64,000 nucleotides of DNA, taken from contig CAMDQN010000012.1 in assembly GCA_945905925.1 (NCBI GenBank), positions 1 through 64,000 of the forward strand, written 5' to 3'. Source of the DNA: Singulisphaera sp. GP187 (GTDB taxonomy: Bacteria > Planctomycetota > Planctomycetia > Gemmatales > Gemmataceae). Below the pieces are notes generated by a model. The model made no database searches and had not been told where the DNA came from. It worked only from the letters and a program-made list of their open reading frames with translations. Position numbers and translations under genes: made by a program. Below, one piece after another: positions 1 through 64,000 of the stretch (its first letter is position 1; each line of letters starts with the position of its first letter).

Positions 1-21
1 TGCTTCACCTCGCGTGAAGCA
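1..21. repeat. Short hairpin at window edge
   Basis: TGCTTCA and TGAAGCA form a perfect 7-bp inverted repeat around a 7-nt loop. It may be the terminator of a gene that ends left of the window. No T-run follows, so this role is a guess. Confidence 0.35.
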
Positions 22-126
22 ACGACACATGGCGTGTGCCTACTACTTTTGAATTCTGCCGTCGGCGCAAGAACCGGATAGCGGCCCCGCCCGCCCCTCG
101 CGTATCGTGCGTGCGGAGGTGTTGCG

Positions 127-963
127 ATGCCGAGCGCTGATCCCGATACCGTTTCGCTCGTCTGCGAGCTGTGCGACTACATTCGCACCCATCTCGAAAC
201 ACCTCTCACGCTCGCGCACCTGGGCGAGCAAGCGGGCCTCAGTCCGGCGCACCTCCAGCGGGTGTTCAAGCGGGTCGTCGGTCTCAGTCCGCGCCGGTTC
301 GCTGATGCGTGCCGGCTGAACCTGCTCAAATCAAAACTGAAAGAGAGGGACTCTGTGACCACCGCGATGACGGCCGCCGGCTACGGGTCGAGCAGTCGGC
401 TCTACGAGCGCGCCGCGGACCAACTCGGCATGACACCGGGCCAGTACCAGAAGGGCGGGCCGGTCGCCATCCGCTTCACGACCGCGAAGTGCGCGCTCGG
501 CCGCGTTCTGTTGGCCGCGACGCAGAAAGGCATCTGCTGGTTGAGTTTCGCCGACACCGACAAGGACGCGGAAGCCGCGCTCCACGCCGAGTTCCCTAAG
601 GCGGATGTTTCGCGCGCCAGCGCCGAACTCGAGCCGTGGCTTGCGGAGCTCGAACGCCACCTCAAAGGCGAACAACCACACCTCGACCTTCCGCTCGACG
701 TGCGTGCCACCGCGTTCCAGCGCCGCGTGTGGGACGCGCTGCTCGCCATCCCCTACGGCGAAACGCGGAGCTACAAGGAGGTCGCGGAGGCAATCGGGGC
801 GCCGACTGCGGCTCGAGCCGTGGCCCGCGCGTGCGCCACCAACCCGGTCGCGGTGATCGTGCCATGTCACCGCGTCATCGGCACCGACGGCAAACTGCAC
901 GGCTACGCTGGCGGCCTCCACCGGAAGAAGAAACTGCTGGCGTTGGAAGATAAGAAGGACTAA
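127..963 (+). CDS. Ada-like AraC-HTH / O6-methylguanine-DNA methyltransferase
   Basis: This is a two-domain DNA repair protein of 278 aa. Residues about 8-100 are an AraC-type helix-turn-helix region ending in the usual GMTPGQYQ pattern. Residues about 115-272 are an alkylguanine transferase domain with the suicide-cysteine motif PCHRVIG (Cys about 247), which accepts the alkyl group from O6-alkylguanine. The N-terminal zinc-binding AdaA domain of E. coli Ada (phosphotriester sensor) is absent. The HTH therefore lacks the known methylation switch, and whether the protein regulates anything is open. The ATG is preceded by GGAGG at good spacing. The TAA stop lies in the left end of a long palindrome. 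Confidence 0.93.
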   Translation: MPSADPDTVSLVCELCDYIRTHLETPLTLAHLGEQAGLSPAHLQRVFKRVVGLSPRRFADACRLNLLKSKLKERDSVTTAMTAAGYGSSSRLYERAADQLGMTPGQYQKGGPVAIRFTTAKCALGRVLLAATQKGICWLSFADTDKDAEAALHAEFPKADVSRASAELEPWLAELERHLKGEQPHLDLPLDVRATAFQRRVWDALLAIPYGETRSYKEVAEAIGAPTAARAVARACATNPVAVIVPCHRVIGTDGKLHGYAGGLHRKKKLLALEDKKD

Positions 964-1110
964 CTACAGAGAGGGTCCCCGCCTGTGGGGCAAGAGAGTA
1001 CAGAGAGAAGACCAACACCGAGAAGACAAGAACTTGTTGTTGAACTGTTTTCTCTGCCTTTAGCTTCCTCTGTGTTCTCTTGCCCGCAGGCGGGGACCTC
1101 TCTGTGGTTA
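961..1110. repeat. Long intergenic palindrome, CACAGAGA word class
   Basis: The left arm TAACTACAGAGAGGGTCCCC is mirrored by a right arm ending GGGGACCTCTCTGTGGTTA, so this is an imperfect inverted repeat of about 45-bp arms. The outer end includes the TAA of the Ada-like gene. Related words occur at about 7.4, 14.8, 23.5, 55.3 and 59.2 kb. Confidence 0.85.
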
Positions 1111-1130
1111 ATCCTTCTTCGGGGGTTTTC

Positions 1131-2066
1131 ATGTCCGACGTGCGCGACGACAACCTGCCGCCGAACTTCCTCATCCCGGTCGGGTCGCAGGTCGTGCTGC
1201 GTTACGACCGCCGCGTGCCGAGTACCGACATTACGAAGCCCGCCGGCACCGTCGGCGAGGTGGTCGAAACGCCCGCGTCCAACGACCGCCCGTACCTCGT
1301 GCGGTTCCTCGATGGCGTTTCGTTCCGCTTGAAGTTCGGCGAGCTGCTCGTGCGCCGCAGCGACCACACCGTCGAAGCCACCGCGACCGCCGGGCCAGAC
1401 GTGTCCGCGTTCGTGGTCCTTCGCGTGCTGCTCGGATCACGCGCGTTCGGTTTGGCGACGGAGTCTTCGGACGAGGACCGGCGCGGCGTGTTCCTGCCGC
1501 CGGCAGACTGGCACTGGTCGCTTACCAAACCGCCTGAACAAGCCGAGTTCTTCAGCGAGGGCGTGGAAGAGGTCGATTGGGAGATCGAGAAGTTTGTGCG
1601 GCTCGCGCTTCAGGCGAACCCGAACATCCTCGAAACGCTCTGGTCGCCGGTCGTGCTGCACATCGACGAAACCGGTGAGGCGCTGCGAGCCGTTCGCACC
1701 GCGTTCTTGTCGCGGCACCTGTACCGCACGTACTCGGGATATGTGCTGTCCCAGTTCCGGCTGATGAAACGCGGGTTCGCGACCGACCGCCGGTACAAGC
1801 CGAAGTACGCGATGCACCTGATCCGTCTGTTGCACAGCGGTATTCGCGCGATGCGTGACGGCGACATTCAGGTGGATGTGGGCGAGCACCGCGACGAGTT
1901 GCTCGCGATCCGCCGCGGGGAAGTGCCGTTCGAGCAAATGGAAGCTCGTGCGCTGGAGTTGGACCGCGTGTTTCAGGAAGCGTTCGCGAATACGAAACTA
2001 CCGGAGAAGCCGGACACGGAGCGCGCCAACCGGTTCCTCATTGCGGCGCGAAGGAGACGCGTGTAG
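1131..2066 (+). CDS. RlaP-type predicted nucleotidyltransferase
   Basis: Residues about 100-135 carry the Pol-beta-type nucleotidyltransferase signature: GSRAFGLAT, then SDEDRRGV with the metal-binding D-x-D. That matches the COG3541/RlaP ('RNA repair pathway DNA polymerase beta family') proteins. The rest is helical and matches the usual C-terminal part, including a KPKYAMHLIRLL stretch. The first 70 residues form a separate small beta-rich region. The substrate is unknown; nucleotide transfer to RNA or protein is inferred from the family. I chose the ATG at 1131 because the track's earlier start lies inside the palindrome. No RNA-ligase partner gene is adjacent. Confidence 0.82.
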   Translation: MSDVRDDNLPPNFLIPVGSQVVLRYDRRVPSTDITKPAGTVGEVVETPASNDRPYLVRFLDGVSFRLKFGELLVRRSDHTVEATATAGPDVSAFVVLRVLLGSRAFGLATESSDEDRRGVFLPPADWHWSLTKPPEQAEFFSEGVEEVDWEIEKFVRLALQANPNILETLWSPVVLHIDETGEALRAVRTAFLSRHLYRTYSGYVLSQFRLMKRGFATDRRYKPKYAMHLIRLLHSGIRAMRDGDIQVDVGEHRDELLAIRRGEVPFEQMEARALELDRVFQEAFANTKLPEKPDTERANRFLIAARRRRV

Positions 2067-2078
2067 CCGCTCGCGGCT

Positions 2079-2621
2079 TCATACCCTCTCGATCAACGAT
2101 TGCGTTTTCACGACAGCGAATTCGTCGGGGAATGTGTGGAACGCGTTCACACTCAGGCACCGCGGGAGCGATTCGACGATGACCACGCCGAGTGGTGACA
2201 GCCCAACGCGGTTGTTCTCCCGGCAGTGGAACACCAGCCCTTTGCGCGTGCCGTCGGCGAGCAGTTCCGCGTGGACGTGGACGAACTGCTCCGGTTCCAG
2301 CACCTCGAGTTGCGTCGCCACGTGATATCGCACGCCGGGGAACTCGGTGTGCCCGCGCTGTCCGCGGTCGAACCGATGCGTGAGCCGTAGCCCCGCGTCT
2401 GGTAACTCCCCACTCGCCAACGCAATCACTTCTTCCAGGTGCGCGCCCGATTCTGACCAACTGAGTGTGTGCCCGGTCCGAGTCAGCCGGACCGTGAGTT
2501 TCGCGCCGTCGCCGTCCACGGTCCGAGTGGCAACCGCCTCGAACAGTTCGGGGTGCAATGGCCGGTCGTACAACCGAAACACGATCTCCGCGACGCGCGG
2601 TCGCACCAGAGAGACACTCAT
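2079..2621 (-). CDS. DUF2617 family protein
   Basis: A soluble protein of about 180 aa that resembles DUF2617 proteins of planctomycetes and actinobacteria. The start MSVSLVRPRVAEIVFRLYDRPLHPELF is typical of that family, and I recognise it by that pattern only. No catalytic motif is obvious and the function is unknown. I prefer the inner ATG at 2621 because GAGG lies 7 nt upstream; the track start at 2627 adds two residues. The gene converges on the RlaP-type gene with only 12 bp between the stop codons. Confidence 0.75.
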   Translation of the reverse strand: MSVSLVRPRVAEIVFRLYDRPLHPELFEAVATRTVDGDGAKLTVRLTRTGHTLSWSESGAHLEEVIALASGELPDAGLRLTHRFDRGQRGHTEFPGVRYHVATQLEVLEPEQFVHVHAELLADGTRKGLVFHCRENNRVGLSPLGVVIVESLPRCLSVNAFHTFPDEFAVVKTQSLIERV

Positions 2622-2670
2622 TCGCATTCCTCATCGAGTGAGGAATTATAACGGGTCCCCGGAAAAACAG

Positions 2671-2696
2671 GAACGGGAGCCAAGTGACTCCCGTTC
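2671..2696 (-). terminator. Rho-independent terminator of the GCHG-repeat gene
   Basis: GAACGGGAG and CTCCCGTTC pair around an 8-nt loop. Read on the minus strand the stem is followed by CTGTTTTTCC, a short T-run, 22 nt past the stop of the GCHG-repeat gene. Confidence 0.75.
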
Positions 2697-2718
2697 GTGC
2701 GTCGTTCCAGATCGTTAC

Positions 2719-3081
2719 TTACCGGCCGTGGCAGCCGCCCTTCTTCTTGAAGAGGCCGTCGCCGTCGCGGAGACCGAGGAACCCGCCGCCGTGGCAACCC
2801 GTGCTCGCGGCGTGGCCACTGCAACCGGTCGGGGCCTTAGCGGCCGGAGCGACCGGAGCGGCCGGAGCGGCCGGAGCAGCCACCACGGTCCCGGTGCAAC
2901 CGGCCGGCGTGCCGTGGCAGCCGCCCTTCTTCTTGAAGAGGCCGTCGCCGTCGCGAAGACCCAGGAACCCGCCGCCGTGGCAACCCGTGCTGGCGACGGT
3001 GCCGTGGCACCCGCCCTTGTCCCCGAAGCTGGACATGTCACCGCCCGAAGTAGCCGCGACCATCAGAACAACGCTGTACAT
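2719..3081 (-). CDS. Small GCHG-repeat protein, MYSVVLM-type
   Basis: A 120-aa protein rich in Gly, Cys and Ala, starting MYSVVLMVAATSG. The block STGCHGGGFLGLRDGDGLF...GGCHG occurs twice almost unchanged, separated by an Ala/Pro/Val linker, and a partial third GCHG lies near the N-terminus. Short proteins starting MYSVVLM with Cys/Gly repeats are common in Gemmata-type genomes and have no known role. The paired C-H residues could bind metal or haem, but no CXXCH is present. The ATG has GGGAGGG 8 nt upstream, and a terminator follows the stop, so it is probably a single-gene transcript. Confidence 0.8.
   Translation of the reverse strand: MYSVVLMVAATSGGDMSSFGDKGGCHGTVASTGCHGGGFLGLRDGDGLFKKKGGCHGTPAGCTGTVVAAPAAPAAPVAPAAKAPTGCSGHAASTGCHGGGFLGLRDGDGLFKKKGGCHGR
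2726..2805. repeat. 80-bp direct repeat, copy 1 (in GCHG gene)
   Basis: This nearly matches 2912-2991, with only two or so base differences, and encodes the repeated protein block. The low divergence even at third positions suggests a recent duplication or gene conversion. Confidence 0.9.
2912..2991. repeat. 80-bp direct repeat, copy 2 (in GCHG gene)
   Basis: The partner of 2726-2805. Confidence 0.9.
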
Positions 3082-3472
3082 CTCGAAGCCCTCCCGATTC
3101 CGCCTCGTGTGCGATCGGCTCTCGGTCGCGGCTCCGTGTCCGCGACAGAACGAAAACCGGTTTTTTCGCGCCTGGTTACCGCCTGTGAGGGAGCTCTAAC
3201 CAAGTGAGGCGGGTGAATCCGTGTATAGGGGATGGTAGATTGAGGGTAAATGGGAGTCAACGGTAAATTGAGACACTTGGGATATTAGGGTGGTACGACG
3301 ACAACGGTTGTACAGCCCGCTCCTGAACTCCCTACACACGGGGGAAATGCCGGTGGCGCGACCGCGGGCCGGTCGGCACCAACGCTGACCCCCCAAACGG
3401 GGTTATCACCTCCGGTGTAGCCCGCCGATGGATGGAGTACCTTCCGCGCCGCACCGTCGAACGAGGGCCGTC
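3082..3472. promoter_or_regulatory. Divergent intergenic region, AT-richer core
   Basis: About 390 bp separate two divergent genes. The segment around 3220-3310 is clearly less GC-rich than the surroundings and has TATAGGGGATGGTAGATT-like sequence, which fits a double promoter region. I cannot assign specific -35/-10 boxes. No supported ORF is present. Confidence 0.4.
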
Positions 3473-4834
3473 ATGGACCGGGACGCAGTACCCGCCGCCG
3501 AGTCAGTCTCCGAAGTCGTGCCGCCGCTGGAATGGCTTTTCGTCCGCAAGGTCGGGTTCGTCGGCTTGGGGATGCTCGCGGGTGCTGCGGTTCTGGCGCT
3601 GGTGGCGACCGCAATGGGGTCGCCGCCGTGGGTGATTCACACCGCGAGGCTCTGGCTCGTTTTCGTCGGGGTGATCACGGTGGGTTCCGCCGTGTCGATG
3701 CGCCCGGACCTGTGGCAAACCTGGGCGATCGGGGCCGGAGCGGGGTTGCTCGCGGTGGCTGGCACTCCGGCCCACTGGGACTCGTTTCGGCTGCTGTTCG
3801 GGGTGTTCACCGCGGTGTCGCTCGCGTGGACGCTGACCCTTCTCGCACCGTGGCAATACCGGTTGCCGATCCTCAGCGCGGCCCTGCTGTTTCACTTCAC
3901 CGGTATTTTCTTCGCCACGACCACCCCGCCCCCGACGCCGTGGGTGACCGAGCAGATGTATACCCGTGTGTACAACCCGTATCTGCAGTTCATCTACATG
4001 CGGAACGCGTACCACTTCTACTCGCCCGAACCGGGGCCGGCGAGCGTGATCGTTTGTTTGCTGAAGACCGAAACCGGGACCGACGCCCAGGGGAAGAAGC
4101 AGTACGACACGCGCTGGTATGTGCTGCCGAAGCGCCCGTCCGACGTGAAGGATCCGCTCGGACTGACGTACTACCGGCGGCTGTCGATCACGGAGCAACT
4201 GGCGCGGGCGTCGCCGGGGCTGGTCCAGGGAACGCACGCCGCCGAGCGGGCCGAACTACTCCCGCGCCGGCAGGCGGTCACGTACCTCATCCCGACAAAC
4301 CCCGGCGAGGAATTGGTGACTCAGTACCGACTCCCGGACCCGACGGTCATGCGGTTCATCCTGCCGTCGTACGCGTCGCACATCATCCTGGAAAACACGG
4401 ACCGGGAGAGCGCGGGCAAGACGACGGTGAAGATCTACCGGCTCGAGCACCAGACGCTGAACGTGGAGGCGTTCGTCAACCCGCGGAACCGGTCCGGCGC
4501 GATCGCCAGCGCGTATCACCCCTCGACCTACCGCCCGTACTTCCTGGGCGAGTACGGGTTCGTTTCGGACCCGAACAGGCCCGGTTCGACGCGCATCGAA
4601 CTGTTGCACTCCCAGGAACCGCTGCTCTACTGGCTCGTGCCCATCACCTCGCGCCAGGGCTTCGTCGGCCCGGACAAGCGGGACTTCGTTGACAACCTGT
4701 CGATCCACGCCTTGTTCAACGTGATCGAAACCGGAGAGCGGAACGAGCGGGGCCAGCCGGTCGAGTTCGGCGAGCGCCATGTGGACGACAAGAAGTACCG
4801 CGACCGTGTGTTCGACTGGGACCAACTGCGCTGA
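3473..4834 (+). CDS. Conserved membrane protein upstream of HTTM protein
   Basis: I do not recognise the family. The protein has about 453 aa. Residues about 25-145 contain four to five hydrophobic helices, and the remaining 300 residues are soluble and rich in Tyr, Pro and charged residues. The soluble part probably lies outside the membrane. The ATG at 3473 (MDRDAVPAAE) has GAGGG 7 nt upstream, so I prefer it to the track start at 3428. The gene is co-directional with the HTTM gene 160 bp downstream, and a palindrome lies in the gap. The pairing suggests that the two work together, for example in the same membrane process. Confidence 0.75.
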   Translation: MDRDAVPAAESVSEVVPPLEWLFVRKVGFVGLGMLAGAAVLALVATAMGSPPWVIHTARLWLVFVGVITVGSAVSMRPDLWQTWAIGAGAGLLAVAGTPAHWDSFRLLFGVFTAVSLAWTLTLLAPWQYRLPILSAALLFHFTGIFFATTTPPPTPWVTEQMYTRVYNPYLQFIYMRNAYHFYSPEPGPASVIVCLLKTETGTDAQGKKQYDTRWYVLPKRPSDVKDPLGLTYYRRLSITEQLARASPGLVQGTHAAERAELLPRRQAVTYLIPTNPGEELVTQYRLPDPTVMRFILPSYASHIILENTDRESAGKTTVKIYRLEHQTLNVEAFVNPRNRSGAIASAYHPSTYRPYFLGEYGFVSDPNRPGSTRIELLHSQEPLLYWLVPITSRQGFVGPDKRDFVDNLSIHALFNVIETGERNERGQPVEFGERHVDDKKYRDRVFDWDQLR

Positions 4835-4843
4835 GTACGGTCT

Positions 4844-4973
4844 GACCCACCCCCGGCCGCTCCCTGCAGGGAGCGGCGCTCGCTACGCTCGCGGACTGTC
4901 GCGCTGTTGTCCCGCGAGCGCCAGCGAGCAGATTCTTTCTCCCCTCCCTGCAGGGAGGGGCCGGGGGTAGGTC
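4844..4973. repeat. Long intergenic palindrome, CCCTCCCTGCAGGGAGGG class
   Basis: The left GACCCACCCCCGGCCGCTCCCTGCAGGGAGC mirrors the right CTCCCTGCAGGGAGGGGCCGGGGGTAGGTC. Each arm also contains its own small CCCTGCAGGG palindrome. The centre has a second inverted pair, CGCTCGC...GCGAGCG. Confidence 0.8.
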
Positions 4974-4995
4974 TCTTCAGGGAGTGAGATTCGCT

Positions 4996-6897
4996 ATGGC
5001 TTCTGAGTTGACGCCCATCACCGCGCCCGAACCCGCGTACAAGTCCCCGTGGCAGCGGTGGACCGGGTTCTGGTTCCCGGCCGCGGATCCGACCACGCTC
5101 GGCTTCATCCGCATCACGACCGGGTTGCTGGTGTTGTACATCCACCTCTCGTACAGCGTGGATCTGCAACAGTTCTTCGGTAAGCACGCGTGGTATGCGT
5201 CCGCCTACATCGAACGCGAGCGGGCCGAGTACCCGTGGCAGGCGTCACCGGTTCTGAACTGGGATCCGCAGTCGGTGATGCCCGCCCGGTTGCCGGAGTT
5301 TCAGCACCGGCGCAAGGCCGTCCTCGATTTCATCCGCGCGCTGCCCGAGGACGAGGCGAATCGCAAGCGGGCGCTGGAATTCCTCCGGCGCATCAGCGCG
5401 AGCGACAGCTCGGAGAACCCCGTTTACGCGCTGAACTGGCTCCAGGACATGCAGACGTTCCCGGAACGCCGCGAGCGATACCTGGCCGTGCTGACCAGTG
5501 AGGAGGCGCCGAAGGTGGTGCCGGACCAGCCGGCCACCCCGCCCCCACCGCCTTTCATCGCCGCGCTCCCCGTGGGCGAGCGCAAACAGGTCGCCGACGA
5601 GGTTCGCGCGTTCTGGGACGTACTCCCGGACAACCGCGCCGACAACACCGCGCGGGCCTACATCCTCAACCACTTCGTTGAGATCGTACCTGAGGTCCGG
5701 CGCGCGCTCGTCGAGTTCCTGTACACGCTCCCGACCGACCCGGCGCAGCGCGCGAAGAAGATCGAGTACCTCGAATACTGGAACAACGAACCCGAGAAGA
5801 CGATTCAAACTGGGCACAACATCTTTTCCGTCTGGTTCCACGTCTCCGACCCGACGCAGATGGCGCTGATCCACACCGCCATTTTGCTCGTGATGGTGCT
5901 GTTCACGGTCGGGCTGTTCACGCGGGTCACGTCGGTGATCGTGTGGCTCGCGGTGCTCACCTACGTCCACCGAACCCAGCAGATTCTGTTCGGGATGGAC
6001 ACGATGATGAACATCCTGCTGTTCTACCTGATGATCGGGAACAGCGGGGCGGCACTCTCGCTGGATCGGCTCATCGCGCGGTATCGCGCGGTCCGCGCGA
6101 GCCTGCGCCGCACGGGCACGGTCGACCCCCAGACGCAAACGTTCCTGGCCGCCCCGTTGCCGTCCCGCAGTGCCGGGTTCGCGCTCAGGTTGATCCAGGT
6201 TCACTTCTGTTTCATCTACATGGCATCGGGGCTCGCAAAGCTGAAAGGCAACGGGTGGTGGGACGGGCGCGCCGTGTGGGACGTGATGGTGAACCCGGAG
6301 TTCACTCTGATGCAGTACGAGTGGTATGAAAAGACGCTGCGGGCGCTGGCCCGCATCAAGCCCCTCTATTACGCGATGACCGCGTTGGGCGTGTGGTTCA
6401 CGTTGTTCATCGAGATCGCGGGACCGTTCCTGCTGTGGACCCGGTTGCGGTGGCTCATCATCCTCCTGGCGACCGCGATGCACGCGATCATCGGCGTGAT
6501 AATGGGGCTGAACCTGTTCGAGTTGCTGATGATCGTGATGGTGCTCGCGTTCCTGCCGGACTTCGTAATCCGCGACCGCCTGCGGGGCGGATTGAGTTTG
6601 CCGAAGGTGAGATTCGCGTTCACCGCAGCATCGGCGCGAGCCGCGGCGCTGGCTGTGGCCGCCGACACCGATGGCCAGGTCACGCTCGTGCCCGACTCGG
6701 CCCTCGGGTCGCCGGTCCTGACCGACGCGACCGGTGACAAGCACGCCGGGGCGGGTGGGGTGACGGCGCTCTTCAGGTCCGTGCGACTGCTCGCTCCTTT
6801 CGCCTTCGTGTTGTGGATCCCCGGCGTGCGAAATCAGTTGGCGAAGTGGCTGTTCCCGACCTCGTTGGAAGGGAAGGGTTCGGAAGAGAAGGGGTGA
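4996..6897 (+). CDS. HTTM domain membrane protein
   Basis: A 633-aa multi-pass protein. The N-terminal part reads PTTLGFIRITTGLLVLYIHLSY, and later segments (GLFTRVTSVIVWLAVLTY, YLMIGNSGAALSLDRL, IYMASGLAKLKG..WWDG) match the HTTM family, which is related to vitamin-K-dependent gamma-carboxylase membrane regions. A soluble insert of about 190 aa between the first helices is longer than usual. The bacterial HTTM function is not established. I chose ATG 4996, with GGGAG upstream, over the GTG at 4984. The last codons (GSEEKG, stop) lie inside the following palindrome. Confidence 0.85.
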   Translation: MASELTPITAPEPAYKSPWQRWTGFWFPAADPTTLGFIRITTGLLVLYIHLSYSVDLQQFFGKHAWYASAYIERERAEYPWQASPVLNWDPQSVMPARLPEFQHRRKAVLDFIRALPEDEANRKRALEFLRRISASDSSENPVYALNWLQDMQTFPERRERYLAVLTSEEAPKVVPDQPATPPPPPFIAALPVGERKQVADEVRAFWDVLPDNRADNTARAYILNHFVEIVPEVRRALVEFLYTLPTDPAQRAKKIEYLEYWNNEPEKTIQTGHNIFSVWFHVSDPTQMALIHTAILLVMVLFTVGLFTRVTSVIVWLAVLTYVHRTQQILFGMDTMMNILLFYLMIGNSGAALSLDRLIARYRAVRASLRRTGTVDPQTQTFLAAPLPSRSAGFALRLIQVHFCFIYMASGLAKLKGNGWWDGRAVWDVMVNPEFTLMQYEWYEKTLRALARIKPLYYAMTALGVWFTLFIEIAGPFLLWTRLRWLIILLATAMHAIIGVIMGLNLFELLMIVMVLAFLPDFVIRDRLRGGLSLPKVRFAFTAASARAAALAVAADTDGQVTLVPDSALGSPVLTDATGDKHAGAGGVTALFRSVRLLAPFAFVLWIPGVRNQLAKWLFPTSLEGKGSEEKG

Positions 6898-6979
6898 AGG
6901 GTGAAGGGGAGAAGGGGAGGGAAGACAAAGACAATGCGCTCGTGTCTTTGTCTTCCCTCCCCTTCTCCCCTTCTCTTCC
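6882..6979. repeat. Long intergenic palindrome, AGAAGGGG word class
   Basis: GGAAGAGAAGGGGTGAAGGG... mirrors ...CCTTCTCCCCTTCTCTTCC, with inner arms GGGAAGACAAAGACA/TGTCTTTGTCTTCCC. The HTTM gene's TGA and last five codons are inside the left arm. The same class occurs at 28041-28120. Confidence 0.88.
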
Positions 6980-7001
6980 AAAGGGGATATACTGTGCGAA
7001 T

Positions 7002-7035
7002 CCGCGACCGGTCGCCCTCCGGCGGGCGGTCGCGG
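7002..7035. promoter_or_regulatory. Hairpin in the leader of the DUF3467 gene
   Basis: CCGCGACC and GGTCGCGG form a perfect 8-bp stem, with a further GCCC/GGGC pair inside. A TATACT that could serve as a -10 box lies 11 nt before it. The hairpin would lie in the 5' leader of the downstream gene. Function unknown. Confidence 0.4.
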
Positions 7036-7063
7036 AGCACACTTTTCCTTTCAGGAGTCGCTA

Positions 7064-7408
7064 ATGGCCGACGAAGTGAAGCCCGCTGCGCAACCTCAGC
7101 AACAGGTTCAGATCCCGGTTGACGTGACGAACCGGGAGACGGTGTACGCGAACTTCGTTCAAGCACACCTGAACGCGGACGAGGTGTATCTGGAGTTGGG
7201 TACGTTCTCGCAGGTGGTAACGCCGGCCGGACCGGACCCGATCGTGTTGACGCACCGGGTCATCATGAACTTCGTGACCGCGAAGCGCCTGGCCGATCTG
7301 TTGAAGCGCGCGGTGGCTCAGCATGAGCAGATGTTCGGCGCGGTGGAACTGGATCCGAACCGCCGTCTCCGCGTCCCGCAGCAGCCCCCGCGCCCGCCCG
7401 GCACGTGA
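7064..7408 (+). CDS. DUF3467 protein
   Basis: A 114-aa protein that fits DUF3467: YANFVQAHLNADEVYLELG, then LTHRVIMNFVTAKRLADLLKRAV and a C-terminal FG element. The family is widespread and its role is not known. The first 15 residues are Pro/Gln-rich, and the Pro-rich tail is probably disordered. AGGAG stands 7 nt before the ATG. It sits alone between two palindromes and is probably its own transcript. Confidence 0.88.
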   Translation: MADEVKPAAQPQQQVQIPVDVTNRETVYANFVQAHLNADEVYLELGTFSQVVTPAGPDPIVLTHRVIMNFVTAKRLADLLKRAVAQHEQMFGAVELDPNRRLRVPQQPPRPPGT

Positions 7409-7423
7409 GATCGGCAGAGGGCC

Positions 7424-7567
7424 GAAAGGCAGTATTAACCACAGAGTCACAGAGAATACTGAGAGAAGACAAAAGACCGAGAGGAACAGAAGAATTGAAT
7501 TCTGTCTTTCTTTGCCTTTGGTTTTCTCTCTGTGCTCTCTGTGCCTCTGTGGTTAATACTGCCTTTC
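7424..7567. repeat. Long intergenic palindrome, CACAGAGA class
   Basis: GAAAGGCAGTATTAACCACAGAG mirrors CTCTGTGGTTAATACTGCCTTTC. The same outer word (GAAAGGCAGTATT) recurs at 59160. It lies between convergent genes. Confidence 0.9.
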
Positions 7568-7584
7568 CTCTTATTGCTCTCTTT

Positions 7585-9399
7585 TCATTTCTTGACCGGG
7601 ATCGCTTCGGGTGGCAGCACGGCGGCTTGTTTCGGGGCGGGGACGCCCAACGCCCACGCGAGCGTCGGCGCGACCGATAGCGACGACACCTTCTCTTTAC
7701 GCTGCCCGAGCGCCGGAACACCGGCTCCGTACACCAGGAACGGAACGTGCGCGTCGTAGGGGTGTGGGCTGCCGTGGCTCGTGCCGGCCGGATACTTCGT
7801 GACCAGCACGCCGGTCTTCGGAACGATGATCACGTCGCCGCACCGGTCCGGGTGATATGCGAGCGCCGCGGACTTCTTGAACGGCTTGTCCTCCGGGAAC
7901 TGCCCGTCTTCGAGTTCCTTCCGGGTGTACGCGGTTTCGATGTACCCGCGACCCGCGAGCCAGTCTCTTGCCTCGGTCGTTACGTCTTCGAGCTTTAGTT
8001 TTCGCGACTCGATGACCTTGTGGTTCAGGTACACCCACGGCCACGTGTCGTCGTCGAATACCTCGATCCACCGCGTCGGTGCGTTGCCGGTCGCGTTGTG
8101 CATGGCGTTGAGCGCGGCCTCAAGCCCCTCGGCGAGTTCCTTCACCGGCGTGCGTTTCGCGGCCGGGTACTTCTCCTTCGTGGACGCGAGTTCCGGCAGC
8201 GGGCAGACGCCGTGGTCGGCCGCGATCACCAGCACGTATTTCCCCTTGCCCACCTCCGCGTCGAGGAACGTGAGGAACTCCGCAACCACCTTGTCGGCGC
8301 GGAGCGTCACGTCGAGCACCTCTTGCGAGTCGGGTCCGTACTGGTGCCCGACGAGGTCGGTGGACGAGAAACTCACGCACAGCAGATCCGGCACGTCGCC
8401 GCGCCCGAGTTTCTCCGCGGTGACGGCTTTCTTCGCCAACCCGAGGAGCAGATCGTTCCCGAACGGCGAAGCTTCCATTGCGGCGTAGTACGGCGCGGCG
8501 GGCGCGGCGAGCCTGCCCTTGAGGTCGTGTGGAAACTTGCGGTTCTGCCACTCGAACCAGTTCGCCTCGCCGTTCGCCTCGTCCGGGCCGCTGTACTTCG
8601 CGTAATCGAGACCGGGCTTGAGCTTGTCCCACGGCTTGTCGAACCACGCGTCGGCGGGCTTCGCGGCGTTGAACTCGTTCATCCACGGGTGCGCGGCGTC
8701 GCGGCCGTAGAACGCACCGGTGTGGAACTTGCCGTCGCGCGTGTCGAAGCAGTACGCGCCGGCGGGCTTCTGGCCGCCCATGAGTACCGCGGTGCGGTCC
8801 TTCATGGAGAGCGAGAACGCGCGCCCCTTGCCCTTCGTCGCGTCGTGGAGCGAGTCGGCGACGGTCTGCGCGAGGAGCTTCTCGGGCGAGTAGCCGAGCG
8901 CGGACCCGCGGCTGGGCTTGCCGAATTCGGCCGGCACCGGCGGCACGAGATCGTAGGGCCGCGTCGGCTGGCAACAGTAGACGTGTGCCCCGGTCTTGCG
9001 GTCGTACCACACGTTTTCGATGATCCCGGTCACGCTCGGCGGCGCGCCGGTGGAGAGCGATGCGTGCCCCGGGCCGGTGGACGTGCAGGCGTAGGGGACG
9101 TGGCACTCGCTGAACCAGATCCCTTCTTTCTTGATGCGCTCGAAGCCGTCGGGACCGTAGTGTTCGGCCCAGCGTGCGAGGTAGTCGCCGCGCATCTGAT
9201 CGAACACGACGAACACGACGAGTTTGGGTTGCTCGGTCGCGGACTTCGGGTCGGTGCCGGGCGGGACCGGATCGACCGGCGGTTCGCCGTGCCGCGGCCC
9301 GGGTTTCGGCGCCGGTGGGCGCAGCAGGAAGTACCCGCCGACGCCGGCGACGAGAGCCATTGCGAACAGTGCGGCGAGGATGACCCGGATGCTGGGCAT
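7585..9399 (-). CDS. Alkaline phosphatase family / nucleotide pyrophosphatase-like protein
   Basis: A secreted or membrane-anchored enzyme of about 604 aa with one N-terminal hydrophobic helix (VILAALFAMALVAGVGGYFLL). Metal and nucleophile motifs of the type I phosphodiesterase/alkaline phosphatase superfamily are visible in order: FDQMRGDY, STGPGHASLSTGAPPSVTGI (Thr nucleophile), STDLVGHQYGPDS, AADHGVCP and GTSHGSPHPYD. The overall pattern is close to PafA-type periplasmic phosphatases, but the substrate cannot be fixed. The start at 9399 has GGAG 5 nt upstream; the track's earlier ATG lies in the palindrome. The gene is preceded by a palindrome that separates it from the upstream esterase gene. 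Confidence 0.9.
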   Translation of the reverse strand: MPSIRVILAALFAMALVAGVGGYFLLRPPAPKPGPRHGEPPVDPVPPGTDPKSATEQPKLVVFVVFDQMRGDYLARWAEHYGPDGFERIKKEGIWFSECHVPYACTSTGPGHASLSTGAPPSVTGIIENVWYDRKTGAHVYCCQPTRPYDLVPPVPAEFGKPSRGSALGYSPEKLLAQTVADSLHDATKGKGRAFSLSMKDRTAVLMGGQKPAGAYCFDTRDGKFHTGAFYGRDAAHPWMNEFNAAKPADAWFDKPWDKLKPGLDYAKYSGPDEANGEANWFEWQNRKFPHDLKGRLAAPAAPYYAAMEASPFGNDLLLGLAKKAVTAEKLGRGDVPDLLCVSFSSTDLVGHQYGPDSQEVLDVTLRADKVVAEFLTFLDAEVGKGKYVLVIAADHGVCPLPELASTKEKYPAAKRTPVKELAEGLEAALNAMHNATGNAPTRWIEVFDDDTWPWVYLNHKVIESRKLKLEDVTTEARDWLAGRGYIETAYTRKELEDGQFPEDKPFKKSAALAYHPDRCGDVIIVPKTGVLVTKYPAGTSHGSPHPYDAHVPFLVYGAGVPALGQRKEKVSSLSVAPTLAWALGVPAPKQAAVLPPEAIPVKK

Positions 9400-9414
9400 G
9401 TGAACTCCAGAAGA

Positions 9415-9541
9415 AACCTCTCCCCCCAACCCCCTCCCCTAAGAAGGGAGGGGGAGCAAAACCAACACCAGAGAACTCACGGCTCGATTTGTCTTTGGTT
9501 TGAAGCCCCTCCCTTCTTAGGGGAGGGGTTGGGGAGGGGTT
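9415..9541. repeat. Long intergenic palindrome, CCCCTAAGAAGGGAGGGG class
   Basis: AACCTCTCCCCCCAACCCCC... mirrors ...GGGGAGGGGTTGGGGAGGGGTT. Each arm also contains the smaller palindrome CCCCTAAGAAGGG. The same class occurs at 13781, 50707 and as a half copy at 25798. Confidence 0.9.
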
Positions 9542-9548
9542 GTTTGAC

Positions 9549-11567
9549 CTACTTCCCGTCGTTCTCCAACAACTCCCACTTCTCGCCAAAGAAGCCCGCT
9601 CGCACGACCTTGCCGGGGTAGCGTGCGTCCGGCGGCGTGGTGGTGTCGATCACCGCGTAGTCGGGCAACTTCGACACCTGTCGCGCGTTGTTCAGGTAGT
9701 CGTACTCACGGAACGTGAACCCGCTGTTGATGACGACGTACTTCGACGGGTTGAGCGGGTTCGGGTAGATCAGCACCGGGACGTGCGTGCCGATCTCGTA
9801 GGTTTCCTTGCCGACCGTGACGCCCTTGTCGGTCCACTTGATGGGAAGCTTGTCCGCGATCTTCGCGAGGATCGCGTTGCTCATCGGGTCGCCCCAGAGA
9901 ATCAGGTTGTTGTTCTTGATGTCCTCGTCCTTGATTTCGGTATCGGCCTTCACCGGGGCGTCGCCACGGAACTGCTTCCGCCAGTGCTCGGCCGCGTGTT
10001 TCATCTCCTTCTCGGCCCACTCCGCGGTCTTGGAATTCATCGGCCGACCAGTCGGCTTCACCATCACGAACGAGTCCATGAAGGCGTCGTCAATCGGGCC
10101 TTGCAGCCCGTGAATCTTGTGTAGACCAGCGTCGAAGGACGCTCGTTCAGTCCATTTGCCGTCCGCGCCTTTCTTGTATGTCAGAACCCGGTCAGTTCGC
10201 GCGGCCCCTACATCCATTTTGTTTCCGTCGATCAACGTCGGGCCAGTCTTGTAGCACGGCACGAACACGCTGAACGAGGTGATCCCCTTCGTTTGAACGG
10301 TGTAACCGTCCTTCAACGAGACCGTAATTTCCGCCGGTTCCCAGTGCTTTCCCAGCCCGGTTATCGTGATTTGACCGCACTGGTTGTACCGCAACGTGTA
10401 TGTGACGAACTTCAACTCGCGCGGCTTCTTCGGGTCACGGTCCTTCTCCACGATCGCGTCGATGAGCTTGTTCACCTCTTCCTTTGCAGCCTTCTCGTAG
10501 CTGTGCCCGGTTTTCGGCCCGATGATGTGCTTGAGTTCCAGCCCGACCTTCTTCATCTCGCGGGCCATCACGTCGGCGGCTTGCTTCTGCGAGTCGATCT
10601 CGCCGCTGTATGCGACCGTCGGCAGGTTGAAGAAGTTCTCGGCGGTGTCGCTGGCGTTGTACATGTGCCACAGTTTCTTCTCGTACCACGTCGGCTCAAG
10701 TTTCTCGTTCTGGAACACCTTGAGGAACTCCGGCGTCTCGCTGAAACCGGCGCCCGGGGCGCACGCGGCCCACAGCGTCGGGTAGTGCGCGCCGTACTGC
10801 CAGCACGCGGCCCCGCCCATGCTGAACCCGCGCGCCACCAACCGCGACTCGTCGATGCGGTAGTGCTTCTTCGCGTGTTCGAGGCACTCGAAGGTGTCGA
10901 TTTCGCCCGCGAACTTGTTCGCGTTGCTGAAGCGCCCGAATGGGTGGAGGATGATCGCGCCGGGCGCGGGAATGATGCCGCTGCCCGAACCGGGCGAGTT
11001 GGCCATGAAGCCGGCCTCGACGGTGTTCTCGTAGCGGCCGTGCCACCAGAAGTCGAGCCGGTGTTTCGTCTTCGCGGCGAAGTCGTATTCCTTCGGGACG
11101 ATGAGCCAGTACGGTTGCGCGCTGCCATCGATTTTCGATTGGTAGCCGCGGAGGACACCGCCGGTCTGCGTGGTCCACGGCGTCTTGCCGTCCTTGAGTT
11201 GCTTCGCGCGTTCGAGACCCGCGGCGAGAGCCTTTTTCACGTTCGTGGCCGGCTTCGCGCCCTTGCCGTCGTAGATCTCCTTGTAGTCGAGCGCCCACCG
11301 CACCGCCTTCTCGTAGACGAGTACGTCCGGCAGCAGGTCGTGCTTCCCGATGTCCTTGATGAGTTGTTGAAGCTCCGCGAGTCCCTTCTTGATCTCCGCG
11401 AGGTCTTCGGCCGGGATGTCGTTCCCGACCGGCGGGACCGGTCGCACCTGGGTCGCGATGTTGTCTTTGGGACCGTCCGCGAGTGTGTTGCTCGCCGGCA
11501 GCGCGGCGAGAGCGGTGAGGGTTGCCAGGAAGAGAGCGGCAGCGAGAGCGCGGGGGAGCGCGAACAT
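9549..11567 (-). CDS. Secreted alpha/beta hydrolase (esterase / PHB-depolymerase-like)
   Basis: A protein of about 672 aa. An N-terminal signal peptide (LAAALFLATLTALAALPA) is followed by a region annotated by pattern as an alpha/beta hydrolase. It has an oxyanion-type segment (YDFAAKTKHRLDFWWHG), the nucleophile elbow RGFSMGGAACW, and a later GHSYEKAAKEE that may carry the catalytic His. The C-terminal 300 aa are a beta-rich region of unknown role. A polymer or sugar ester is a plausible substrate, but this is a guess. ATG 11567 has GAGGTG upstream; the track's longer start runs through a palindrome. Confidence 0.85.
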   Translation of the reverse strand: MFALPRALAAALFLATLTALAALPASNTLADGPKDNIATQVRPVPPVGNDIPAEDLAEIKKGLAELQQLIKDIGKHDLLPDVLVYEKAVRWALDYKEIYDGKGAKPATNVKKALAAGLERAKQLKDGKTPWTTQTGGVLRGYQSKIDGSAQPYWLIVPKEYDFAAKTKHRLDFWWHGRYENTVEAGFMANSPGSGSGIIPAPGAIILHPFGRFSNANKFAGEIDTFECLEHAKKHYRIDESRLVARGFSMGGAACWQYGAHYPTLWAACAPGAGFSETPEFLKVFQNEKLEPTWYEKKLWHMYNASDTAENFFNLPTVAYSGEIDSQKQAADVMAREMKKVGLELKHIIGPKTGHSYEKAAKEEVNKLIDAIVEKDRDPKKPRELKFVTYTLRYNQCGQITITGLGKHWEPAEITVSLKDGYTVQTKGITSFSVFVPCYKTGPTLIDGNKMDVGAARTDRVLTYKKGADGKWTERASFDAGLHKIHGLQGPIDDAFMDSFVMVKPTGRPMNSKTAEWAEKEMKHAAEHWRKQFRGDAPVKADTEIKDEDIKNNNLILWGDPMSNAILAKIADKLPIKWTDKGVTVGKETYEIGTHVPVLIYPNPLNPSKYVVINSGFTFREYDYLNNARQVSKLPDYAVIDTTTPPDARYPGKVVRAGFFGEKWELLENDGK

Positions 11568-11593
11568 TAGGGCACCTCTGGGGTGTCGTAGGA

Positions 11594-11711
11594 AGTGGGC
11601 AGTTGGCAGTGAGCAGTGGGCAAGAGATAAGATAGAGAAAGCTGACATCGCTCGCTTCTGTCCGACGGGGTCTTTCCTCTCCGCCCACTGCCCACTGCCC
11701 ACTGCCCACTG
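11594..11711. repeat. Long intergenic palindrome built of CCCACTG 7-mers
   Basis: The right arm holds four tandem copies of CCCACTG; the left arm is the degenerate complement (AGTGGGCAGTTGGCAGTGAGCAGTGGG). The central spacer is about 60 nt. It lies between divergent genes (esterase and EF-P). Confidence 0.9.
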
Positions 11712-11793
11712 TTCCGCTAGAACGACAATTGAGCGATTCACACGACCGGGACGTTCCGCACGGAAGCGGCGTCCCTGTAACAGGAGGCTTCCA

Positions 11794-12369
11794 GTGGCGT
11801 CAACGAAGATGATCGACATCCGGCGCGGCATGGTGCTGAACATGGGCGGCACCCTCTTCTACTGTCTCGACCGCGACCTCAACACGCCGGGGAACTGGCG
11901 CGCGATCCTGTACCTCAAACTCAAGAACATGACCACGGGTTCGATCACGCAGGAGCGGGTTCACCCCGACGACAAGGTCGATGTGGTGTACCTCGACACC
12001 AAAGATTACTCGTACTCCTACAAGGACGGCGACGACTTCGTGTTCGTCGATAAGGAGTCGTTCGAGCCGGTCACGCTGAACGGCGACATGGTCGGCGACA
12101 TGATGAAGTACCTGCGCGAGAACGACGACGTGAAGATCACATTCCACGACGGCAAGGCGCTGTCGATGGACTTGCCGCAGACGGTGACGCTGAAGGTGGT
12201 CGAGACGGAACCTGGGATCAAGGGCGCAACAGCGGCCGCGCAGACGAAAGCGGCGACGCTGGAAACGGGGCTGGTGATTCAGGTGCCGTCGTTCATCACG
12301 CAGGGCGAGTTGGTGGAAATTCAGACCGAAGACGGCAAGTACCTCAAACGCTCGAAGGAAGGCAAGTAG
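11794..12369 (+). CDS. efp: Elongation factor P, divergent loop
   Basis: A 191-aa protein with the full EF-P domain order: an N-terminal KOW-like domain, a middle OB domain (DKVDVVYLDTKDYSYSY...DFVFVDKESFE) and a C-terminal OB domain (VETEPGIKGATA...LETGLVIQVPSFITQGELVEIQTEDGKYLKR). EF-P rescues ribosomes that stall at polyproline. The GTG start has AGGAGG 6 nt upstream and gives normal family length. From this start the domain I loop reads TPGNWRA, so Asn34 stands where the modified Lys34 of E. coli (PGKGGA) would be. Lysylation at that site by an EpmA-type enzyme therefore cannot occur. It may belong to a known divergent subgroup. Confidence 0.93.
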   Translation: MASTKMIDIRRGMVLNMGGTLFYCLDRDLNTPGNWRAILYLKLKNMTTGSITQERVHPDDKVDVVYLDTKDYSYSYKDGDDFVFVDKESFEPVTLNGDMVGDMMKYLRENDDVKITFHDGKALSMDLPQTVTLKVVETEPGIKGATAAAQTKAATLETGLVIQVPSFITQGELVEIQTEDGKYLKRSKEGK

Positions 12370-12407
12370 GGATTGGTGATTGAAACGCGCCGCGTGCCCA
12401 CGTCGCC

Positions 12408-12510
12408 AAGAACCCCGGGCGTTGCCCGGGGCTGAGGAATGTCGCCCTTTCAGGGCTTTGCAGGCTGAAGGCCTGCGCTTCCTCAGCCCCGGGCAACGCC
12501 CGGGGTTCTT
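12408..12510. repeat. Long intergenic palindrome, CCCCGGGCGTTGCCCGGGG class
   Basis: AAGAACCCCGGGCGTTGCCCGGGGCTGAGGAA mirrors TTCCTCAGCCCCGGGCAACGCCCGGGGTTCTT almost perfectly. The inner part adds GCAGGC/GCCTGC pairs. It lies between convergent genes. Confidence 0.92.
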
Positions 12511-12535
12511 ATATCCGGCGCGGGCGCTCCACCAT

Positions 12536-13120
12536 TCAGAAGGGTATGTCTTCCACTTTCGTCCCCGGCAGCCACTGTTGCAGCCATCCCTCGCTGTCCA
12601 TGTCGATCCAGACGCGCGGCAACCCGCGAAGCGCGTCCAGGTTTGCGTACCAGTGATCGCGCGGGACCGGGAAGCAGCCGTGAAGACGAACCTCGCGCAC
12701 GGGGCTGGCGCGCCGCACCGCGACGCCGTGCTTTAACCACTCCGTCGCAGGGCATGTCACCTGTTCCACGAACCCGCGGCGCCACGTCAGGCGCTCCGCG
12801 CCTTCGACCCGCGGCAGCGCGAGCGGCGAATCGCCGCGTGCCGGCGGCTGCACGCGAACCAACTCCGGGCACGCTTCCGCTGCCCACAAGAGCCGAAACA
12901 TCGACATTGACCCGAGAAACGCCCGCTCCTTCTTTCGGAGTTCGTCCGCTTCCAGCGACTTCGCTTCCACGCGCGCGAGCGCGCACTGAATGCGGATGAA
13001 GGCGGCGCGGTCTGCGTCGCCGTTCTCTTCGAGGAAGTCGGCGGCCACGAGGCGAACCGTGTCGTCGTCCGGTTCGGCGAGGATCGCGGCCATGAACGCG
13101 GGCCAGTCGGGGTGATCCAT
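12536..13120 (-). CDS. TIGR02996 domain protein
   Basis: A 194-aa protein whose first 50 residues (MDHPDWPAFMAAILAEPDDD..RLVAADFLEENGDADRAAFIRIQ) match the TIGR02996 'repeat-companion' domain, known mainly from Gemmata-like planctomycetes. The rest is Arg/Trp-rich with no LRR repeats visible, although leucine-rich repeats usually follow this domain. The role is unknown. Its ATG lies 2 bp after the stop of the LCCL gene, and the RBS (GGAG) overlaps that gene's end, so the two are probably co-translated. Confidence 0.85.
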   Translation of the reverse strand: MDHPDWPAFMAAILAEPDDDTVRLVAADFLEENGDADRAAFIRIQCALARVEAKSLEADELRKKERAFLGSMSMFRLLWAAEACPELVRVQPPARGDSPLALPRVEGAERLTWRRGFVEQVTCPATEWLKHGVAVRRASPVREVRLHGCFPVPRDHWYANLDALRGLPRVWIDMDSEGWLQQWLPGTKVEDIPF

Positions 13121-13122
13121 AA

Positions 13123-13767
13123 TCACACGCGCTCCACGCGATACGCCACGGGATAATTCGCGTAATCGAAACTGATGACTTCGTTGCGGTGGCTCCCGGC
13201 GTAGACCAAGCCCGCGCCGTCGAGGATGACCACGCGAACCAGTCCGCGTTCGCCGGTGCGCACGAGGCCCGCGTGGACCGCGACCGTCGCGAGCCGGGAA
13301 TCGGATGTGTAAGTGTCGGTTCCCCACACGCTGCCGTCGGTGCGTCCGGTCACTTCGACCAGGAGCGTACGCCCGGCATCGGCGGGGGTGAACTCGGTGA
13401 GGTTCCCCGGGTCGGAGCGCACCCCGAGCAGGTCACCGCGAAGTTGCCGCACGCGGGCGCGAATCGCGAGCGCTTCGTCGAGTAGCCCTTCACGCGTGTA
13501 CCGTTGTTGGAGCTCTCGCAGTTGGTCCAGCAACTCTCGCACGAGCGGGGCGAGTTCGCGCGTGGTAGCGTGCTGCACCGCGGCGAGTTCGGTTTCGGCC
13601 CGGGCGCGGATCACGTCGCACTCGCGCTCGGCGGCGAGGCGAATTTCGGTGGCTTCGTGGTCCGCGCGCTCGCGCACCTCCGCGACCGCTCGCTCAGCCG
13701 CGTCCACCACGCTGCGGGCTTCGTCCGGTAGGTCGTCCAGGCCGATCAGGTCGTTGTCGTCGCTCAT
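13123..13767 (-). CDS. Coiled-coil plus LCCL domain protein
   Basis: A 214-aa soluble protein. Residues about 15-105 are a highly charged Arg/Glu/Ala coiled coil. Residues about 115-210 fit an LCCL domain: SVWGTDTYTSDSRLATVAVHAGL, then YAGSHRNEVISFDY, which keeps the VWGTD.Y..DS...AAVHAG core. LCCL domains are best known from eukaryotic extracellular proteins and occur sporadically in bacteria. The Cys residues of animal LCCL domains are missing. ATG 13767 has GGAG 6 nt upstream. It forms a unit with the TIGR02996 gene. The role is unknown; binding of a ligand is the usual guess. Confidence 0.82.
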   Translation of the reverse strand: MSDDNDLIGLDDLPDEARSVVDAAERAVAEVRERADHEATEIRLAAERECDVIRARAETELAAVQHATTRELAPLVRELLDQLRELQQRYTREGLLDEALAIRARVRQLRGDLLGVRSDPGNLTEFTPADAGRTLLVEVTGRTDGSVWGTDTYTSDSRLATVAVHAGLVRTGERGLVRVVILDGAGLVYAGSHRNEVISFDYANYPVAYRVERV

Positions 13768-13780
13768 TCGGAACTCCAAG

Positions 13781-13874
13781 AACCCCTCCCCAACCCCTCC
13801 CCAACCCCTCCCCTAAGAAGGGAGGGGCTAAGACACTCTTGGTTTGAAGCCCCTCCTTCTTAGGGGAGGGGTTG
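13781..13874. repeat. Long intergenic palindrome, CCCCTAAGAAGGGAGGGG class
   Basis: AACCCCTCCCC occurs three times in tandem in the left part, then CCCCTAAGAAGGGAGGGG; the right arm is CCCCTCCTTCTTAGGGGAGGGGTT. It lies between divergent genes. Confidence 0.9.
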
Positions 13875-13971
13875 CCTATCGCCCATCGTAGGGGCTCCGC
13901 GCGTCGACCCGCAAGACGCGACTCGCCCCGCAGCGTAATATTCCCGTACCTCTCCCACCGAGATTTACGTG

Positions 13972-14805
13972 ATGGCCGCACCGAACATCTTCCAACCGAT
14001 CCCCGGGCAGGACGAATTACAACAGATCCCGCGCGACCTGTCGTTTCATCCGTGCGCCAACACCAACCCGAAGGTTCTCACGCGCGAACAGATCGCACAC
14101 TTCAACCAGAACGGCTACATTCTGCCGCTTCGCATCTTCACCGAAAACGAAATCGCGGGGCTACGAACATACTTCGATAACCTCCTCGCGAAGTACATGT
14201 CGGAAGGCAAAGACAGCTACTCGATTAGCTCGGCACACCTGCGGCACGCTCGCGTGTGGGACGTGCTCACGAACCCGCGAATCGTCGCGATCGTGTCGGA
14301 TCTGCTCGGTGAAAGCGTGGTCGCGTGGGGGTCGCACTTCTTTTGCAAGATGCCACAGGACGGCAAGACCGTGAGTTGGCACCAGGATGCGAGCTACTGG
14401 CCGCTCACGCCGTCGAAGGCGGTGACCGTGTGGCTCGCGATCGACGACGCGGACCGCGGTAACGCGTGCATGAAGTACATCCCCGGCACGCAGGGACTCG
14501 GCCACCTCACCTACAAGTTGAGCGAGACCGACGAGAGCAACATCCTGAACCAGACCGTGCCCGAAGTGGAGAAGTACGGCGACCCAGTGGACGTCGAACT
14601 GAAGGCCGGCGAAGCGTCGCTGCATTCCGATTTGCTGTTGCACGGCTCCGACGCGAACACCAGTGACCGTCGCCGCTGTGGACTGACGCTGCGATTCACG
14701 ACCGGCGACGTTCGCGCGTACATGGGCTGGCACGACAAGGGTGCGGTGGTGAAAGGCGAAGCCCCGCCGCACTGGGGCAACCGCACCCGACCGGGGGAAG
14801 AGTAA
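13972..14805 (+). CDS. Phytanoyl-CoA dioxygenase (PhyH) family protein
   Basis: A 277-aa Fe(II)/2-oxoglutarate dioxygenase. The metal triad is visible as WHQDASYW (His-x-Asp) and a distal His in SDLLLHGSDANTSDRRR, where the final Arg would bind 2-oxoglutarate. The family hydroxylates acyl-CoAs and many small molecules, and the substrate cannot be named. The length is normal. It stands alone downstream of a palindrome and 57 bp before the arsC-like gene, so they may share a transcript. Confidence 0.9.
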   Translation: MAAPNIFQPIPGQDELQQIPRDLSFHPCANTNPKVLTREQIAHFNQNGYILPLRIFTENEIAGLRTYFDNLLAKYMSEGKDSYSISSAHLRHARVWDVLTNPRIVAIVSDLLGESVVAWGSHFFCKMPQDGKTVSWHQDASYWPLTPSKAVTVWLAIDDADRGNACMKYIPGTQGLGHLTYKLSETDESNILNQTVPEVEKYGDPVDVELKAGEASLHSDLLLHGSDANTSDRRRCGLTLRFTTGDVRAYMGWHDKGAVVKGEAPPHWGNRTRPGEE

Positions 14806-14807
14806 GA

Positions 14808-14862
14808 CAGAGAACGAACCACAGAGGTACAGAGACACCGAGAAAATAGGAGAGACAGAATT
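14808..14862. repeat. Solo arm of the CACAGAGA palindrome class
   Basis: AGACAGAGAACGAACCACAGAGGTACAGAGACACCGAG matches the left arm of the CACAGAGA palindromes, but no right arm follows. It ends directly at the ATG of the arsC-like gene, so it forms that gene's leader. Confidence 0.7.
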
Positions 14863-15321
14863 ATGGAAATCACACCGGCTGCGAGTGAAGGGGTTGCTCG
14901 CGCGCCTCGTGGGTTCTCGGGAAAGATTCGCATGCTCTTCGTGTGCGTGGAGAACAGTAACCGCAGTCAGATGGCGCAGGCGTTCGCCGCGATGCTCGGC
15001 GGCGAGGCGGTGGAATCGCTGTCGGCGGGTAGCCGGCCGAGCGGGAAGGTGAACCCGAAGGCGGTCGCGGCGATGGCCGAACTTGGCTACGACCTCGCTT
15101 CGCACGCGTCGAAGGGCTTAGATGACTTCAACGGCACCGAGATCGACGCGGCTGTGACGATGGGCTGCGGCGACGCGTGCCCTCTGGTGAAAGCTGCGCG
15201 CCGCTACGACTGGCAGATTCCCGACCCACGCGAGATGCCGCCGGAAGAGTTCAATAAGGTTCGCGACCTCATCGGCACGAAGGTGCGCGAACTGTTGACC
15301 GAGTTGGGAATCGAGTGTTAG
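14863..15321 (+). CDS. ArsC-like low-molecular-weight phosphatase
   Basis: A 152-aa protein of the LMW protein tyrosine phosphatase/thioredoxin-coupled arsenate reductase family. The P-loop is CVENSNRS (C-x5-R) and the C-terminal catalytic acid lies in WQIPDPRE. MGCGDACP supplies the two further Cys spaced like Cys82/Cys89 of ArsC, so arsenate reduction is more likely than dephosphorylation. A 20-residue N-terminal tail is extra, and the ATG at M24 (MLFVCVEN) would remove it. No ars genes are adjacent, so arsenic resistance is not proven. The TAG stop is part of a TTAGCCGCAAGC element. Confidence 0.85.
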   Translation: MEITPAASEGVARAPRGFSGKIRMLFVCVENSNRSQMAQAFAAMLGGEAVESLSAGSRPSGKVNPKAVAAMAELGYDLASHASKGLDDFNGTEIDAAVTMGCGDACPLVKAARRYDWQIPDPREMPPEEFNKVRDLIGTKVRELLTELGIEC

Positions 15322-15352
15322 CCGCAAGCCAAAGGCGAGCGTGAACAACGCT
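15318..15352. repeat. Half element, TTAGCCGCAAGC class
   Basis: TTAGCCGCAAGCCAAAGGCGAGCGTG is a partial copy of the element at 42879 and 62052. It keeps a small GAGCGT/ACGCTC hairpin. The TAG is the arsC-like stop codon. Confidence 0.75.
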
Positions 15353-17100
15353 CACTTCAGCCACTTCTCGAACCACGCGAGCATCTCCTTGCGCATCTCC
15401 GGCGTGTAGGTGTGGCCAATGTCCGGGTAGCGTATGCTCTTGAACTTCTCTTCCGCACCGACAGCCTTGAACAAGCTGCCGGCCTTCGCCTCGACCACCT
15501 TGATGCCGTCGGCCGGGCTGCCCGCGTCGAGATCGCCCGTCAGGAACAGCGTCGGACGCGGCGCGATCAGCGATACTACCGCTTCCGTGTCGAAGTGCTT
15601 CAACAGGCCGTTCACGAAGTAGTAGTTGCCGTGCTGCCTGAGTTGGCCGTGCTTGAGCAGGTTCTCGTAGCGTGTCAGGCACGCGACCCCGACCACGCAC
15701 GCGACGCGATCGTCCACGGCCGCGAGCCACCATGCCCGCGTGCTGCCCATACTCATCCCCGTTGCGCCGATCTTCTTCGTATCGACCTCCGAGCGCGTGC
15801 AGAGGTAGTCGAGCGCGACCTGATCGTCGCGCACAAACATGCCCCACAACGTGCGTCCGAACCAGAGATGATACTTGTGCAGGCTGTCCGCCTGCTCACG
15901 CGTGAGTTCGCGCGAACCGGCGGGTCCTTGACCGGCGCGGTCGCCGTACCACGCCGCGTCGGGCGCGAACACGACCCACCCGCGTTTCACGAACGTCACG
16001 CCCAGCGGTTCCTCCCCACCGTTGCTGTTCGGTTGCAACAGTTGGTGGTGATCGTAGCTCGATGAGTGCAGCCACAGAACGGTTGGCGCCGGTGCTTTCG
16101 CGCCGTCGGGAATCAGCATCAGCGCGGACATGATGCCGTCCACACCGTTGTCGATCCTGAGCCGTTCGAGCCGGAACCCCAGGCGAATTTCGGCGGACAC
16201 GAGATGCGCCTTCGGCTTCGCCGGGCGGGGTGGGAGGTCGCCGAGCGTCGCGACCACTTTCGCCTTCACGTCGGCGTGTCGCGTGTCCCAATCCGCTTTC
16301 GTGGCCGGTACCGGGAACTCCGGCACCTTCATTTTCTTGAACGCGTCAAGAACGAGTTTGTCGTTCGCGAGTTCGGCGTCGGTGTACGTTTTCACCGCGT
16401 CGGGGCCGCTCGCGGGCGTCTTCAGAACCGTGGGAGTGCGAAGCTTCAGTTGCCGCTTCACGCAATCGGTGACTGCGTCCGCGAGGCGCTCGTAACCGGC
16501 TGGCGTGTAGTGCGTGCCGTCCTTGCCGAGTAACTCCGCCGGGCCACCGTCTTGAACGATGCGGTACAGGTCATCGACCGGCACGCCGAGTTCGAGCATC
16601 ACCTTTACCGCTCGCTCGTTGTACACCTTCACGTCCTTGTCGAAGCGGTCGAAGTCGGCCTTGCGCCCCGCGTGCCGGTCGTCGATGATCGGCGTGGTGG
16701 TCGTGAACATCACGTCGGGCGTTTCTTTGCGCAGTCGCTCCACAATCGCCTTCAGGTTCTTCTCGTAGTCGGCCGGTGGCACCTGGAAGGCGTTGGTCTT
16801 CTTGCCGAACTTCAGGTCGTGTAGCCCGCAGTTGATGTGAACGACTACCGGCTTGCCGGCTCCGAGCCACGCGTCGAGCATCTTCAGCGTGTTCGCTGTA
16901 TCTCCGCCGTTTTCCTTCGGGCTGATGACCTCCGCGACGCCGTCGAGTTTCTTCGCCACGAGCGGCGCGTAACCCAGGCGGATCGAATCCCCGAGTAGCA
17001 GCACCTTTGGCAGTTCTTTTGGTGGCTGCGCCCGAGCGCCGGACGGGGCGAAAACGAGCAGAAACGCGAGAGAGGTGAGGCGAAGCATCGCAGTTTCCAT
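15352..17100 (-). CDS. SGNH/GDSL hydrolase fused to alpha/beta hydrolase
   Basis: A secreted 582-aa protein with a signal peptide (LAFLLVFAPSGARA). Residues about 30-220 are an SGNH hydrolase: GDSIRLGY holds the Ser, block III reads NCGLHDL (the usual GxND is GLHD, as in many planctomycete relatives), and DGTHYTPAGY holds Asp and His. Residues about 260-582 are an alpha/beta hydrolase with GMSMGSTRAWW (Ser), a GDLDAGSP acid and DIGHTYTPEM (His). Two esterases in one chain suggests action on multiply acylated polysaccharide, which is inference. The start could instead be the ATG at 17088, which has GGAAA upstream. The 5' end overlaps the TerB reading frame only in untranslated sequence. Confidence 0.88.
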   Translation of the reverse strand: METAMLRLTSLAFLLVFAPSGARAQPPKELPKVLLLGDSIRLGYAPLVAKKLDGVAEVISPKENGGDTANTLKMLDAWLGAGKPVVVHINCGLHDLKFGKKTNAFQVPPADYEKNLKAIVERLRKETPDVMFTTTTPIIDDRHAGRKADFDRFDKDVKVYNERAVKVMLELGVPVDDLYRIVQDGGPAELLGKDGTHYTPAGYERLADAVTDCVKRQLKLRTPTVLKTPASGPDAVKTYTDAELANDKLVLDAFKKMKVPEFPVPATKADWDTRHADVKAKVVATLGDLPPRPAKPKAHLVSAEIRLGFRLERLRIDNGVDGIMSALMLIPDGAKAPAPTVLWLHSSSYDHHQLLQPNSNGGEEPLGVTFVKRGWVVFAPDAAWYGDRAGQGPAGSRELTREQADSLHKYHLWFGRTLWGMFVRDDQVALDYLCTRSEVDTKKIGATGMSMGSTRAWWLAAVDDRVACVVGVACLTRYENLLKHGQLRQHGNYYFVNGLLKHFDTEAVVSLIAPRPTLFLTGDLDAGSPADGIKVVEAKAGSLFKAVGAEEKFKSIRYPDIGHTYTPEMRKEMLAWFEKWLK

Positions 17101-17137
17101 TGAGGTTCAGAACAGGTCGCTTGACTGGCCCGCGAGC

Positions 17138-17634
17138 ATGAGTAAATTGGGCAACGGTCGGAAAATATGTCACACACACGCGGAGTATACCACGGGCCTG
17201 TTCGACAGTCTGTTCGGCGGTGGCGAGAGCACCAAGGAATTATCCAAACAGGAGGGGTTCACCGGCATTCTGCTCGCGGCGGCCGCGGCCGACGGACACA
17301 TCAGCGAGGAGGAGGCGCAAGGGCTGTGGACCACGATCGGGCGGATGAAGCTGTTCGCCAACTTCACCCCGGACAAGTTCAACAAGATGATGGACAACCT
17401 GTTGAAGATCCTCAAAAAGGGTGGGCCGAACATGTTGGTGGACAAGTGCGTCCCGGCCATTCCCGACTCGCTACGCGCGACGGCGTTCGCCAACGCGTGC
17501 GAGATCGTGCTCGCCGACGGGGTGGTCGAGGATGAGGAACGTACCTGCTTGAGAAACTCCAGAACCGTCTGGAAATCCCCGGCGACGAGGCGATGGACAT
17601 CGTCAAGGTGATGGTCATCAAGAACCGCGGGTAG
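17138..17634 (+). pseudogene. TerB-like protein gene with frameshift
   Basis: The sequence GLFDSLFGG..., AAAAADGHISEEEAQ, ADGVVEDEER shows a TerB-family acidic helical protein. After DEER the frame breaks near 17542. A -1 shift restores YLLEKLQNRLEIPGDEAMDIVKVMVIKNRG and a stop at 17634, which is the expected C-terminus; without it the reading ends at 17611 with an unrelated tail. No slippery heptamer is visible, so this looks like a 1-nt deletion, a sequencing error, or less likely programmed shifting. The start is also odd. ATG 17138 adds a poor leader, and the homologous region begins at an ACG (17192) with GGAG before it. Confidence 0.7.
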
Positions 17635-17686
17635 CGCTTGCGGTACGCTGACCGGAATGCGCCGCGGCTCAGGGACTCGCCTTGGA

Positions 17687-19645
17687 TCACGTTGTGCGCG
17701 CCGGGCGGTTGCTCGCCCACTCCGTTTCCAGTTCACTTGCCGGTTTGCACAGGTACGGGCGCGACAGCGCCAGCCCGAGGAGGAACACTCCCAATCCCAC
17801 GAACGCCGGCAGCAGGTGCATGCCGTCCGTGTACCCGACCGCAAGATGCACCGCGATCGCGGGCACGTAACCCAGCGCCCCCGCCGGCAGCAGCGTCCAC
17901 CACAGCCACCCGTTCCCGGCCCGGTAGCCCCACAGCGCCGTAAGCAACAACAACACCCCCGTCGACACGAGTATCCCGCCAAACGTCGCCCGGTCGTGCG
18001 CCACCAACGGCACGAGCCGCGGGTTCGCCGCTTTCAGGTGTTCCGCCGTCGTTCCCATGAACTCCAAGTCTTCGTGAACGAACACCACCGTTACGCCGAC
18101 GGACGAGATCACCAGCCCCGCGCCCAGTATCGCCACGGCGTGGAACACCAACAGTAACTGCCCCCACTGCGCGAGCCGCCACGCCCGGTCCGTGCGGAGT
18201 TGAGGCGGTATCGCTGGCGTGTGCGTGCCGAGTTCGGAATGCACCGCGAGGAGGAGCAGTTGCAACAGGCACGCGGTGACGAAGGCGTGCAGCGTGTCGA
18301 GGTAGCCGAACCCGAGGAACAGGAAGAAACTGCCGAACCCGACGAACGCGGACGCGAACACCGCGACCATCGCCCAGTGGACCCCGCGGCGGATACCCCC
18401 GAGCGACAGCCCGACGTACAGCAACCCGATGGTGAACATCGGCCCGACGAGCGAGACGCGGTCGTGTGCCATGAACGCGATCAGTCGCGGGTTGATGGTC
18501 TGGAGTTGTTCGCGCGACATGCCGAGGAACGCTTCGTCGTAGGGCAGCACCACTCGCGTCGCGGCGATGCCCGTGGCAAGCACACCTCCGATGAACATTC
18601 CCAGGCCCATGAGGGCGGTCCAGAACCACGTCATCGCGGCGGGTCGCGCAGCGGGTTCACGTGGCGCGCCCGCCAAACGCCGGTACAGCACCGCGTCATT
18701 CGTTCGCTTCACCAGCCCGGGACCGTTGAACACGAGACCGCTGTCGATCTCGACCAGATTCGCCCCAGCATCGAGCAAAGAGAGTGCGTGTTCCGGTTCG
18801 TGGACCCCGCCCGCGGCAATAAGAGGAACCGTCGCGCCGAATCGTGCGCGGATCGCGAGCACGCACGCGACGGCGAGGTCTCGCACCGGCGCGCCGATCA
18901 CGGTTCCGCCGCCCGTGCGAGGGATCGCGCCGTCGATTAACACGCCCGCGACCCCGGCAGACAGACCAGCTTCGATCAACGGGTTGGTCGTCTCGGCCGG
19001 TGTGTCGGCGCCGACCACCAGTAGCACCGGCGTGCCGTTCGCGAACGCGAGCCACTCGCGGATCGTGTTCGCGAACGCGACTGGCACAGCAATCACCGAC
19101 GCATATGATCGCACGCCTTCGATCAACCTTCTGAGTTCGTCCCCGGTGTCGCCCGCGACGCGCACCAGCAGCGGCATCCCGAGGCGGCTCGCGGTGACCA
19201 GTTTGGGCGTAGCCGAGGACAATCCGAGGGGCGGGAAATCGTCGGGGAAGACGATGGCTTCGCCTGCGTCGTCGCGCTCGACGAGAGGTCGTGTGGGCGT
19301 CTCACTCAACCCGACGGGGCCGACATCGAGGAACCCGACGCCGAACCGCGCGAGAGCCGGGAGCGCGATGCCTTGCGGGTCGAGACCCGGCCCCAGCCCG
19401 ACCGGCGATGGGAACTCCGTTCCCAGCAACGACACCGCGAGCCGCGGGTCGGCGCGCATGTGCCCGAGCAGGTCGATTACCCGCGATCCGAGCGGCACCC
19501 GCGCCAGCCGACCCATGAACCCGAGCGAGAGCGCCCTCGCGGCGCGCGGTCGGAGCCGGTAGAGGAGCGGACGCGAGACGGTGCGGTAGAACCAATCTGG
19601 CATCAACGACCTGGTGATGGAGAAACGGGGCGCGGGTGAAGTCAT
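17687..19645 (-). CDS. DHODH-like domain fused to duplicated membrane domain
   Basis: A 652-aa protein. Residues about 15-325 resemble class 2 dihydroorotate dehydrogenase: an N-terminal helical part (WFYRTVSRPLLYRLRPRAAR), SPVGLGPGLDP, GVGFLDVGPV, PLIAAGGV and EIDSGLVFNGPGLV (FMN phosphate region). The GFNN and SPNTPG active-site elements and the FMN-binding Lys are not recognisable, so pyrimidine synthesis is doubtful. Residues about 338-632 form eight or so membrane helices in two tandem units of 156 aa, each with NPRLxxxxAHDR and GYxDxxH motifs. The start at M15 (MPDWFYRT) is possible. I know no named family with this fusion. Confidence 0.8.
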   Translation of the reverse strand: MTSPAPRFSITRSLMPDWFYRTVSRPLLYRLRPRAARALSLGFMGRLARVPLGSRVIDLLGHMRADPRLAVSLLGTEFPSPVGLGPGLDPQGIALPALARFGVGFLDVGPVGLSETPTRPLVERDDAGEAIVFPDDFPPLGLSSATPKLVTASRLGMPLLVRVAGDTGDELRRLIEGVRSYASVIAVPVAFANTIREWLAFANGTPVLLVVGADTPAETTNPLIEAGLSAGVAGVLIDGAIPRTGGGTVIGAPVRDLAVACVLAIRARFGATVPLIAAGGVHEPEHALSLLDAGANLVEIDSGLVFNGPGLVKRTNDAVLYRRLAGAPREPAARPAAMTWFWTALMGLGMFIGGVLATGIAATRVVLPYDEAFLGMSREQLQTINPRLIAFMAHDRVSLVGPMFTIGLLYVGLSLGGIRRGVHWAMVAVFASAFVGFGSFFLFLGFGYLDTLHAFVTACLLQLLLLAVHSELGTHTPAIPPQLRTDRAWRLAQWGQLLLVFHAVAILGAGLVISSVGVTVVFVHEDLEFMGTTAEHLKAANPRLVPLVAHDRATFGGILVSTGVLLLLTALWGYRAGNGWLWWTLLPAGALGYVPAIAVHLAVGYTDGMHLLPAFVGLGVFLLGLALSRPYLCKPASELETEWASNRPARTT

Positions 19646-19733
19646 CTCCCCGCGTGGGTATCATCCCCAACTCCAACCGAAAGGAAAGTGGTACGGTAAC
19701 GCGAACCTTTCCGACACCGCCCGCCCGGTCGGT

Positions 19734-19844
19734 CTACAGCACACCGAAGCGGTGCGCCAGCGCGAAGATGAGCAAGCCCACGGCCAGTCCCGCGTACACC
19801 AAAACACACCGATCCGCGAGTTCGTCTTCGGTCGTGTTCTGCAC
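19734..19844 (-). CDS. Possible 36-aa single-helix membrane protein
   Basis: Read from a GTG with AGG nearby, the product is MQNTTEDELADRC followed by one hydrophobic helix (VLVYAGLAVGLLIFALA) and HRFGVL. The track shows it as the tail of a longer ORF with non-coding-like sequence before it. It is oriented like the DHODH-like fusion gene, 88 bp upstream of it, and could share its transcript. Support is composition only. Confidence 0.45.
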   Translation of the reverse strand: MQNTTEDELADRCVLVYAGLAVGLLIFALAHRFGVL

Positions 19845-20145
19845 GGGTAAACCTGTCCGGCCCTCCCGCCGCGGGAGTGGATGTGAAGGCGCGATTCTGC
19901 GCGCGGCCGGTGAGACGGTCAAGGTCAACGGAGTGGCGTGCTCCATATACGGTGCTGACCTCACTTTGCGGCTCTCGTAACAGCCGCGCAAGGGAGCAGA
20001 GACAGCGCGAGGCGATATGCGGGCGAAAGGGTACAACTGTGGATGAAGCGAAGAACCTCTCCCCCTCTCTCTGAGGGGACAGAGGTATTATCACGGATTG
20101 AGGAGGTCGGGTCTGAGGAGTCTCACCCCTTCCGGGCGAAACCGC
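19845..20145. other. Intergenic region without supported gene
   Basis: About 300 bp between two minus-strand genes. It includes a short CCTCTCCCCCTCTC fragment near 20052 that resembles one arm of the CCCC-type palindromes. No ORF with coding character was seen. Confidence 0.5.
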
Positions 20146-21168
20146 TCACTTCGTTTTCAGCGCCTCCAACACCGCGAGCGGCTTGCCGGCCTTCAGCGCG
20201 GCTTCTGCCTTCTCCACGCCTTCCCGCAGCGTGGATACCGCTTCCGCGGCCCACATCGCCGCCGCCGCGTTCGCAACCACGATGCGCCGCGCCGGACCAG
20301 TTTCGCCATTCAGCACACCCCGAATGATCGCGGCACTTTCGGCGGAATCTTTCGCGCGAATCTCGGAAGTCGAGACAGGGGAAAGGCCGAACTCCGACGG
20401 GTTCCACTCGTGGCTTTCGTACTCGTTTCCCCTTACGACCCGCACCAGCGTCGGGGCTGCCAAACTCACTTCATCCAGGCCATCGCGACTACACACCAGA
20501 ACCGCTTGCCGAATCCCCAAATGCGCGAGAGCCGCCGCTAACGGGTCCAACAACTCAGATTTGCCCACGCCCAAAAGTTGGTACGGTGCATTGGCTGGGT
20601 TTGCGAGCGGACCCAACAAGTTGAACAAAGTGCGAACACCGAGTTTCTTGCGGAGGTCCGCAACGTGAGCCATTCCGCGATGAAAATGCGGAGCGAAACA
20701 GAACGCGAACCCAGAGCGGTCGAGGCACTTTTGCGCCCATTCGGGGCCAGCGTCGATCGGCACGCCGAGTTCGCGCAAGACGTCCGCGCTGCCAGACTTG
20801 CTCGACACCGCGCGACCGCCGTGCTTCACTACCGGCATGCCCGCACCACACGCGACGAGTGCCGCGGCTGTGCTGATGTTGAACGTGCCGCTGTCGTCAC
20901 CACCGGTGCCGCACGTGTCCAACACCGGACCGGACACCGACACGAGGCGAATCATCTGTTCGCGCAAAACCAGCGCCGCCGCCGCGACTTCTTCGGCGGT
21001 TTCGCCTTTCATTCGCAGTGCGGTCAGGAACGCGGCGCCGCGGGCGTCGTCCACGCGCCCGGCGACGAGATCGCGCACCGCCTCCGTGATCCCTGCCGCC
21101 GAAAGGTCTTGCCCCGACAGCAGCGCCGCGAACAGTTCGGGAAACCAAACTGGGGTCGGTAGTTCCAA
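20146..21168 (-). CDS. trpD: Anthranilate phosphoribosyltransferase
   Basis: Catalyses transfer of phosphoribose from PRPP to anthranilate in tryptophan synthesis. The family motifs CGTGGDDSGTFNIST, KHGGRAVSSKSGSADVLRELG and LLGPLANPA are all intact. The likely start is TTG 21168 (LELPTPVWFPELF), which gives about 340 aa, the normal length. The track's start is about 97 residues too early and would run through the promoter region, and no good ATG lies nearer. No other trp gene is adjacent. The gene is divergent from lexA, and a palindrome at 21268 lies between them. Confidence 0.93.
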   Translation of the reverse strand: MELPTPVWFPELFAALLSGQDLSAAGITEAVRDLVAGRVDDARGAAFLTALRMKGETAEEVAAAALVLREQMIRLVSVSGPVLDTCGTGGDDSGTFNISTAAALVACGAGMPVVKHGGRAVSSKSGSADVLRELGVPIDAGPEWAQKCLDRSGFAFCFAPHFHRGMAHVADLRKKLGVRTLFNLLGPLANPANAPYQLLGVGKSELLDPLAAALAHLGIRQAVLVCSRDGLDEVSLAAPTLVRVVRGNEYESHEWNPSEFGLSPVSTSEIRAKDSAESAAIIRGVLNGETGPARRIVVANAAAAMWAAEAVSTLREGVEKAEAALKAGKPLAVLEALKTK

Positions 21169-21267
21169 GCGACGAGTCCCGAAGAGGTGAAGTCCTGACG
21201 TCTTCGCGAAATGGTATCGCGCAAGGTCGGAAACCCCAATTTTTCTCTTCCGTTGCGAGCAATTGTT

Positions 21268-21289
21268 ACTTATACTTCCATACATAAGT
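21268..21289. promoter_or_regulatory. Possible operator/promoter between trpD and lexA
   Basis: ACTTAT and ATAAGT are perfect 6-bp inverted repeats with a 10-nt spacer, containing TATACT as a possible -10. It lies in AT-richer DNA between the divergent genes. As lexA is usually self-regulated, this is a candidate LexA site, but I know no consensus for this group that would confirm it. Confidence 0.4.
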
Positions 21290-21430
21290 GGACATGCGTA
21301 ACGATTGTGCCGGCTCGGAAGATTACACAGGAGAGGCATGATGACGCCGTTCGCCACAACTAACCCGACAGACGCGGACGATCCTTCTGGGGGAACCGTC
21401 TGTCTGCCCGACATTCCACCGGAGTCGACC

Positions 21431-22060
21431 ATGTCCGACCGCGTCCCGCTCACGAACAAGCAACAGGCGATCTACAACTACATCCGCAAGCACATCGAAG
21501 GAAAGGGCTTCCCACCCGCGATCCGCGACATCTGCGACGAGTTCGGCATCTCCTCGCCCAACGGCGTGATGTGCCACCTGAAAGCGCTGACGACCAAGGG
21601 GTACATCAATCGCGTCCAGAAAGGCGAAAACTCGGTCAAAGCCCAAGCACGCGGGATCACAATTCCGGGCGTCACGTCCGGCGGATTCAGTCTGCCGCTT
21701 GTGGGTGTGGTCGCTGCGGGTAAAGCCATCGAAACCAGTGAGCAAGACGACCGCCTCGAAATGCGAGAACTGTTTGGTGCCGACGACTTGTTCGTGGTGA
21801 AGGTTCGCGGCACGTCGATGATCGACGGGCACATCGCGGATGGCGACTACGTGGTGATCCGCAAGTCGGAGACGTGTGAGAACGGCGAGAAGGTAATCGC
21901 GATGGTCGAGAAAGCAATGACGCTGAAGAAGTATTACAAGAAGAAGAACGAGATCCAGCTTCATCCAATGAACAGCACGATGGAGCCGATCATCGTGGAT
22001 CCGACCCGCGAGGACATCCGCATCCTCGGCATCCTGGCCGGCGTCATCCGCAAGTGCTGA
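21431..22060 (+). CDS. lexA: LexA repressor
   Basis: A 209-aa SOS repressor and S24 self-cleaving protease. Residues 1-70 are the winged HTH (LTNKQQAIYNYIRKHIEGKGFPPAIRDICDEFGISSPNGV). Cleavage is predicted at Ala96-Gly97 in VVAAGKAI. Ser129 in RGTSMIDGHIADGDYV and Lys166 in AMTLKKYY form the catalytic dyad. The ATG has GGAG 7 nt upstream; the track's earlier start would add an unrelated N-terminus. A perfect hairpin follows the gene. Confidence 0.96.
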   Translation: MSDRVPLTNKQQAIYNYIRKHIEGKGFPPAIRDICDEFGISSPNGVMCHLKALTTKGYINRVQKGENSVKAQARGITIPGVTSGGFSLPLVGVVAAGKAIETSEQDDRLEMRELFGADDLFVVKVRGTSMIDGHIADGDYVVIRKSETCENGEKVIAMVEKAMTLKKYYKKKNEIQLHPMNSTMEPIIVDPTREDIRILGILAGVIRKC

Positions 22061-22070
22061 ACCCCAGCCC

Positions 22071-22114
22071 GAAACGAGAACGCCCGCGGCAACTGCCGCG
22101 GGCGTTCTCGTTTC
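22071..22114. terminator. Strong hairpin after lexA
   Basis: GAAACGAGAACGCCCGCGGCA pairs with TGCCGCGGGCGTTCTCGTTTC, a perfect stem of about 20 bp. It lies 10 nt after the lexA stop and between convergent genes, so it can serve both. There is little T-run. Confidence 0.75.
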
Positions 22115-22122
22115 ATTCGCCC

Positions 22123-23466
22123 TCAAGGCGCCGGGACCGGTTCCGGCAGTCGCAGCGGGAACCGCAGTTCGGTCGTGTCGCTGCGCACGATCCCGGACCA
22201 CAGCGGCGGCGCCTCGTCCGAGCGGCGAACCGACTTCTCCGCTAACTGGCGTTTCTCCAGCCGGTCTCCCCATCGCGGGAGTTCGACGCGCTTCGCTACC
22301 ACCAACACCGAGACACGAGCCGCGCCGCTCGCGCCGACGTGCTCCCGCCAGTCGGTCGGCAGGCGTGCTTCGATCGTCAGCGGCGTGACCAGAGCCGTGC
22401 TTCGCTCCAGTTCCGCGAGTTTCCTGTCGGCCGCTTGCATCGCTCGGTCCCGGTGCGCGTCGGCCGGCGTTTCAATCTGCAGGTGAAGTTGCGGCACCTC
22501 CTCGAAGCAGACGCGATCGTAGGGTGGCACGGCGCGGAGCGTGACCACGACGCGGTCGCCGTCGCGGTACGGCTTCCACTCCACCCACGCTTCCACCAAC
22601 TTGTCGGTCTTCGCGATGGTGTGCAGATCGGGGACGTAAGTGCCGTGCTGCCCGACCGCGAGCGCCGCGGCGAAGTCGTCGGTGCCCACCTGATTCAGAT
22701 CGCAGTCGCGCCAGCGGAACGGTTCGCCGACCGTCTCCGGACGCTCTTCTTCTCCAAATTCCGGATTGATGTGGTAGAAGTGCAGGGCGGGGCGGTTCGG
22801 GAGCTTCGCGCCGGCGTGCTCTCGCACCGTGAACGTTATCGGCGCGGAACCCAGATTGCCGTAGCGCCAATCGACCTCGTAATCGCCCGGCGGCAGCACA
22901 TGACCCGCGAGCCGGTTCACATCGGCCGACACGCAGTAGAAGCCGTCCGCGGGCACGTCCACGAGTGAACCGCCGCCGCAGTGGGTCGATGCGCTCAGAC
23001 TCGCGAGCACCGATTTGCCGGTCGCGCGGTCGCGGATGTCGTACCGGCACCCGCCGCCGTACAGCATCGGCTTCGGCTCGCTCATATCGATCCGCGCCCG
23101 GAGACCGAGCACCGTGTCGCGGTTGTTGCGGAGCACGAAGTACGCGGGTGCCGGTTCGCCCTCGCGGAACTTGGTCGCGGGCATGTACACCGCCACGTCG
23201 TAGCGGTTCGCCGGGCGCACCTTCTCGGGGCCGTCGCCCTTCGCCACATCCCTCACCTTTCTCGCCTCTTCGACTTCCTTCTCTGGCTTCGATTCAGCGC
23301 CTCTCTCGCTATCCTTCACCGAGCGCGAATCGAACTTGACCTTCTCCAAATCGGCGCTGGTGAGCAGACCACTCGTGCCGAACTCGGTGCGCGCGGCGGG
23401 CGGCGCCGGGGCCGCGACCGCCGCGGGCAGAATCGCGAACGCCAAAAGTGGGAGCAGGCGAATCAT
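22123..23466 (-). CDS. Secreted protein of unknown function
   Basis: I do not recognise the family. The protein has 447 aa with a signal peptide (LLPLLAFAILPAAVAAPAPPAA). A charged region of 40 aa (KDSERGAESKPEKEVEEARK) is followed by a beta-rich part with Ig-like spacing (APAYFVLRNNRDTVLGLRARI; YCVSADVNRLAGHVLPPGDYEVDWRYG) and a CRYD...THCGGG pair of Cys. ATG 23466 has TGGAG 7 nt upstream. The gene is oriented like the S46 peptidase upstream, and a palindrome separates them. Confidence 0.78.
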   Translation of the reverse strand: MIRLLPLLAFAILPAAVAAPAPPAARTEFGTSGLLTSADLEKVKFDSRSVKDSERGAESKPEKEVEEARKVRDVAKGDGPEKVRPANRYDVAVYMPATKFREGEPAPAYFVLRNNRDTVLGLRARIDMSEPKPMLYGGGCRYDIRDRATGKSVLASLSASTHCGGGSLVDVPADGFYCVSADVNRLAGHVLPPGDYEVDWRYGNLGSAPITFTVREHAGAKLPNRPALHFYHINPEFGEEERPETVGEPFRWRDCDLNQVGTDDFAAALAVGQHGTYVPDLHTIAKTDKLVEAWVEWKPYRDGDRVVVTLRAVPPYDRVCFEEVPQLHLQIETPADAHRDRAMQAADRKLAELERSTALVTPLTIEARLPTDWREHVGASGAARVSVLVVAKRVELPRWGDRLEKRQLAEKSVRRSDEAPPLWSGIVRSDTTELRFPLRLPEPVPAP

Positions 23467-23494
23467 GGCGAACTCCAAAAAACAAGCAACAGCG

Positions 23495-23623
23495 AAGAAT
23501 TGTTCACCGCAGAGAACGCAGAGGACGCAGAGAGAAAACCAAGAGAGAATGTGAAGACATTGCTTTCAACTCTCAATGTTTTCTCTCTGCGTTCTCTGCG
23601 TTCTCTGCGGTGAACACTCTTCG
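23495..23623. repeat. Long intergenic palindrome, GCAGAGAAC word class
   Basis: GAAGAATTGTTCACCGCAGAGAACGCAGAGGACGCAGAGAG mirrors CTCTCTGCGTTCTCTGCGTTCTCTGCGGTGAACACTCTTC. It is a variant of the CACAGAGA class, with CGCAGAGAA tandem words. Confidence 0.9.
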
Positions 23624-23627
23624 TTTC

Positions 23628-25766
23628 TCACTTCCCCGTCAGTTCTTTGACGAGCGGCGCGGCCGGATACAACTTGCGAAGCGCCTCCAACACCGATTTC
23701 GAGTGGACCGCGATGTGTCTGGCCTGCACATCGGTGTAGACGAAGTTCCGCACCAGCCCGTGCCGATTGCGGTCGAAGTTGATCCCGACTAACTCGCCCG
23801 TACGGTTCAGCACCGGGCTGCCGCTGTTCCCGCCGATTGTGTCCGCGGTACTCACGAAGTTGAACGGCGTTTTCAGGTCGAGCTTCTCCTTGCTGTCGAG
23901 CCACCGTTTCGGCAGGTCGAACGGCTCCTTGCCGTCGAGCTTCGCGGACTTCTCGAACGCCTCGCCAAACGTCGTGTGGAAGTTCAACTTCTCGCCGCTG
24001 ACCTCGTAACCCTGCGCGGTGCCGAACGCGAGTCTGAGCGTGAACGTCGCATCAGGGGCAACCGTGTTGCCGAACGTGAGGAATCGCACGCCGGACAGTG
24101 CCGCGTAACCCTGGCGCTCCGGCTCTTCGACTTCGTTCTCGTATCGCGTGCGCAGCTTGCGCGATTCCGCGTCGACCGCTTTCGCGAGCAGAATCATGGG
24201 GTCTTTGCTCAGGTCGATCGGTCGTTCTCCGGTCGCTGACGCTCCCGGCTCGCCAATTAACTTCTTGCGCTCGGCTGGGTCGAAGAGCTTTGTCCCCGCG
24301 ATCAGTTCCTCGGCGCGCGCCGCTGGGTTCTTCCCCGCGAGCACGATCTTCACGAGCGGGTGTTCGCCACCGAGGTTCTCCGCCATGAACGTGAGCGAGG
24401 TGGCGAGCTTTGCGCGCTCCAACTCCGGGTACATCGGGGCCGGGCTGAAGAGTTGATACTTGAGTGATTCGAGGTTGGAGTCGCGGTACTCGCGTAAGCG
24501 GTCGGCGGACTTTTTCGGCAACTCGTCGTTCATGCGGACACAGTGCCTGGCGATGCCGAACAGCGGCGTGAAGAACGCATGGCCCGTTTCGAGCAGCCCG
24601 TATTCCTTCTCGAACCCGCGGAGTCTGTGTTGCACGGCTTCGATCTTCGCGATGGCGTCGAGCGCGTCGTCGAACGCGGAGAGCCACTTCGGATCGACCG
24701 GACCGGGGATCATCATTGCCCGGTGCTTGTACGCCGCGGCGCTCTCGACGAGTCCGCGCTCGGCTTTCTGCTTCTGTTCCATGATTTTCGGATCGAGCAA
24801 CCCTTGAAGTTGCCCGCTGAACGCTTTGCGGGCGTTCGCGACGCTGTGCAGGTCGGTCGCGGCCTGCCGCGCGTTCTCACCGCTCTGCTCGCTGTACTGC
24901 TTCAGGGCCGCTTCGAGCGTGCGCAAGCGGTACAGCGTGTACGGCAGTGTGTAATCGCGGCGGTGCTTCAGGCGCGCGAGGGTTTCGAGGCGCTGCGTCG
25001 TGCCCGGGTGCCCCGTCACGAAAACAAGATCGCCAGCCGCCGGACCGGTCTCGCTCCACTTGAAGAAGTTAGGCGTCTTGGCTGGCACGCCACTCTCGTA
25101 GGCGCGGAAGAACGCCACGTCGAGGTTCATTCGCGGGTACTCGAAGTTATCGACATCGCCGCCGAAGCTCGCGATCTGCCGTTCGGGCGCGAACACGAGC
25201 CGCACGTCGGTGTACTTCTTGTACTTGTAGAGGTGATACAGCCCGCCGTTGTAGAGCGTGACGACATCCGACCGCAGCCCGGTCTTTGTGAGCGACTCCT
25301 GTTCGATCTTGCCCATCACAGCGCGACGCGCGGCGAACGCTTCGGCCGCGCTCATCTCTGGCTTCACGGCTGCGTTCACGTCCTTCGTCACGTCGGTGAT
25401 TTCCTGAAGCACGTTGATCTCTTGATCCGGGCACTTCAGCTCCTTGTCGCGTGTCTCCGCGTAGAACCCGTCGCGGATGTAGTCCTTGCCCGGCGTGCTG
25501 AGCTTCTGGAGCGAATCGGCGGCGACGTGGTGGTTGGTCACGAATAGCCCGTCGGCGGACACGAACCCGCCGGACCCGCCGCTGTTGAGCCGCACCGAGC
25601 CGAGCATCGCGTTCTTCACCCACGCGTCGGTGAGTTCAAACTTGTGCTTGTCTTTGAGTTGCTGCCGGGGGAGGTCGTTGAGCAGCCACATGCCTTCGTC
25701 CGAAACTGCGGTCATAGCCCAGACTCCGACGAACACGAGGGCCACAGCAGAGTGTTGGTATCGCAT
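23628..25766 (-). CDS. Peptidase S46 family (DPP7/DPP11-like)
   Basis: A secreted dipeptidyl peptidase of 712 aa, normal family length, with a signal peptide. The trypsin-like triad is visible as TNHHVAAD (His, about 79-80), GGDVDNFEYPR (Asp) and TIGGNSGSPVLN (Ser). The residue after the Ser region reads NFDRNRHG. In DPP11 an Arg near this point sets preference for Asp/Glu at P1, so acidic specificity is possible, but I infer this by rough alignment only. The family removes dipeptides from peptides in the periplasm. The RBS before the ATG at 25766 is weak. Confidence 0.93.
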   Translation of the reverse strand: MRYQHSAVALVFVGVWAMTAVSDEGMWLLNDLPRQQLKDKHKFELTDAWVKNAMLGSVRLNSGGSGGFVSADGLFVTNHHVAADSLQKLSTPGKDYIRDGFYAETRDKELKCPDQEINVLQEITDVTKDVNAAVKPEMSAAEAFAARRAVMGKIEQESLTKTGLRSDVVTLYNGGLYHLYKYKKYTDVRLVFAPERQIASFGGDVDNFEYPRMNLDVAFFRAYESGVPAKTPNFFKWSETGPAAGDLVFVTGHPGTTQRLETLARLKHRRDYTLPYTLYRLRTLEAALKQYSEQSGENARQAATDLHSVANARKAFSGQLQGLLDPKIMEQKQKAERGLVESAAAYKHRAMMIPGPVDPKWLSAFDDALDAIAKIEAVQHRLRGFEKEYGLLETGHAFFTPLFGIARHCVRMNDELPKKSADRLREYRDSNLESLKYQLFSPAPMYPELERAKLATSLTFMAENLGGEHPLVKIVLAGKNPAARAEELIAGTKLFDPAERKKLIGEPGASATGERPIDLSKDPMILLAKAVDAESRKLRTRYENEVEEPERQGYAALSGVRFLTFGNTVAPDATFTLRLAFGTAQGYEVSGEKLNFHTTFGEAFEKSAKLDGKEPFDLPKRWLDSKEKLDLKTPFNFVSTADTIGGNSGSPVLNRTGELVGINFDRNRHGLVRNFVYTDVQARHIAVHSKSVLEALRKLYPAAPLVKELTGK

Positions 25767-25797
25767 GGAGGGAACCCGCTAATTGGGAACGTAAGAA

Positions 25798-25838
25798 GAA
25801 CCTCTCCCCCAACCCCGCCCCTAAAAGGGGGAGATAAG
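25798..25838. repeat. Half copy of the CCCCTAAGAAGGG palindrome class
   Basis: GAACCTCTCCCCCAACCCCGCCCCTAAAAGGGGGAGATAAG matches one arm of the class seen at 9415 and 50707. No second arm is present. Confidence 0.75.
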
Positions 25839-26219
25839 CGCGGATAACACGTCGGTCTCGCCACCCCGGGCAACCAACAGATTCCAAACGTTGCCTGTTG
25901 ATTTGCTGGAAGGCATTGGGGTGAAAGGAGTGCGCGTCCCGTGATACCTTGCGGGTGGCACCCCGATTGCGAGGTACGCCAGGGAACGCGAACTCTGGAC
26001 GATAGTTTACACCGCACGGAAGAAGGTGGCGCGTTGGTTCGAGCAGAAGTATGTCCAACTCCGGCCCCGGCGCATCGCCGCCGTGCTGTTGTGGTCCACT
26101 CTGGGAGAGTGGACCCCTCTCAAAACCAAGCATGCTAACTGTTTCCACCGGCGCCAACTCGCGAGTACAATTCCCCACGTGTTCGCCCGCGAATCGCCCG
26201 GACCGTCGGAGACGACTTC
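25839..26219. other. Intergenic region with small hairpin
   Basis: About 380 bp between divergent genes with no supported ORF. A perfect hairpin GTCCACTC-TGG-GAGAGTGGAC-like element stands at 26094-26114 (GTCCACTCTGGGAGAGTGGAC). Promoters for both neighbours should lie here, but I cannot name boxes. Confidence 0.45.
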
Positions 26220-27146
26220 ATGCCACGAAAGGTTATCCTCGTCGCCGATCCGGGCATCGATACGGCTTTTGCCGTCGCGCTTGCCCTCAACGACCCGAAC
26301 CTCGAAGTGGTTGGACTGCTGCCCACCGCCGGGAACGTGTCCGCGGAACAGGCAACCGCCAATGTCCACACGCTTGTCGATGTCATCGATCCACCCAAGT
26401 GGCCCAAACTCGGGGCCGCGCTCCCGACACGCTACGACGCCGACGGCACCTCGCTTCACGGCCCCGGCGGACTGGGTGGCGTGATCTTTCCTTCGGCGAC
26501 GCGGCACACGCTTCACCTTGCCGACAAGATGCTCTGCGAACTCGCGCACGAGTACCCGCGACAAGTTACCGTGATCAACCTCGGGCCGCTCACGACGCTC
26601 GCCGCGGCGCTCGACCGCGACCCGGTTCTGCCTGCGCTGCTCGATCAGACGGTTATCATCGGCGGGTGCTGGCGCGAACCCGGCAACGCCGGGCCGGTCG
26701 CCGAGTTCCATATGCACCTCGACCCGGACGCGGCCAAACGCGTCTTCGCGGCGGAGCTGAACCCGCTGCTCATCACGCTCGATTCCACGCGCAAGTTGAT
26801 CTTCTCCCCGCGTGATCTCCTCGACCTGCCGAACCCGGACTCGCGGACGTGTCAGTTCCTGCGCAAGATCGTGCCGTTCGGCATCCGCGCGAGTTCCAAC
26901 CTGTACGGCATCGAAGGCTTCCACCTGAAGGACGTGTTGGGTACAGTGGCAGTCGCGGTGGCTGGGTGCGTGAGCAGCGAACCGCATTACGTGGACGTGG
27001 AAACCCACGGCGACCTGACCCGCGGCATGACCGTGATCGACACGCGCCCCGGTCGCACCGCCCCGGCGAACGCTCGCGTCGCGACCGGTGTTGCCGTGGA
27101 CGAAGTTCGCGCGTACATCGAACGCACCTTGAAGGCCGCGACCTGA
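26220..27146 (+). CDS. Nucleoside hydrolase-like protein, altered metal site
   Basis: A 308-aa protein with the fold signature of inosine-uridine preferring nucleoside hydrolases. It starts KVILVADPGIDTAFAVALAL, then has GNVS.EQATANV, VTVINLGPLTTLAAAL, and EFHMHLDPDAAK in place of the EFN.. DP.A region. In the usual DxDPGxDD calcium motif the last Asp is Thr (DPGIDT), and the usual first Asp is Val. Near the C-terminus the expected HD is KD (HLKDVLGT). Loss of Ca2+ ligands suggests low or changed activity. The next gene starts 2 bp after its stop, so the two are co-transcribed. Confidence 0.85.
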   Translation: MPRKVILVADPGIDTAFAVALALNDPNLEVVGLLPTAGNVSAEQATANVHTLVDVIDPPKWPKLGAALPTRYDADGTSLHGPGGLGGVIFPSATRHTLHLADKMLCELAHEYPRQVTVINLGPLTTLAAALDRDPVLPALLDQTVIIGGCWREPGNAGPVAEFHMHLDPDAAKRVFAAELNPLLITLDSTRKLIFSPRDLLDLPNPDSRTCQFLRKIVPFGIRASSNLYGIEGFHLKDVLGTVAVAVAGCVSSEPHYVDVETHGDLTRGMTVIDTRPGRTAPANARVATGVAVDEVRAYIERTLKAAT

Positions 27147-27147
27147 C

Positions 27148-28041
27148 ATGAGGTCTTTCATGATTCAGTGTACCCTGACTGCGGTTCTCGCCGCGTTGCT
27201 CGTCGCGGGGGCGTCCGCACAGCCGGACCCGGTTCCATTGCCGCTTCCGCTTCCCGCACCGAAGGCGGTACTGGCACCAGCGGTTCAGACGCCCGTGCCG
27301 CTCCCGCTGAAGGCGCCGAAAGGCGTTGAACAACCAACCGACGCGGAAGCCGCGTCGTTCGCCAAGGTGCTTCGCGGGCTGATGCTCACGAACCTCCCCG
27401 ACCCGCTCGTGAAAGCCAACGACGGTTGGGGCAATCAAAAGGAGTTTGTGCAAGGCGCGATCCTGCTGCGCAACCCCAAGAAATTCGGGCCGGAATCGCC
27501 GCGGCAGATGGTCAACGACGGGCTGTGGCGCCGCGTCACCGTCACGGCGCGGAAGCCGGCCGACACACTGAACGTCAGCATTCCCGAACTCATCAAGCCG
27601 ACTGCGGACACCGCGAACCTCGCGATTCACGCGGAGATGGAAATCGACTTCCGCGTGGAACACCAGTTTTGGAAGCGCGGCCACCAACTTTACACCGGCG
27701 AGACCCGCGGGCACTGCAAAGCCGGTTTGAAGATGAAGGTGGAAGTCGTGACCAAAACCGAGAAGGTGCCGGGTTCGTTCTTCCCGAACGTCACGCTCTT
27801 CATCAAGGTGACGGACGCGAAGTTGTTCCACGACAAGATCACGATCGACCACACTGCGGGTCTGGACGGCGAGGACGCCAAGGATACCGGCAACTTCGTT
27901 ATGGATCTGGTGAAGGTCATCAAGCCGGACCTGGAGAAGCAACTTCTGGACAAGGCGAACGCCGCGATCATGAAGTCGGTCGGGGCGAAAGAGATCAAGG
28001 TGGAGTTGGACAAGATTCTGGGCGCCGCTGGGAAGAAGTAA
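27148..28041 (+). CDS. Secreted protein of unknown function
   Basis: I do not recognise the family. It has 297 aa: a signal peptide (LTAVLAALLVAGASAQ), a Pro/Leu/Val linker with repeated PLPLP units, then a beta-rich domain of about 220 aa (LNVSIPELIKPTADTANLAIHAEMEIDFRVEHQFWKRG). The C-terminal helix has VIKPDLEKQLLDKANAAIMKSVG. It follows the nucleoside-hydrolase-like gene without a gap and probably uses the same promoter. The TAA stop begins a palindrome. Confidence 0.8.
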   Translation: MRSFMIQCTLTAVLAALLVAGASAQPDPVPLPLPLPAPKAVLAPAVQTPVPLPLKAPKGVEQPTDAEAASFAKVLRGLMLTNLPDPLVKANDGWGNQKEFVQGAILLRNPKKFGPESPRQMVNDGLWRRVTVTARKPADTLNVSIPELIKPTADTANLAIHAEMEIDFRVEHQFWKRGHQLYTGETRGHCKAGLKMKVEVVTKTEKVPGSFFPNVTLFIKVTDAKLFHDKITIDHTAGLDGEDAKDTGNFVMDLVKVIKPDLEKQLLDKANAAIMKSVGAKEIKVELDKILGAAGKK

Positions 28042-28120
28042 GAGAAGGGGTGAAAGGGAGAAGGGGAGAGAAGACAAAGCCACCGTGCTCTTGTCTTCTC
28101 TCCCCTTCTCCCCTTCTCTT
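28041..28120. repeat. Long intergenic palindrome, AGAAGGGG word class
   Basis: AGAGAAGGGGTGAAAGGGAGAAGGGGAGAGAAGACAA mirrors TTGTCTTCTCTCCCCTTCTCCCCTTCTCT. It is the second copy of the class at 6882 and starts at the last base of the TAA stop. Confidence 0.9.
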
Positions 28121-28221
28121 TATCGGGCTTGTCCCGTTTCGCGCGTTTGCTTATAGAGTGCCGTTCCCGCGGCGGGCGTGAACTACCCCGTTCGCCGCTT
28201 CACGGCAAGGATGCCGCCAAG

Positions 28222-29670
28222 ATGCTTCGCTTGTTGCTTGCTCTCGCCTTCACGGGCGTTCTCCTCGTTGTCCCCCTTGCGCCCGCTGCCGACCCCACAC
28301 CGGTTGAAAAGCAACTCGCGGTGCAGTCCGCGATGGAGACCGCTCGCAAATACCTCGACGCGCAGATGCCGTCGGAAGCGGTCGCAGCGCTGGAAAAGGA
28401 AGTCTCGAACGCGGACGGCAGCAAGACGTACCTCACGCTGCTCCGCGAAGCATTCCTCGCCGAACTCTACCGGCTCGAAAAGGTCACGCCGCCCGATACC
28501 GAACGGCTCGCGCAGACGCGGCGCAAACTCTCGCTGCTCGGCGGCGAACCGCGGCCAATCGTGGTGCCGGCAACAGGGAGTTTACCTCCACCGCTCGCCA
28601 GTACAGAAATGCCAACAGGGGCTTTACAGCCCCCGCTCGCCAAGACAGAAAACGACTTCGCGGCAGATGCCGTGACTGCGTTCAAGAAGGGGAACTACGC
28701 GGAAGCCAACCACTTGTTCGCTTCCACGGGCGCGGCCAAACTCACCGCGGAGCAGAAGACCGCGTGGGCGTACTGCCGCATCAAACTCGCTGCGGATCGC
28801 GTAAACTCGCCGGCCTGCGACGCTTCAACCGCCGCGACCGCGGTTCAGGACGTGACCGAATCGCTGCAACTCGTTCCGCGGAACGCAGAGCTTCAGAAGG
28901 TCGGGCAGCAGTTGTTGAAAGCGGCTCAGGCGAAGGCCGGCACCGCGAAGGCGGTCGCGGCGAATGGCGATGTGATCGAAACCGCGAGCTTCCGTGTTTA
29001 CCACGCGGGGAATCGCGAACTCGGTGATGCGGTCGGAAAAGCGGCCGAGGCGGGCCGCAAGCAAATCTTCGAGCGCTGGAGCGGGCCGGCTGGCGGCGCG
29101 TGGCAGGCGAAATGCGACATCGTGATTCACCCGACTGCCGACGCCTACGCGAAAGCCACCGGCAAGCCCGCCGGGTTCACCGGGCACGCGAGCGTGCAAC
29201 TCACCAACGGCCGCGCGACGGAACGCCGCATCGACCTGCGCGCCGACGACACCGCGATGGTGTCGAACGTGTTGCCACGCGAACTCACGCATGTCGTTCT
29301 CGCGGACCTGTTCGCGGACAAACCGCCGCCGAAGTGGGCGCTGGAAGGAATGGCGATTCTGGCGGGTTCGTCGGAAGAGATCAGCCGCTACACGCGAACG
29401 CTCACGCGATGCGCCCGCGACGGCGAACTACGGAACCTGGCAACGCTCTTCGACCTGAAGGACTTCCCCGCGGACAAGATCACCGGTTTCTATTGTCAGA
29501 GCGCGAGCGTGACCGAGTACCTGATCAAACTGAACGGTGAGCGGAACTTCAAAATCTTCCTGAGCGACGCGCAGCGATACGGCACCGCGCAGGCGCTGAA
29601 GCGGCAGTACGGCATCGAGAGCGTGCAGGCGCTCGAAGCGGCCTGGAATCGCGCGAGTCTGACGCCGTGA
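28222..29670 (+). CDS. Secreted peptidase_MA-like protein, likely inactive
   Basis: A 482-aa protein from ATG 28222 with a signal peptide (LLLALAFTGVLLVVPLAPAA). The middle has one TPR-like unit (AVTAFKKGNYAEANHLFAS). The C-terminal half resembles gluzincin 'peptidase MA' domains: VLPRELTHVVLADLF then PPPKWALEGMA. The zinc motif HExxH reads RELTH, so the first His ligand is Arg and catalysis is unlikely. Two short GC-rich repeat copies (28572-28599 and 28614-28641) are translated in frame as a Pro-rich linker. The track's start at 28129 lies outside the signal peptide. Confidence 0.8.
   Translation: MLRLLLALAFTGVLLVVPLAPAADPTPVEKQLAVQSAMETARKYLDAQMPSEAVAALEKEVSNADGSKTYLTLLREAFLAELYRLEKVTPPDTERLAQTRRKLSLLGGEPRPIVVPATGSLPPPLASTEMPTGALQPPLAKTENDFAADAVTAFKKGNYAEANHLFASTGAAKLTAEQKTAWAYCRIKLAADRVNSPACDASTAATAVQDVTESLQLVPRNAELQKVGQQLLKAAQAKAGTAKAVAANGDVIETASFRVYHAGNRELGDAVGKAAEAGRKQIFERWSGPAGGAWQAKCDIVIHPTADAYAKATGKPAGFTGHASVQLTNGRATERRIDLRADDTAMVSNVLPRELTHVVLADLFADKPPPKWALEGMAILAGSSEEISRYTRTLTRCARDGELRNLATLFDLKDFPADKITGFYCQSASVTEYLIKLNGERNFKIFLSDAQRYGTAQALKRQYGIESVQALEAAWNRASLTP
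28572..28599. repeat. In-frame copy of the AACAGGGG..CCCCGCTCGCC element (diverged)
   Basis: AACAGGGAGTTTACCTCCACCGCTCGCC is an imperfect copy of the element at 28614 and of the priA copy at 38435. Confidence 0.7.
28614..28641. repeat. In-frame copy of the AACAGGGG..CCCCGCTCGCC element
   Basis: AACAGGGGCTTTACAGCCCCCGCTCGCC has a GGGGCT/AGCCCC hairpin. A near-identical copy in reverse orientation lies within priA. Confidence 0.8.
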
Positions 29671-29801
29671 GCGCGTAAAATGGCAGGAGAGGATTGGCCA
29701 CAAAAAGCACGAAGGGCACGACAGGAATCCAGTGTTCATTCTGCCTTCTGACATTGTGTACATACGTTCCAAGTGGAACATTGTGCAGAAGGAGGTGCGA
29801 C

Positions 29802-30053
29802 ATGACTCTAACCAACGAAGAGATCGCCCGGCGGTTGCGCGAACACGCGAACGAACTCGCGCGCACGGGAAACAACCTGTACCGCGTGCGTGCGTTCCGC
29901 TCTGCGGCGATGGCCATTCTTGGCTTACCATCTGACGTGACCGAACTGCTCGCGAGCGGCGGCACACGCGAACTCGAACGCGTGCCAGGCATCGGCAAGA
30001 GTCTCGCGACCACCATCGCGGGCTACGCAACCGAGAGCAGCATCGCGGCGTGA
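29802..30053 (+). CDS. Helix-hairpin-helix protein, PolX N-terminal domain only
   Basis: An 83-aa protein equal to the N-terminal 8-kDa-type domain of Pol X: NEEIARRLREHANELARTGNNLYRVRAFRSAA, then an HhH RVPGIGKSLATTIAGY that would bind DNA backbone. The polymerase and PHP domains of full PolX are missing. The gene is complete, with GGAGG 7 nt before the ATG; the track start at 29694 is upstream leader. A role as a small DNA-binding accessory is inferred. It converges on the zinc-ribbon gene, with a terminator between. Confidence 0.85.
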   Translation: MTLTNEEIARRLREHANELARTGNNLYRVRAFRSAAMAILGLPSDVTELLASGGTRELERVPGIGKSLATTIAGYATESSIAA

Positions 30054-30073
30054 GAGTCTCGGCTGTTTCTTGC

Positions 30074-30103
30074 AGTGGGACGGACCTCCTGGTCCGTCCC
30101 ACT
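30074..30103. terminator. Bidirectional hairpin, GTGGGACGGACC class
   Basis: AGTGGGACGGACC and GGTCCGTCCCACT form a perfect 13-bp stem with a TCCT loop, between convergent genes. Its right end contains the minus-strand TAG of the zinc-ribbon gene. Confidence 0.8.
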
Positions 30104-31283
30104 ACAACTTCGGAATCAGCGACTGGAACGGCTCCTCGCACGCATCGGTGACCGCGCGTGCGGCCATGAGGCACGGGAAGATGACGCCACTCAAGATGGA
30201 GTACACCCCCATATTCACGGTCACGAACAGGATCAGGGTGAACAAGTTCAGGCCGGCGCTCGTCTCGACCACCGCCACGACGAAAAAGAACATGAGCAGC
30301 GCAACGAGACCCGGGCCGAACGACGCGATCCCGGCCGCGCGCGTACACGTGTGTGCAAGCTCCTCATCGAGTGCCGCTCGCGCCATGCACGACAGCAGCA
30401 TCATAATGCACACTGTGCGAACCATCTCGACCACGCCCGTGATCATGGAAAGCACCATGCGCCCCTTTGGGGTAAACCCTTCCTGTTGGTGGTAAACGAG
30501 AACCGTGAGGTAGTACATGGTGGTATCGAGCCGGGTTGGGATCATCCCCCACCGCTCGGCGCTGGACTCCGCGTCGGTGCCCCGACCGATAGCGACGTCC
30601 GTATTCTGGCCCACCACAACCAGGAGCAGAATCAGGTGCAGGCCGGTTGCGATCGCGGCCGAGATGCCGTACCGCCAGTGGCCCGGCGACTGCGGACCGG
30701 ACAGGCACAGACCGACCCCGACCGCCGCTAGGGTCCAGTTGAGCACACCCAGGACGCCCGCGATGGTGAGGTAGACCAGACTTGGCGTCATCATCTTGGC
30801 GAACGCGAACTGGAAGAAAAAGACGATGATCAGCGCCATCGACAGCATGAACAGCGCGAACGAGATCCAGATCAGTTTGCAGCCCCACGCAGCCCGCTCG
30901 AACGCGGCCCGCCGCTTGGCCTTCTCTTCCGGGCTGAGCGAGTCGTCGTCCGACTTTTTCCGCTTCTTCTTCCGCTTCTTTTCCTCTTCTTCGGTTTCCG
31001 GGTCGAAGTCGCGGTTCTCGCTCTTTGGCTCTTTCTCCTTCGCGTCGTTTCCTTTCGCCCGCGTCGGTTTCTTTCGCGGCGAGTCATCCTCGTCGTCATC
31101 GGCTTTTTGCGCTGGTTTGCGCTTCTTCGCCTTCGGCTGTTCTGGTTCGTCTTCTTCGTCCTCGTCGGGCGCGGCACTCTCGACCGGGGAGAAGACGGTC
31201 TTGCACGCGGGACAGCGCACCAGAGCGGTGGTGCCGTCGGGCACCTGAAGTCCGCTCTGGCATTTGGGGCAGGTCAACAGCAC
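30102..31283 (-). CDS. Zinc-ribbon, acidic linker, multi-TM protein (copy A)
   Basis: A 393-aa protein. Residues 1-30 are a zinc ribbon (CPKC..CPAC, MJ0042 type). Residues about 35-130 are a Lys/Glu/Asp low-complexity stretch, and residues about 135-390 hold six to seven membrane helices, including AGVLGVLNWTLAAVGVGLCLSGP. The same order and the same core motif occur in the next gene, so the two are tandem paralogues 18 bp apart and probably co-transcribed. Function unknown. Proteins of this design are common in Gemmata-like genomes. Confidence 0.85.
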   Translation of the reverse strand: MLLTCPKCQSGLQVPDGTTALVRCPACKTVFSPVESAAPDEDEEDEPEQPKAKKRKPAQKADDDEDDSPRKKPTRAKGNDAKEKEPKSENRDFDPETEEEEKKRKKKRKKSDDDSLSPEEKAKRRAAFERAAWGCKLIWISFALFMLSMALIIVFFFQFAFAKMMTPSLVYLTIAGVLGVLNWTLAAVGVGLCLSGPQSPGHWRYGISAAIATGLHLILLLVVVGQNTDVAIGRGTDAESSAERWGMIPTRLDTTMYYLTVLVYHQQEGFTPKGRMVLSMITGVVEMVRTVCIMMLLSCMARAALDEELAHTCTRAAGIASFGPGLVALLMFFFVVAVVETSAGLNLFTLILFVTVNMGVYSILSGVIFPCLMAARAVTDACEEPFQSLIPKL

Positions 31284-31301
31284 GGAAAACCTCGTGAAGC
31301 G

Positions 31302-32639
31302 TCAGGCTCTCCGAGCGGCGGCGTCCTTCGCCCCGACCGCCACGATCGCGGCCAGAACCAACCCGCCGGCGTGGAGAAGGTAGACCAGCATCTCGCCCCC
31401 CGCGAACCAACTCAGCTTTTTCTTGGCCGCGGACTCCAAGTCCGCTGCGGTGGTTGGCGTACCGGCCTGAGCCGCACTCTTGGAGTCGTCCAGAACGATG
31501 GCCACGATCAGCATCACGATCATGCTTGCGAGCGTGGCCCCGAGGACGAGAAGGATGCTCGTCAGTGAACTCTTCGCGGTGCCGCTGTCGCGCGCCGCGT
31601 TCGCGATGACGCCGAGCAGTGCGATCAGGAGAACGACCCGCAGCAGTTCCAACAGTCCGGACACCAGCGGGAGCATGTAGCGACTGAAGCTCTTTGAATT
31701 GTAGAACAGGTTGCCGAAGAGCTGGTCAGCACTCGGGTTCTGGGTCGCGATCTGGTGCCAGAACGGGTCGACCGAGATCGCGCCGCGCCCGGGCCGCTCG
31801 TCGTCGAATCCGCCGCCGAGCGAGTTCAGCTCTTTTTCGATTTCCTTGCGCTTGGCCGGGTCGGTTTCTTTCGAGAGCTTCTCGAGAAGTTTCTTCGCGT
31901 CTTCGGCCCGGGCCAGCGAACTGAACAACGGAATAGCAGAGTGGGGTTGCGTGCCGCGGGTACCGGCCGAGAAGCTCAAGAGGAGGTGGACGATCGCGAG
32001 TGTCAGGACCGTGGCGGCGGGGCCACGGACCCGCGACGGGCCGGCCAGACAGTGCGCGCAACCCATCAGCCCGAGGGTCCAGTTCCCCAGCCCGAGCAGC
32101 CCTGCGACGGCCAGGAGTACGTTCGGGATCGCGACGCCGCCCCAGGCGAGCGCAAGCAGGAGCGCGAGATAGACGAACGTGCCCACGTAGAGCCACAGAG
32201 AGATGCCAATGAGCTTCGCGCCGGTCGCGGCGAAACCGAACCCGCTCCCACCCCCCGACGGCCTCTCATCGAAAGCGTCGTCCTCGTCCCGCTTCTTCTT
32301 TTTCTTCTTGGCCTTGGCTTTCGCCTCCTCGTCGTCGTCCTCGTCTTTCTTCTTTTTCTTCTTGGGTTCGTCGTCGTCGTCCTCGTCGATCACCTCGAAG
32401 TCGTCGTCCGCGACCTCGGCCTTCGCGGGCGATTTGGGCGCCGCCGCGGCTGGCTTTGATGCGGGTGCCGCCGGTGCGGCGGGCTTCGGGGGCGCTTCGT
32501 CCACCACCTCGAACGCGGGCGCGGCCGCGCCCGCCGTTGCGGGGAAGGACGTGCCGCACTTGGGGCACTTGACGTTGCCTTTGGCCCCGTCGGGGACTTT
32601 CAGTTTGGTGGGGCACTTCGGACAGGTGACGACCGGCAC
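31302..32639 (-). CDS. Zinc-ribbon, acidic linker, multi-TM protein (copy B)
   Basis: A 445-aa paralogue of the downstream gene. The N-terminal CPKC...CPKC ribbon is followed by an Ala/Pro linker, then Asp/Lys runs (DEDDDDEPKKKKKKDEDDD) and five to six membrane helices with AGLLGLGNWTLGLMGCAHCLAGP. A soluble charged loop (DAKKLLEKLSKETDPAKRKEIEKELNSLGGG) is present only in this copy. It is the first gene of the pair. The Lys runs could bind nucleic acid or lipid, which is inference. Confidence 0.85.
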   Translation of the reverse strand: MPVVTCPKCPTKLKVPDGAKGNVKCPKCGTSFPATAGAAAPAFEVVDEAPPKPAAPAAPASKPAAAAPKSPAKAEVADDDFEVIDEDDDDEPKKKKKKDEDDDEEAKAKAKKKKKKRDEDDAFDERPSGGGSGFGFAATGAKLIGISLWLYVGTFVYLALLLALAWGGVAIPNVLLAVAGLLGLGNWTLGLMGCAHCLAGPSRVRGPAATVLTLAIVHLLLSFSAGTRGTQPHSAIPLFSSLARAEDAKKLLEKLSKETDPAKRKEIEKELNSLGGGFDDERPGRGAISVDPFWHQIATQNPSADQLFGNLFYNSKSFSRYMLPLVSGLLELLRVVLLIALLGVIANAARDSGTAKSSLTSILLVLGATLASMIVMLIVAIVLDDSKSAAQAGTPTTAADLESAAKKKLSWFAGGEMLVYLLHAGGLVLAAIVAVGAKDAAARRA

Positions 32640-32719
32640 GGGGGGGCCTCGTTGGGGAAGAGCGGCAGGGAAGTGAGGATTGTTCTACCGCTTCCCCCGT
32701 GGGATCAGCAATGCTGGAA

Positions 32720-32799
32720 TTGGTCATTGGTCATTGGTCATTACCCTTCCCTCATCGCTCAATCCAGAGCGAATGACGAATGACCAATGACCAATGACC
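32720..32799. repeat. Long intergenic palindrome built of GGTCATT 7-mers
   Basis: Three tandem GGTCATT words at left; AATGACG and three AATGACC at right. The central 30 nt are single-copy. It lies between two co-directional minus-strand genes. Confidence 0.92.
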
Positions 32800-32804
32800 A
32801 CCGG

Positions 32805-33236
32805 TCAGGCAGTTCCCAGTTCCGCGAGGATGGTCGCGGCCTTGTTCGCGTCCGCGACTGTGTCGAAGGTCGCGTAGCCGATGAACTTCCCGCCGACGAC
32901 CGACATCACCAGCCCGTGCAGATTGATGCCGGCCATCTCCCAGGCCTGCGTGACGCGACCGCCGAGACCGGCCTTGTCGTCGCCCTCAACGCGCATGACG
33001 ATCGGTTCGCTGACCTCGTGCAGCCCCGCAGTGCGCGCGGCGGACAGCTCGTTGGTCCCGTGGAGCGGGGCGACGTACAGGTCGCCCATGCCCGGCTTGG
33101 TCACCGACCGCTGGCTGTACACGTACTCGAGGTGCGCCCCGGCTTCGGCCAACTTCTTCAGTTTGGCCGCTGCGCCGCCCGGCTTGTCTTCCACCTCCGC
33201 GTGGAAGAGATGAACCCGCTGCATCTTGAAGCTCAT
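32805..33236 (-). CDS. ACT-domain-like protein
   Basis: A 143-aa protein made of two ACT-like halves: VHLFHAEVEDKPGGAAAKLKKLAEAGAHLEYVYSQRS and VMRVEGDDKAGLGGRVTQAWEMAGINLHGLVMSVVGGKFIGYATF. ACT domains usually bind amino acids as regulators. The ATG at 33236 has GGAGG 8 nt upstream. It is a stand-alone regulator candidate with no amino-acid biosynthetic gene beside it. The partner is unknown. Confidence 0.82.
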   Translation of the reverse strand: MSFKMQRVHLFHAEVEDKPGGAAAKLKKLAEAGAHLEYVYSQRSVTKPGMGDLYVAPLHGTNELSAARTAGLHEVSEPIVMRVEGDDKAGLGGRVTQAWEMAGINLHGLVMSVVGGKFIGYATFDTVADANKAATILAELGTA

Positions 33237-33379
33237 GTGAGTCGCCCTCCGGCCTGAATGAAGTCGCGTTCGTGACGTGATGCGCGACAGGTCTTCTATC
33301 CGGGATGATAACCCTGGCACCGAGCTTTGCAACAGGGTAGCGTTGTTGATTCTGCCGCTCACCACGCTCCGAGGTCCGC

Positions 33380-36040
33380 ATGCGCCGGCTCGCTTCACTT
33401 GCTCCAATTGTCATTGCGCTGTCACTGGTATTCGCGCCCACGCATGCGGAAACACCAAAAGCCACCGAAGACGGAACGGACAACTCGACGACCGTCTTTG
33501 CCAACGCGACTATTTACACCGCGACCGCGGACAAGCCCATCGAGAACGGGGTGTTGATCGTGCGCGGAGGGAAGATCTCGTGGGTCGGCCCGGCGAAGGA
33601 GGCTCCCGGCGTACCGGCAGGCTCACAGGATATTGACCTGAAAGGCGCGGTGATCATCCCCGGTCTCGTGGACACGCACTCGCACGTCGGCGTGTGGAGC
33701 CGGCCCGGTGTGTCCGCGAACAGCGACGGCAGCGAGTCGAGCGGCCCCGTTCAGCCGAGCGTGCGCGCGATCGACTCCTTCAACGCGGACGATCCCGGTA
33801 TCCGCATGGCGACCGCCGGCGGCGTCACCACCGCGAACGTGATGCCCGGTTCCGGCAACGTGATCGGCGGGCAGACCGTGTACGTGAAGTACCGCGGACG
33901 CAGCATCGAGGAGATGCGAATCACCGGTCTCGCGGGCAAGACGGAGATTCTCGGCGGCTTGAAGATGGCGAACGGCGAGAACCCGAAAGGCTACGGCAAG
34001 AACCGGCAGCAAGCCCCGTTCACGCGCATGAAGATCGCGGCGCTGCAGCGCGAGACGTTCCAGAAGGCGAAGGAGTACAAGGCGAAGATCGACAGCGGCG
34101 CGAAGCCCGACCGCGACCTCGCGCTCGAACCGCTCGTGGAGGTACTCGAACGCAAGCGCACGGTTCACTTCCACTGCCACCGCGCCGACGACCTCCTCAC
34201 CGCGATCCGCATCAGCGAAGAGTTCGGTTTCGAGATCGTGCTTCAACACGCGACCGAGGGGTATCGCGTGTCGGACGTACTCGCGAAGAAGAAGATTCCG
34301 GTGTCGCTAACGATCGTAGACAGCCCCGGCGGGAAGGCCGAGACAATGGGCCTTCTCGAAGAGAACGCGGCGATTCTGAACAAGGCCGGCGTGGTGGTGA
34401 CGATCAACACCGACGACAGCGTGACGGAATCGCGGTTCATGCTGCGCACCGGCGCGATCGCGGTTCGCGGCGGCATGACCGAAGCGGAGGCGCTGAAGGC
34501 TATCACGATCAACGCGGCGAAGTTGTTGCACCTCGACCACCGTCTCGGCTCGCTGAACATCGGCAAGGACGCGGACTTCGTGGTGTTGAGCGGCGCCCCG
34601 TTCAGCGTGTACACGCAGGTTCGGCAAACATGGATCGACGGCAAGAAGGTGTTCGACGTGACAAAGGATCGCGCGTATCAGGAAGGCGGCTTCGCGCTGC
34701 CGGCCGGGGAGTGGGATCAGTTGCGGAAAGACGTCCGGCAGATCGAGATTCAGACTAACGATTTGGTTCTCAGGCGGTACACCTTCGACGCCGCGACCGA
34801 CAAGGACGCGAAGTGGCTCGCCGTGTTGGCGGACAACCTTCACCTCGCGACAAAGGTTCCCGGTTTCTCCGACCGGGCGGTGACGCCGAAGGGTGTCGTC
34901 GTTCTCAAGAACGGAAAGATTCACCACGCAGGGCCAGCGGACGAGGTCACGCTCAAGGGGATCACGACGCTGATGGCGAAGCACGTCACACCGGGGTTGA
35001 TCGACACGTTCTGCTCGATCGGGCTGAGCGGTGCGTGGAACATCCCCGCGGACCAGGATCAGGACGAATCGAGCGACCCCAACCAATCCGACCTGCGCGC
35101 GCTCGATGGCTTCAACCCGCGCGAGCCGCTCATCGACTTCCTTCAGGCGAACGGCACGACGGTCTTCCACGCGACCCCGGGCCGGCAGAACGCGATCGCG
35201 GGGCGCGGCGGCGTGTTCCGCGCCGATGGCGTTACCGTGGATCAGGCCGCGATCACGCCCGTTGGCGCGCTCGTGGTGAACTTGGGTGAGTCGTCCAAAG
35301 GCAAAACGCCGACTTCACGAATGGGCGTCGCGGCGCTCGTGCGAAAGGCGTTCGCAGATGCAGACGCATATCGGGCGAAGCCGCAAGCGGCGAAGAATCC
35401 CAAGTTGGAGGCGCTGATTCCCGCACTGGAGGGGAAGGTGCCGGTGTACTTCGCCGCTCACCGCAAGGACGACATTCAGACCGCGCTGCGCATCGCGGCG
35501 GAATTCAAACTGAAACCCGTGATTGCGCTCGGCACCGAAGGCTACCGCATGGCCGACGAACTGAAGAAAGCCGGTGTGCCGGTCGTGGTTCACCCCACAA
35601 TGCAGCGCGCCGGCGGCAGCATGGAAACGCTGCACTCGTACACCGGGAACGCGGCTGCGCTCGATGCCGCGGGCATCCCGGTCACGATTTGCACCGGGTT
35701 CGAGGGGTACGTTCCGAAGACGCGTGTGTTGCGCCACGAAGCCGCGATGGCCGTCGCCGCGGGCATGGACAAAGAACGCGCGCTGCGAGCAATCACGATC
35801 AACGCCGCGAAACTGCTCGGCATCGACAAGGAATATGGAAGTATCGAAGTGGGGAAGGTCGCGGATTTGGTGCTGTACGACGGCGACCCGTTCGAGCACG
35901 CGACCCACGTCACGCAAACCATCATGCGCGGCAAGGTGGTGTACGACCGCGCCGACTACCTGAAGCTGCCGTTTGAGCGCCGCGTGCTGCCGTTGCTCGG
36001 CGGCGGAACCAACGGCGTCGGTTGCTGTATGGGGTGGTAA
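33380..36040 (+). CDS. Tandem amidohydrolase, second half degenerate
   Basis: A secreted 886-aa protein (signal LAPIVIALSLVFAPTHA). Residues about 40-440 are a metal-dependent amidohydrolase of the imidazolonepropionase-like group: GLVDTHSHVGVW (His100, His102), VHFHCHRADDL, VLQHATEGYR and TINTDD. Residues about 455-870 repeat the same fold: GLIDTFCSIGLSG, VYFAAHRKDDI, VIALGTEGYR, TICTGFEG. In this half every metal ligand position is replaced. The second half may regulate or scaffold the first. The substrate is unknown. The TAA stop is the first part of a GTAATGTGGTCC element. Confidence 0.9.
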   Translation: MRRLASLAPIVIALSLVFAPTHAETPKATEDGTDNSTTVFANATIYTATADKPIENGVLIVRGGKISWVGPAKEAPGVPAGSQDIDLKGAVIIPGLVDTHSHVGVWSRPGVSANSDGSESSGPVQPSVRAIDSFNADDPGIRMATAGGVTTANVMPGSGNVIGGQTVYVKYRGRSIEEMRITGLAGKTEILGGLKMANGENPKGYGKNRQQAPFTRMKIAALQRETFQKAKEYKAKIDSGAKPDRDLALEPLVEVLERKRTVHFHCHRADDLLTAIRISEEFGFEIVLQHATEGYRVSDVLAKKKIPVSLTIVDSPGGKAETMGLLEENAAILNKAGVVVTINTDDSVTESRFMLRTGAIAVRGGMTEAEALKAITINAAKLLHLDHRLGSLNIGKDADFVVLSGAPFSVYTQVRQTWIDGKKVFDVTKDRAYQEGGFALPAGEWDQLRKDVRQIEIQTNDLVLRRYTFDAATDKDAKWLAVLADNLHLATKVPGFSDRAVTPKGVVVLKNGKIHHAGPADEVTLKGITTLMAKHVTPGLIDTFCSIGLSGAWNIPADQDQDESSDPNQSDLRALDGFNPREPLIDFLQANGTTVFHATPGRQNAIAGRGGVFRADGVTVDQAAITPVGALVVNLGESSKGKTPTSRMGVAALVRKAFADADAYRAKPQAAKNPKLEALIPALEGKVPVYFAAHRKDDIQTALRIAAEFKLKPVIALGTEGYRMADELKKAGVPVVVHPTMQRAGGSMETLHSYTGNAAALDAAGIPVTICTGFEGYVPKTRVLRHEAAMAVAAGMDKERALRAITINAAKLLGIDKEYGSIEVGKVADLVLYDGDPFEHATHVTQTIMRGKVVYDRADYLKLPFERRVLPLLGGGTNGVGCCMGW

Positions 36041-36067
36041 TGTGGTCCGCCGCTCCGCGGCGGTTCT
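36037..36067. repeat. Half element, GTAATGTGGTCCGCCG class
   Basis: GTAATGTGGTCCGCCGCTCCGCGGCGG matches one arm of the palindrome at 39810. It has the small hairpin CCGCCGCTCCGCGGCGG. It supplies the TAA of the amidohydrolase gene. Confidence 0.8.
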
Positions 36068-36162
36068 TATCTGCTTGTGGTGTGGGTCTCTGGCCGTCGC
36101 CACGTCGACGAACTGGTTCGGGCGCGGGTCTCATACACGAAACTGGGAAATTGGTTGGCGGT

Positions 36163-38544
36163 TCACAACATACTGTACGGGTCGATGTCCACTTGGAACT
36201 CGACGCCGCTTGGCGGTTTTGCCAGTGCGAGGACGTTGCGCAGAACTTCGTGCAGCACTGCGCTGCTGTCGGACTGCACTTGGAAGTGGAACCGGTAGTA
36301 GTTGTTCAGCCGAAATACCGGGCACTCCGCGGGGCCGAGCAACCGCACTGGCGTTTGCCCCTGCGCGTTCGTAACGCGTTTCATCGCTTCCTTGAACGCG
36401 GTTGCGAGCACGTCGGCGAACGCTGCCGCCGCGTCTTCCTTCTCGCTCCGCACGATCAATCGCGCCATCCGCTCGAACGGCGGGTACTTGTGCAACTTGC
36501 GGTGAACGAGTTCGAGCTTCGCGAACTCGGCGTAGTTGTGGTGCGACGCCAGCGTGATGCACGGGTGGTCCGGCGTGAAGGTTTGCACCAGCACGTGCCC
36601 GCCGCGCTCGCCACGACCCGCCCTCCCAGCCACCTGCGCGAGCAACTGGAACGTTCGCTCCGCGCTGCGGAAATCTGGCAAGTGAAGCCCCACGTCCGCG
36701 TTAACGACACCCACGAGCGTCACGTTCGGGAAGTCGAGTCCCTTCGCGATCATCTGCGTGCCGACGAGAATCTGAATCAGCCCGTCGCGGAACGCGTCGA
36801 GCACGCGCTGGTGGCTACCGGGCTTCGACATCGTGTCGGAGTCCATCCGCTGACACACGTTGCCGGGGAACTTCTCCTCGATCTCGACTTGCAATTTCTC
36901 TGTACCCAATCCCTGATACCGCATGGACGGCTGCGCACACGCGGGGCACTTCTGGAACGGGGCCGTCTCGAAGCCGCAGTAGTGGCACATCAGCGAGTTC
37001 TTGGTGCGGTGGAACGTCATCGCGAGGTCGCAGTGGGCGCACTGCGCAACGTGCCCGCACGCCTCGCAATGCACGTGCGTGCTGAACCCGCGGCGGTTCA
37101 GCAGCAGAATGATCTGACCCTTGTCCTTGAGCGTTTGGCGCATCGCGTTTTCGAGCGTCGGACCGATCGCGTAATGCTTGCCGGGCGGCTTCGGTTCGTG
37201 GCGCAGGTCAACGAGCTTCACCGCGGGCAGCGGCCGGCTCTCGACGCGATTCGGCATACTCAGGACCGTGTAATTGCCGCGCTCCGCGTTCGCCCAACTT
37301 TCGAGACTCGGTGTCGCGGACCCCATCAGAATCGGAATGCCTTCGAGCCTGGCACGCATTACCGCAACATCGCGCGCGTGGTATCGCGGCGTCGATTCCT
37401 GCTTGAAACTGTTCTCGTGTTCCTCGTCGATGACGATGAGACCGAGCTTCCGCGTCGGTGCGAACACGGCGCTTCGCGCGCCGACCACAACCTGAATGTG
37501 CCCGGTGGCGACGCGGCGCCAGTACCCACCGCGCTCGGCGTCGGTGAGATGGCTGTGCAGCACCGCGAGGTTCCCGCACCGGCCCTTGAACCGCGAGATC
37601 GTCTGCGGTGTGAGCGAGATTTCCGGCACCAGAACGATAACTTCCTTGCCCTGTTTCACCACTTCCTCGATGGCGCGCAGGTACACTTCCGTTTTGCCGC
37701 TGCCGGTGACACCGTGGAGCAAAAACGGGTGGTAGCCACCGGTTTCGAGTGCGGCTTTGAGTTGTCCCCACACGCGAAGTTGGTCCGCGTTCAGCGCGAT
37801 CTCTTTGAGTGGGGCATCGCTCGTTGTGTCGTCTTCGGATTCGTGACCAGGCGCGGCGGCGGGCGTTTCGATGCGTTCGGCGAACTTCCGCACCAGACCC
37901 TTCTTGATGAGGCCCGCGACGACTCCCGTCGTACACTTCGCGAGCCGCGCGAGTTGAAGCACTTCGAGCGGCCGGTTCTCCTTCTTGAGCTTGTCGAGTG
38001 CGGCCTTCTGTTGCGGCGTGACAGTGGGAAGCGGGTTCGGCAACTTCTCCTTCGGCAGTACCTCGACGAACGACGCGACCCGCGTGCCGGCGTTGTCTCG
38101 TACACCAGCAGGAACGACCGCGTGCAGCACCTGACCCCACCCGCAGAGGTAGTAGTCCGCCATCCACCGCGTCAGCTTCATGACGTGGTCATCGACGATG
38201 GCGTCGTCGTCGAGTACGCGTGTAACGGTCTTGAGTTCGTAGCCGGAGGTGGGTTGCACGTCGGTGACGCGCACGCAGAATCCCGCAGTGCCTTTGCCGC
38301 CCCTGCCGAACGGCACCTCGACGCGCTTCCCGACCCCGATCTTGGTGAGGAGAGTCTCGGATACGGCATAGGTGTACGCGTGGTCCAGCGGCCGGTCGAA
38401 GACGATGTCCGCGAACAGCGTTGGAGTCGCTCGAGGCGAGCGGGGGGCGTCAGCCCCCTGTTCCTCGGAAACGTTGAACAGTGTGTGAGGGGCCGTCATG
38501 GCCAGAGACTCCGCAGTGTCGGGCAGAATGGTGTTCATGCGCAC
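36163..38544 (-). CDS. priA: Primosomal protein N' (replication restart helicase)
   Basis: A 793-aa PriA. The N-terminal 3'BD region is FADIVFDRPLDHAYTYAV..GKRVEVPFGRG. The helicase core carries GVTGSGKT (Walker A), DEEHENSFK (Walker B), GSATPSLES and a C-terminal QVAGRAGRG motif VI. The zinc-binding insert holds CEACGHVAQCAHCDLAMTFHR..CHYCG..CPAC. It loads the replisome at stalled forks. The first about 40 residues before the PriA fold are unusual, and residues about 29-37 (EEQGADAPR) come from a repeat element inserted in frame. It converges on the tandem amidohydrolase gene and shares no operon. Confidence 0.96.
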   Translation of the reverse strand: MRMNTILPDTAESLAMTAPHTLFNVSEEQGADAPRSPRATPTLFADIVFDRPLDHAYTYAVSETLLTKIGVGKRVEVPFGRGGKGTAGFCVRVTDVQPTSGYELKTVTRVLDDDAIVDDHVMKLTRWMADYYLCGWGQVLHAVVPAGVRDNAGTRVASFVEVLPKEKLPNPLPTVTPQQKAALDKLKKENRPLEVLQLARLAKCTTGVVAGLIKKGLVRKFAERIETPAAAPGHESEDDTTSDAPLKEIALNADQLRVWGQLKAALETGGYHPFLLHGVTGSGKTEVYLRAIEEVVKQGKEVIVLVPEISLTPQTISRFKGRCGNLAVLHSHLTDAERGGYWRRVATGHIQVVVGARSAVFAPTRKLGLIVIDEEHENSFKQESTPRYHARDVAVMRARLEGIPILMGSATPSLESWANAERGNYTVLSMPNRVESRPLPAVKLVDLRHEPKPPGKHYAIGPTLENAMRQTLKDKGQIILLLNRRGFSTHVHCEACGHVAQCAHCDLAMTFHRTKNSLMCHYCGFETAPFQKCPACAQPSMRYQGLGTEKLQVEIEEKFPGNVCQRMDSDTMSKPGSHQRVLDAFRDGLIQILVGTQMIAKGLDFPNVTLVGVVNADVGLHLPDFRSAERTFQLLAQVAGRAGRGERGGHVLVQTFTPDHPCITLASHHNYAEFAKLELVHRKLHKYPPFERMARLIVRSEKEDAAAAFADVLATAFKEAMKRVTNAQGQTPVRLLGPAECPVFRLNNYYRFHFQVQSDSSAVLHEVLRNVLALAKPPSGVEFQVDIDPYSML
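38435..38462. repeat. Copy of the AACAGGGG..CCCCGCTCGCC element inside priA
   Basis: On the minus strand AACAGGGGGCTGACGCCCCCCGCTCGCC, in frame in the non-conserved N-terminus of priA. It matches 28614-28641 apart from a few bases. Confidence 0.75.
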
Positions 38545-38625
38545 AGTTTAGCAGCGCGCACCGGCCCCACAAGGACGGTTGCCCAACCACTACTATCGGC
38601 AGAAGCGGCAAGCGAAGATGAGCCG

Positions 38626-38757
38626 TCACGCCCACTTCCAGTTGTGGCGCGTGAACGGTTTCCGGTCTTCGTCGTCGATGAACGCGAACTGCGGTTGCGC
38701 TCGAAAGATCAGCGTCTGAAGGAAGTCGCTGCCGTAGCCCAGGCGCTTCGCTGGTGA
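38626..38757 (-). pseudogene. C-terminal fragment of an unknown gene
   Basis: On the minus strand 43 codons read SPAKRLGYGSDFLQTL, FRAQPQFAFIDDEDRKPFTRHNWKWA and stop. The third positions are strongly GC-biased, as in real genes here. There is no start codon, and an in-frame TGA stands directly upstream at 38758, where the next palindrome begins. It looks like the surviving tail of a gene whose 5' part was lost. I cannot name the family. The rest of the 38545-38625 gap is empty. Confidence 0.5.
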
Positions 38758-38855
38758 TCAGCAGACAGGGGACAGAAGACAACGCAAACAACGAAAAAAC
38801 CGCGCGACCGCAGTCGCACGGCTTGGTTTGTCTTCTGTCTTCTGACCTCTGTCTA
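38758..38855. repeat. Long intergenic palindrome, GACAGAAGACA class
   Basis: GCAGACAGGGGACAGAAGACAA mirrors TTGTCTTCTGTCTTCTGACCTCTGTC, with an inner CCGCGCGACCGCAGTCGCACGG hairpin. The right end supplies the TAG of the next minus-strand gene. Confidence 0.85.
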
Positions 38856-39725
38856 CTTCAGTTTGCTGGTGGATTCGCCGGAGATCGGGCCGGCCATCTT
38901 GATTTCCACCTTGATGTCGTCCATCTTCTGCGTGCCTTCCAGTTTGATCTTGCCCGTGAACTTCTCCTTCATGTTCACGCCGGTCTTGAGCGACTTGTGA
39001 GTGGTGACTTTCAGTTCCATCTCCACGTCGATGGTCGGTTCGCCGTCGTCCTTCATCTTCGCGGTGAGCTTGCCGGATGACTCGATCACGGCGCACTTCT
39101 CGCCGTCCACGTCTTCGATCTTGACGAACTTCTGGTCGAGCGAACCCTTCACGTCGCTGAACGAGTTGCCAAGCATCTTGGTGAGCGCGGACGCGTCCAC
39201 CTTCCACGCGTGCCCGACCTTGACCTTATCCGCTGGGTACAGGTCGTCGTCGTTCTCGATCCCGTTGCGGCTGTCGAGTTCCTTCTTCTGTTTCTCGGTC
39301 GGCTTGCTGTCCACGAGGACGTGCTTCCACTTCTTGCCGTCGCGCTCGCTGATGACGGTTTCCTTTTCCAGCGCGGTCGGTTCGGTGTGCTTCATCTCCT
39401 GCCCGCCGAAGTTGGCGGTCACGTCGGCACGTTCCTTGATGATCTTGGTTTGGCACTTGGTAACGTTGCGGCCGTCCACCGCGAGCACCTTGGCCTCTTC
39501 CTCGCTGGTGACTTCGAGGTTGATCTTCAGGTTCACGGTCTGTCCGGCCACCTTCATGGTGGTGTCGGCGTCCTTGATCTTGAGCGTGCCCTTGCTGACG
39601 TACACCTGGCCCTTTTCGGGGGCCGGGCCGCGGAGATCGTACACGTCGTTGTCGGCGGCGCGGCCCAGGTTGAGTGCCGCGAACAGCACGGCCGCAGCCC
39701 CGATCGCCCACTTGCATTGGAACAT
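38853..39725 (-). CDS. Secreted protein of unknown function
   Basis: I do not recognise the family. A 290-aa protein with a signal peptide (WAIGAAAVLFAALNLGRAA). The mature part is Lys/Glu/Asp-rich and beta-rich, with alternating strands such as KVAGQTVNLKINLEVTSEEEAKVLAVDG and KLTAKMKDDGEPTIDVEMELKVTTHKSL. That fits a periplasmic or outer-membrane-associated beta barrel or lipid-binding protein, but no known motif is seen. Its stop is inside the palindrome described above. It is a single-gene unit. Confidence 0.8.
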   Translation of the reverse strand: MFQCKWAIGAAAVLFAALNLGRAADNDVYDLRGPAPEKGQVYVSKGTLKIKDADTTMKVAGQTVNLKINLEVTSEEEAKVLAVDGRNVTKCQTKIIKERADVTANFGGQEMKHTEPTALEKETVISERDGKKWKHVLVDSKPTEKQKKELDSRNGIENDDDLYPADKVKVGHAWKVDASALTKMLGNSFSDVKGSLDQKFVKIEDVDGEKCAVIESSGKLTAKMKDDGEPTIDVEMELKVTTHKSLKTGVNMKEKFTGKIKLEGTQKMDDIKVEIKMAGPISGESTSKLK

Positions 39726-39809
39726 TGGTTGTCTCTCCTCGGAAATGGCAGTCGCCCCACTATCTTCCGGGTTCGCCCACCAAAGGGCAACATTTCAACG
39801 CGGAAAGTT

Positions 39810-39893
39810 GTAATGCGATCCGCCGTTCCACGGCGGTCCCGTTGTCGCGAAATGAGAACGGAAAAACCGCCGCGGAGCGGTGGACCACATTAC
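39810..39893. repeat. Long intergenic palindrome, GTAATGTGGTCC class
   Basis: GTAATGCGATCCGCCGTTCCACGGCGGT mirrors ACCGCCGCGGAGCGGTGGACCACATTAC. The right end contains the minus-strand TAA of the glycosyltransferase. The solo arm of the same class is at 36037. Confidence 0.88.
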
Positions 39894-40873
39894 GCCGCGA
39901 CGCGCCCGACAGGAAGGGCCGTGCGATCCAGGTTCCGGCGTTCGCGAACCACGTAGGGCCGCTTACCCTGGCTCTCGTAGTAGACGCGCGTGAGAACTTC
40001 GCCCATCAAGCCGAGCGACACGAACTGCACACCGATCAACCCCGCGACCGCACCGAGCAGGAACAACGGGTTCTGCGTCATGCCGGGACCGGTCGTGTAT
40101 TTCATCACCACGCTCGCCATCACGCTCACGAACCCGGCGAACATGCACAGCATCCCGACGCCGCCGAACAGGTGCATCGGGCGCGTCTGGAAACTGCCCT
40201 GGAACTTCACCGTCATCAGGTCGAGCATCACCCGCACCGACCGCGTCAGGTTGTACTTCGACTTGCCGGCGGTTCGAGGGTGGTGCCGCACCGGCATCTG
40301 CGCCACCGACGCGCCCTGCTGCATGATCAGAGCCGTGATGAACCGGTGCATTTCGCCGTAGAGAACCAGTCCGTCGAAAACTTCGCGGCGCACCGCGCGG
40401 AGCGTACAGCCAAAGTCTTTGAACGGCACGCCCAGGACTTTACGAATCAGCCAGTTCGCCGCGAAGCTCGGCACCTTGCGCAGTAGCAACTTGTCCTGCC
40501 GCTTCTCGCGCTGGCCCAGAACCGCGTCGTAGCCCTCGTTTAGCTTCGCGAGCATCAGCGGGATGTCGGCGGGGTCGTTCTGGAGGTCGCCGTCCATCGT
40601 GACGATCACGTCCCCGGCGGCGGCGTCGAGGCCCGCTTGCGTCGCGGCGCTCTGGCCGAAATTGCGGCGCAACCGGACCACCTTCACGCGCGCGTCCTCG
40701 CGCGCAACGGTTTCGAGTTCGGTGAATGTGCCGTCGGTGCTGCCGTCGTCCACGAAGACGAGTTCCCACGGGCCGCATCGCGCGCCGTCGAGCGCCGCGC
40801 GCACGCGGTCGAACATCGGGCGCACGTTCTCGCGCTCGTCCTTCACCGGCACGACCACGGACAAGAGCGACAT
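39890..40873 (-). CDS. Glycosyltransferase family 2, polyprenyl-phosphate type
   Basis: A 327-aa GT2 enzyme of the DPM1/ArnC-like group. The GT-A domain has VVVPVKDERENV, ELVFVDDGSTDGTF and VTMDGDLQNDP (metal-binding DxD region), and the C-terminus has two membrane helices (LFGGVGMLCMFAGFVSVMAS; PLFLLGAVAGLIGVQFVSLGLMGEVL). Such enzymes transfer a sugar from a nucleotide donor to polyprenyl phosphate at the cytoplasmic face. ATG 40873 has GAGG upstream; the track's extension runs through a palindrome. The upstream phosphatase gene is in the same direction. Confidence 0.92.
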   Translation of the reverse strand: MSLLSVVVPVKDERENVRPMFDRVRAALDGARCGPWELVFVDDGSTDGTFTELETVAREDARVKVVRLRRNFGQSAATQAGLDAAAGDVIVTMDGDLQNDPADIPLMLAKLNEGYDAVLGQREKRQDKLLLRKVPSFAANWLIRKVLGVPFKDFGCTLRAVRREVFDGLVLYGEMHRFITALIMQQGASVAQMPVRHHPRTAGKSKYNLTRSVRVMLDLMTVKFQGSFQTRPMHLFGGVGMLCMFAGFVSVMASVVMKYTTGPGMTQNPLFLLGAVAGLIGVQFVSLGLMGEVLTRVYYESQGKRPYVVRERRNLDRTALPVGRVAA

Positions 40874-40887
40874 GGGGGAAATCCTCT

Positions 40888-40948
40888 GTAGGACAGGCCT
40901 CCCGGCCTGTCGCCGCTGTACTGTGACAGGCCGGGAGGCCTGTCCTAC
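40888..40948. repeat. Long intergenic palindrome, GTAGGACAGGCCTCCCGGCCTGTC class
   Basis: GTAGGACAGGCCTCCCGGCCTGTC mirrors GACAGGCCGGGAGGCCTGTCCTAC, with about 12 nt between. The right end carries the minus-strand TAG of the phosphatase gene. Confidence 0.92.
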
Positions 40949-41985
40949 GAAACCGTGATCGTCACCGCGAGCGGTTCGGAGCCGTACTGCACGAAGTCGG
41001 TGTCGAGCAGTTGGATCGGTTCGCCCTCGGTCAGGTCCGCGTGGAACGCGTAGCTCCCGGCCGGTTGCGGCGGGATGCCGCACACGAGGTCAATGTGTTC
41101 GCCGGGGTGTACGGTGCGGGCCAGGTGCCCGACGTGGCTCCGGTGGACGATCTCGCCGGTCTGTTGGGTGAGCGTGTGCCGGAGCCGGATGCCGCCGGCG
41201 CCACCGGGCGTGAACGTCCACGGTTCGACGGACGTGTTCCGCGCGCGAACGTTGACGCTGAACCCGCGTCCGGTCGCGAACGTCGTGGGACCGATGAGGG
41301 AGAGTTCCGCGCGATACGGGCCGGGGCAGTAGTCGGTGCTCGCCCAGCGTCGGAACCGGTCCGGCGTGTGCGTCTCGCCGCGCGATTCGAGCCACGCCGC
41401 GTAGTAGTCGAAAAACGCGTCGATCACGGCGGTGCGCCCGACCGCGACGTGCCCGTAGCGCGGCCACAGTTGGCGCCGTGCGCGGGCCAGACTTGCGTCG
41501 GTCAGAAGCAGCATCGCGACCGTGGACGCCATGCCGGTGCGGTCGGCGCCACGCTGGCAGTGGAATACAATCGGGTACGCGGTGTGGTCGAGCACATCGA
41601 CGAGGCGATTCAGTTCGGTGGACGCCGGAAAGCGCTTCGCGGAGGACGTGATGTCTTCCTGATTGACGTTCGCGGTGTGCGTGGTCCGGCACTCGTCGAT
41701 GTACCACGGCATGTTGCTGCACACGCCGCGCATGTTCACGACGGTTCGGATGCCCTTCTCCGCGATGAACGCCCGGAGTTGCTCCGGTTTCAGTTGGGCC
41801 GTGCGGTACACGCGACCCGGGATGACGGTGTGAACATTCGTGAAGGCGACGACGCGCAGGAACTCGGCACCGAAGCCGAGCGCGGTCGCACCGCCCGCGA
41901 GTTTGAGCAGTCGGCGGCGCGAGAACCGTCGCGCGGGTGCGGGTGCCGGGGGTGCGAGCATTGGGGTTGGTTCGGGTGCGTCCAT
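40945..41985 (-). CDS. Tat-exported dual-specificity phosphatase-like protein
   Basis: A 346-aa protein. A twin-arginine signal (RRFSRRRLLKLAGGATALGFG) is followed by a DSP-type phosphatase domain (about 60-230): VYRTAQLKPEQLRAFIAEKGIRTVVNMRG and the P-loop FHCQRGADRTGMAS (C-x5-R). The C-terminal 110 aa form an Ig-like beta domain (FATGRGFSVNVRARNTSVEPW). The fold could act on phosphoinositides, phosphotyrosine or phosphorylated polymer in the periplasm. The start at 41985 has a weak RBS; the track's longer reading has no protein-like upstream part. Confidence 0.85.
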   Translation of the reverse strand: MDAPEPTPMLAPPAPAPARRFSRRRLLKLAGGATALGFGAEFLRVVAFTNVHTVIPGRVYRTAQLKPEQLRAFIAEKGIRTVVNMRGVCSNMPWYIDECRTTHTANVNQEDITSSAKRFPASTELNRLVDVLDHTAYPIVFHCQRGADRTGMASTVAMLLLTDASLARARRQLWPRYGHVAVGRTAVIDAFFDYYAAWLESRGETHTPDRFRRWASTDYCPGPYRAELSLIGPTTFATGRGFSVNVRARNTSVEPWTFTPGGAGGIRLRHTLTQQTGEIVHRSHVGHLARTVHPGEHIDLVCGIPPQPAGSYAFHADLTEGEPIQLLDTDFVQYGSEPLAVTITVS

Positions 41986-42384
41986 GCACTCGGGAGAATG
42001 CCACAAGTTGGGCAAAGGCGGAAGGCCAACTTTCGCGCCGCGCGGTGAACTTGAACGATGGGACGAGTTACGCAGTTGGTGGGCTGGGAACTCGGTAGAG
42101 TGGTCTGGCCAAGTATGCCCGGACGGCATCGCGGATGATATTCCACTTGGTGGGGAACCAGCTCCTGCCGGCGTGGAATCGGTGCCATTCGAGTCGAAGA
42201 ATTCCCGCACCGCGAAGCCGATGTGGTTGCGTTGCGAGCGGGTTCGACGTGCCGAGCCGGAATTGGATGGAGCCGTCGGCAGGCACAAGGGCGCAGTCAT
42301 GCTCACAGTCCTACTCCATGAAACCCAGGCGCAAGGGGTTTTGGGAGCAAATTCTCTCTGTCTTTGAATTCTTGGAGTGGAGCC
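41986..42384. other. Intergenic region without supported gene
   Basis: About 400 bp between divergent genes. Several frames are open by GC bias, and none shows a domain, good start or RBS. A degraded gene cannot be excluded. Nothing else was recognised. Confidence 0.4.
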
Positions 42385-42873
42385 ATGACCGCGGACGACG
42401 TGATTCGCCTGTTGCAACTTCAACCGCACCCGGTCGAGGGTGGGTTCTTCCGCGAAACGTACCGCTCGACCACGCAGGTGCCCGCGTACGACGCGACGCG
42501 CAGCGTGTCCACCGCGATCTACTACCTGCTCAAGCCGGGGCACGTCTCCGAATTGCACGTACTCCCCGGCGACGAAGTGTTTCACTTCTATCTCGGTTCG
42601 CCGGTGCGGATGCTGCAACTGTGGCCCGATGGCAACGGGCGTGAGGTAGTGTTGGGCGCGGACATCGTCGCGGGGGAAGTGCCGCAGTTGGTGGTGCCCG
42701 GCGGCGTGTGGCAGGGCACGCACCTGATCGCCGACACGGGCTTCGCACTCTTGGGCTGCACCGTCTCGCCCGGCTTCGACTACGCCGATTACAAGAGCGC
42801 GAGCCGCGCGGAATTGGTGGCGAAGTGGCCCGCGTTTACTGGGCAGATCACGCGGCTGACACCCAGAGGGTAA
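42385..42873 (+). CDS. Cupin, DUF985 family
   Basis: A 162-aa DUF985/Cupin_5 protein: LQLQPHPVEGGFFRETYRST, STAIYYLLKPGHVSELHVLPGDEVFHFYLGSPVRML, GVWQGTHLIADTGFALLGCTVSPGFDYADY. That is complete family length. Members fold as cupins with no assigned reaction. The His/Glu cluster in ELHVLPGDEVFHFY is in the usual metal or sugar site. ATG 42385 has GGAG upstream. It is a single gene ended by a palindrome. Confidence 0.93.
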   Translation: MTADDVIRLLQLQPHPVEGGFFRETYRSTTQVPAYDATRSVSTAIYYLLKPGHVSELHVLPGDEVFHFYLGSPVRMLQLWPDGNGREVVLGADIVAGEVPQLVVPGGVWQGTHLIADTGFALLGCTVSPGFDYADYKSASRAELVAKWPAFTGQITRLTPRG

Positions 42874-42878
42874 ACAAG

Positions 42879-42931
42879 TTAGCCGCAAGCGGAAGGTGAG
42901 CGCGGACGCTCGCCTTCCGCTTGCGGCTAAC
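42879..42931. repeat. Long intergenic palindrome, TTAGCCGCAAGCGGAAGG class
   Basis: TTAGCCGCAAGCGGAAGGTGAGCG mirrors CGCTCGCCTTCCGCTTGCGGCTAA almost perfectly. It lies between convergent genes. Other copies are at 15318 (half) and 62052. Confidence 0.93.
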
Positions 42932-42940
42932 CGAGCACGT

Positions 42941-44284
42941 CTACAACGTCTTCAGGTACTCGATCACCCGCGCGCGTTGCTCGTCGGTGAAGTCGTCGCC
43001 GTAGATGTGGCCCGCGTTGCCGCGACCCGGCTTCGTCGTGTCGTAGATCTTGCGAAGCTCAGGCGGTGTGAGTTTCGGCGGGTCGCGCACCTCCGTCACC
43101 TTCCAACCCACTTTCACCTTGTCGTAGTCCGCTTCGTCGGTCTTGTACGAACGCGTGTAGAGTTTCGGGCGGGCCTTCGAGTTCAGCACGCCGTCGAGCG
43201 TCGGCACGCTCGCGTTGTGGAAGTACGGGGCCGTCGCCCAGATGCCGTCGAGTGGCGGAGCCTGGTAGCCGTCCGTCGCGCGCAGCGGTAACCCGTTCAC
43301 GAACCAACCGATTTTCTCCTTCCCAAACCACGACGCGGAGTACTCGTTGCCGTAGGCGATATCGATGCCCTTGTGTCGCGTCGGGTCGGTGCCGATCTCG
43401 TCGAGCGCGATCACCTTGTTCGGGTACGTCCACTTCTCGCCGTAGGTGCCGTGGCACTTCGCGCAGTTGTTTTTGAATAGCGTTTCGCCGTTCGCGGCCT
43501 TGTCCTTGTCGATCGGGAACGGGTACTTCGGGGGTTCGAGGTTCACGAGGTACTGCTGGATGTCGCGGAACGCTGGTTCGTGCTTCTCGAAGTCCTTCGG
43601 CGTGGTGAACGGGTGCATCATGAACTGCATCAGGGTGCGGACGGATCGCGAGTCGGTCGCGCCGGTGTGGTAGATGGTTTTCTTCTTCTTCATCAGCCAC
43701 CACGCGGGCACGTCTTCGCACTGGTCGTCGCGCAGCCCGAGTTCCTTGCGCGGTGAGCGAAGCGTTAAGTCCGGGTTTCGGAAGCCGAGCAGGTACACGC
43801 CGAACCCGCCGGCTTCGGTTGTGCCGCGGACATTCGAGAACGTGAACGGCAGTTTCCCGCTCAGCCCGTCGGCCTTCGCCATCTCCTCGAAGAGCGCCTG
43901 AACGTCGAGCGTGGAATTGCCGAGGCCGACGTAGCTCTTGCCCAAGATCGACCCGGCGTGGCACAACATGCAGTCGATCCCGACACCGACGTTCAGCACG
44001 CGACTGGCCTTGCGCAGTCCCATCGGCAGCCCGTCGTTCGGGTACGGGGCCGCGTGCAAGCCGTAGCGTTCGAGTACGGCCGCGTCGTAATCCGCGGGCT
44101 TTTCGGCGACGCCCCATTGCTTCCACACGTTCGGAACGGCTTGTTGCGTCCAGAACGCGGGGATGAACGCGGTTTGTGTGAGTGCCTTGTAGCCTTTCTC
44201 GGAGGGCGAGGGTTCCTTCTCCGCCGCGAACGCGAAAACGCAAACGATGAGCGGTGCGAAAGCGGCAAACGCGAACCGTGTCAT
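42941..44284 (-). CDS. Di-haem c-type cytochrome (peroxidase/RoxA-like)
   Basis: An exported 447-aa protein with a signal peptide and two CXXCH haem motifs, CMLCH (105-109) and CAKCH (274-278). The arrangement, with TAPYFHNASVPTLDGVL near the end, matches the bacterial di-haem cytochrome c peroxidase/rubber-oxygenase-like group. The substrate is not clear. ATG 44284 has GAGGAAATCCCG upstream. The track's 140 extra residues are not protein-like. Electron transfer in the periplasm is the likely setting. Confidence 0.9.
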   Translation of the reverse strand: MTRFAFAAFAPLIVCVFAFAAEKEPSPSEKGYKALTQTAFIPAFWTQQAVPNVWKQWGVAEKPADYDAAVLERYGLHAAPYPNDGLPMGLRKASRVLNVGVGIDCMLCHAGSILGKSYVGLGNSTLDVQALFEEMAKADGLSGKLPFTFSNVRGTTEAGGFGVYLLGFRNPDLTLRSPRKELGLRDDQCEDVPAWWLMKKKKTIYHTGATDSRSVRTLMQFMMHPFTTPKDFEKHEPAFRDIQQYLVNLEPPKYPFPIDKDKAANGETLFKNNCAKCHGTYGEKWTYPNKVIALDEIGTDPTRHKGIDIAYGNEYSASWFGKEKIGWFVNGLPLRATDGYQAPPLDGIWATAPYFHNASVPTLDGVLNSKARPKLYTRSYKTDEADYDKVKVGWKVTEVRDPPKLTPPELRKIYDTTKPGRGNAGHIYGDDFTDEQRARVIEYLKTL

Positions 44285-44456
44285 CGGGATTTCCTCTGTG
44301 TCACCGAGTATTCGCCATCTTACACGAGGCCGATTCCTTCTCCAACGGAACCGGTTTGAAAGCTCCGACTGAACTTCCGCCACTGCTTGACCGTACTTGT
44401 GAGAGAACCTAGCGTGATACCACGCTCGTACTCGCGCCATCATTCCAGAGGTCGTC

Positions 44457-47400
44457 GTGAAGCTGTCCGCCCCGCCGCCCCCGCCCCCGCCCCCCAGCGA
44501 CGGCACGCCGGACGAGAACTCACCCGGCACACCCGACGAACAACCGAATGCCAATCCCCTGGGAACTCCGGTCGCAGACGCTCCCGGCTCGCCCCAGACA
44601 GGACCGAAGCCCGTGACGTGGCCCGCGTGGTACAGCGGCATCGACGCCGCGCTCGTCGGGCTGGTTCTGGTGTTCGCGTTTGTCGCGTCGTCGTTTGTCG
44701 CGCGCAACACGGACCTGTGGATCCACCTCGCTGCCGGTAAGCGGATGTTCGCGGGCGAATACTTCCCCGGCGGCAGCGACCCGTTCAGCTACAGCGCCGA
44801 AGGCCGCACCTGGGTCAACCACAGTTGGCTCACCGACGCCGCTGCGTACGTGCTCTACGGCGGCACCGGTCAGGTACTCGTCGGTGCCAAGGCGCTCGTC
44901 GTCGCTCTCGCGTTCGGTCTGCTCGTCGCGATCCGCCGGCCGCAGTTCTCGCTGTGGCCCTGGGCCGCGTGCGCGTGCGTCGGCGTACTCGCCGCCGCGC
45001 CGCAGTTCACGCTCCGCCCGCACGTCGTGTCGATACTCCTCCTCGCGGTTACGTTGTACATCCTGTTCAGGATGCCGCAGAAGAAAGACTCGTGGCGGTT
45101 CCCGGGCGCCATCGGAATCACGTTCTGGGTGTGGGCGAACTGCGACCAGTGGTTTTTCATGGGACCGCTCGCGCTCGTACTCTTGATCCTCGGCAACCTG
45201 ATTCAGAAGTACGGGTTCAACACGCCCGACGAACCGGAAGACGCCGCGAACACAGAACCGCTCGGCCGGTTGCCCAGCGCCGAGATGCTCGCGAAAGCGC
45301 TTGGGATCGGTATCCTCGCATGCACGCTGACCCCACACCACGTCCGCATCTGGGAACTGCCGTTCGAGCTGACCGGCGCGAACGGGATCGGGGCCGACCC
45401 GCGGCTCCGGCAGATACTGATCGCCCCGCACGACAGCATCTACCTCAATAACGCCTCGCTCGGCTACAACGTGAACGGCTTGGCCTACGTAATCCTGTTC
45501 GTGGTGGGCGCTGTGATCCTCGGTCCCGCCAGCTTCTTGGGCATCGGTCGGGTTCGCATCGCCCACGTCGCGTTGTGGCTCGGGTTCGGTGTGTTGAGCC
45601 TCCTGAGTGTGTTCGCTATCCCGTTCTTCGCGATCGTCGCGGTGCCGCTGGTGGCGTCACAGTTGAACGCGTTCGGCGCGCGCGCGGAACTCAAAACGCT
45701 AGGCGACCCGCGAACCCGCCTGCTCTTGATCGGTTCGTCCGGCGGGCGCGTTCTCTCGGTCCTGGCAGTGTGCCTCTTGTGTGTCCTCGCGTACCCCGGC
45801 TGGGTCCACCCGGACGTAGCCAAACCCGAGTACGCGCGGCGCGTGGTTTGGGCCGTCGAACCCGACCCGGCGCTGGTACAGACCGCCGAGCAGTTCCAAC
45901 AGTGGCGCGACGCCGACGCGCTCCCCCCCGACGCTCGCGGGTTCGTCACGAACACCGATCTCGCGAACTACATGGCGTGGCACGCGCCGAAGGAGAAGGT
46001 ATTCGTCAACGCCCGGTTCCGGCACCACCGGCGCGAACTGGCGGACTACGTCGCGGTTCGCAGGGGACTGGGACTGATCCAGGTGCAGGACGAACCACCG
46101 AACCCGCGGGACGCGGCCGAGGTGCTGACTCGCCGGGGCGCCGAGTACGTCGTGGTGAACGTTGGGTCCGCCGACGGCACCACCCTGCGGCTGTACGCCC
46201 AGACCACCACGCAATCGTTGTATCTGCGGTGGGGCGAGTGGTCTGTGTGGCACGCGGACGGGCGCACCACGGTGTTCGGCTGGCGCCCCGCGAACGAGAG
46301 CGGCAAGCCGTCGTTCGCGAAGTTGCGCCTCGACCCGGTCGCGAAGGCGTTCGGTCCCGGGGTGAAGGTCACCATCGACCCGGTGGTGCAACAGCCGCTG
46401 GCGCAACCTCAAACCAATTTGGATCAAGCGCTCGACGCGTTCCGACGGGCCACGCGGCCCGCGCCGCCGGGTGCCGCCGAAGCGATCGGGTGGCTCGAGT
46501 ACAAGCAGGGGTTGCTCGCGCGCCAACAGGTCCGCCAACAACTGAGCGCGATGGTGTTCTTCCAGCCGCCGTCCACCCACGACTCGCTCCACTGGTTCGC
46601 GGTGTTCGGGGCCGACGTGAACGGCACACTCCGATTCCCGGCCCGGCCCAAGCAACCCGCGCCGGGCGAGGCCGAGGAGGACTTCGTTGCCGCGCGCCGG
46701 GCGATCCCGCTGCTGGCACTGCGTGCGGCGCGCGCGGCGATCGCCAAAGACCCGGACCATCTGGACGCGTACTACGCGCTCGCCCAGTCGCTGCGCGACC
46801 CGGACCTGCCGCTGACCGAGAGCGAGCGGGCGCTCGGCATCGTGACCGCGCTGCGCCAGTGCCTGGAACGGTTCCCGCCGCCGGGTCGGTACAAGCGTGG
46901 GCAGTTCGCGATTTTCGCCACGCAGGTCGCGTTGGAACTCGCGAACGTGTACCTGGGACAGCGGGCCACGTGGCGCGACCCGGTTACAAAGAGGGAAATG
47001 GCCAGCCACATCGGCTTTCCGATCGATATTCCCGGACTGTGGGAACTGCTGGGTAGCACGGTTCTGGAGACCCGGCAGGGAACCATCGAGCGCGTGCCCA
47101 CAGCCGCGGTTCGCGGGCGCCCGATCTCGCCGGACGTGCGCCCGTTCGCCAACGGCACACCGTTCTTCCTGCCCATCGATCTCGCCCGCAAGACCCTGCA
47201 GCGGGCACTCGAGTACGCGCCGGCGGACCTCGCGGGGGAAGGGGGCGAGGCCGCGCGAACGATCGTCAAGAACGTGGAAGACCAGTTGAAGAATCTGGAG
47301 AACGAGGAGATCCGCTACCGCGACCGGTTCGAGGCCCGCAAGGCGCGCGCCCCGAAGGTGCCCGACGTCGTGCAGAACGCGATCGACAACTGCATGATCG

Positions 47401-48068
47401 GCGAAGCCCTGAACATCCTGAACAGCACCGACACCGATCTCGCCAAAGAGTACGGGAGAGACGAGGCGCTCGGGGCGCTGCGTCGTGTCGCACTGGAACT
47501 CGCCGCCGGGCGCATCGAGAACGCGGACGAACTCTTGGGCGAGAAGGGGCTGGGCGACTCGAAGTCGTCGATGGCGATCGAACGATCCGGCCAGGCACCG
47601 TTGGCGCAGGTTCTGAAGTACCAGAAGGCGGTGCTCGCGGGCGAGTACCGGGCGGCCGGCGAACTGCTCGCGGGGTTGGACGGCAGGGCGCTTGGGCTGG
47701 ACGCGCTATTGGCCAACGTCGCGAAGACCAAGATCGACCCGAACAAGATGTTCCTCGCCGAACTCGGAAAGATGCCGCCCCCGGTTCCCGGTGGTGGGAT
47801 GCTCCCGTCCTTCCTTGCGTTCCGGTTCCTCTTTGAACACTACCGGGTAGCGCTCACGATCCGCGAGGAGATCGCCGGCAAGATGCAACAGGACGCCCAG
47901 TTCTTCTCGCGGCGCGGCGACCTCTCGCTGCTCCAGGGTGACATCCCGGCGGCGAAGGAGTGGTTCAAACAGACCCGCCGCGAGCCGCCGGCCGGCTGGC
48001 GCCTGGCCGCCATCACCACGCAGAACGCCGAGAACTACCTCAAACTCATCGAACGAGCTGCTAAATGA
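44457..48068 (+). CDS. Large membrane protein, GT-C-like with TPR-like C-terminus
   Basis: A 1203-aa protein starting at a GTG (AGAGGTCGTC upstream). The first 55 aa are a Pro-rich disordered tail. Residues about 60-480 hold about nine to ten membrane helices. A luminal loop after the first helix reads NTDLWIHLAAGKRMFAGEYFPGGSDPFSY..WVNHSWLTD, the pattern of GT-C-type membrane glycosyltransferases. The remaining 700 aa are soluble and helical, with tetratricopeptide-like AL.ARAAIAKDPDHLDAYYALAQSLRD. It probably acts in cell-surface glycan assembly, as inference. The TGA stands directly before a palindrome. Confidence 0.82.
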   Translation: MKLSAPPPPPPPPSDGTPDENSPGTPDEQPNANPLGTPVADAPGSPQTGPKPVTWPAWYSGIDAALVGLVLVFAFVASSFVARNTDLWIHLAAGKRMFAGEYFPGGSDPFSYSAEGRTWVNHSWLTDAAAYVLYGGTGQVLVGAKALVVALAFGLLVAIRRPQFSLWPWAACACVGVLAAAPQFTLRPHVVSILLLAVTLYILFRMPQKKDSWRFPGAIGITFWVWANCDQWFFMGPLALVLLILGNLIQKYGFNTPDEPEDAANTEPLGRLPSAEMLAKALGIGILACTLTPHHVRIWELPFELTGANGIGADPRLRQILIAPHDSIYLNNASLGYNVNGLAYVILFVVGAVILGPASFLGIGRVRIAHVALWLGFGVLSLLSVFAIPFFAIVAVPLVASQLNAFGARAELKTLGDPRTRLLLIGSSGGRVLSVLAVCLLCVLAYPGWVHPDVAKPEYARRVVWAVEPDPALVQTAEQFQQWRDADALPPDARGFVTNTDLANYMAWHAPKEKVFVNARFRHHRRELADYVAVRRGLGLIQVQDEPPNPRDAAEVLTRRGAEYVVVNVGSADGTTLRLYAQTTTQSLYLRWGEWSVWHADGRTTVFGWRPANESGKPSFAKLRLDPVAKAFGPGVKVTIDPVVQQPLAQPQTNLDQALDAFRRATRPAPPGAAEAIGWLEYKQGLLARQQVRQQLSAMVFFQPPSTHDSLHWFAVFGADVNGTLRFPARPKQPAPGEAEEDFVAARRAIPLLALRAARAAIAKDPDHLDAYYALAQSLRDPDLPLTESERALGIVTALRQCLERFPPPGRYKRGQFAIFATQVALELANVYLGQRATWRDPVTKREMASHIGFPIDIPGLWELLGSTVLETRQGTIERVPTAAVRGRPISPDVRPFANGTPFFLPIDLARKTLQRALEYAPADLAGEGGEAARTIVKNVEDQLKNLENEEIRYRDRFEARKARAPKVPDVVQNAIDNCMIGEALNILNSTDTDLAKEYGRDEALGALRRVALELAAGRIENADELLGEKGLGDSKSSMAIERSGQAPLAQVLKYQKAVLAGEYRAAGELLAGLDGRALGLDALLANVAKTKIDPNKMFLAELGKMPPPVPGGGMLPSFLAFRFLFEHYRVALTIREEIAGKMQQDAQFFSRRGDLSLLQGDIPAAKEWFKQTRREPPAGWRLAAITTQNAENYLKLIERAAK

Positions 48069-48164
48069 GTCTCAAGTCGGCAAGTCGCAAGTCCCAAGTC
48101 GAAGACAAGAACGGTTTTGGTCTTCGACTTGGGACTTGCGACTTGCGACTTGCCGACTTGAGAC
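48069..48164. repeat. Long intergenic palindrome built of CAAGTCG/CAAGTCC words
   Basis: GTCTCAAGTCGGCAAGTCGCAAGTCCCAAGTCGAAGAC mirrors GTCTTCGACTTGGGACTTGCGACTTGCGACTTGCCGACTTGAGAC. It starts one base after the TGA of the upstream gene and lies between co-directional genes. Confidence 0.93.
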
Positions 48165-48180
48165 AACTCAAGAGGTTCCC

Positions 48181-49044
48181 ATGTCGAACTGGACCGTGGC
48201 CGGCGTGCAGATGGACTGCGCTCTGGGCGATCTCGGTGCGAACCGCGGCGCGATCGTCGCGAAGTTGCGCGAAGCCGCGGCGCGCGGCGCGCAGCTCGCG
48301 GTGTTCCCGGAGTGCGTGCTTTCGGGCTACGGGTTCGAGTCGCGCGAGCACGCGCTGACCGCGGCCGAACCGCTTCCGGGACCGAGCACGGACTTCATCG
48401 CGAAAGCGTGCGCGGAGTTAGGCGTGTGGGCCGTTTTCGGGATGCTCGAAGCCGCGCCCGACGGCAAACTCTACAACGCGTCCGCGCTGGTGGGTCCGCA
48501 CGGGTTCGTCGCGGGGTATCGCAAACTGCACCTGCCGTGTTTAGGCGCCGACCGCTTCACCGATCCCGGCGACCGGGCGCTCGCGGTCCACGACCTCGGC
48601 GGCCTCAAGATCGGCATGAACATTTGTTTCGACGGCAGCTTCCCCGAATGCGCCCGCATCCTCACGCTGCTCGGCGCGGATCTCGTCGTGCTGCCGACCA
48701 ACTGGGCGACCAACGCCCGCAAGATGGCGGAGTTGGTGTCCGCGGCGCGGGCGTGGGAGAACCACATCTACTACCTCGCGGTGAATCGCGTCGGCACCGA
48801 GAGCGGGTTTGACTACATCGGCTTGAGTTCGGCCGCGGACTACATGGGGAACGTGCTGCACTTCGCGCCAGAGAACGAAGACGCGATCTTCACGCTTGAG
48901 GTGGACCCGGTTGCAGCGCGTCAGAAGCGCGTGGTGACGTGTGTCGGCACGTACGAGATCGACCGCGTGAACTGGCGGCGTCCGGAGATGTACGGCATGT
49001 TGGTGGAGAACCCGGGTCACTTCAAAGGGCATTTCAACCAGTGA
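48181..49044 (+). CDS. Carbon-nitrogen hydrolase (nitrilase superfamily)
   Basis: A 287-aa amidase/nitrilase-superfamily protein with the Glu-Lys-Cys triad: Glu44 in FPECVLSGYGF, Lys115 in YRKLHLPC, Cys149 in NICFDGSFPECAR. The family cleaves amide or nitrile bonds, and the substrate cannot be told. ATG 48181 has AAGAGG upstream. The track's start at 47938 is inside the previous gene. The transcript ends at the hairpin at 49064. Confidence 0.93.
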   Translation: MSNWTVAGVQMDCALGDLGANRGAIVAKLREAAARGAQLAVFPECVLSGYGFESREHALTAAEPLPGPSTDFIAKACAELGVWAVFGMLEAAPDGKLYNASALVGPHGFVAGYRKLHLPCLGADRFTDPGDRALAVHDLGGLKIGMNICFDGSFPECARILTLLGADLVVLPTNWATNARKMAELVSAARAWENHIYYLAVNRVGTESGFDYIGLSSAADYMGNVLHFAPENEDAIFTLEVDPVAARQKRVVTCVGTYEIDRVNWRRPEMYGMLVENPGHFKGHFNQ

Positions 49045-49063
49045 TGCCATCGAGCGTTTTTCT

Positions 49064-49091
49064 TGCCCTCTCCCGCAAGGGGAGAGGGCAA
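49064..49091. terminator. Bidirectional hairpin TGCCCTCTCC
   Basis: TTGCCCTCTCC and GGAGAGGGCAA pair around a short loop, with AAAA on one side and TTTT on the other. It lies between convergent genes. Confidence 0.8.
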
Positions 49092-49116
49092 AACCAAAAC
49101 CTCCGGCGAGCCGGGG

Positions 49117-50700
49117 TTATTTCCCCTTGAACACGTCTCGCAGCACGTTCAGCACCTGCTTGCCGCCGGCGATCACCTGCTCGCCGAGTTTCTCGTACTT
49201 CCCCGTACCGGCCTCAAGCTCGAATGCTTTCAACACCGCGGCGCCGCGGGCATGGTCGAGGTGCGACACGATCGCGGGGATTAGCCCCTCCGTCACGCCG
49301 AACGATTCACCAGGCAGCCCGCACACCGGCACGATGTCCGTTGCGCGGTCGCCGAGTTGCTCCTTCACAACGCCGACACACTCGCGGATGTTCAGCTCCT
49401 TCGGTCGTGTGCCGGTCTTCCAGTCGTAAGGCGGCGCCCACTCCGCTTTCGGGCTGAGCAGGTCGATGTGCGAAACGACCACCACCACCGGCGGCATCCG
49501 CAAGTGCGGTTTCTCCGCGAACCACGCTCGCAAGCGGTCGAGTAAGTCCACGTCCGGCTGCCGGCCAGGGACCGTTGCCTGCGTCACCAGTGTGATGAGG
49601 TCGGCTTCGCGCGACGCTTCCACCGCGGCGGCGAAGTCTTCATCGGTCGGTCCGTCCTGCCCGTAGCCGCTGGTGTCGAGAATGCTCACTGGCTGGCCGC
49701 CTGGGAGCGTGTAGTCGTATCGCACGCCGGCGGTCACCGGCAGGCGATCCACGGTCGCGGCGGCGCGCCCAAGCAACGCGTTCACGAGGGTCGACTTCCC
49801 GGCCTTCACTGAACCGAGAATACTCACCGCGATCGCCTTCGGACCGGTCGCGGTGTTGGCCGTGGCGGTGATCGTTGCGTCGCCGATCTGCGCGGTCGAA
49901 ACCGGGGGGCGCTCGTTCGGGTCGTCCATCGGCGGCGGCTGGTGCAGCGCGAGCAGTTCGCGATAGCGCTTCACGCCGACCTTCAGCCGCCCGCTGTTCA
50001 GTTCGATGAGGTAGCGGCCGAGGTGGTGAATGAACGCGGTGTGGAACCACAGAATCACGTTGCTCTGGAGCTTGTCGAGCAGCGTGCCGAGCGCGGCCTT
50101 CGATGCGAGGTAGCGAATCGCCGTTTGGAGCGGATCGAGCACCGCGGCCCCGGCCCAGTAGATGTTTTGGCCAACTTTGTAGTACTCGACCGCTTTGCGC
50201 GCCCGCTTCATGTCGCGAATGCGCAAGAGGTGCGAGCCGGGAACGTACTTCTGCACGAGTTCATCGAGGTCCGCGGACGCGAGTTCGATGCACGCGAGCA
50301 CTTCCGGCAGCGTGAGGTGGTCGAACGGGTCGGTCGCACCGGGGTTGTACAACTCCGCGACTTGCTTCGCGAGGTCCAGCGCGAGGTCGCTGTAGTGTTT
50401 CGGGTCTTCGAGTTGCTTGGTGGTGATCGTCTCGAACGACTTCGCTTTTTCGGTGACCTTCGCCCACGCGGTCTTATCGCGATCAGTCCAGTAGCCCGGC
50501 TGGTCGTCAGTGGGTGGGAGCGTGCTGCGCCGGGTCCACCGGTACGCGAGGTAGTACGCGAGGGCGATGGATATCACCATCGGCCACCACGTCCACACGA
50601 CCAGACCGGTCGTCCAGAGGTGGTAGCCGCCCGCGCCCATGAGGAACGCGAACGGCGTGACGAATAGCACGATCAGGAACGCGATGCGAAACCGGGTCAT
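49117..50700 (-). CDS. Membrane-anchored GTPase
   Basis: A 527-aa protein with two N-terminal membrane helices (residues 5-25 and 30-50), a helical region and a GTPase domain at about 280-440. Motifs are GSVKAGKSTL (G1), DTSGYGQDG (G3) and SHID (G4). It resembles the YcjX/YfjP-type and dynamin-like GTPases. ATG 50700 has GAGG upstream. It is the second gene of a pair with the GTPase/DUF697 gene, in the same direction, with a palindrome between. A shared role, such as membrane shaping or stress response, is inference. Confidence 0.85.
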   Translation of the reverse strand: MTRFRIAFLIVLFVTPFAFLMGAGGYHLWTTGLVVWTWWPMVISIALAYYLAYRWTRRSTLPPTDDQPGYWTDRDKTAWAKVTEKAKSFETITTKQLEDPKHYSDLALDLAKQVAELYNPGATDPFDHLTLPEVLACIELASADLDELVQKYVPGSHLLRIRDMKRARKAVEYYKVGQNIYWAGAAVLDPLQTAIRYLASKAALGTLLDKLQSNVILWFHTAFIHHLGRYLIELNSGRLKVGVKRYRELLALHQPPPMDDPNERPPVSTAQIGDATITATANTATGPKAIAVSILGSVKAGKSTLVNALLGRAAATVDRLPVTAGVRYDYTLPGGQPVSILDTSGYGQDGPTDEDFAAAVEASREADLITLVTQATVPGRQPDVDLLDRLRAWFAEKPHLRMPPVVVVVSHIDLLSPKAEWAPPYDWKTGTRPKELNIRECVGVVKEQLGDRATDIVPVCGLPGESFGVTEGLIPAIVSHLDHARGAAVLKAFELEAGTGKYEKLGEQVIAGGKQVLNVLRDVFKGK

Positions 50701-50706
50701 AAAGGC

Positions 50707-50850
50707 AACCTCTCCCCCCAACCCCCTCCCCTAAGAAGGGAGGGGGAGTCAGAGCCGACTCGCTCGCGCTCGCGGCCGAAGAAGGTGTGGCGCCAGCCGC
50801 ACCGCTTACTCCCCCTCCCTTCTTAGGGGAGGGGGTTGGGGGGAGAGGTT
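50707..50850. repeat. Long intergenic palindrome, CCCCTAAGAAGGGAGGGG class
   Basis: AACCTCTCCCCCCAACCCCCTCCCCTAAGAAGGGAGGGGG mirrors CCCCTCCCTTCTTAGGGGAGGGGGTTGGGGGGAGAGGTT. The CTTAGG on the right supplies the minus-strand TAA stop of the GTPase/DUF697 gene. Confidence 0.93.
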
Positions 50851-52067
50851 CTTACTTCCTGCGCCCCCTTCGGGTGGTCGGCCTTCCACTGCTTCTCGGC
50901 GGCGGAGTAGTGCTCGTGATAGTATTTCCGCAGCGCGTCGGGCGTCGGCACGTGCCCTTCGCACACCGCCTCGAAGTAGAAGCACAGCGCGCGACCGAGC
51001 GCGTAGGTCGAGGCCGCGGCCACGGTCGCCCCCACCGCCGACCCGACCACTGGAATGAACTTCACCGCCTGCCGCACCAGTTGCCGCGAGATCATCCCGA
51101 CACCGAGCGCCGCGGCCAGTTCGCGCAATCGCTCCGTGGTCATCGGCTGACCGTAAATCTGACCAATGTGGTGCGCCATCTTCGCCTGAATGCCCGGCAA
51201 CAGCACCATGTCCACGAACGGCAGTGGCACCGCGCCCGCGGTCCCGGCCAGCGACGTGTAACCCAGAATGATTGGCTCCGCGTGCCGCTGGTGTGCGTCC
51301 TTCAACGCTTCGGTCGCTTCCTTCAGCCTCAGGAGTGTCTGTCGGTACGCGGCTGGCAACACCTTCAACAGCGCCTGCTTCAACTGTTTGCCACCGTAGT
51401 TCGGATCGGCGAACCCGTCCTCGGCTTTTGTGAGGTCCATCGGCACGCACACGTCGAACAGACCCGCGAACGCGCGCCGGTGTTCGTCGATGCACTCGCG
51501 GAGGTGCTGCGGAATCTCTTCGGTGGGCGGGGAGCTTAAGTCCCCTGTTTCCGCCAATTCACCAAACGGGTACGGTGTCGGGTGCGGCTGTCTTGGAATC
51601 GCTTCGTGCAGGCAGGTGACGACGAGGATCACCGGACGCGACCGGCTCGCCGCGCGGATGCGCTCTAGCGCGTGCCGCACGTTCCCCTGTCCGAAGTCGG
51701 TCGCCTTCGCCGTTACGATGACGACGTGCGCCGTCGGGTCGAACTGTGCGATGTCTTCTGTGGGATTGTAGCCGGGTTCGTCGACGCCGCGGGTGTCGAG
51801 GAACGTGAGCAGCGGTGCGTCAGGTGTGGGGAACTGGTAAAGCCTGGAAGTCTTGGTGCAGGGGCGGAACCCGGACCCGATTGCGGCGTCCTCGGCGCCC
51901 GTGAGGAACCGCACCAGCGATGTTTTGCCGGACTGCGTCTTGCCGAGCAGCCAGAACACGGGCGCGGGCGTCTTGGCGCGCATCGCGGACAGCGTCGCTT
52001 CGATGTCCGGCGGCGGGTTGGGGTCGCCCGTGACCGTTCGCTTGACGGCGTTCCAAAACCGATTCAT
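50823..52067 (-). CDS. GTPase fused to DUF697 domain
   Basis: A 414-aa protein. Residues about 30-200 are a GTPase domain with GKTQSGKTSLVR (G1) and DTRGVDE (G3); G4 is degenerate (TCLHE). Residues about 240-385 match DUF697 (VPLPFVDMVLLPGIQAKMAHHIGQIYG..KFIPVVGSAVGA), as in YcjF. ATG 52067 has GGAGG. The C-terminal RTSPPNPLP and the TAA are encoded by the palindrome, so the natural end may have been lost and replaced. It is first in the pair with the membrane GTPase. Confidence 0.88.
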   Translation of the reverse strand: MNRFWNAVKRTVTGDPNPPPDIEATLSAMRAKTPAPVFWLLGKTQSGKTSLVRFLTGAEDAAIGSGFRPCTKTSRLYQFPTPDAPLLTFLDTRGVDEPGYNPTEDIAQFDPTAHVVIVTAKATDFGQGNVRHALERIRAASRSRPVILVVTCLHEAIPRQPHPTPYPFGELAETGDLSSPPTEEIPQHLRECIDEHRRAFAGLFDVCVPMDLTKAEDGFADPNYGGKQLKQALLKVLPAAYRQTLLRLKEATEALKDAHQRHAEPIILGYTSLAGTAGAVPLPFVDMVLLPGIQAKMAHHIGQIYGQPMTTERLRELAAALGVGMISRQLVRQAVKFIPVVGSAVGATVAAASTYALGRALCFYFEAVCEGHVPTPDALRKYYHEHYSAAEKQWKADHPKGAQEVRTSPPNPLP

Positions 52068-52263
52068 AGTTCCTCCACTCTGATTCGACATGTCGCACCG
52101 CCGTTCTCGCTCTCCCTTGACCTAGCCCGTTACCGACGCTATGGCGTGGGGTCATCTTACCTGGAGCTGGCGTGGTGTGCGCTTTATGGATAGCGGGATC
52201 GGTAACTTGAAGCTGTTTGCGGTCGGGCCAGATGGCTCGGCGGAACACGCCACGCCGCTCCCG

Positions 52264-53085
52264 ATGTCGGTCGCGACGGCCCCGATTGCGCCTGACCCGC
52301 ATACCGCCGCCACACGCGAACTGATTCGCCCGCCCACGGTCCACCGCAGTCGGCGCGCCTGCGAACCGTATTCCGCGGCTTGGTTCGACGAGTTGGAACA
52401 AAAACGGTATCAGCGGCACGGGTGCTGGCTCCCGCACGCGATGGAGTTTGGCCGTCACCCGGGAGAATCGCTTCTCGTCCTCGGCTGCGGACTCGGCACC
52501 GACGCGGTTCATTACGCCCGCACCGGCACGAACGTCACCGTCGCGTCGGCGCCCAACGACTACCCGCACTTGATCCGAGACAACTTCGTCCGGCACGGCC
52601 TTCCCGCCGAGTTCGTCGCGCTCACCGGTCCGCAGTTACCGTTTAGCGGCGGCGCGTTCGACGTGGTGACGTGGAACGCGCTCTACGACGCGACCGAACC
52701 GGACCCGCTCCGCATCCGCGAGTGTTTCCGCGTTCTGAAGCCTGGCGGGAAGGTGATCGGGCTGTTCCCGGCGCACTACGACACCGCGTTCTGGCAGGAG
52801 CGACTGTTCCCGTTGCAACGGCTCTTCTGGCGCCGCCCGCCGGACCCCGCGACCGCTCCGAAAACCACCGCCCGCGAACTGCGCCGCGCGTTTGGTCAGT
52901 TCGGCGAGCAGCGCGTCATGAAACGCCATCTGCGCCGCGGCGAACTACCGCACGCGTGGCGCATCCTGCCGCTGATGCTCCTCGAACGGCTCATCGGGCG
53001 CGTATTAGTTTTGAAGGCGAAGAAGCCGATTCTCGTCGCGCGTCTTCAGGTGACGCAGATCGATCCGAGTCGCCTCGCGGCGTAG
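52264..53085 (+). CDS. Class I SAM-dependent methyltransferase
   Basis: A protein of about 273 aa with a Rossmann methyltransferase fold: LLVLGCGLGTDAVHYA (motif I), LPFSGGAFDVVTWNALYD (post II/III) and CFRVLKPGGKVIGLFP. The substrate is unknown. I use ATG 52264, but M16 of the track (52186) is also possible, and neither has a clear RBS. The C-terminus LVLKAKKPILVARLQ fits related small-molecule or lipid methyltransferases. It is divergent from the GTPase pair. Confidence 0.85.
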   Translation: MSVATAPIAPDPHTAATRELIRPPTVHRSRRACEPYSAAWFDELEQKRYQRHGCWLPHAMEFGRHPGESLLVLGCGLGTDAVHYARTGTNVTVASAPNDYPHLIRDNFVRHGLPAEFVALTGPQLPFSGGAFDVVTWNALYDATEPDPLRIRECFRVLKPGGKVIGLFPAHYDTAFWQERLFPLQRLFWRRPPDPATAPKTTARELRRAFGQFGEQRVMKRHLRRGELPHAWRILPLMLLERLIGRVLVLKAKKPILVARLQVTQIDPSRLAA

Positions 53086-53090
53086 ACCCA

Positions 53091-53188
53091 CTTTCAAAGT
53101 CGCAGACACACTCCATGTGCCGTTGCTGTGCAACTCGGAAACGCGGTGCGAATCGACGGCACACGGAGTGTGCCTGCGACTTTGAAAG
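53091..53188. repeat. Long intergenic palindrome, TTTCAAAGTCGCAG class
   Basis: CTTTCAAAGTCGCAGACACACTCCATGTGCCG mirrors CGGCACACGGAGTGTGCCTGCGACTTTGAAAG. It lies between co-directional genes. Confidence 0.88.
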
Positions 53189-53240
53189 CGCCGTGCCCTC
53201 GACTATGCTGTGTGAAAATAGCATCGCCCCGAGGTTCCCC

Positions 53241-55334
53241 ATGCACCGCCCGCTCGCCTTTCTCGTCCTCCTCTTCCTCGCACCGCTCGCGGCCGCGCAA
53301 GGCACGAAAGACGACTACGACCGCGCGAACAGCGTCTTCAAGTGGACCGCGGGGAAGGTGACTTCGGCGAAAGTCGAGGCGAACTGGACCGCCGACGGCA
53401 CCCGCTTTTGGTACAAGAACGCGAAGAACGAGTTCGTGCTGGTCGATGCGGCGAAGGGCACGCGCGCGGTCGTCACCGAGGACAAGTTGCCGAAGGACGC
53501 GAAGCCGAATAACCCGCCGAAGAAGAAAAACTTCGAGGAAGAGGAAGCGGACGAAGACGCCGCGTTCGTGCGGGCGCTCCAGCCGCCGCGGCGTGGCGGT
53601 GACTCGCCGGACGGAAAGTGGTCCGCGTTCACCAAAGACAGCAACGTCTGGCTGCGCGATGCGAAGAGCAAGGAAGAAACGCAACTCAGCACCGACGGCA
53701 AGGCGGACGACTCTTACGGCCGCATCCACTGGTCCCCGAACTCGAAGAAGCTCATCGCGATCAGGACAAAAGCTGGTGGCGACCGCAAGGTCACGCTCGT
53801 CGAGTCGTCGCCGCGCACGCAGCTTCAGCCGGTCACGTCCACGTACAACTACCTCAAGCCAGGCGACGCGATTCCGCTGCCCAAGCCGCACCTGTTCGAC
53901 ATCGAGAACAAGAAGGAAATCGCGGTGTCGGACGAGTTGTTCCCGAACCCGTGGGCGGTCGGCAACGAACACTGGTCGAAGGACTCGAAACACTTCTACT
54001 TCACGTACAACCAGCGCGGCCACACCGTCATGCGACTGCTCGACATCGACGCGACCACCGGCAAGGTCACGGCCGTCGTCAACGAAGAGTGCAAGACGTT
54101 CTTCGACTACGCGAACAAGCTCTACGTGAACTACCTCGACGATACCAACGAAGTCATCTGGATGAGCGAACGCGACGGTTGGAATCACCTGTACCTCGTC
54201 GATCTCGCGACCGGGAAGGCGAAGAACATCACGAAAGGCGAATGGGTCGTTCGCAGCGTCGAACGCGTGGACGTGAAGACCCGCGAAGTGTGGTTCCGCG
54301 CGCTTGGCATTCACGAAGGGCAAGACTCGTATCACGTTCACTTCGCGCGCGTGAAACTCGACGGCACCGAGCTAACGAAGCTCACCGCGGGCGACGGCAC
54401 GCACAGCATCGGATACTCCCCAGACCGCAAATACTTCATCGACACCTACTCGCGCGTCGATCTGCCTCCGGTCACGGAGCTGCGCCGCACGTCCGACGGC
54501 AAGAAGGTGTGCGATCTGGAGAAAGCCGACGCGTCGGCGCTCCTGAAGACGGGTTGGAGCTACCCGGAACGCTTCGTCGCGAAGGCACGCGATGGGAAGA
54601 CCGACATCCACGGCTACATCATCCGGCCGTCGAACTTCGATCCCAAGAAGAAGTATCCGGTCATCGAGTACATCTACGCGGGTCCGCACGACCATCACGT
54701 CCGCAAGGGCTTCACCGCGTCGCCGTCCGAACTGCGCATAGCCGAACTTGGGTTCATCCTCGTGAAGATCGACGGCATGGGCACGAACTGGCGCAGCAAG
54801 GCGTTCCACGACGTGTGCTGGAAGAACCTCGGCGACAGCGGGTTCCTGGACCGCATTCTGTGGATCAAGGCGGCAGCCGAGAAGCACAAAGAAATGGACA
54901 TCTCGAAAGGCGTCGGTATCTTCGGCGGAAGCGCAGGTGGGCAGAGCAGCACGCGGGCGCTACTCGCGCACGGCGACTTCTACACGGTGGCGGTGAGCGA
55001 CTGTGGGTGTCACGACAACCGCATGGACAAGATCTGGTGGAACGAATTGTGGATGTCGTGGCCGATCGGAGCGCACTACGCGGAGCAGTCCAACGTCACG
55101 CAGGCGCACAAGCTGAAGGGCAAACTGATGCTTGTGGTCGGCGAACTCGACCGCAACGTGGACCCGGCCAGCACAATGCAGGTCGCGAACGCGCTCATCA
55201 AAGCAGACAAGGACTTCGATTTGCTGATCGTACCGGGCGCCGGGCACGGCGCGGCCGAATCGCCTTATGGTAACCGGCGACGGATGGACTTCTTCGTGCG
55301 GAACATGCTGGGCGTCGAACCGCGTGCGAAGTGA
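53241..55334 (+). CDS. S9 family serine peptidase (DPP-IV/prolyl oligopeptidase-like)
   Basis: A 697-aa exported protein with a signal peptide (LAFLVLLFLAPLAAAQ) that keeps a beta-propeller N-terminal half (DGKWSAFTKDSNVWL; SPNSKKLIAIRT; SKDSKHFYFTYNQ). The catalytic domain has GIFGGSAGGQSS (Ser), GELDRNVDP (Asp) and PGAGHGAAES (His). It removes dipeptides or oligopeptides N-terminal to a preferred residue, probably in the periplasm. ATG 53241 has GAGGTT upstream. The track's 190 extra N-terminal residues lie outside the real gene. Confidence 0.94.
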   Translation: MHRPLAFLVLLFLAPLAAAQGTKDDYDRANSVFKWTAGKVTSAKVEANWTADGTRFWYKNAKNEFVLVDAAKGTRAVVTEDKLPKDAKPNNPPKKKNFEEEEADEDAAFVRALQPPRRGGDSPDGKWSAFTKDSNVWLRDAKSKEETQLSTDGKADDSYGRIHWSPNSKKLIAIRTKAGGDRKVTLVESSPRTQLQPVTSTYNYLKPGDAIPLPKPHLFDIENKKEIAVSDELFPNPWAVGNEHWSKDSKHFYFTYNQRGHTVMRLLDIDATTGKVTAVVNEECKTFFDYANKLYVNYLDDTNEVIWMSERDGWNHLYLVDLATGKAKNITKGEWVVRSVERVDVKTREVWFRALGIHEGQDSYHVHFARVKLDGTELTKLTAGDGTHSIGYSPDRKYFIDTYSRVDLPPVTELRRTSDGKKVCDLEKADASALLKTGWSYPERFVAKARDGKTDIHGYIIRPSNFDPKKKYPVIEYIYAGPHDHHVRKGFTASPSELRIAELGFILVKIDGMGTNWRSKAFHDVCWKNLGDSGFLDRILWIKAAAEKHKEMDISKGVGIFGGSAGGQSSTRALLAHGDFYTVAVSDCGCHDNRMDKIWWNELWMSWPIGAHYAEQSNVTQAHKLKGKLMLVVGELDRNVDPASTMQVANALIKADKDFDLLIVPGAGHGAAESPYGNRRRMDFFVRNMLGVEPRAK

Positions 55335-55338
55335 AGAG

Positions 55339-55472
55339 GAAGAGTATTCACCACAGAGTCACAGAGGACACAGAGAGAAGACAAATACCGAGAAAGACAG
55401 CAATCAATTCTTCTGTTCTCTCTGCTTTGGACTGCTCTCTGTGTTCTCTGTGACTCTGTGGTTAACACTCTT
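55339..55472. repeat. Long intergenic palindrome, CACAGAGA class
   Basis: GAAGAGTATTCACCACAGAGTCACAGAGGACACAGAGAG mirrors CTCTCTGTGTTCTCTGTGACTCTGTGGTTAACACTCTTC. The next gene begins 2 bp later. Confidence 0.92.
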
Positions 55473-55474
55473 CA

Positions 55475-56059
55475 ATGATGAAGATGTGGCACTTACTCCA
55501 ATCCCAATCGATCGTTTGCGTGGAACCCACGGGCACCGTGCGCACCGGCCCATCGCCGCTCGCGCTCTTACCGGGGTCGTTCAACCCGCTGCACCACGGG
55601 CACACGAGTCTCGCCGCAGTCGCGTCCGCGCGCCTCGGCACTGAAGTTCACTTCGAACTGTCCGTCGCGAACGCGGACAAACCCGAATTACCGCGCGACG
55701 AAGTCGAACGCCGTGTGGCGCAGTTTTTGGGCCTCGCGCCGGTGTGGGTCACGCGTGCCGCGACCTTCGAGGCGAAAGCGGATCTGTTCCCCGGTGCTGC
55801 GTTCGTACTCGGTTGGGACACCGCGGTTCGCGTGATAGACCCGAAATATTACGGTGGTGAATCCGGGCGCGACGCGGCCCTTCGCAAGTTGCTCGATCGC
55901 GGGTGTCGGCTCGTTGTCGGCGGGCGCGTCGATGCCAACGGCGCGTTTCGCGTGTGGGACGCGTGCGCGCTCGTGGCGGAGTTCGCGGAACTGTTCGGGC
56001 TGCTGACGGAAGCCGACTTCCGGGCCGACGTGTCGAGTACCGAACTGCGGCGGAAATGA
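55475..56059 (+). CDS. NMNAT/cytidylyltransferase-like nucleotidyltransferase
   Basis: A 194-aa protein of the HxGH nucleotidyltransferase superfamily: LLPGSFNPLHHGHTSLA, which carries HHGH, and VLGWDTAVRVIDPKYYGG. It lacks the ISSTXXR end (the C-terminal DVSSTELRRK is similar). It could be a NadD-like adenylyltransferase, but nicotinate/nicotinamide specificity is not proven. The start (ATGATGAAG) follows the palindrome by 2 bp, so no ordinary RBS is seen, and M4 (55484) could be used. A hairpin follows the gene. Confidence 0.83.
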   Translation: MMKMWHLLQSQSIVCVEPTGTVRTGPSPLALLPGSFNPLHHGHTSLAAVASARLGTEVHFELSVANADKPELPRDEVERRVAQFLGLAPVWVTRAATFEAKADLFPGAAFVLGWDTAVRVIDPKYYGGESGRDAALRKLLDRGCRLVVGGRVDANGAFRVWDACALVAEFAELFGLLTEADFRADVSSTELRRK

Positions 56060-56088
56060 GAACAGCCGCCCTTTCGGGGCGGCTGTTC
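56060..56088. terminator. Hairpin after the nucleotidyltransferase gene
   Basis: AACAGCCGCC and GGCGGCTGTT pair around TTTCGGG. It lies between convergent genes and so may serve both. Confidence 0.72.
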
Positions 56089-56098
56089 GTGTTCGGCC

Positions 56099-57574
56099 TT
56101 ACTTGATTGGTGCTGGCAGCAGGATCTGTGGAGCCGGAGCCGGTTGCGCGACCTGCGGCACCGGGAGATCCTTGATCGGGCGAGGCCCTGGGCCCGGACC
56201 GGGAGTCGGGGCCGGCGTCTTCGGGGGCGTCGTCTTGTCGTTCGGATCCTTCAGGCTTTGCTTCAACTGATACCAGCCGAACTTGACGAATCCAGCCTGC
56301 CGCTTCTCCTCGGACGTGAACGCGTACTGGCCGAACCCAGCCGGCGTCGGGTTGAAGTTCTGGTTCGGTTGCGTCTCGAACCCGTAGTCCTTCATGTTCA
56401 ACCCGGCCTGCGTGAGGACGAACGCGAACGCCACATCACGCATCGAAACCGAGTGCATCTCCGCGACGCCGCCATTCGGGTTCCGTTGGAACCAGACCTG
56501 CGTAACCATCGCGTCGGCACCCATCGAGACGACCTTGTCCGGGTTCTCGCCTTTCTTGAACACGTCGGGGTAGTCGCCCACCCGCACCTCGTTGCGGACG
56601 ATCGCTTTCAGGAACTTGGCCTCCTCTTTCCCGCCCTGTTGAACCAGGAAGTTGAGCGCCTGGCCCTTGGCGTAGCCCTGGACACCGTCGAGCATCACGA
56701 TGCGGCGGAGCAACGGCGCGGCTTCGGGGAACTGCTTGAGGTTGTTGTTTCCGAGTTGGTAGACGAGTTGGGCGAGGTCTTGCGGGTCATTGCGGCTGCC
56801 GAGCCACTTGCCGACGATGACCTTGTACGCCGCGGCGTGTGCCCCGGTGCCGTTAATCGCCTGCATCGAGGCGTTCTGTTGGAACAGCAGGACGCCGCTT
56901 ACCTGCTGCCACTGGATGGTGGTGCGGGGAATGTGTTCGTAAGGGATTTCGGACTCGGCGAACAGCACTGCGGCGATGTCCGGCAGGGTCGGTTGCTTCG
57001 GCGGTGTCGGCGAGACGCCGCCGCGGAAGTTGTTGCGCTGAATCATGTCGCTGTAGAGGGTGTTGCGGCGGTCGGAGACGGCGCGACCGCCCTCGACCTC
57101 GCTCCGGTCCATCGCGGCGAACATGTCCAGGTTGTACGGCGACTTGAGGATCTCGACGTACAGTGCACGGGACTCCGCGTTCGCGCCGAGTGATTTGCGG
57201 AACGCCTTCAGGCCGGGCAGGTTGTGGTCGAACTTGGCGTCCTTGTCTTCAAGGAACGTGTCGATCCGGGCCTTCAGGTCGTCGGCCTCGGCCTTGGGCA
57301 GCAACCGGACGCTGCGGGAGCGGATCTCGGGGTCGGGGTCGGTGGTCGCGCCCTCGACGAGCGCCTGCTTCGCGGTCCGACCCATCTTGGCGAGTTCGGC
57401 CTGAGCTTCCTCGCGCTCGCGGTAACCTTCGCTCCCCATCCGCTTGACCAGCTCGCGCGCCTTGGACAGTTCTTCCGGCGGAATCGTCAACGACTTCGGG
57501 TCCGGGGACGCGCCGAACAGCGGTCCCGTGGCGAACGCCCCGCACACCAACAGCATCGCCCGAAGCCGGTTCAT
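56099..57574 (-). CDS. Secreted HEAT-like protein with PDPKSLTIPPEELS start (copy A)
   Basis: I do not recognise a named family. A 491-aa protein with a signal peptide ends its cleavage region before PDPKSLTIPPEELSKARELV. It continues with REEAQAELAKMGRTAKQALVEGATTDPDPEIRSRSVRLL, a HEAT-like helix pair. The middle part has repeated helices and the tail is Pro/Gln-rich. It is a paralogue of the upstream gene, with about 70 percent identity over the first 70 residues. Function unknown; a scaffold is possible. The two genes lie 139 bp apart. Confidence 0.82.
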   Translation of the reverse strand: MNRLRAMLLVCGAFATGPLFGASPDPKSLTIPPEELSKARELVKRMGSEGYREREEAQAELAKMGRTAKQALVEGATTDPDPEIRSRSVRLLPKAEADDLKARIDTFLEDKDAKFDHNLPGLKAFRKSLGANAESRALYVEILKSPYNLDMFAAMDRSEVEGGRAVSDRRNTLYSDMIQRNNFRGGVSPTPPKQPTLPDIAAVLFAESEIPYEHIPRTTIQWQQVSGVLLFQQNASMQAINGTGAHAAAYKVIVGKWLGSRNDPQDLAQLVYQLGNNNLKQFPEAAPLLRRIVMLDGVQGYAKGQALNFLVQQGGKEEAKFLKAIVRNEVRVGDYPDVFKKGENPDKVVSMGADAMVTQVWFQRNPNGGVAEMHSVSMRDVAFAFVLTQAGLNMKDYGFETQPNQNFNPTPAGFGQYAFTSEEKRQAGFVKFGWYQLKQSLKDPNDKTTPPKTPAPTPGPGPGPRPIKDLPVPQVAQPAPAPQILLPAPIK

Positions 57575-57713
57575 GGGTTGTCCCTCAGCACCTTACGATT
57601 CTTCACGCGTCCCGCGCACTATCTAAAAGAATGACGCATCACACCCGCGGCGCCAACCACAATTTGGGGCGTGGTGTGCGCGCCCGTTGCAACTTCCGAC
57701 GCGAACCGCACGT

Positions 57714-58961
57714 TTACGGATTCTTTTCGCGCCACTCCTTCCACTTCGCCGCCGCGTCTTTCCGCTTGTCCTCAGGGATGCTGAATCGCGTGTAAGTGAT
57801 CGTCGCCGTGGAGCTTCCCTTCAAACGATCGACGACGTGGTAATCTTCGACCTTTTGGTCCGTCATCAGCGCGGCTGCGGCCAGCGCCATGTCGCCCAGC
57901 GTGATCGTCGTGAGAACCTGTTTTCCGTTGACGACCCCGGCGCCGATCGTCGTCACCACGGTTTCGTCGCCGATGAGTTTCTCGACCGCTGGCAGGTGTT
58001 CCTTGGACTTCGCACGGACGAGGGTGTTGAACGCGTATCCGCGGTACACGGGCGTGGCACCGGCGGTGCCGAGCAACCGCAGGGCGACGCGGACCGCGAC
58101 GTCGTGGCTCCCGGCGTTGGTCGCGAGGTTCATCGCCGAGTACATCTCGTAGGCGTCGGTCCGGGTATCGATCCACGCGAGCAGGATCGCCTTCATCGCT
58201 TGCGCTTTGCCGTCGGTGCCGTTGGTCGCCTGCACTACACCCGAGGTGGTCAGCACGTTGGTGAACAACGTGTTCCGGGCGCCGCCCTTGAACGGCACCT
58301 GCGAATCCGCGAACAGGATCACCGCGACTTCCATCATCGTTACGGTCCGCGCGGGGGCACCGGCGCGGTTGAGTCGGGCGTAGTAGAGGTCTTGTTTGAG
58401 CTGCGCGATGGTCGGTCCGAGGTCCGTGGTGCCCGAACCGAGGGCGCTGAGCAACTGGCGCCCGCCGGGGGCTTTGAGGAACTCGACGAACAGTTCGCGC
58501 GCGGCCTTTTCGGTCGCGGTGCTACTGCGTCCGGTCCAGGTCCAGCCGAACATGCTGAAGTCGCCGCGGACCGTGGCCCGAAGCCGGTTCCAACCGGGGA
58601 GGTCGTGTTCGTACTTACCGTCGGTGTCGGCCAGGAAGGTGTCGAGACGAGCTTTCGTTTCGAGCGCGATGGCCCGTTTCAACAGCGACTGGGACCGGGA
58701 GCGGATTTCGGGGTCCGGGTCGGCGTTCGCGCCGTCGAGCAGCGCGTTGCGAGCGGCGCGGCCCATCGCGGCGAGATCGCGCTCCGCGTTCTCGCGGTCC
58801 GTGTACGTCTCGCTGCCGAGTTTCTGGACGAGTTCGCGTGCCTTCGACAATTCCTCCGGCGGAATCGTCAAAGACTTCGGATCGGGGGACGGTGGGGTGG
58901 CGGCCATCGCGGGTACGGCGAAACCGACGCACACAGCGAGAACAAAACCGACACGCAGCAT
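57714..58961 (-). CDS. Secreted HEAT-like protein with PDPKSLTIPPEELS start (copy B)
   Basis: A 415-aa paralogue of copy A with the same PDPKSLTIPPEELSKARELVQKLGS...DPDPEIRSRS region, preceded by a signal peptide (VGFVLAVCVGFAVPAMAAT). The C-terminus lacks the Pro-rich tail. ATG 58961 has GAGGG upstream, and the track's longer start is leader. The shared upstream segment with copy A points to a local duplication followed by divergence of the C-terminal part. Confidence 0.82.
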   Translation of the reverse strand: MLRVGFVLAVCVGFAVPAMAATPPSPDPKSLTIPPEELSKARELVQKLGSETYTDRENAERDLAAMGRAARNALLDGANADPDPEIRSRSQSLLKRAIALETKARLDTFLADTDGKYEHDLPGWNRLRATVRGDFSMFGWTWTGRSSTATEKAARELFVEFLKAPGGRQLLSALGSGTTDLGPTIAQLKQDLYYARLNRAGAPARTVTMMEVAVILFADSQVPFKGGARNTLFTNVLTTSGVVQATNGTDGKAQAMKAILLAWIDTRTDAYEMYSAMNLATNAGSHDVAVRVALRLLGTAGATPVYRGYAFNTLVRAKSKEHLPAVEKLIGDETVVTTIGAGVVNGKQVLTTITLGDMALAAAALMTDQKVEDYHVVDRLKGSSTATITYTRFSIPEDKRKDAAAKWKEWREKNP

Positions 58962-59150
58962 GAGTATCCCTCGGCGTCGTCTTTGGAGAGGCAAAGCAGG
59001 AGCGGCGGGATCGACCGGGACGCAGGGCACTCCCGTGAGAGTGGCATGAGCGGCCTAGCAGACTCGACATTGTATCGGACGAACGGCTAACTGTCGATCA
59101 GACAGCATTTTTTACGAATCGCGCCTGTTTTGGAGGTGCGCCCCCGAAAA

Positions 59151-59310
59151 CAGAGGACAGAAAGGCAGTATTCACCACAGAGTCACAGAGAACACAGAGG
59201 AAGGCAACGACCGCAAGAAGAACAGAAACATTGATTTCAATCTTCTCGGTATTTGCCTTCCTCTGTGTTCTCTGTGACTCTGTGGTGAATACTGCCTTTC
59301 TGTCCTCTGC
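59151..59310. repeat. Very long intergenic palindrome, CACAGAGA class, composite
   Basis: CAGAGGACAGAAAGGCAGTATTCACCACAGAGTCACAGAGAACACAGAGGAAGGCAA mirrors the reverse complement. The arms reach about 70 bp with few mismatches. The outer GAAAGGCAGTATT word matches 7424, and CAGAGGACAG is a separate outer word. Confidence 0.93.
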
Positions 59311-59326
59311 TTCAGGTAGCAGTTCC

Positions 59327-59830
59327 ATGCTCGACACCGACCCGCTTGCGCAAAGTGAAACCGTGCTGCGCGACCTTGCAATGACGTACCCACAGGCGAC
59401 GGAAGAGTTCCCGTGGGGTCACCGCGCGATCAAGGTGAAGACGAAAATCTTCCTGATCCTGGCGATGAATGATGGCGTGTTATCGACCACGATGAAACTC
59501 CCGGACTCGGGCCGGTACGCGCTGACGCAACCTTTCGCACAGCCGACCGGCTACGGTCTGGGAAAAAGCGGTTGGGTGACATGCACATTCCGCTCTGGCG
59601 ACGAGTTGCCGATCGATCTGTTGGAAGAGTGGATCGACGAGAGTTACCGTACGGTCGCCCCGAAGAAACTGGTTCTCGCGCTGAACGCGCGGCTCGGCGG
59701 CGCGGAACAGTCGCTGACGCCCCCGCCTGCGGCGGTTCCACCCGCGAAACCGCGAGCGGCGAAGAAACCGAAGGCGAGCGCGCAACCGAAGGCCGCGAAG
59801 AAGCCGGCCAAGCCGCGTAAGAAGAAGTGA
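59327..59830 (+). CDS. MmcQ/YjbR family DNA-binding-like protein with Lys/Ala-rich tail
   Basis: A 167-aa protein. Residues 1-115 fit the MmcQ/YjbR (DUF419) fold: EEFPWGHRAIKVKTKIFLILAMNDG and LGKSGWVTCTFRSGDELPIDLLEEWIDESYRTVAPKKL. Residues about 125-167 are a Pro/Ala/Lys tail (KPRAAKKPKASAQPKAAKKPAKPRKKK), like histone H1 tails, that should bind DNA. The ATG follows the palindrome by 17 bp. The function of the family is not known; DNA binding is likely from the tail. Confidence 0.85.
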   Translation: MLDTDPLAQSETVLRDLAMTYPQATEEFPWGHRAIKVKTKIFLILAMNDGVLSTTMKLPDSGRYALTQPFAQPTGYGLGKSGWVTCTFRSGDELPIDLLEEWIDESYRTVAPKKLVLALNARLGGAEQSLTPPPAAVPPAKPRAAKKPKASAQPKAAKKPAKPRKKK

Positions 59831-59884
59831 ACCGCGGCGCGGGCCGAGCTCTCACTTTCCCCATCATCCTCGGTGAGCCGCGTC

Positions 59885-60787
59885 ATGTTCACCTGGCACG
59901 CACACGAAGAAGCGGTCACGGCGCTGGCGTTCGGGCCAAACGGCCGGTTCCTCGTGTCCGCGGGCGCCGACGAGTGCGTAACGGTCTGGGATCCGCTCAC
60001 CGGTACGGAGCAAGCCCGTATCCCGTTGCGAGTGGACGATATGCTCCGAATGCCCGGCGATGCAACAGGGCCGCTGCGCCATCTCGTGGTGTCCGGCGAC
60101 GGCGCCCGCGTGGTCGTCTCGCAACCCGCAATCGGGCTGGTGTTCGTTGACTTGGAACGCGAAGAGGTAGCGTTCACTCACACGTTCGACGAAGTCCTCG
60201 CGGTTAAGTCAGCTCCCGACGGTGAGTCGGTGTTCGTCTGCCCGATGAATCCTGTTGCCGTTTACCAGTCCCGCTTCGCGGACGGTGAACAACTCCACTC
60301 ACTTCCCGGACCGACGTGGCCCGCGCGGGCACAGGCAATTGGCGTGTCACCAAGCGGTTCGCACCTCGCCGTTGGTCATTTGATCTACCAATGGCCCCCG
60401 ATCGCATCGCCTCCGCGATCGACCAGAGTTCAGGTGAAGAACTACACCCCCGAAGACCTCGCGTTCTCGGCCGACAACAGCCACCTGTTCGCGCTCGTCG
60501 GCGGGAAGATCGTCGTTTACTCGCTCCCTGGCGGCCTCTTCAAAACGAAACTGAAGGGTCACGACGGGCGCATCACCGCGATGGCGCTTGCGCCGGATGG
60601 GAGGCGTCTCTGGACCGCGAGCCGCGACGCCACCGTGAAGTGCTGGGACACGTTTTCGCTCACGCTCGACCGCACTTACACCTTCCAGACCGGCGGACTC
60701 GATTGCCTCGCGGTGTCGCCGGACGGGAACGTCGCGGCCGTCGGCAGCGGGCAGAAAGGCACCATCACGCTCTGGGACTTGGACTGA
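59885..60787 (+). CDS. WD40 repeat protein
   Basis: A 300-aa beta-propeller with at least four recognisable WD repeats (HEEAVTALAFGPNGRFLVSAGADECVTVWD, HDGRITAMALAPDGRRLWTASRDATVKCWD, LDCLAVSPDGNVAAVGSGQKGTITLWD). No signal peptide, so it is probably cytoplasmic and binds proteins. I prefer ATG 59885 to the GTG 59873 of the track. The partner is unknown. It is co-directional with the acyl-CoA dehydrogenase gene 62 bp downstream. Confidence 0.88.
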   Translation: MFTWHAHEEAVTALAFGPNGRFLVSAGADECVTVWDPLTGTEQARIPLRVDDMLRMPGDATGPLRHLVVSGDGARVVVSQPAIGLVFVDLEREEVAFTHTFDEVLAVKSAPDGESVFVCPMNPVAVYQSRFADGEQLHSLPGPTWPARAQAIGVSPSGSHLAVGHLIYQWPPIASPPRSTRVQVKNYTPEDLAFSADNSHLFALVGGKIVVYSLPGGLFKTKLKGHDGRITAMALAPDGRRLWTASRDATVKCWDTFSLTLDRTYTFQTGGLDCLAVSPDGNVAAVGSGQKGTITLWDLD

Positions 60788-60849
60788 CCCATCGCGTACA
60801 ATTCTCGCATCCCGTCTGCGATTCCTCTCCGCGAGCAGGAGCCAGAGTC

Positions 60850-62031
60850 ATGGAGTTCGATCCCGTTGCATTGGCCGATGACACCGAAGCGTTTTGCCAG
60901 GAAGTGCGCCCGGCCGAAGAGTTGGCCTACGCCGAACGCAAGTTCAACGATCAGGTGGTTCCGCTCGCGAAGAAGTACAACCTGCTCGGCATGAACGTTC
61001 ACACCGAGTATGGAGGTCGCGGTGCCGACGCGGTGAACTACTTCAAGGCGCTCACGCGCATCGGGCGAGAAGGGACGACCGTTCGCACGTTCTTCTCGGG
61101 TCACCTCAGCATCGGCGCGTATCCGATTCAGACGTGGGGCAGCGCGGCACTCAAGCAAAAATACCTGCCAGCGGCTTCGCGTGGCGAGAAGGTGCTCGCG
61201 TTCGGCCTCACTGAACCGGACGCCGGTAGCAACCCGCGCGAAATGACCACCACCTTCGAGAAGAAAGGCGGTTCCTACGTTCTCAACGGCGTGAAGTACC
61301 TCATCTCGAACGCCGGTATCGCGGACGCGGTCATCGCGTTTGGCTACCCGGCCGACGCGGTCGGCACCGGGCGCATCTCGGCGTTCGTCGTGGACACCGA
61401 CGCGAAGGGTTTCGAGGCCGAGAGTTTCGCTGCGAACGCGAAGATGGGAATGCCCACGTCCAACACGGGGATGTTCGAGATGCACGATGTCGTCGTGCCC
61501 GCAGAGAACCTTCTCGGCGCCGAGGGCGACGGGTTCCGCGTCGCGATGGGCACGCTCGTGAGCGGGCGCTTAAGTGTGGCGGCGGGCTGTTTGGGTGTGA
61601 TCGAAGACTGTCTCGCGGAGTCAATCGAGTACGCCAAAATGAGGAAGCAGCATGGGAAGGAGATTGCGCGGCACCAGCTCGTTCAGGACCACATCGCGCA
61701 CATCGAGATGGACCGCGTCGTGAGCGAGTCAATGGTGCTTCGCGCTTCCGAAATGAAGGACAAATCCGCGGCCCTACCAAACGACAAAGAACTGATGCGT
61801 CAGGCGGACTTGCTCGCGGCGCAGGCGAAGTTCTTCGCGACGAATGCGGCGTGGGACGCGGCCGACCGTGCGGTGCAGGTGTTCGGCGGTCGTGGCTGGA
61901 GCACGCTATACCGCCCCGGCCGGCACCTCACGGATGTGCGCGTGTGCCGCATCTACGAGGGAACCGACGAAATTCTGAAACTAAAGATCGCCGCCGCGGT
62001 GCTGGGGAAAGAATGGGAAGCGTTCAAATGA
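60850..62031 (+). CDS. Acyl-CoA dehydrogenase
   Basis: A 393-aa FAD enzyme of the acyl-CoA dehydrogenase family. Order and motifs: N-terminal helices, LAFGLTEPDAGSNPREM (FAD/substrate region), YVLNGVKYLISNAG, ARHQLVQDHIAHIEMD, and the catalytic region VCRIYEGTDEILKLKIA with its Glu. It oxidises an acyl-CoA to the enoyl-CoA; chain length is not clear. ATG 60850 has GAG at a fair distance. It follows the WD40 gene. No other beta-oxidation genes are close. Confidence 0.94.
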   Translation: MEFDPVALADDTEAFCQEVRPAEELAYAERKFNDQVVPLAKKYNLLGMNVHTEYGGRGADAVNYFKALTRIGREGTTVRTFFSGHLSIGAYPIQTWGSAALKQKYLPAASRGEKVLAFGLTEPDAGSNPREMTTTFEKKGGSYVLNGVKYLISNAGIADAVIAFGYPADAVGTGRISAFVVDTDAKGFEAESFAANAKMGMPTSNTGMFEMHDVVVPAENLLGAEGDGFRVAMGTLVSGRLSVAAGCLGVIEDCLAESIEYAKMRKQHGKEIARHQLVQDHIAHIEMDRVVSESMVLRASEMKDKSAALPNDKELMRQADLLAAQAKFFATNAAWDAADRAVQVFGGRGWSTLYRPGRHLTDVRVCRIYEGTDEILKLKIAAAVLGKEWEAFK

Positions 62032-62032
62032 G

Positions 62033-62125
62033 TTGGTGTTTGGTGTTCGGTTAGCCGCAACCCCGAAGGTGCGCGACGTCCACACTCGCCTTCGGCTTGC
62101 GGCTAACCAAACACTAAACACCAAA
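62033..62125. repeat. Composite palindrome, TTGGTGTTT plus TTAGCCGCAA words
   Basis: The outer TTGGTGTTTGGTGTTCGG is mirrored by CCAAACACTAAACACCAA; the inner TTAGCCGCAACCCCGAAGGTGCG is mirrored by CGCCTTCGGCTTGCGGCTAA. Two word classes are nested. The right arm supplies the last codons and TAG of the minus-strand gene at 62114. Confidence 0.92.
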
Positions 62126-62812
62126 TACGGCCTTGCCCATCACTTGCGACATGATCCACCGGTTTGCGTCGGCCAGCATTTCAGGGTGAACGCGGTGCGA
62201 GGTCGCGTAACGGGTCACGCGAACGGCCGCCCCAGAACGCGTGAGCGCTGTCGCGGCGCGACGAGCTTCGGCCACGGGCACCACTGGGTTCGCAGTGCCG
62301 TGCCCGATCAGCACGCGCAGGTTGTTCGCCGGCACCCGACCCTTCGGCAACCGGCCGTTGAGCGCGACGACGCCCGCGACACGATCACCCATCGACAGGC
62401 CGAGCTGGTATGCGGCCACGGCCCCTTCACCGACGCCGACCAGAAACACGCGCTCGGCGTGAACACTGAAATGCGTCATCACATACGCGAGTGCCGCCTT
62501 CGTCCCGCGATCTGGGGTGCCGGCGAGCCAGCCGAACGCCGGACGGCCGTCGGCGCGCAAACCGAGATCGACGGACCCGCGGAGACACAGCACGATGTAG
62601 TTGCGCCGGCTCAGCCGGGACACGAGCCGAGCCGCGTGCTCTTCGCACTCGCCCTCGGCGTGGAACAGCACCACGAGCGGGTACGCGTATTTCGGCTGGT
62701 AGTCGGTCGGCAGGTACACGCGAACCGGTCGGCCTGGCACCCCGGGCAGAGAGACCGGGCGGAACCCTTCGGCAGGGTGGGCGACGGAGCGGGTGATTTT
62801 GGGAGCCGGCAT
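62114..62812 (-). CDS. Alpha/beta hydrolase-fold protein without Ser nucleophile
   Basis: A protein of about 232 aa in the phospholipase/carboxylesterase-like group: VYLPTDYQPKYAYPLVVLFHAEGE, IVLCLRGS and a His-bearing end (YATSHRVHPEMLAD). The nucleophile elbow, usually GxSxG, reads VGVGEGAVAAYQL, so Ser is Gly and it probably does not hydrolyse esters. I use ATG 62812 (MPAPKITRS); TTG 62905 is the alternative. FGV and the stop come from the palindrome. Its role may be binding, not catalysis. Confidence 0.82.
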   Translation of the reverse strand: MPAPKITRSVAHPAEGFRPVSLPGVPGRPVRVYLPTDYQPKYAYPLVVLFHAEGECEEHAARLVSRLSRRNYIVLCLRGSVDLGLRADGRPAFGWLAGTPDRGTKAALAYVMTHFSVHAERVFLVGVGEGAVAAYQLGLSMGDRVAGVVALNGRLPKGRVPANNLRVLIGHGTANPVVPVAEARRAATALTRSGAAVRVTRYATSHRVHPEMLADANRWIMSQVMGKAVFGV

Positions 62813-62905
62813 GGTCAACCCGATGATCCGGTTAGGAACCCCGACGAACGCGAGTCCCGAGGTCTTCGATCGCGAAGCAGCCCCGGTTTTGCGGGACCGC
62901 TTCAA

Positions 62906-63191
62906 TTCGCGACAACTCTACGTTGGGTGTGGAACACATTCAAGAAACCCTCGCAACTGAGTTGAGCCAAAATCGCAAGTTTCCCGTGTTCACCGCACGA
63001 TTACTCCGGCTGCGACGTATGCAGTGGAATAGAGAATCTGGGTCGGGTCAACAGGCGGGACAATGTGAGAAAGAAATTCCGCCCCGAATGATCCGACCAT
63101 GCGCGGCGCATTCGCGCCAGACGCATCAGTTGGCGCATCCGCGCAGCGCGTCATAAACGTGCGCTGCGTGTTGGCGAACCGGGGCGCCACG
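62906..63191. other. Intergenic region without supported gene
   Basis: About 285 bp. It contains a small hairpin (CGCAGCGC at 63140s, GCGCTGCG later) and no convincing ORF. The hairpin could end transcription of the downstream minus-strand cysC. Confidence 0.45.
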
Positions 63192-63872
63192 TCACTTCAA
63201 CAACCCCTTCTCTTCCAAATACTTCAGCACGAGCGCGACGCCCTGCTCGGTGGCCTGGGAGGTTGCGTCGAAGGTGAGTTCCGGGTTCGCGGGCGGCTCG
63301 TAGGGGTCATCGACGCCCGTGAAGCCCATGCCTTTCCCAGCCTCGACCGCGGCGCGAGCTTGTTTGTACAGCCCTTTCGGGTCGCGTGTCTGACACGTCG
63401 CGATCGGAGTGTTGACGTATACCTCGATGAACGGAATCGCCCCGGTCTTGTTCTGCTCGTGCGCCTTGCGGGCCGCGTCACGGTCCTTGCGGTACGGGCT
63501 GATGAAGCTCGTTAGCGCGAACAACCCGGCGTCCGCGAACAGCTTCGCGACCTCCCCGATGCGGCGGACGTTCTCTTCCCGGTCCGCCGCGGCGAACCCC
63601 AACCCGAACCGCTTTGACACCTCTTCGCTGTACCCGCGCGTCTCGGCCAGAATTTTCGGCCCGGCGTTCAAGCCCAGTCGCACGTTATCGCCGTCGAGCG
63701 TGTATGCCAAGTGCCCGCGCTGGATGAGCACCTGTTCGAGAGCCATCGCGATTGTGGATTTGCCCGACCCTGACAGACCCGTGAACCAAATGGTGGCCCC
63801 GGTTTGTTTCAGGAGTTTGGTCCGCTCTTCGCAGGTGACGGTGCCAGCGTGGAAGAAAATGTTCGACGACAT
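63192..63872 (-). CDS. cysC: Adenylylsulfate kinase
   Basis: A 226-aa APS kinase that makes PAPS from APS and ATP in sulfate assimilation or sulfonation. The P-loop is FTGLSGSGKST, then TLDGDNVRLGLNAG, the DREENVRRIGEVAKLFADAG region, and FIEVYVNTPIATCQTRDPKGLYKQAR. A stretch of about 15 extra residues (PKILAETRGYSEEVSKRF) separates NVR from FAAADREE, compared with the E. coli enzyme. No ATP sulfurylase gene is adjacent within the window. The N-terminal region has the usual VTCEERTKLLKQTGATIWFTGL. Confidence 0.94.
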   Translation of the reverse strand: MSSNIFFHAGTVTCEERTKLLKQTGATIWFTGLSGSGKSTIAMALEQVLIQRGHLAYTLDGDNVRLGLNAGPKILAETRGYSEEVSKRFGLGFAAADREENVRRIGEVAKLFADAGLFALTSFISPYRKDRDAARKAHEQNKTGAIPFIEVYVNTPIATCQTRDPKGLYKQARAAVEAGKGMGFTGVDDPYEPPANPELTFDATSQATEQGVALVLKYLEEKGLLK

Positions 63873-63875
63873 ATT

Positions 63876-63988
63876 GTTCAGGGTTCAGTTTTCAGTTGTG
63901 AGCGTTCGTCGCCCACCGCATCCGGTTCAAGTTACGGAGTCGGAAAGGTGAAGTCAGCGCGACGGTGTTGAACTGAACACTGAAAACT
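63876..63988. repeat. Long intergenic palindrome built of GTTCAGT words
   Basis: GTTCAGGGTTCAGTTTTCAG mirrors TTGAACTGAACACTGAAAACT. The centre is about 70 nt of single-copy DNA. It lies upstream of cysC at the window end. Confidence 0.82.
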
Positions 63989-64000
63989 AGTCTTCATGGG

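Follow-up and report, generated by a model that had tools for sequence, protein, structure and literature searches.

The window, by which we mean the whole stretch of 64,000 nucleotides that was analysed, carries on its minus strand a gene whose product joins a class-2 (quinone) dihydroorotate dehydrogenase (DHODH) fold, residues 15-335, to two homologous units of four transmembrane helices each (4-TM units), residues 339-632. The true start of the gene may be at 19603, because the family-wide start MPDW, a motif common to every row of our alignment of fusion proteins, corresponds to residue 15. The protein is laid out as follows.

17687..19645, minus strand: whole fusion gene, 652 aa plus stop by translation
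19460..19603, minus strand: residues 15-62, helices beginning MPDWFYRT, counterpart of the membrane-associating N-terminal helices of class-2 DHODH
18686..19435, minus strand: residues 71-320, a class-2 PyrD fold in the form of a (beta/alpha)8 barrel that lacks the catalytic and FMN-ring residues
18713..18823, minus strand: residues 275-311, best-kept barrel segment LIAAGGVHEPEHALSLLDAGANLVEIDSGLVFNGPGL, the former FMN-phosphate loop, with D301 for the class-2 Tyr
18242..18631, minus strand: membrane unit 1 (residues 339-468), predicted to form four TM helices
17750..18187, minus strand: membrane unit 2 (residues 487-632), a homologue of unit 1, likewise predicted to form four TM helices
18458..18466, minus strand: HDR motif of unit 1, residues 394-396, invariant in alignments
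17990..17998, minus strand: HDR motif of unit 2, residues 550-552, invariant in alignments
18287..18307, minus strand: GYLDTLH of unit 1, residues 447-453, with Y448 and H453 conserved
17816..17836, minus strand: GYTDGMH of unit 2, residues 604-610, with Y605 and H610 conserved

Directly downstream of the fusion gene, at 17075-17611 of the window on the plus strand, lies a TerB/DUF533-like gene with weak Pfam matches. A TerB-like tail is plausible in another frame from about 17543, with a stop near 17634, and this gene therefore looks frame-broken, by mutation or by assembly error. No conserved operon was found around the fusion gene: no neighbour recurs, and neighbours are shared in recent relatives only (gene calls around part of the loci came from a simple script).

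The N-terminal part of the protein matches DHO_dh (PF01180) at E 2.9e-16, with 60 bits against a cut-off of 27 bits. Its AlphaFold2 model is a complete and confident barrel (pLDDT 92.7, pTM 0.91), the best Foldseek matches of which in the PDB are all class-2 DHODHs (E 5e-14), with TM-scores of 0.76-0.78 against the class-2 structures from M. tuberculosis and E. coli, to which the scores are normalised. Sequence searches likewise point to class 2. The checks that a preliminary description of this locus had proposed came out as follows: profile searches of the two parts and structure prediction returned PF01180 and a class-2 DHODH fold for the barrel and neither a family nor a significant PDB match for the membrane part, and the search for a separate pyrD showed that the organism's own genome encodes a complete DHODH, with SCPNV as its class-1 motif (G000:C9, E 6e-72). 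The barrel resembles class-2 PyrD (PF01180, TIGR01036) in its N-terminal helices, its fold, the GP segment and, in most members, the GG phosphate loop, but it lacks the catalytic Ser, the active-site Lys and the flavin-ring/substrate Asn, it is joined to an 8-TM domain, and in our tree the barrels of the fusion family form a clade of their own, apart from both class-2 and class-1 DHODHs (support 100/99).

Apart from the serine base, the catalytic and flavin-binding roles of the class-2 residues considered here are general knowledge of the DHODH family. When 22 fusion proteins were aligned with 31 genuine class-2 PyrDs of related genomes, these residues, invariant or nearly so in the 31 PyrDs, proved absent or unconserved in all 22 fusion proteins, as had been claimed for the protein encoded here from its sequence. 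The losses comprise the K of AAGxDK, the GN of the TPxPQxGN loop, GFNN, NxSSPN, the active-site Lys (the K of VK), the TN pair and the Ser of GGLSG. The catalytic base of class-2 DHODH is a serine (PMC8520639, PMC10395836), and the corresponding Ser in NxSSPN is present in 31/31 class-2 PyrDs and absent from the fusion family. Since the catalytic and flavin-binding residues are missing throughout the aligned family and the genome encodes a separate class-1-type DHODH, the barrel is a conserved pseudoenzyme and not PyrD. One could still argue, from the PF01180 score and from the annotation of a relative as dihydroorotate dehydrogenase in the public record, that the fusion protein is a functional, highly diverged DHODH; this is very improbable given that all members lack the catalytic residues, that a DHODH is encoded elsewhere in the same genome, and that the barrel falls well short of all NCBIfam PyrD equivalog cut-offs (119.6 bits at best versus 267). 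Neither a normal DHODH active site nor an annotated family for the C-terminal part was found, and we consider the anatomy given above, together with the pseudoenzyme reading, to be very probably correct.

What survives in the barrel is structural: the PDWxY helices at its start (P16, D17, W18 and Y20 are invariant), the barrel glycines, the GG loop and a GPGLxKRxN segment. The claim that the FMN phosphate site is kept needs to be divided. The GG pair is retained in Gemmata and most relatives, but the invariant Tyr of the class-2 phosphate region is replaced by an equally invariant Asp (D301) across the fusion family, and the GG loop itself is gone from some Chloroflexota and Mycobacterium members (L164, L165, P0003). 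These observations bear on the idea that the barrel remains a binding domain for FMN or some other phosphate ligand, acting either as a ligand-gated sensor or as a new flavoenzyme that feeds electrons to the membrane domain. The near-invariance of GG (279-280) and of GPGLxKR among the first 22 family members, the purifying selection on the barrel sequence and the completeness of the predicted barrel speak for it; set against them are the loss of every flavin-ring and catalytic residue, the substituted Tyr, the members without a GG loop and the deletion of barrel strands in Opitutae seen in the fusion alignment, so that we think this idea quite unlikely.

The pseudoenzyme barrel is also shortened in several lineages. 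From about 320 residues it is reduced to about 270 aa in Opitutae, to 260 in one Chloroflexota genome and to about 190-200 aa in the Mycobacterium plasmid copy, which has lost the GG loop as well; it has been lost once altogether (L031), genome G038 having no barrel though its membrane domain nests within the fusion clade. Where the barrel is shortened or lost, the membrane domain stays about 39-50% identical, and in every comparison made the barrel was the less conserved of the two. Both halves are nonetheless under purifying selection: in pairs of close Gemmata species, dN/dS is about 0.25-0.35 in the barrel, and in the membrane domain it is 0.21-0.32. A PF01180 match occurs in every searched genome that holds a family member, with a strong separate copy in nearly all; in one genome of low completeness (G064/G402) the fusion copy is the only one seen. 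Among Gemmataceae, including this genome (G000:C9) and its relatives, the true PyrD is either class-1-type (SCPNV) or class-2 (SSPNT), differing between genera. The barrel is thus dispensable as an enzyme, yet it is not junk.

The preliminary description had spoken of a DHODH-like protein fused to a tandem-duplicated 4-TM module, and this stands, on the fold match for the first part and on repeat homology for the second. Units 1 and 2 are 30% identical over 120 aligned pairs, scoring 140 against 35 +/- 6 in 2000 shuffles (z = 17), and a profile-profile comparison of the halves across the family gives a probability of 99.7% (E = 2.6e-26). The repeated motifs are where they had been placed, with NPRLIAFMAHDR at 385, NPRLVPLVAHDR at 541, GYLDTLH at 447 and GYTDGMH at 604. 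A small correction concerns the arrangement, which is one of eight predicted TM helices with short helical loops, in two 4-TM units. One Asp, an HDR triplet, one Gly, one Tyr and one His are invariant in 36/36 4-TM units drawn from fused and solo proteins; in the present protein the conserved set is D370/D526, H394-D395-R396/H550-D551-R552, Y448/Y605 and H453/H610 (unit 1/unit 2). If the barrel is placed in the cytosol, like that of bacterial class-2 DHODH, this D...HDR...Y...H set would be extracytoplasmic; K and R agree with this placement, being more frequent in the cytosolic loops of the predicted topology. Judging from sequence and helix boundaries, the conserved residues may cluster in space. 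The membrane domain is most likely the conserved functional core of the fusion protein.

The preliminary description named no family with this design, and no annotated family was found for this domain. Pfam and NCBIfam gave no significant family over the 8-TM region, only isolated sub-threshold matches; single 4-TM units gave no recurrent Pfam family at E up to 10; and Foldseek found nothing in the PDB at E <= 0.001 (best E 0.12) and nothing significant among viral models. The PDB match of highest probability is to a subunit of the Ycf2-FtsHi complex of chloroplasts, 8xqw chain O (probability 0.95, TM 0.42, rmsd 9.9 A, E 0.13), and is probably a weak one. We compared the domain with the COX15/CtaA haem A synthases (PF02628) because of its 4+4 helix layout with His pairs: these enzymes, too, are composed of two halves with four TM helices each, eight in all, and have conserved His near one membrane face. 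Homology was rejected (hhalign probability 0.1%, E 0.7); PF02628 did not match the membrane units at E <= 10, and COX15/CtaA did not appear among the Foldseek matches. The 8-TM domain represents an unclassified family of membrane proteins whose conserved motif is strong.

The fusion is sparsely distributed in Planctomycetota, Verrucomicrobiota, Acidobacteriota, Chloroflexota, Bacillota and Actinomycetota, its rarity figures being approximate, since one genome per species was sampled and the first look was loose. Other Gemmata species, Planctomycetaceae, Pyrinomonadaceae and Holophagales of the Acidobacteriota, Opitutae, Pedosphaera and Akkermansia-labelled Verrucomicrobiota, and Chloroflexota all have it, with identities of about 40-84%. 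In Cytobacillus spongiae and Mycobacterium branderi the fusion sits on plasmids. On the former (L132:5146-6918) a fusion devoid of the catalytic residues is labelled 'dihydroorotate dehydrogenase' in the public record, and its gene is followed by genes for a PadR regulator and a chromate transporter; on the latter, pJCM12687 (L133:5398-6915), it is a 505-aa hypothetical protein with the 8-TM domain and no detectable DHO_dh match. In a tree of the membrane domain the fusion proteins form one clade, with the single loss of the barrel nested inside it. Rarity within each sampled phylum might suggest something without function, either a gene in decay that was fused by chance or an artefact of assembly; occurrence in six phyla and many genomes, with dN/dS well below 1, makes this extremely improbable. 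A frameshift or assembly artefact was rejected, the fusion being intact in many genomes. The exception is L030/L012 (G061, Gemmataceae), in which the fusion gene lies in two pieces in different frames, relatives having intact copies. Our literature searches did not find a fusion of a DHODH-type barrel with an 8-TM domain described, and the fusion is a previously undescribed bacterial membrane protein scattered across phyla.

The sister of the fusion clade in the membrane-domain tree is a clade of solo 8-TM proteins of about 310 aa, found in Gemmataceae, other Planctomycetota, Acidobacteriota, Verrucomicrobiota and Chloroflexota. Like the fusion, with which they mostly share 38-46% identity, they have two 4-TM units with the D/HDR/Y/H motif; unlike it they have no barrel, and most have a further pair of Cys in their first extracytoplasmic loop. 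No genome among the Gemmataceae searched held both forms. In 13 of 17 solo-bearing Gemmataceae genomes an FA_desaturase gene, of the membrane di-iron type and distantly like the CrtR beta-carotene hydroxylase, lies next to the solo gene, and that desaturase occurs in 1 of the 18 others (Fisher p = 2e-5, a value that ignores shared ancestry). Among Gemmataceae genomes with neither 8-TM form it is present in 1/10. The two genes are adjacent and co-directional, with the desaturase upstream in some genomes and downstream in others (L181, L184, L179, L183, L175, L178, L180, L174, L177 and L193, mostly Gemmataceae and one from Verrucomicrobiota). The desaturase (BCarotHydoxCrtR/FA_desaturase) belongs to a different protein family and is not a homologue of its 8-TM neighbour. 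It was also sought in the fusion loci and in nine genomes with the fusion or its barrel-lost derivative, where it was found in 0/9; a role deduced for the solo clade may hence not carry over to the fusion. Elsewhere, a cytochrome P460 gene directly follows a solo 8-TM gene in an Acidobacteriota genome (L189:4638-5198, G611). One Chloroflexota genome has two 154-aa frames (L167:170-631 and L168:1498-1959) with a single 4-TM unit and HVQ for HDR, near genes that look ferritin-like by eye; these single-unit proteins are likely relatives of the unit from before the duplication or from after a loss.

What, then, might the 8-TM domain do? The main rival to the reading that we favour is that it is a transporter, flippase or channel built of two parallel 4-TM repeats, in which the conserved polar residues would serve for substrate binding or proton coupling, with the dead barrel as a cytosolic regulatory domain. 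Transporters commonly have internal repeats, and charged residues conserved on one face of the membrane; transport genes are often scattered over phyla as this family is, and transporters make up most of the weak Foldseek list. Those matches, however, have E >= 0.1 and an rmsd near 20 A, no transporter family matches at a significant score, and in the predicted topology the strictly conserved residues lie at loop-helix boundaries on one side rather than through the membrane; moreover, the solo copies pair with the gene of an oxidative enzyme. Transport is thus conceivable but somewhat doubtful.

Our preferred explanation, offered tentatively, is that of an 8-TM domain working at an extracytoplasmic ligand site and capped in the cytosol by an inert DHODH-derived barrel. 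The working part would be the C-terminal pair of tandem 4-TM units, whose D...HDR...Y...H residues would form a binding site for a metal, for haem or for a small ligand of the lipid phase. The domain itself would contribute to oxidation or electron transfer outside the cytoplasm, acting on lipids or isoprenoids of the envelope. The N-terminal domain, descended from a quinone-dependent DHODH, has lost that enzyme's chemistry and may persist as a membrane-seated cap for folding, stability or regulation. A metal, haem or ligand site engaged in lipid or isoprenoid oxidation is the single most likely role for the membrane domain because the His/Asp/Arg/Tyr set lies at one predicted face and the solo proteins are linked to an oxygen-using membrane enzyme. 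It is nevertheless only one possibility, which we rate low since the desaturase linkage belongs to the sister clade; nor did the 8-TM domain match any haem- or metal-protein family or fold in our profile and Foldseek comparisons. The preliminary description had suggested a membrane redox or sensor protein, and the conserved set, taken with the desaturase linkage of the solo proteins, would seem to accord more with a role in redox chemistry or lipid oxidation than with one in sensing. A more elaborate and rather unlikely version is a new bacterial family of 8-TM membrane oxidoreductase subunits, arisen through duplication of a 4-TM unit, that would bind a pair of haems or metal ions on the extracytoplasmic side; one of its branches would serve membrane di-iron desaturases, and the other would have recruited a dead PyrD as a cytosolic docking or assembly domain.

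Taken together, these findings provide a clear example of a core metabolic enzyme that became a pseudoenzyme and has long been retained within another protein, in at least six phyla. The family is also a source of misannotation, as one relative is already recorded as a dihydroorotate dehydrogenase. Finally, the gene pair formed by the solo 8-TM protein and the CrtR-like desaturase offers a direct and testable handle on the function of the 8-TM domain.
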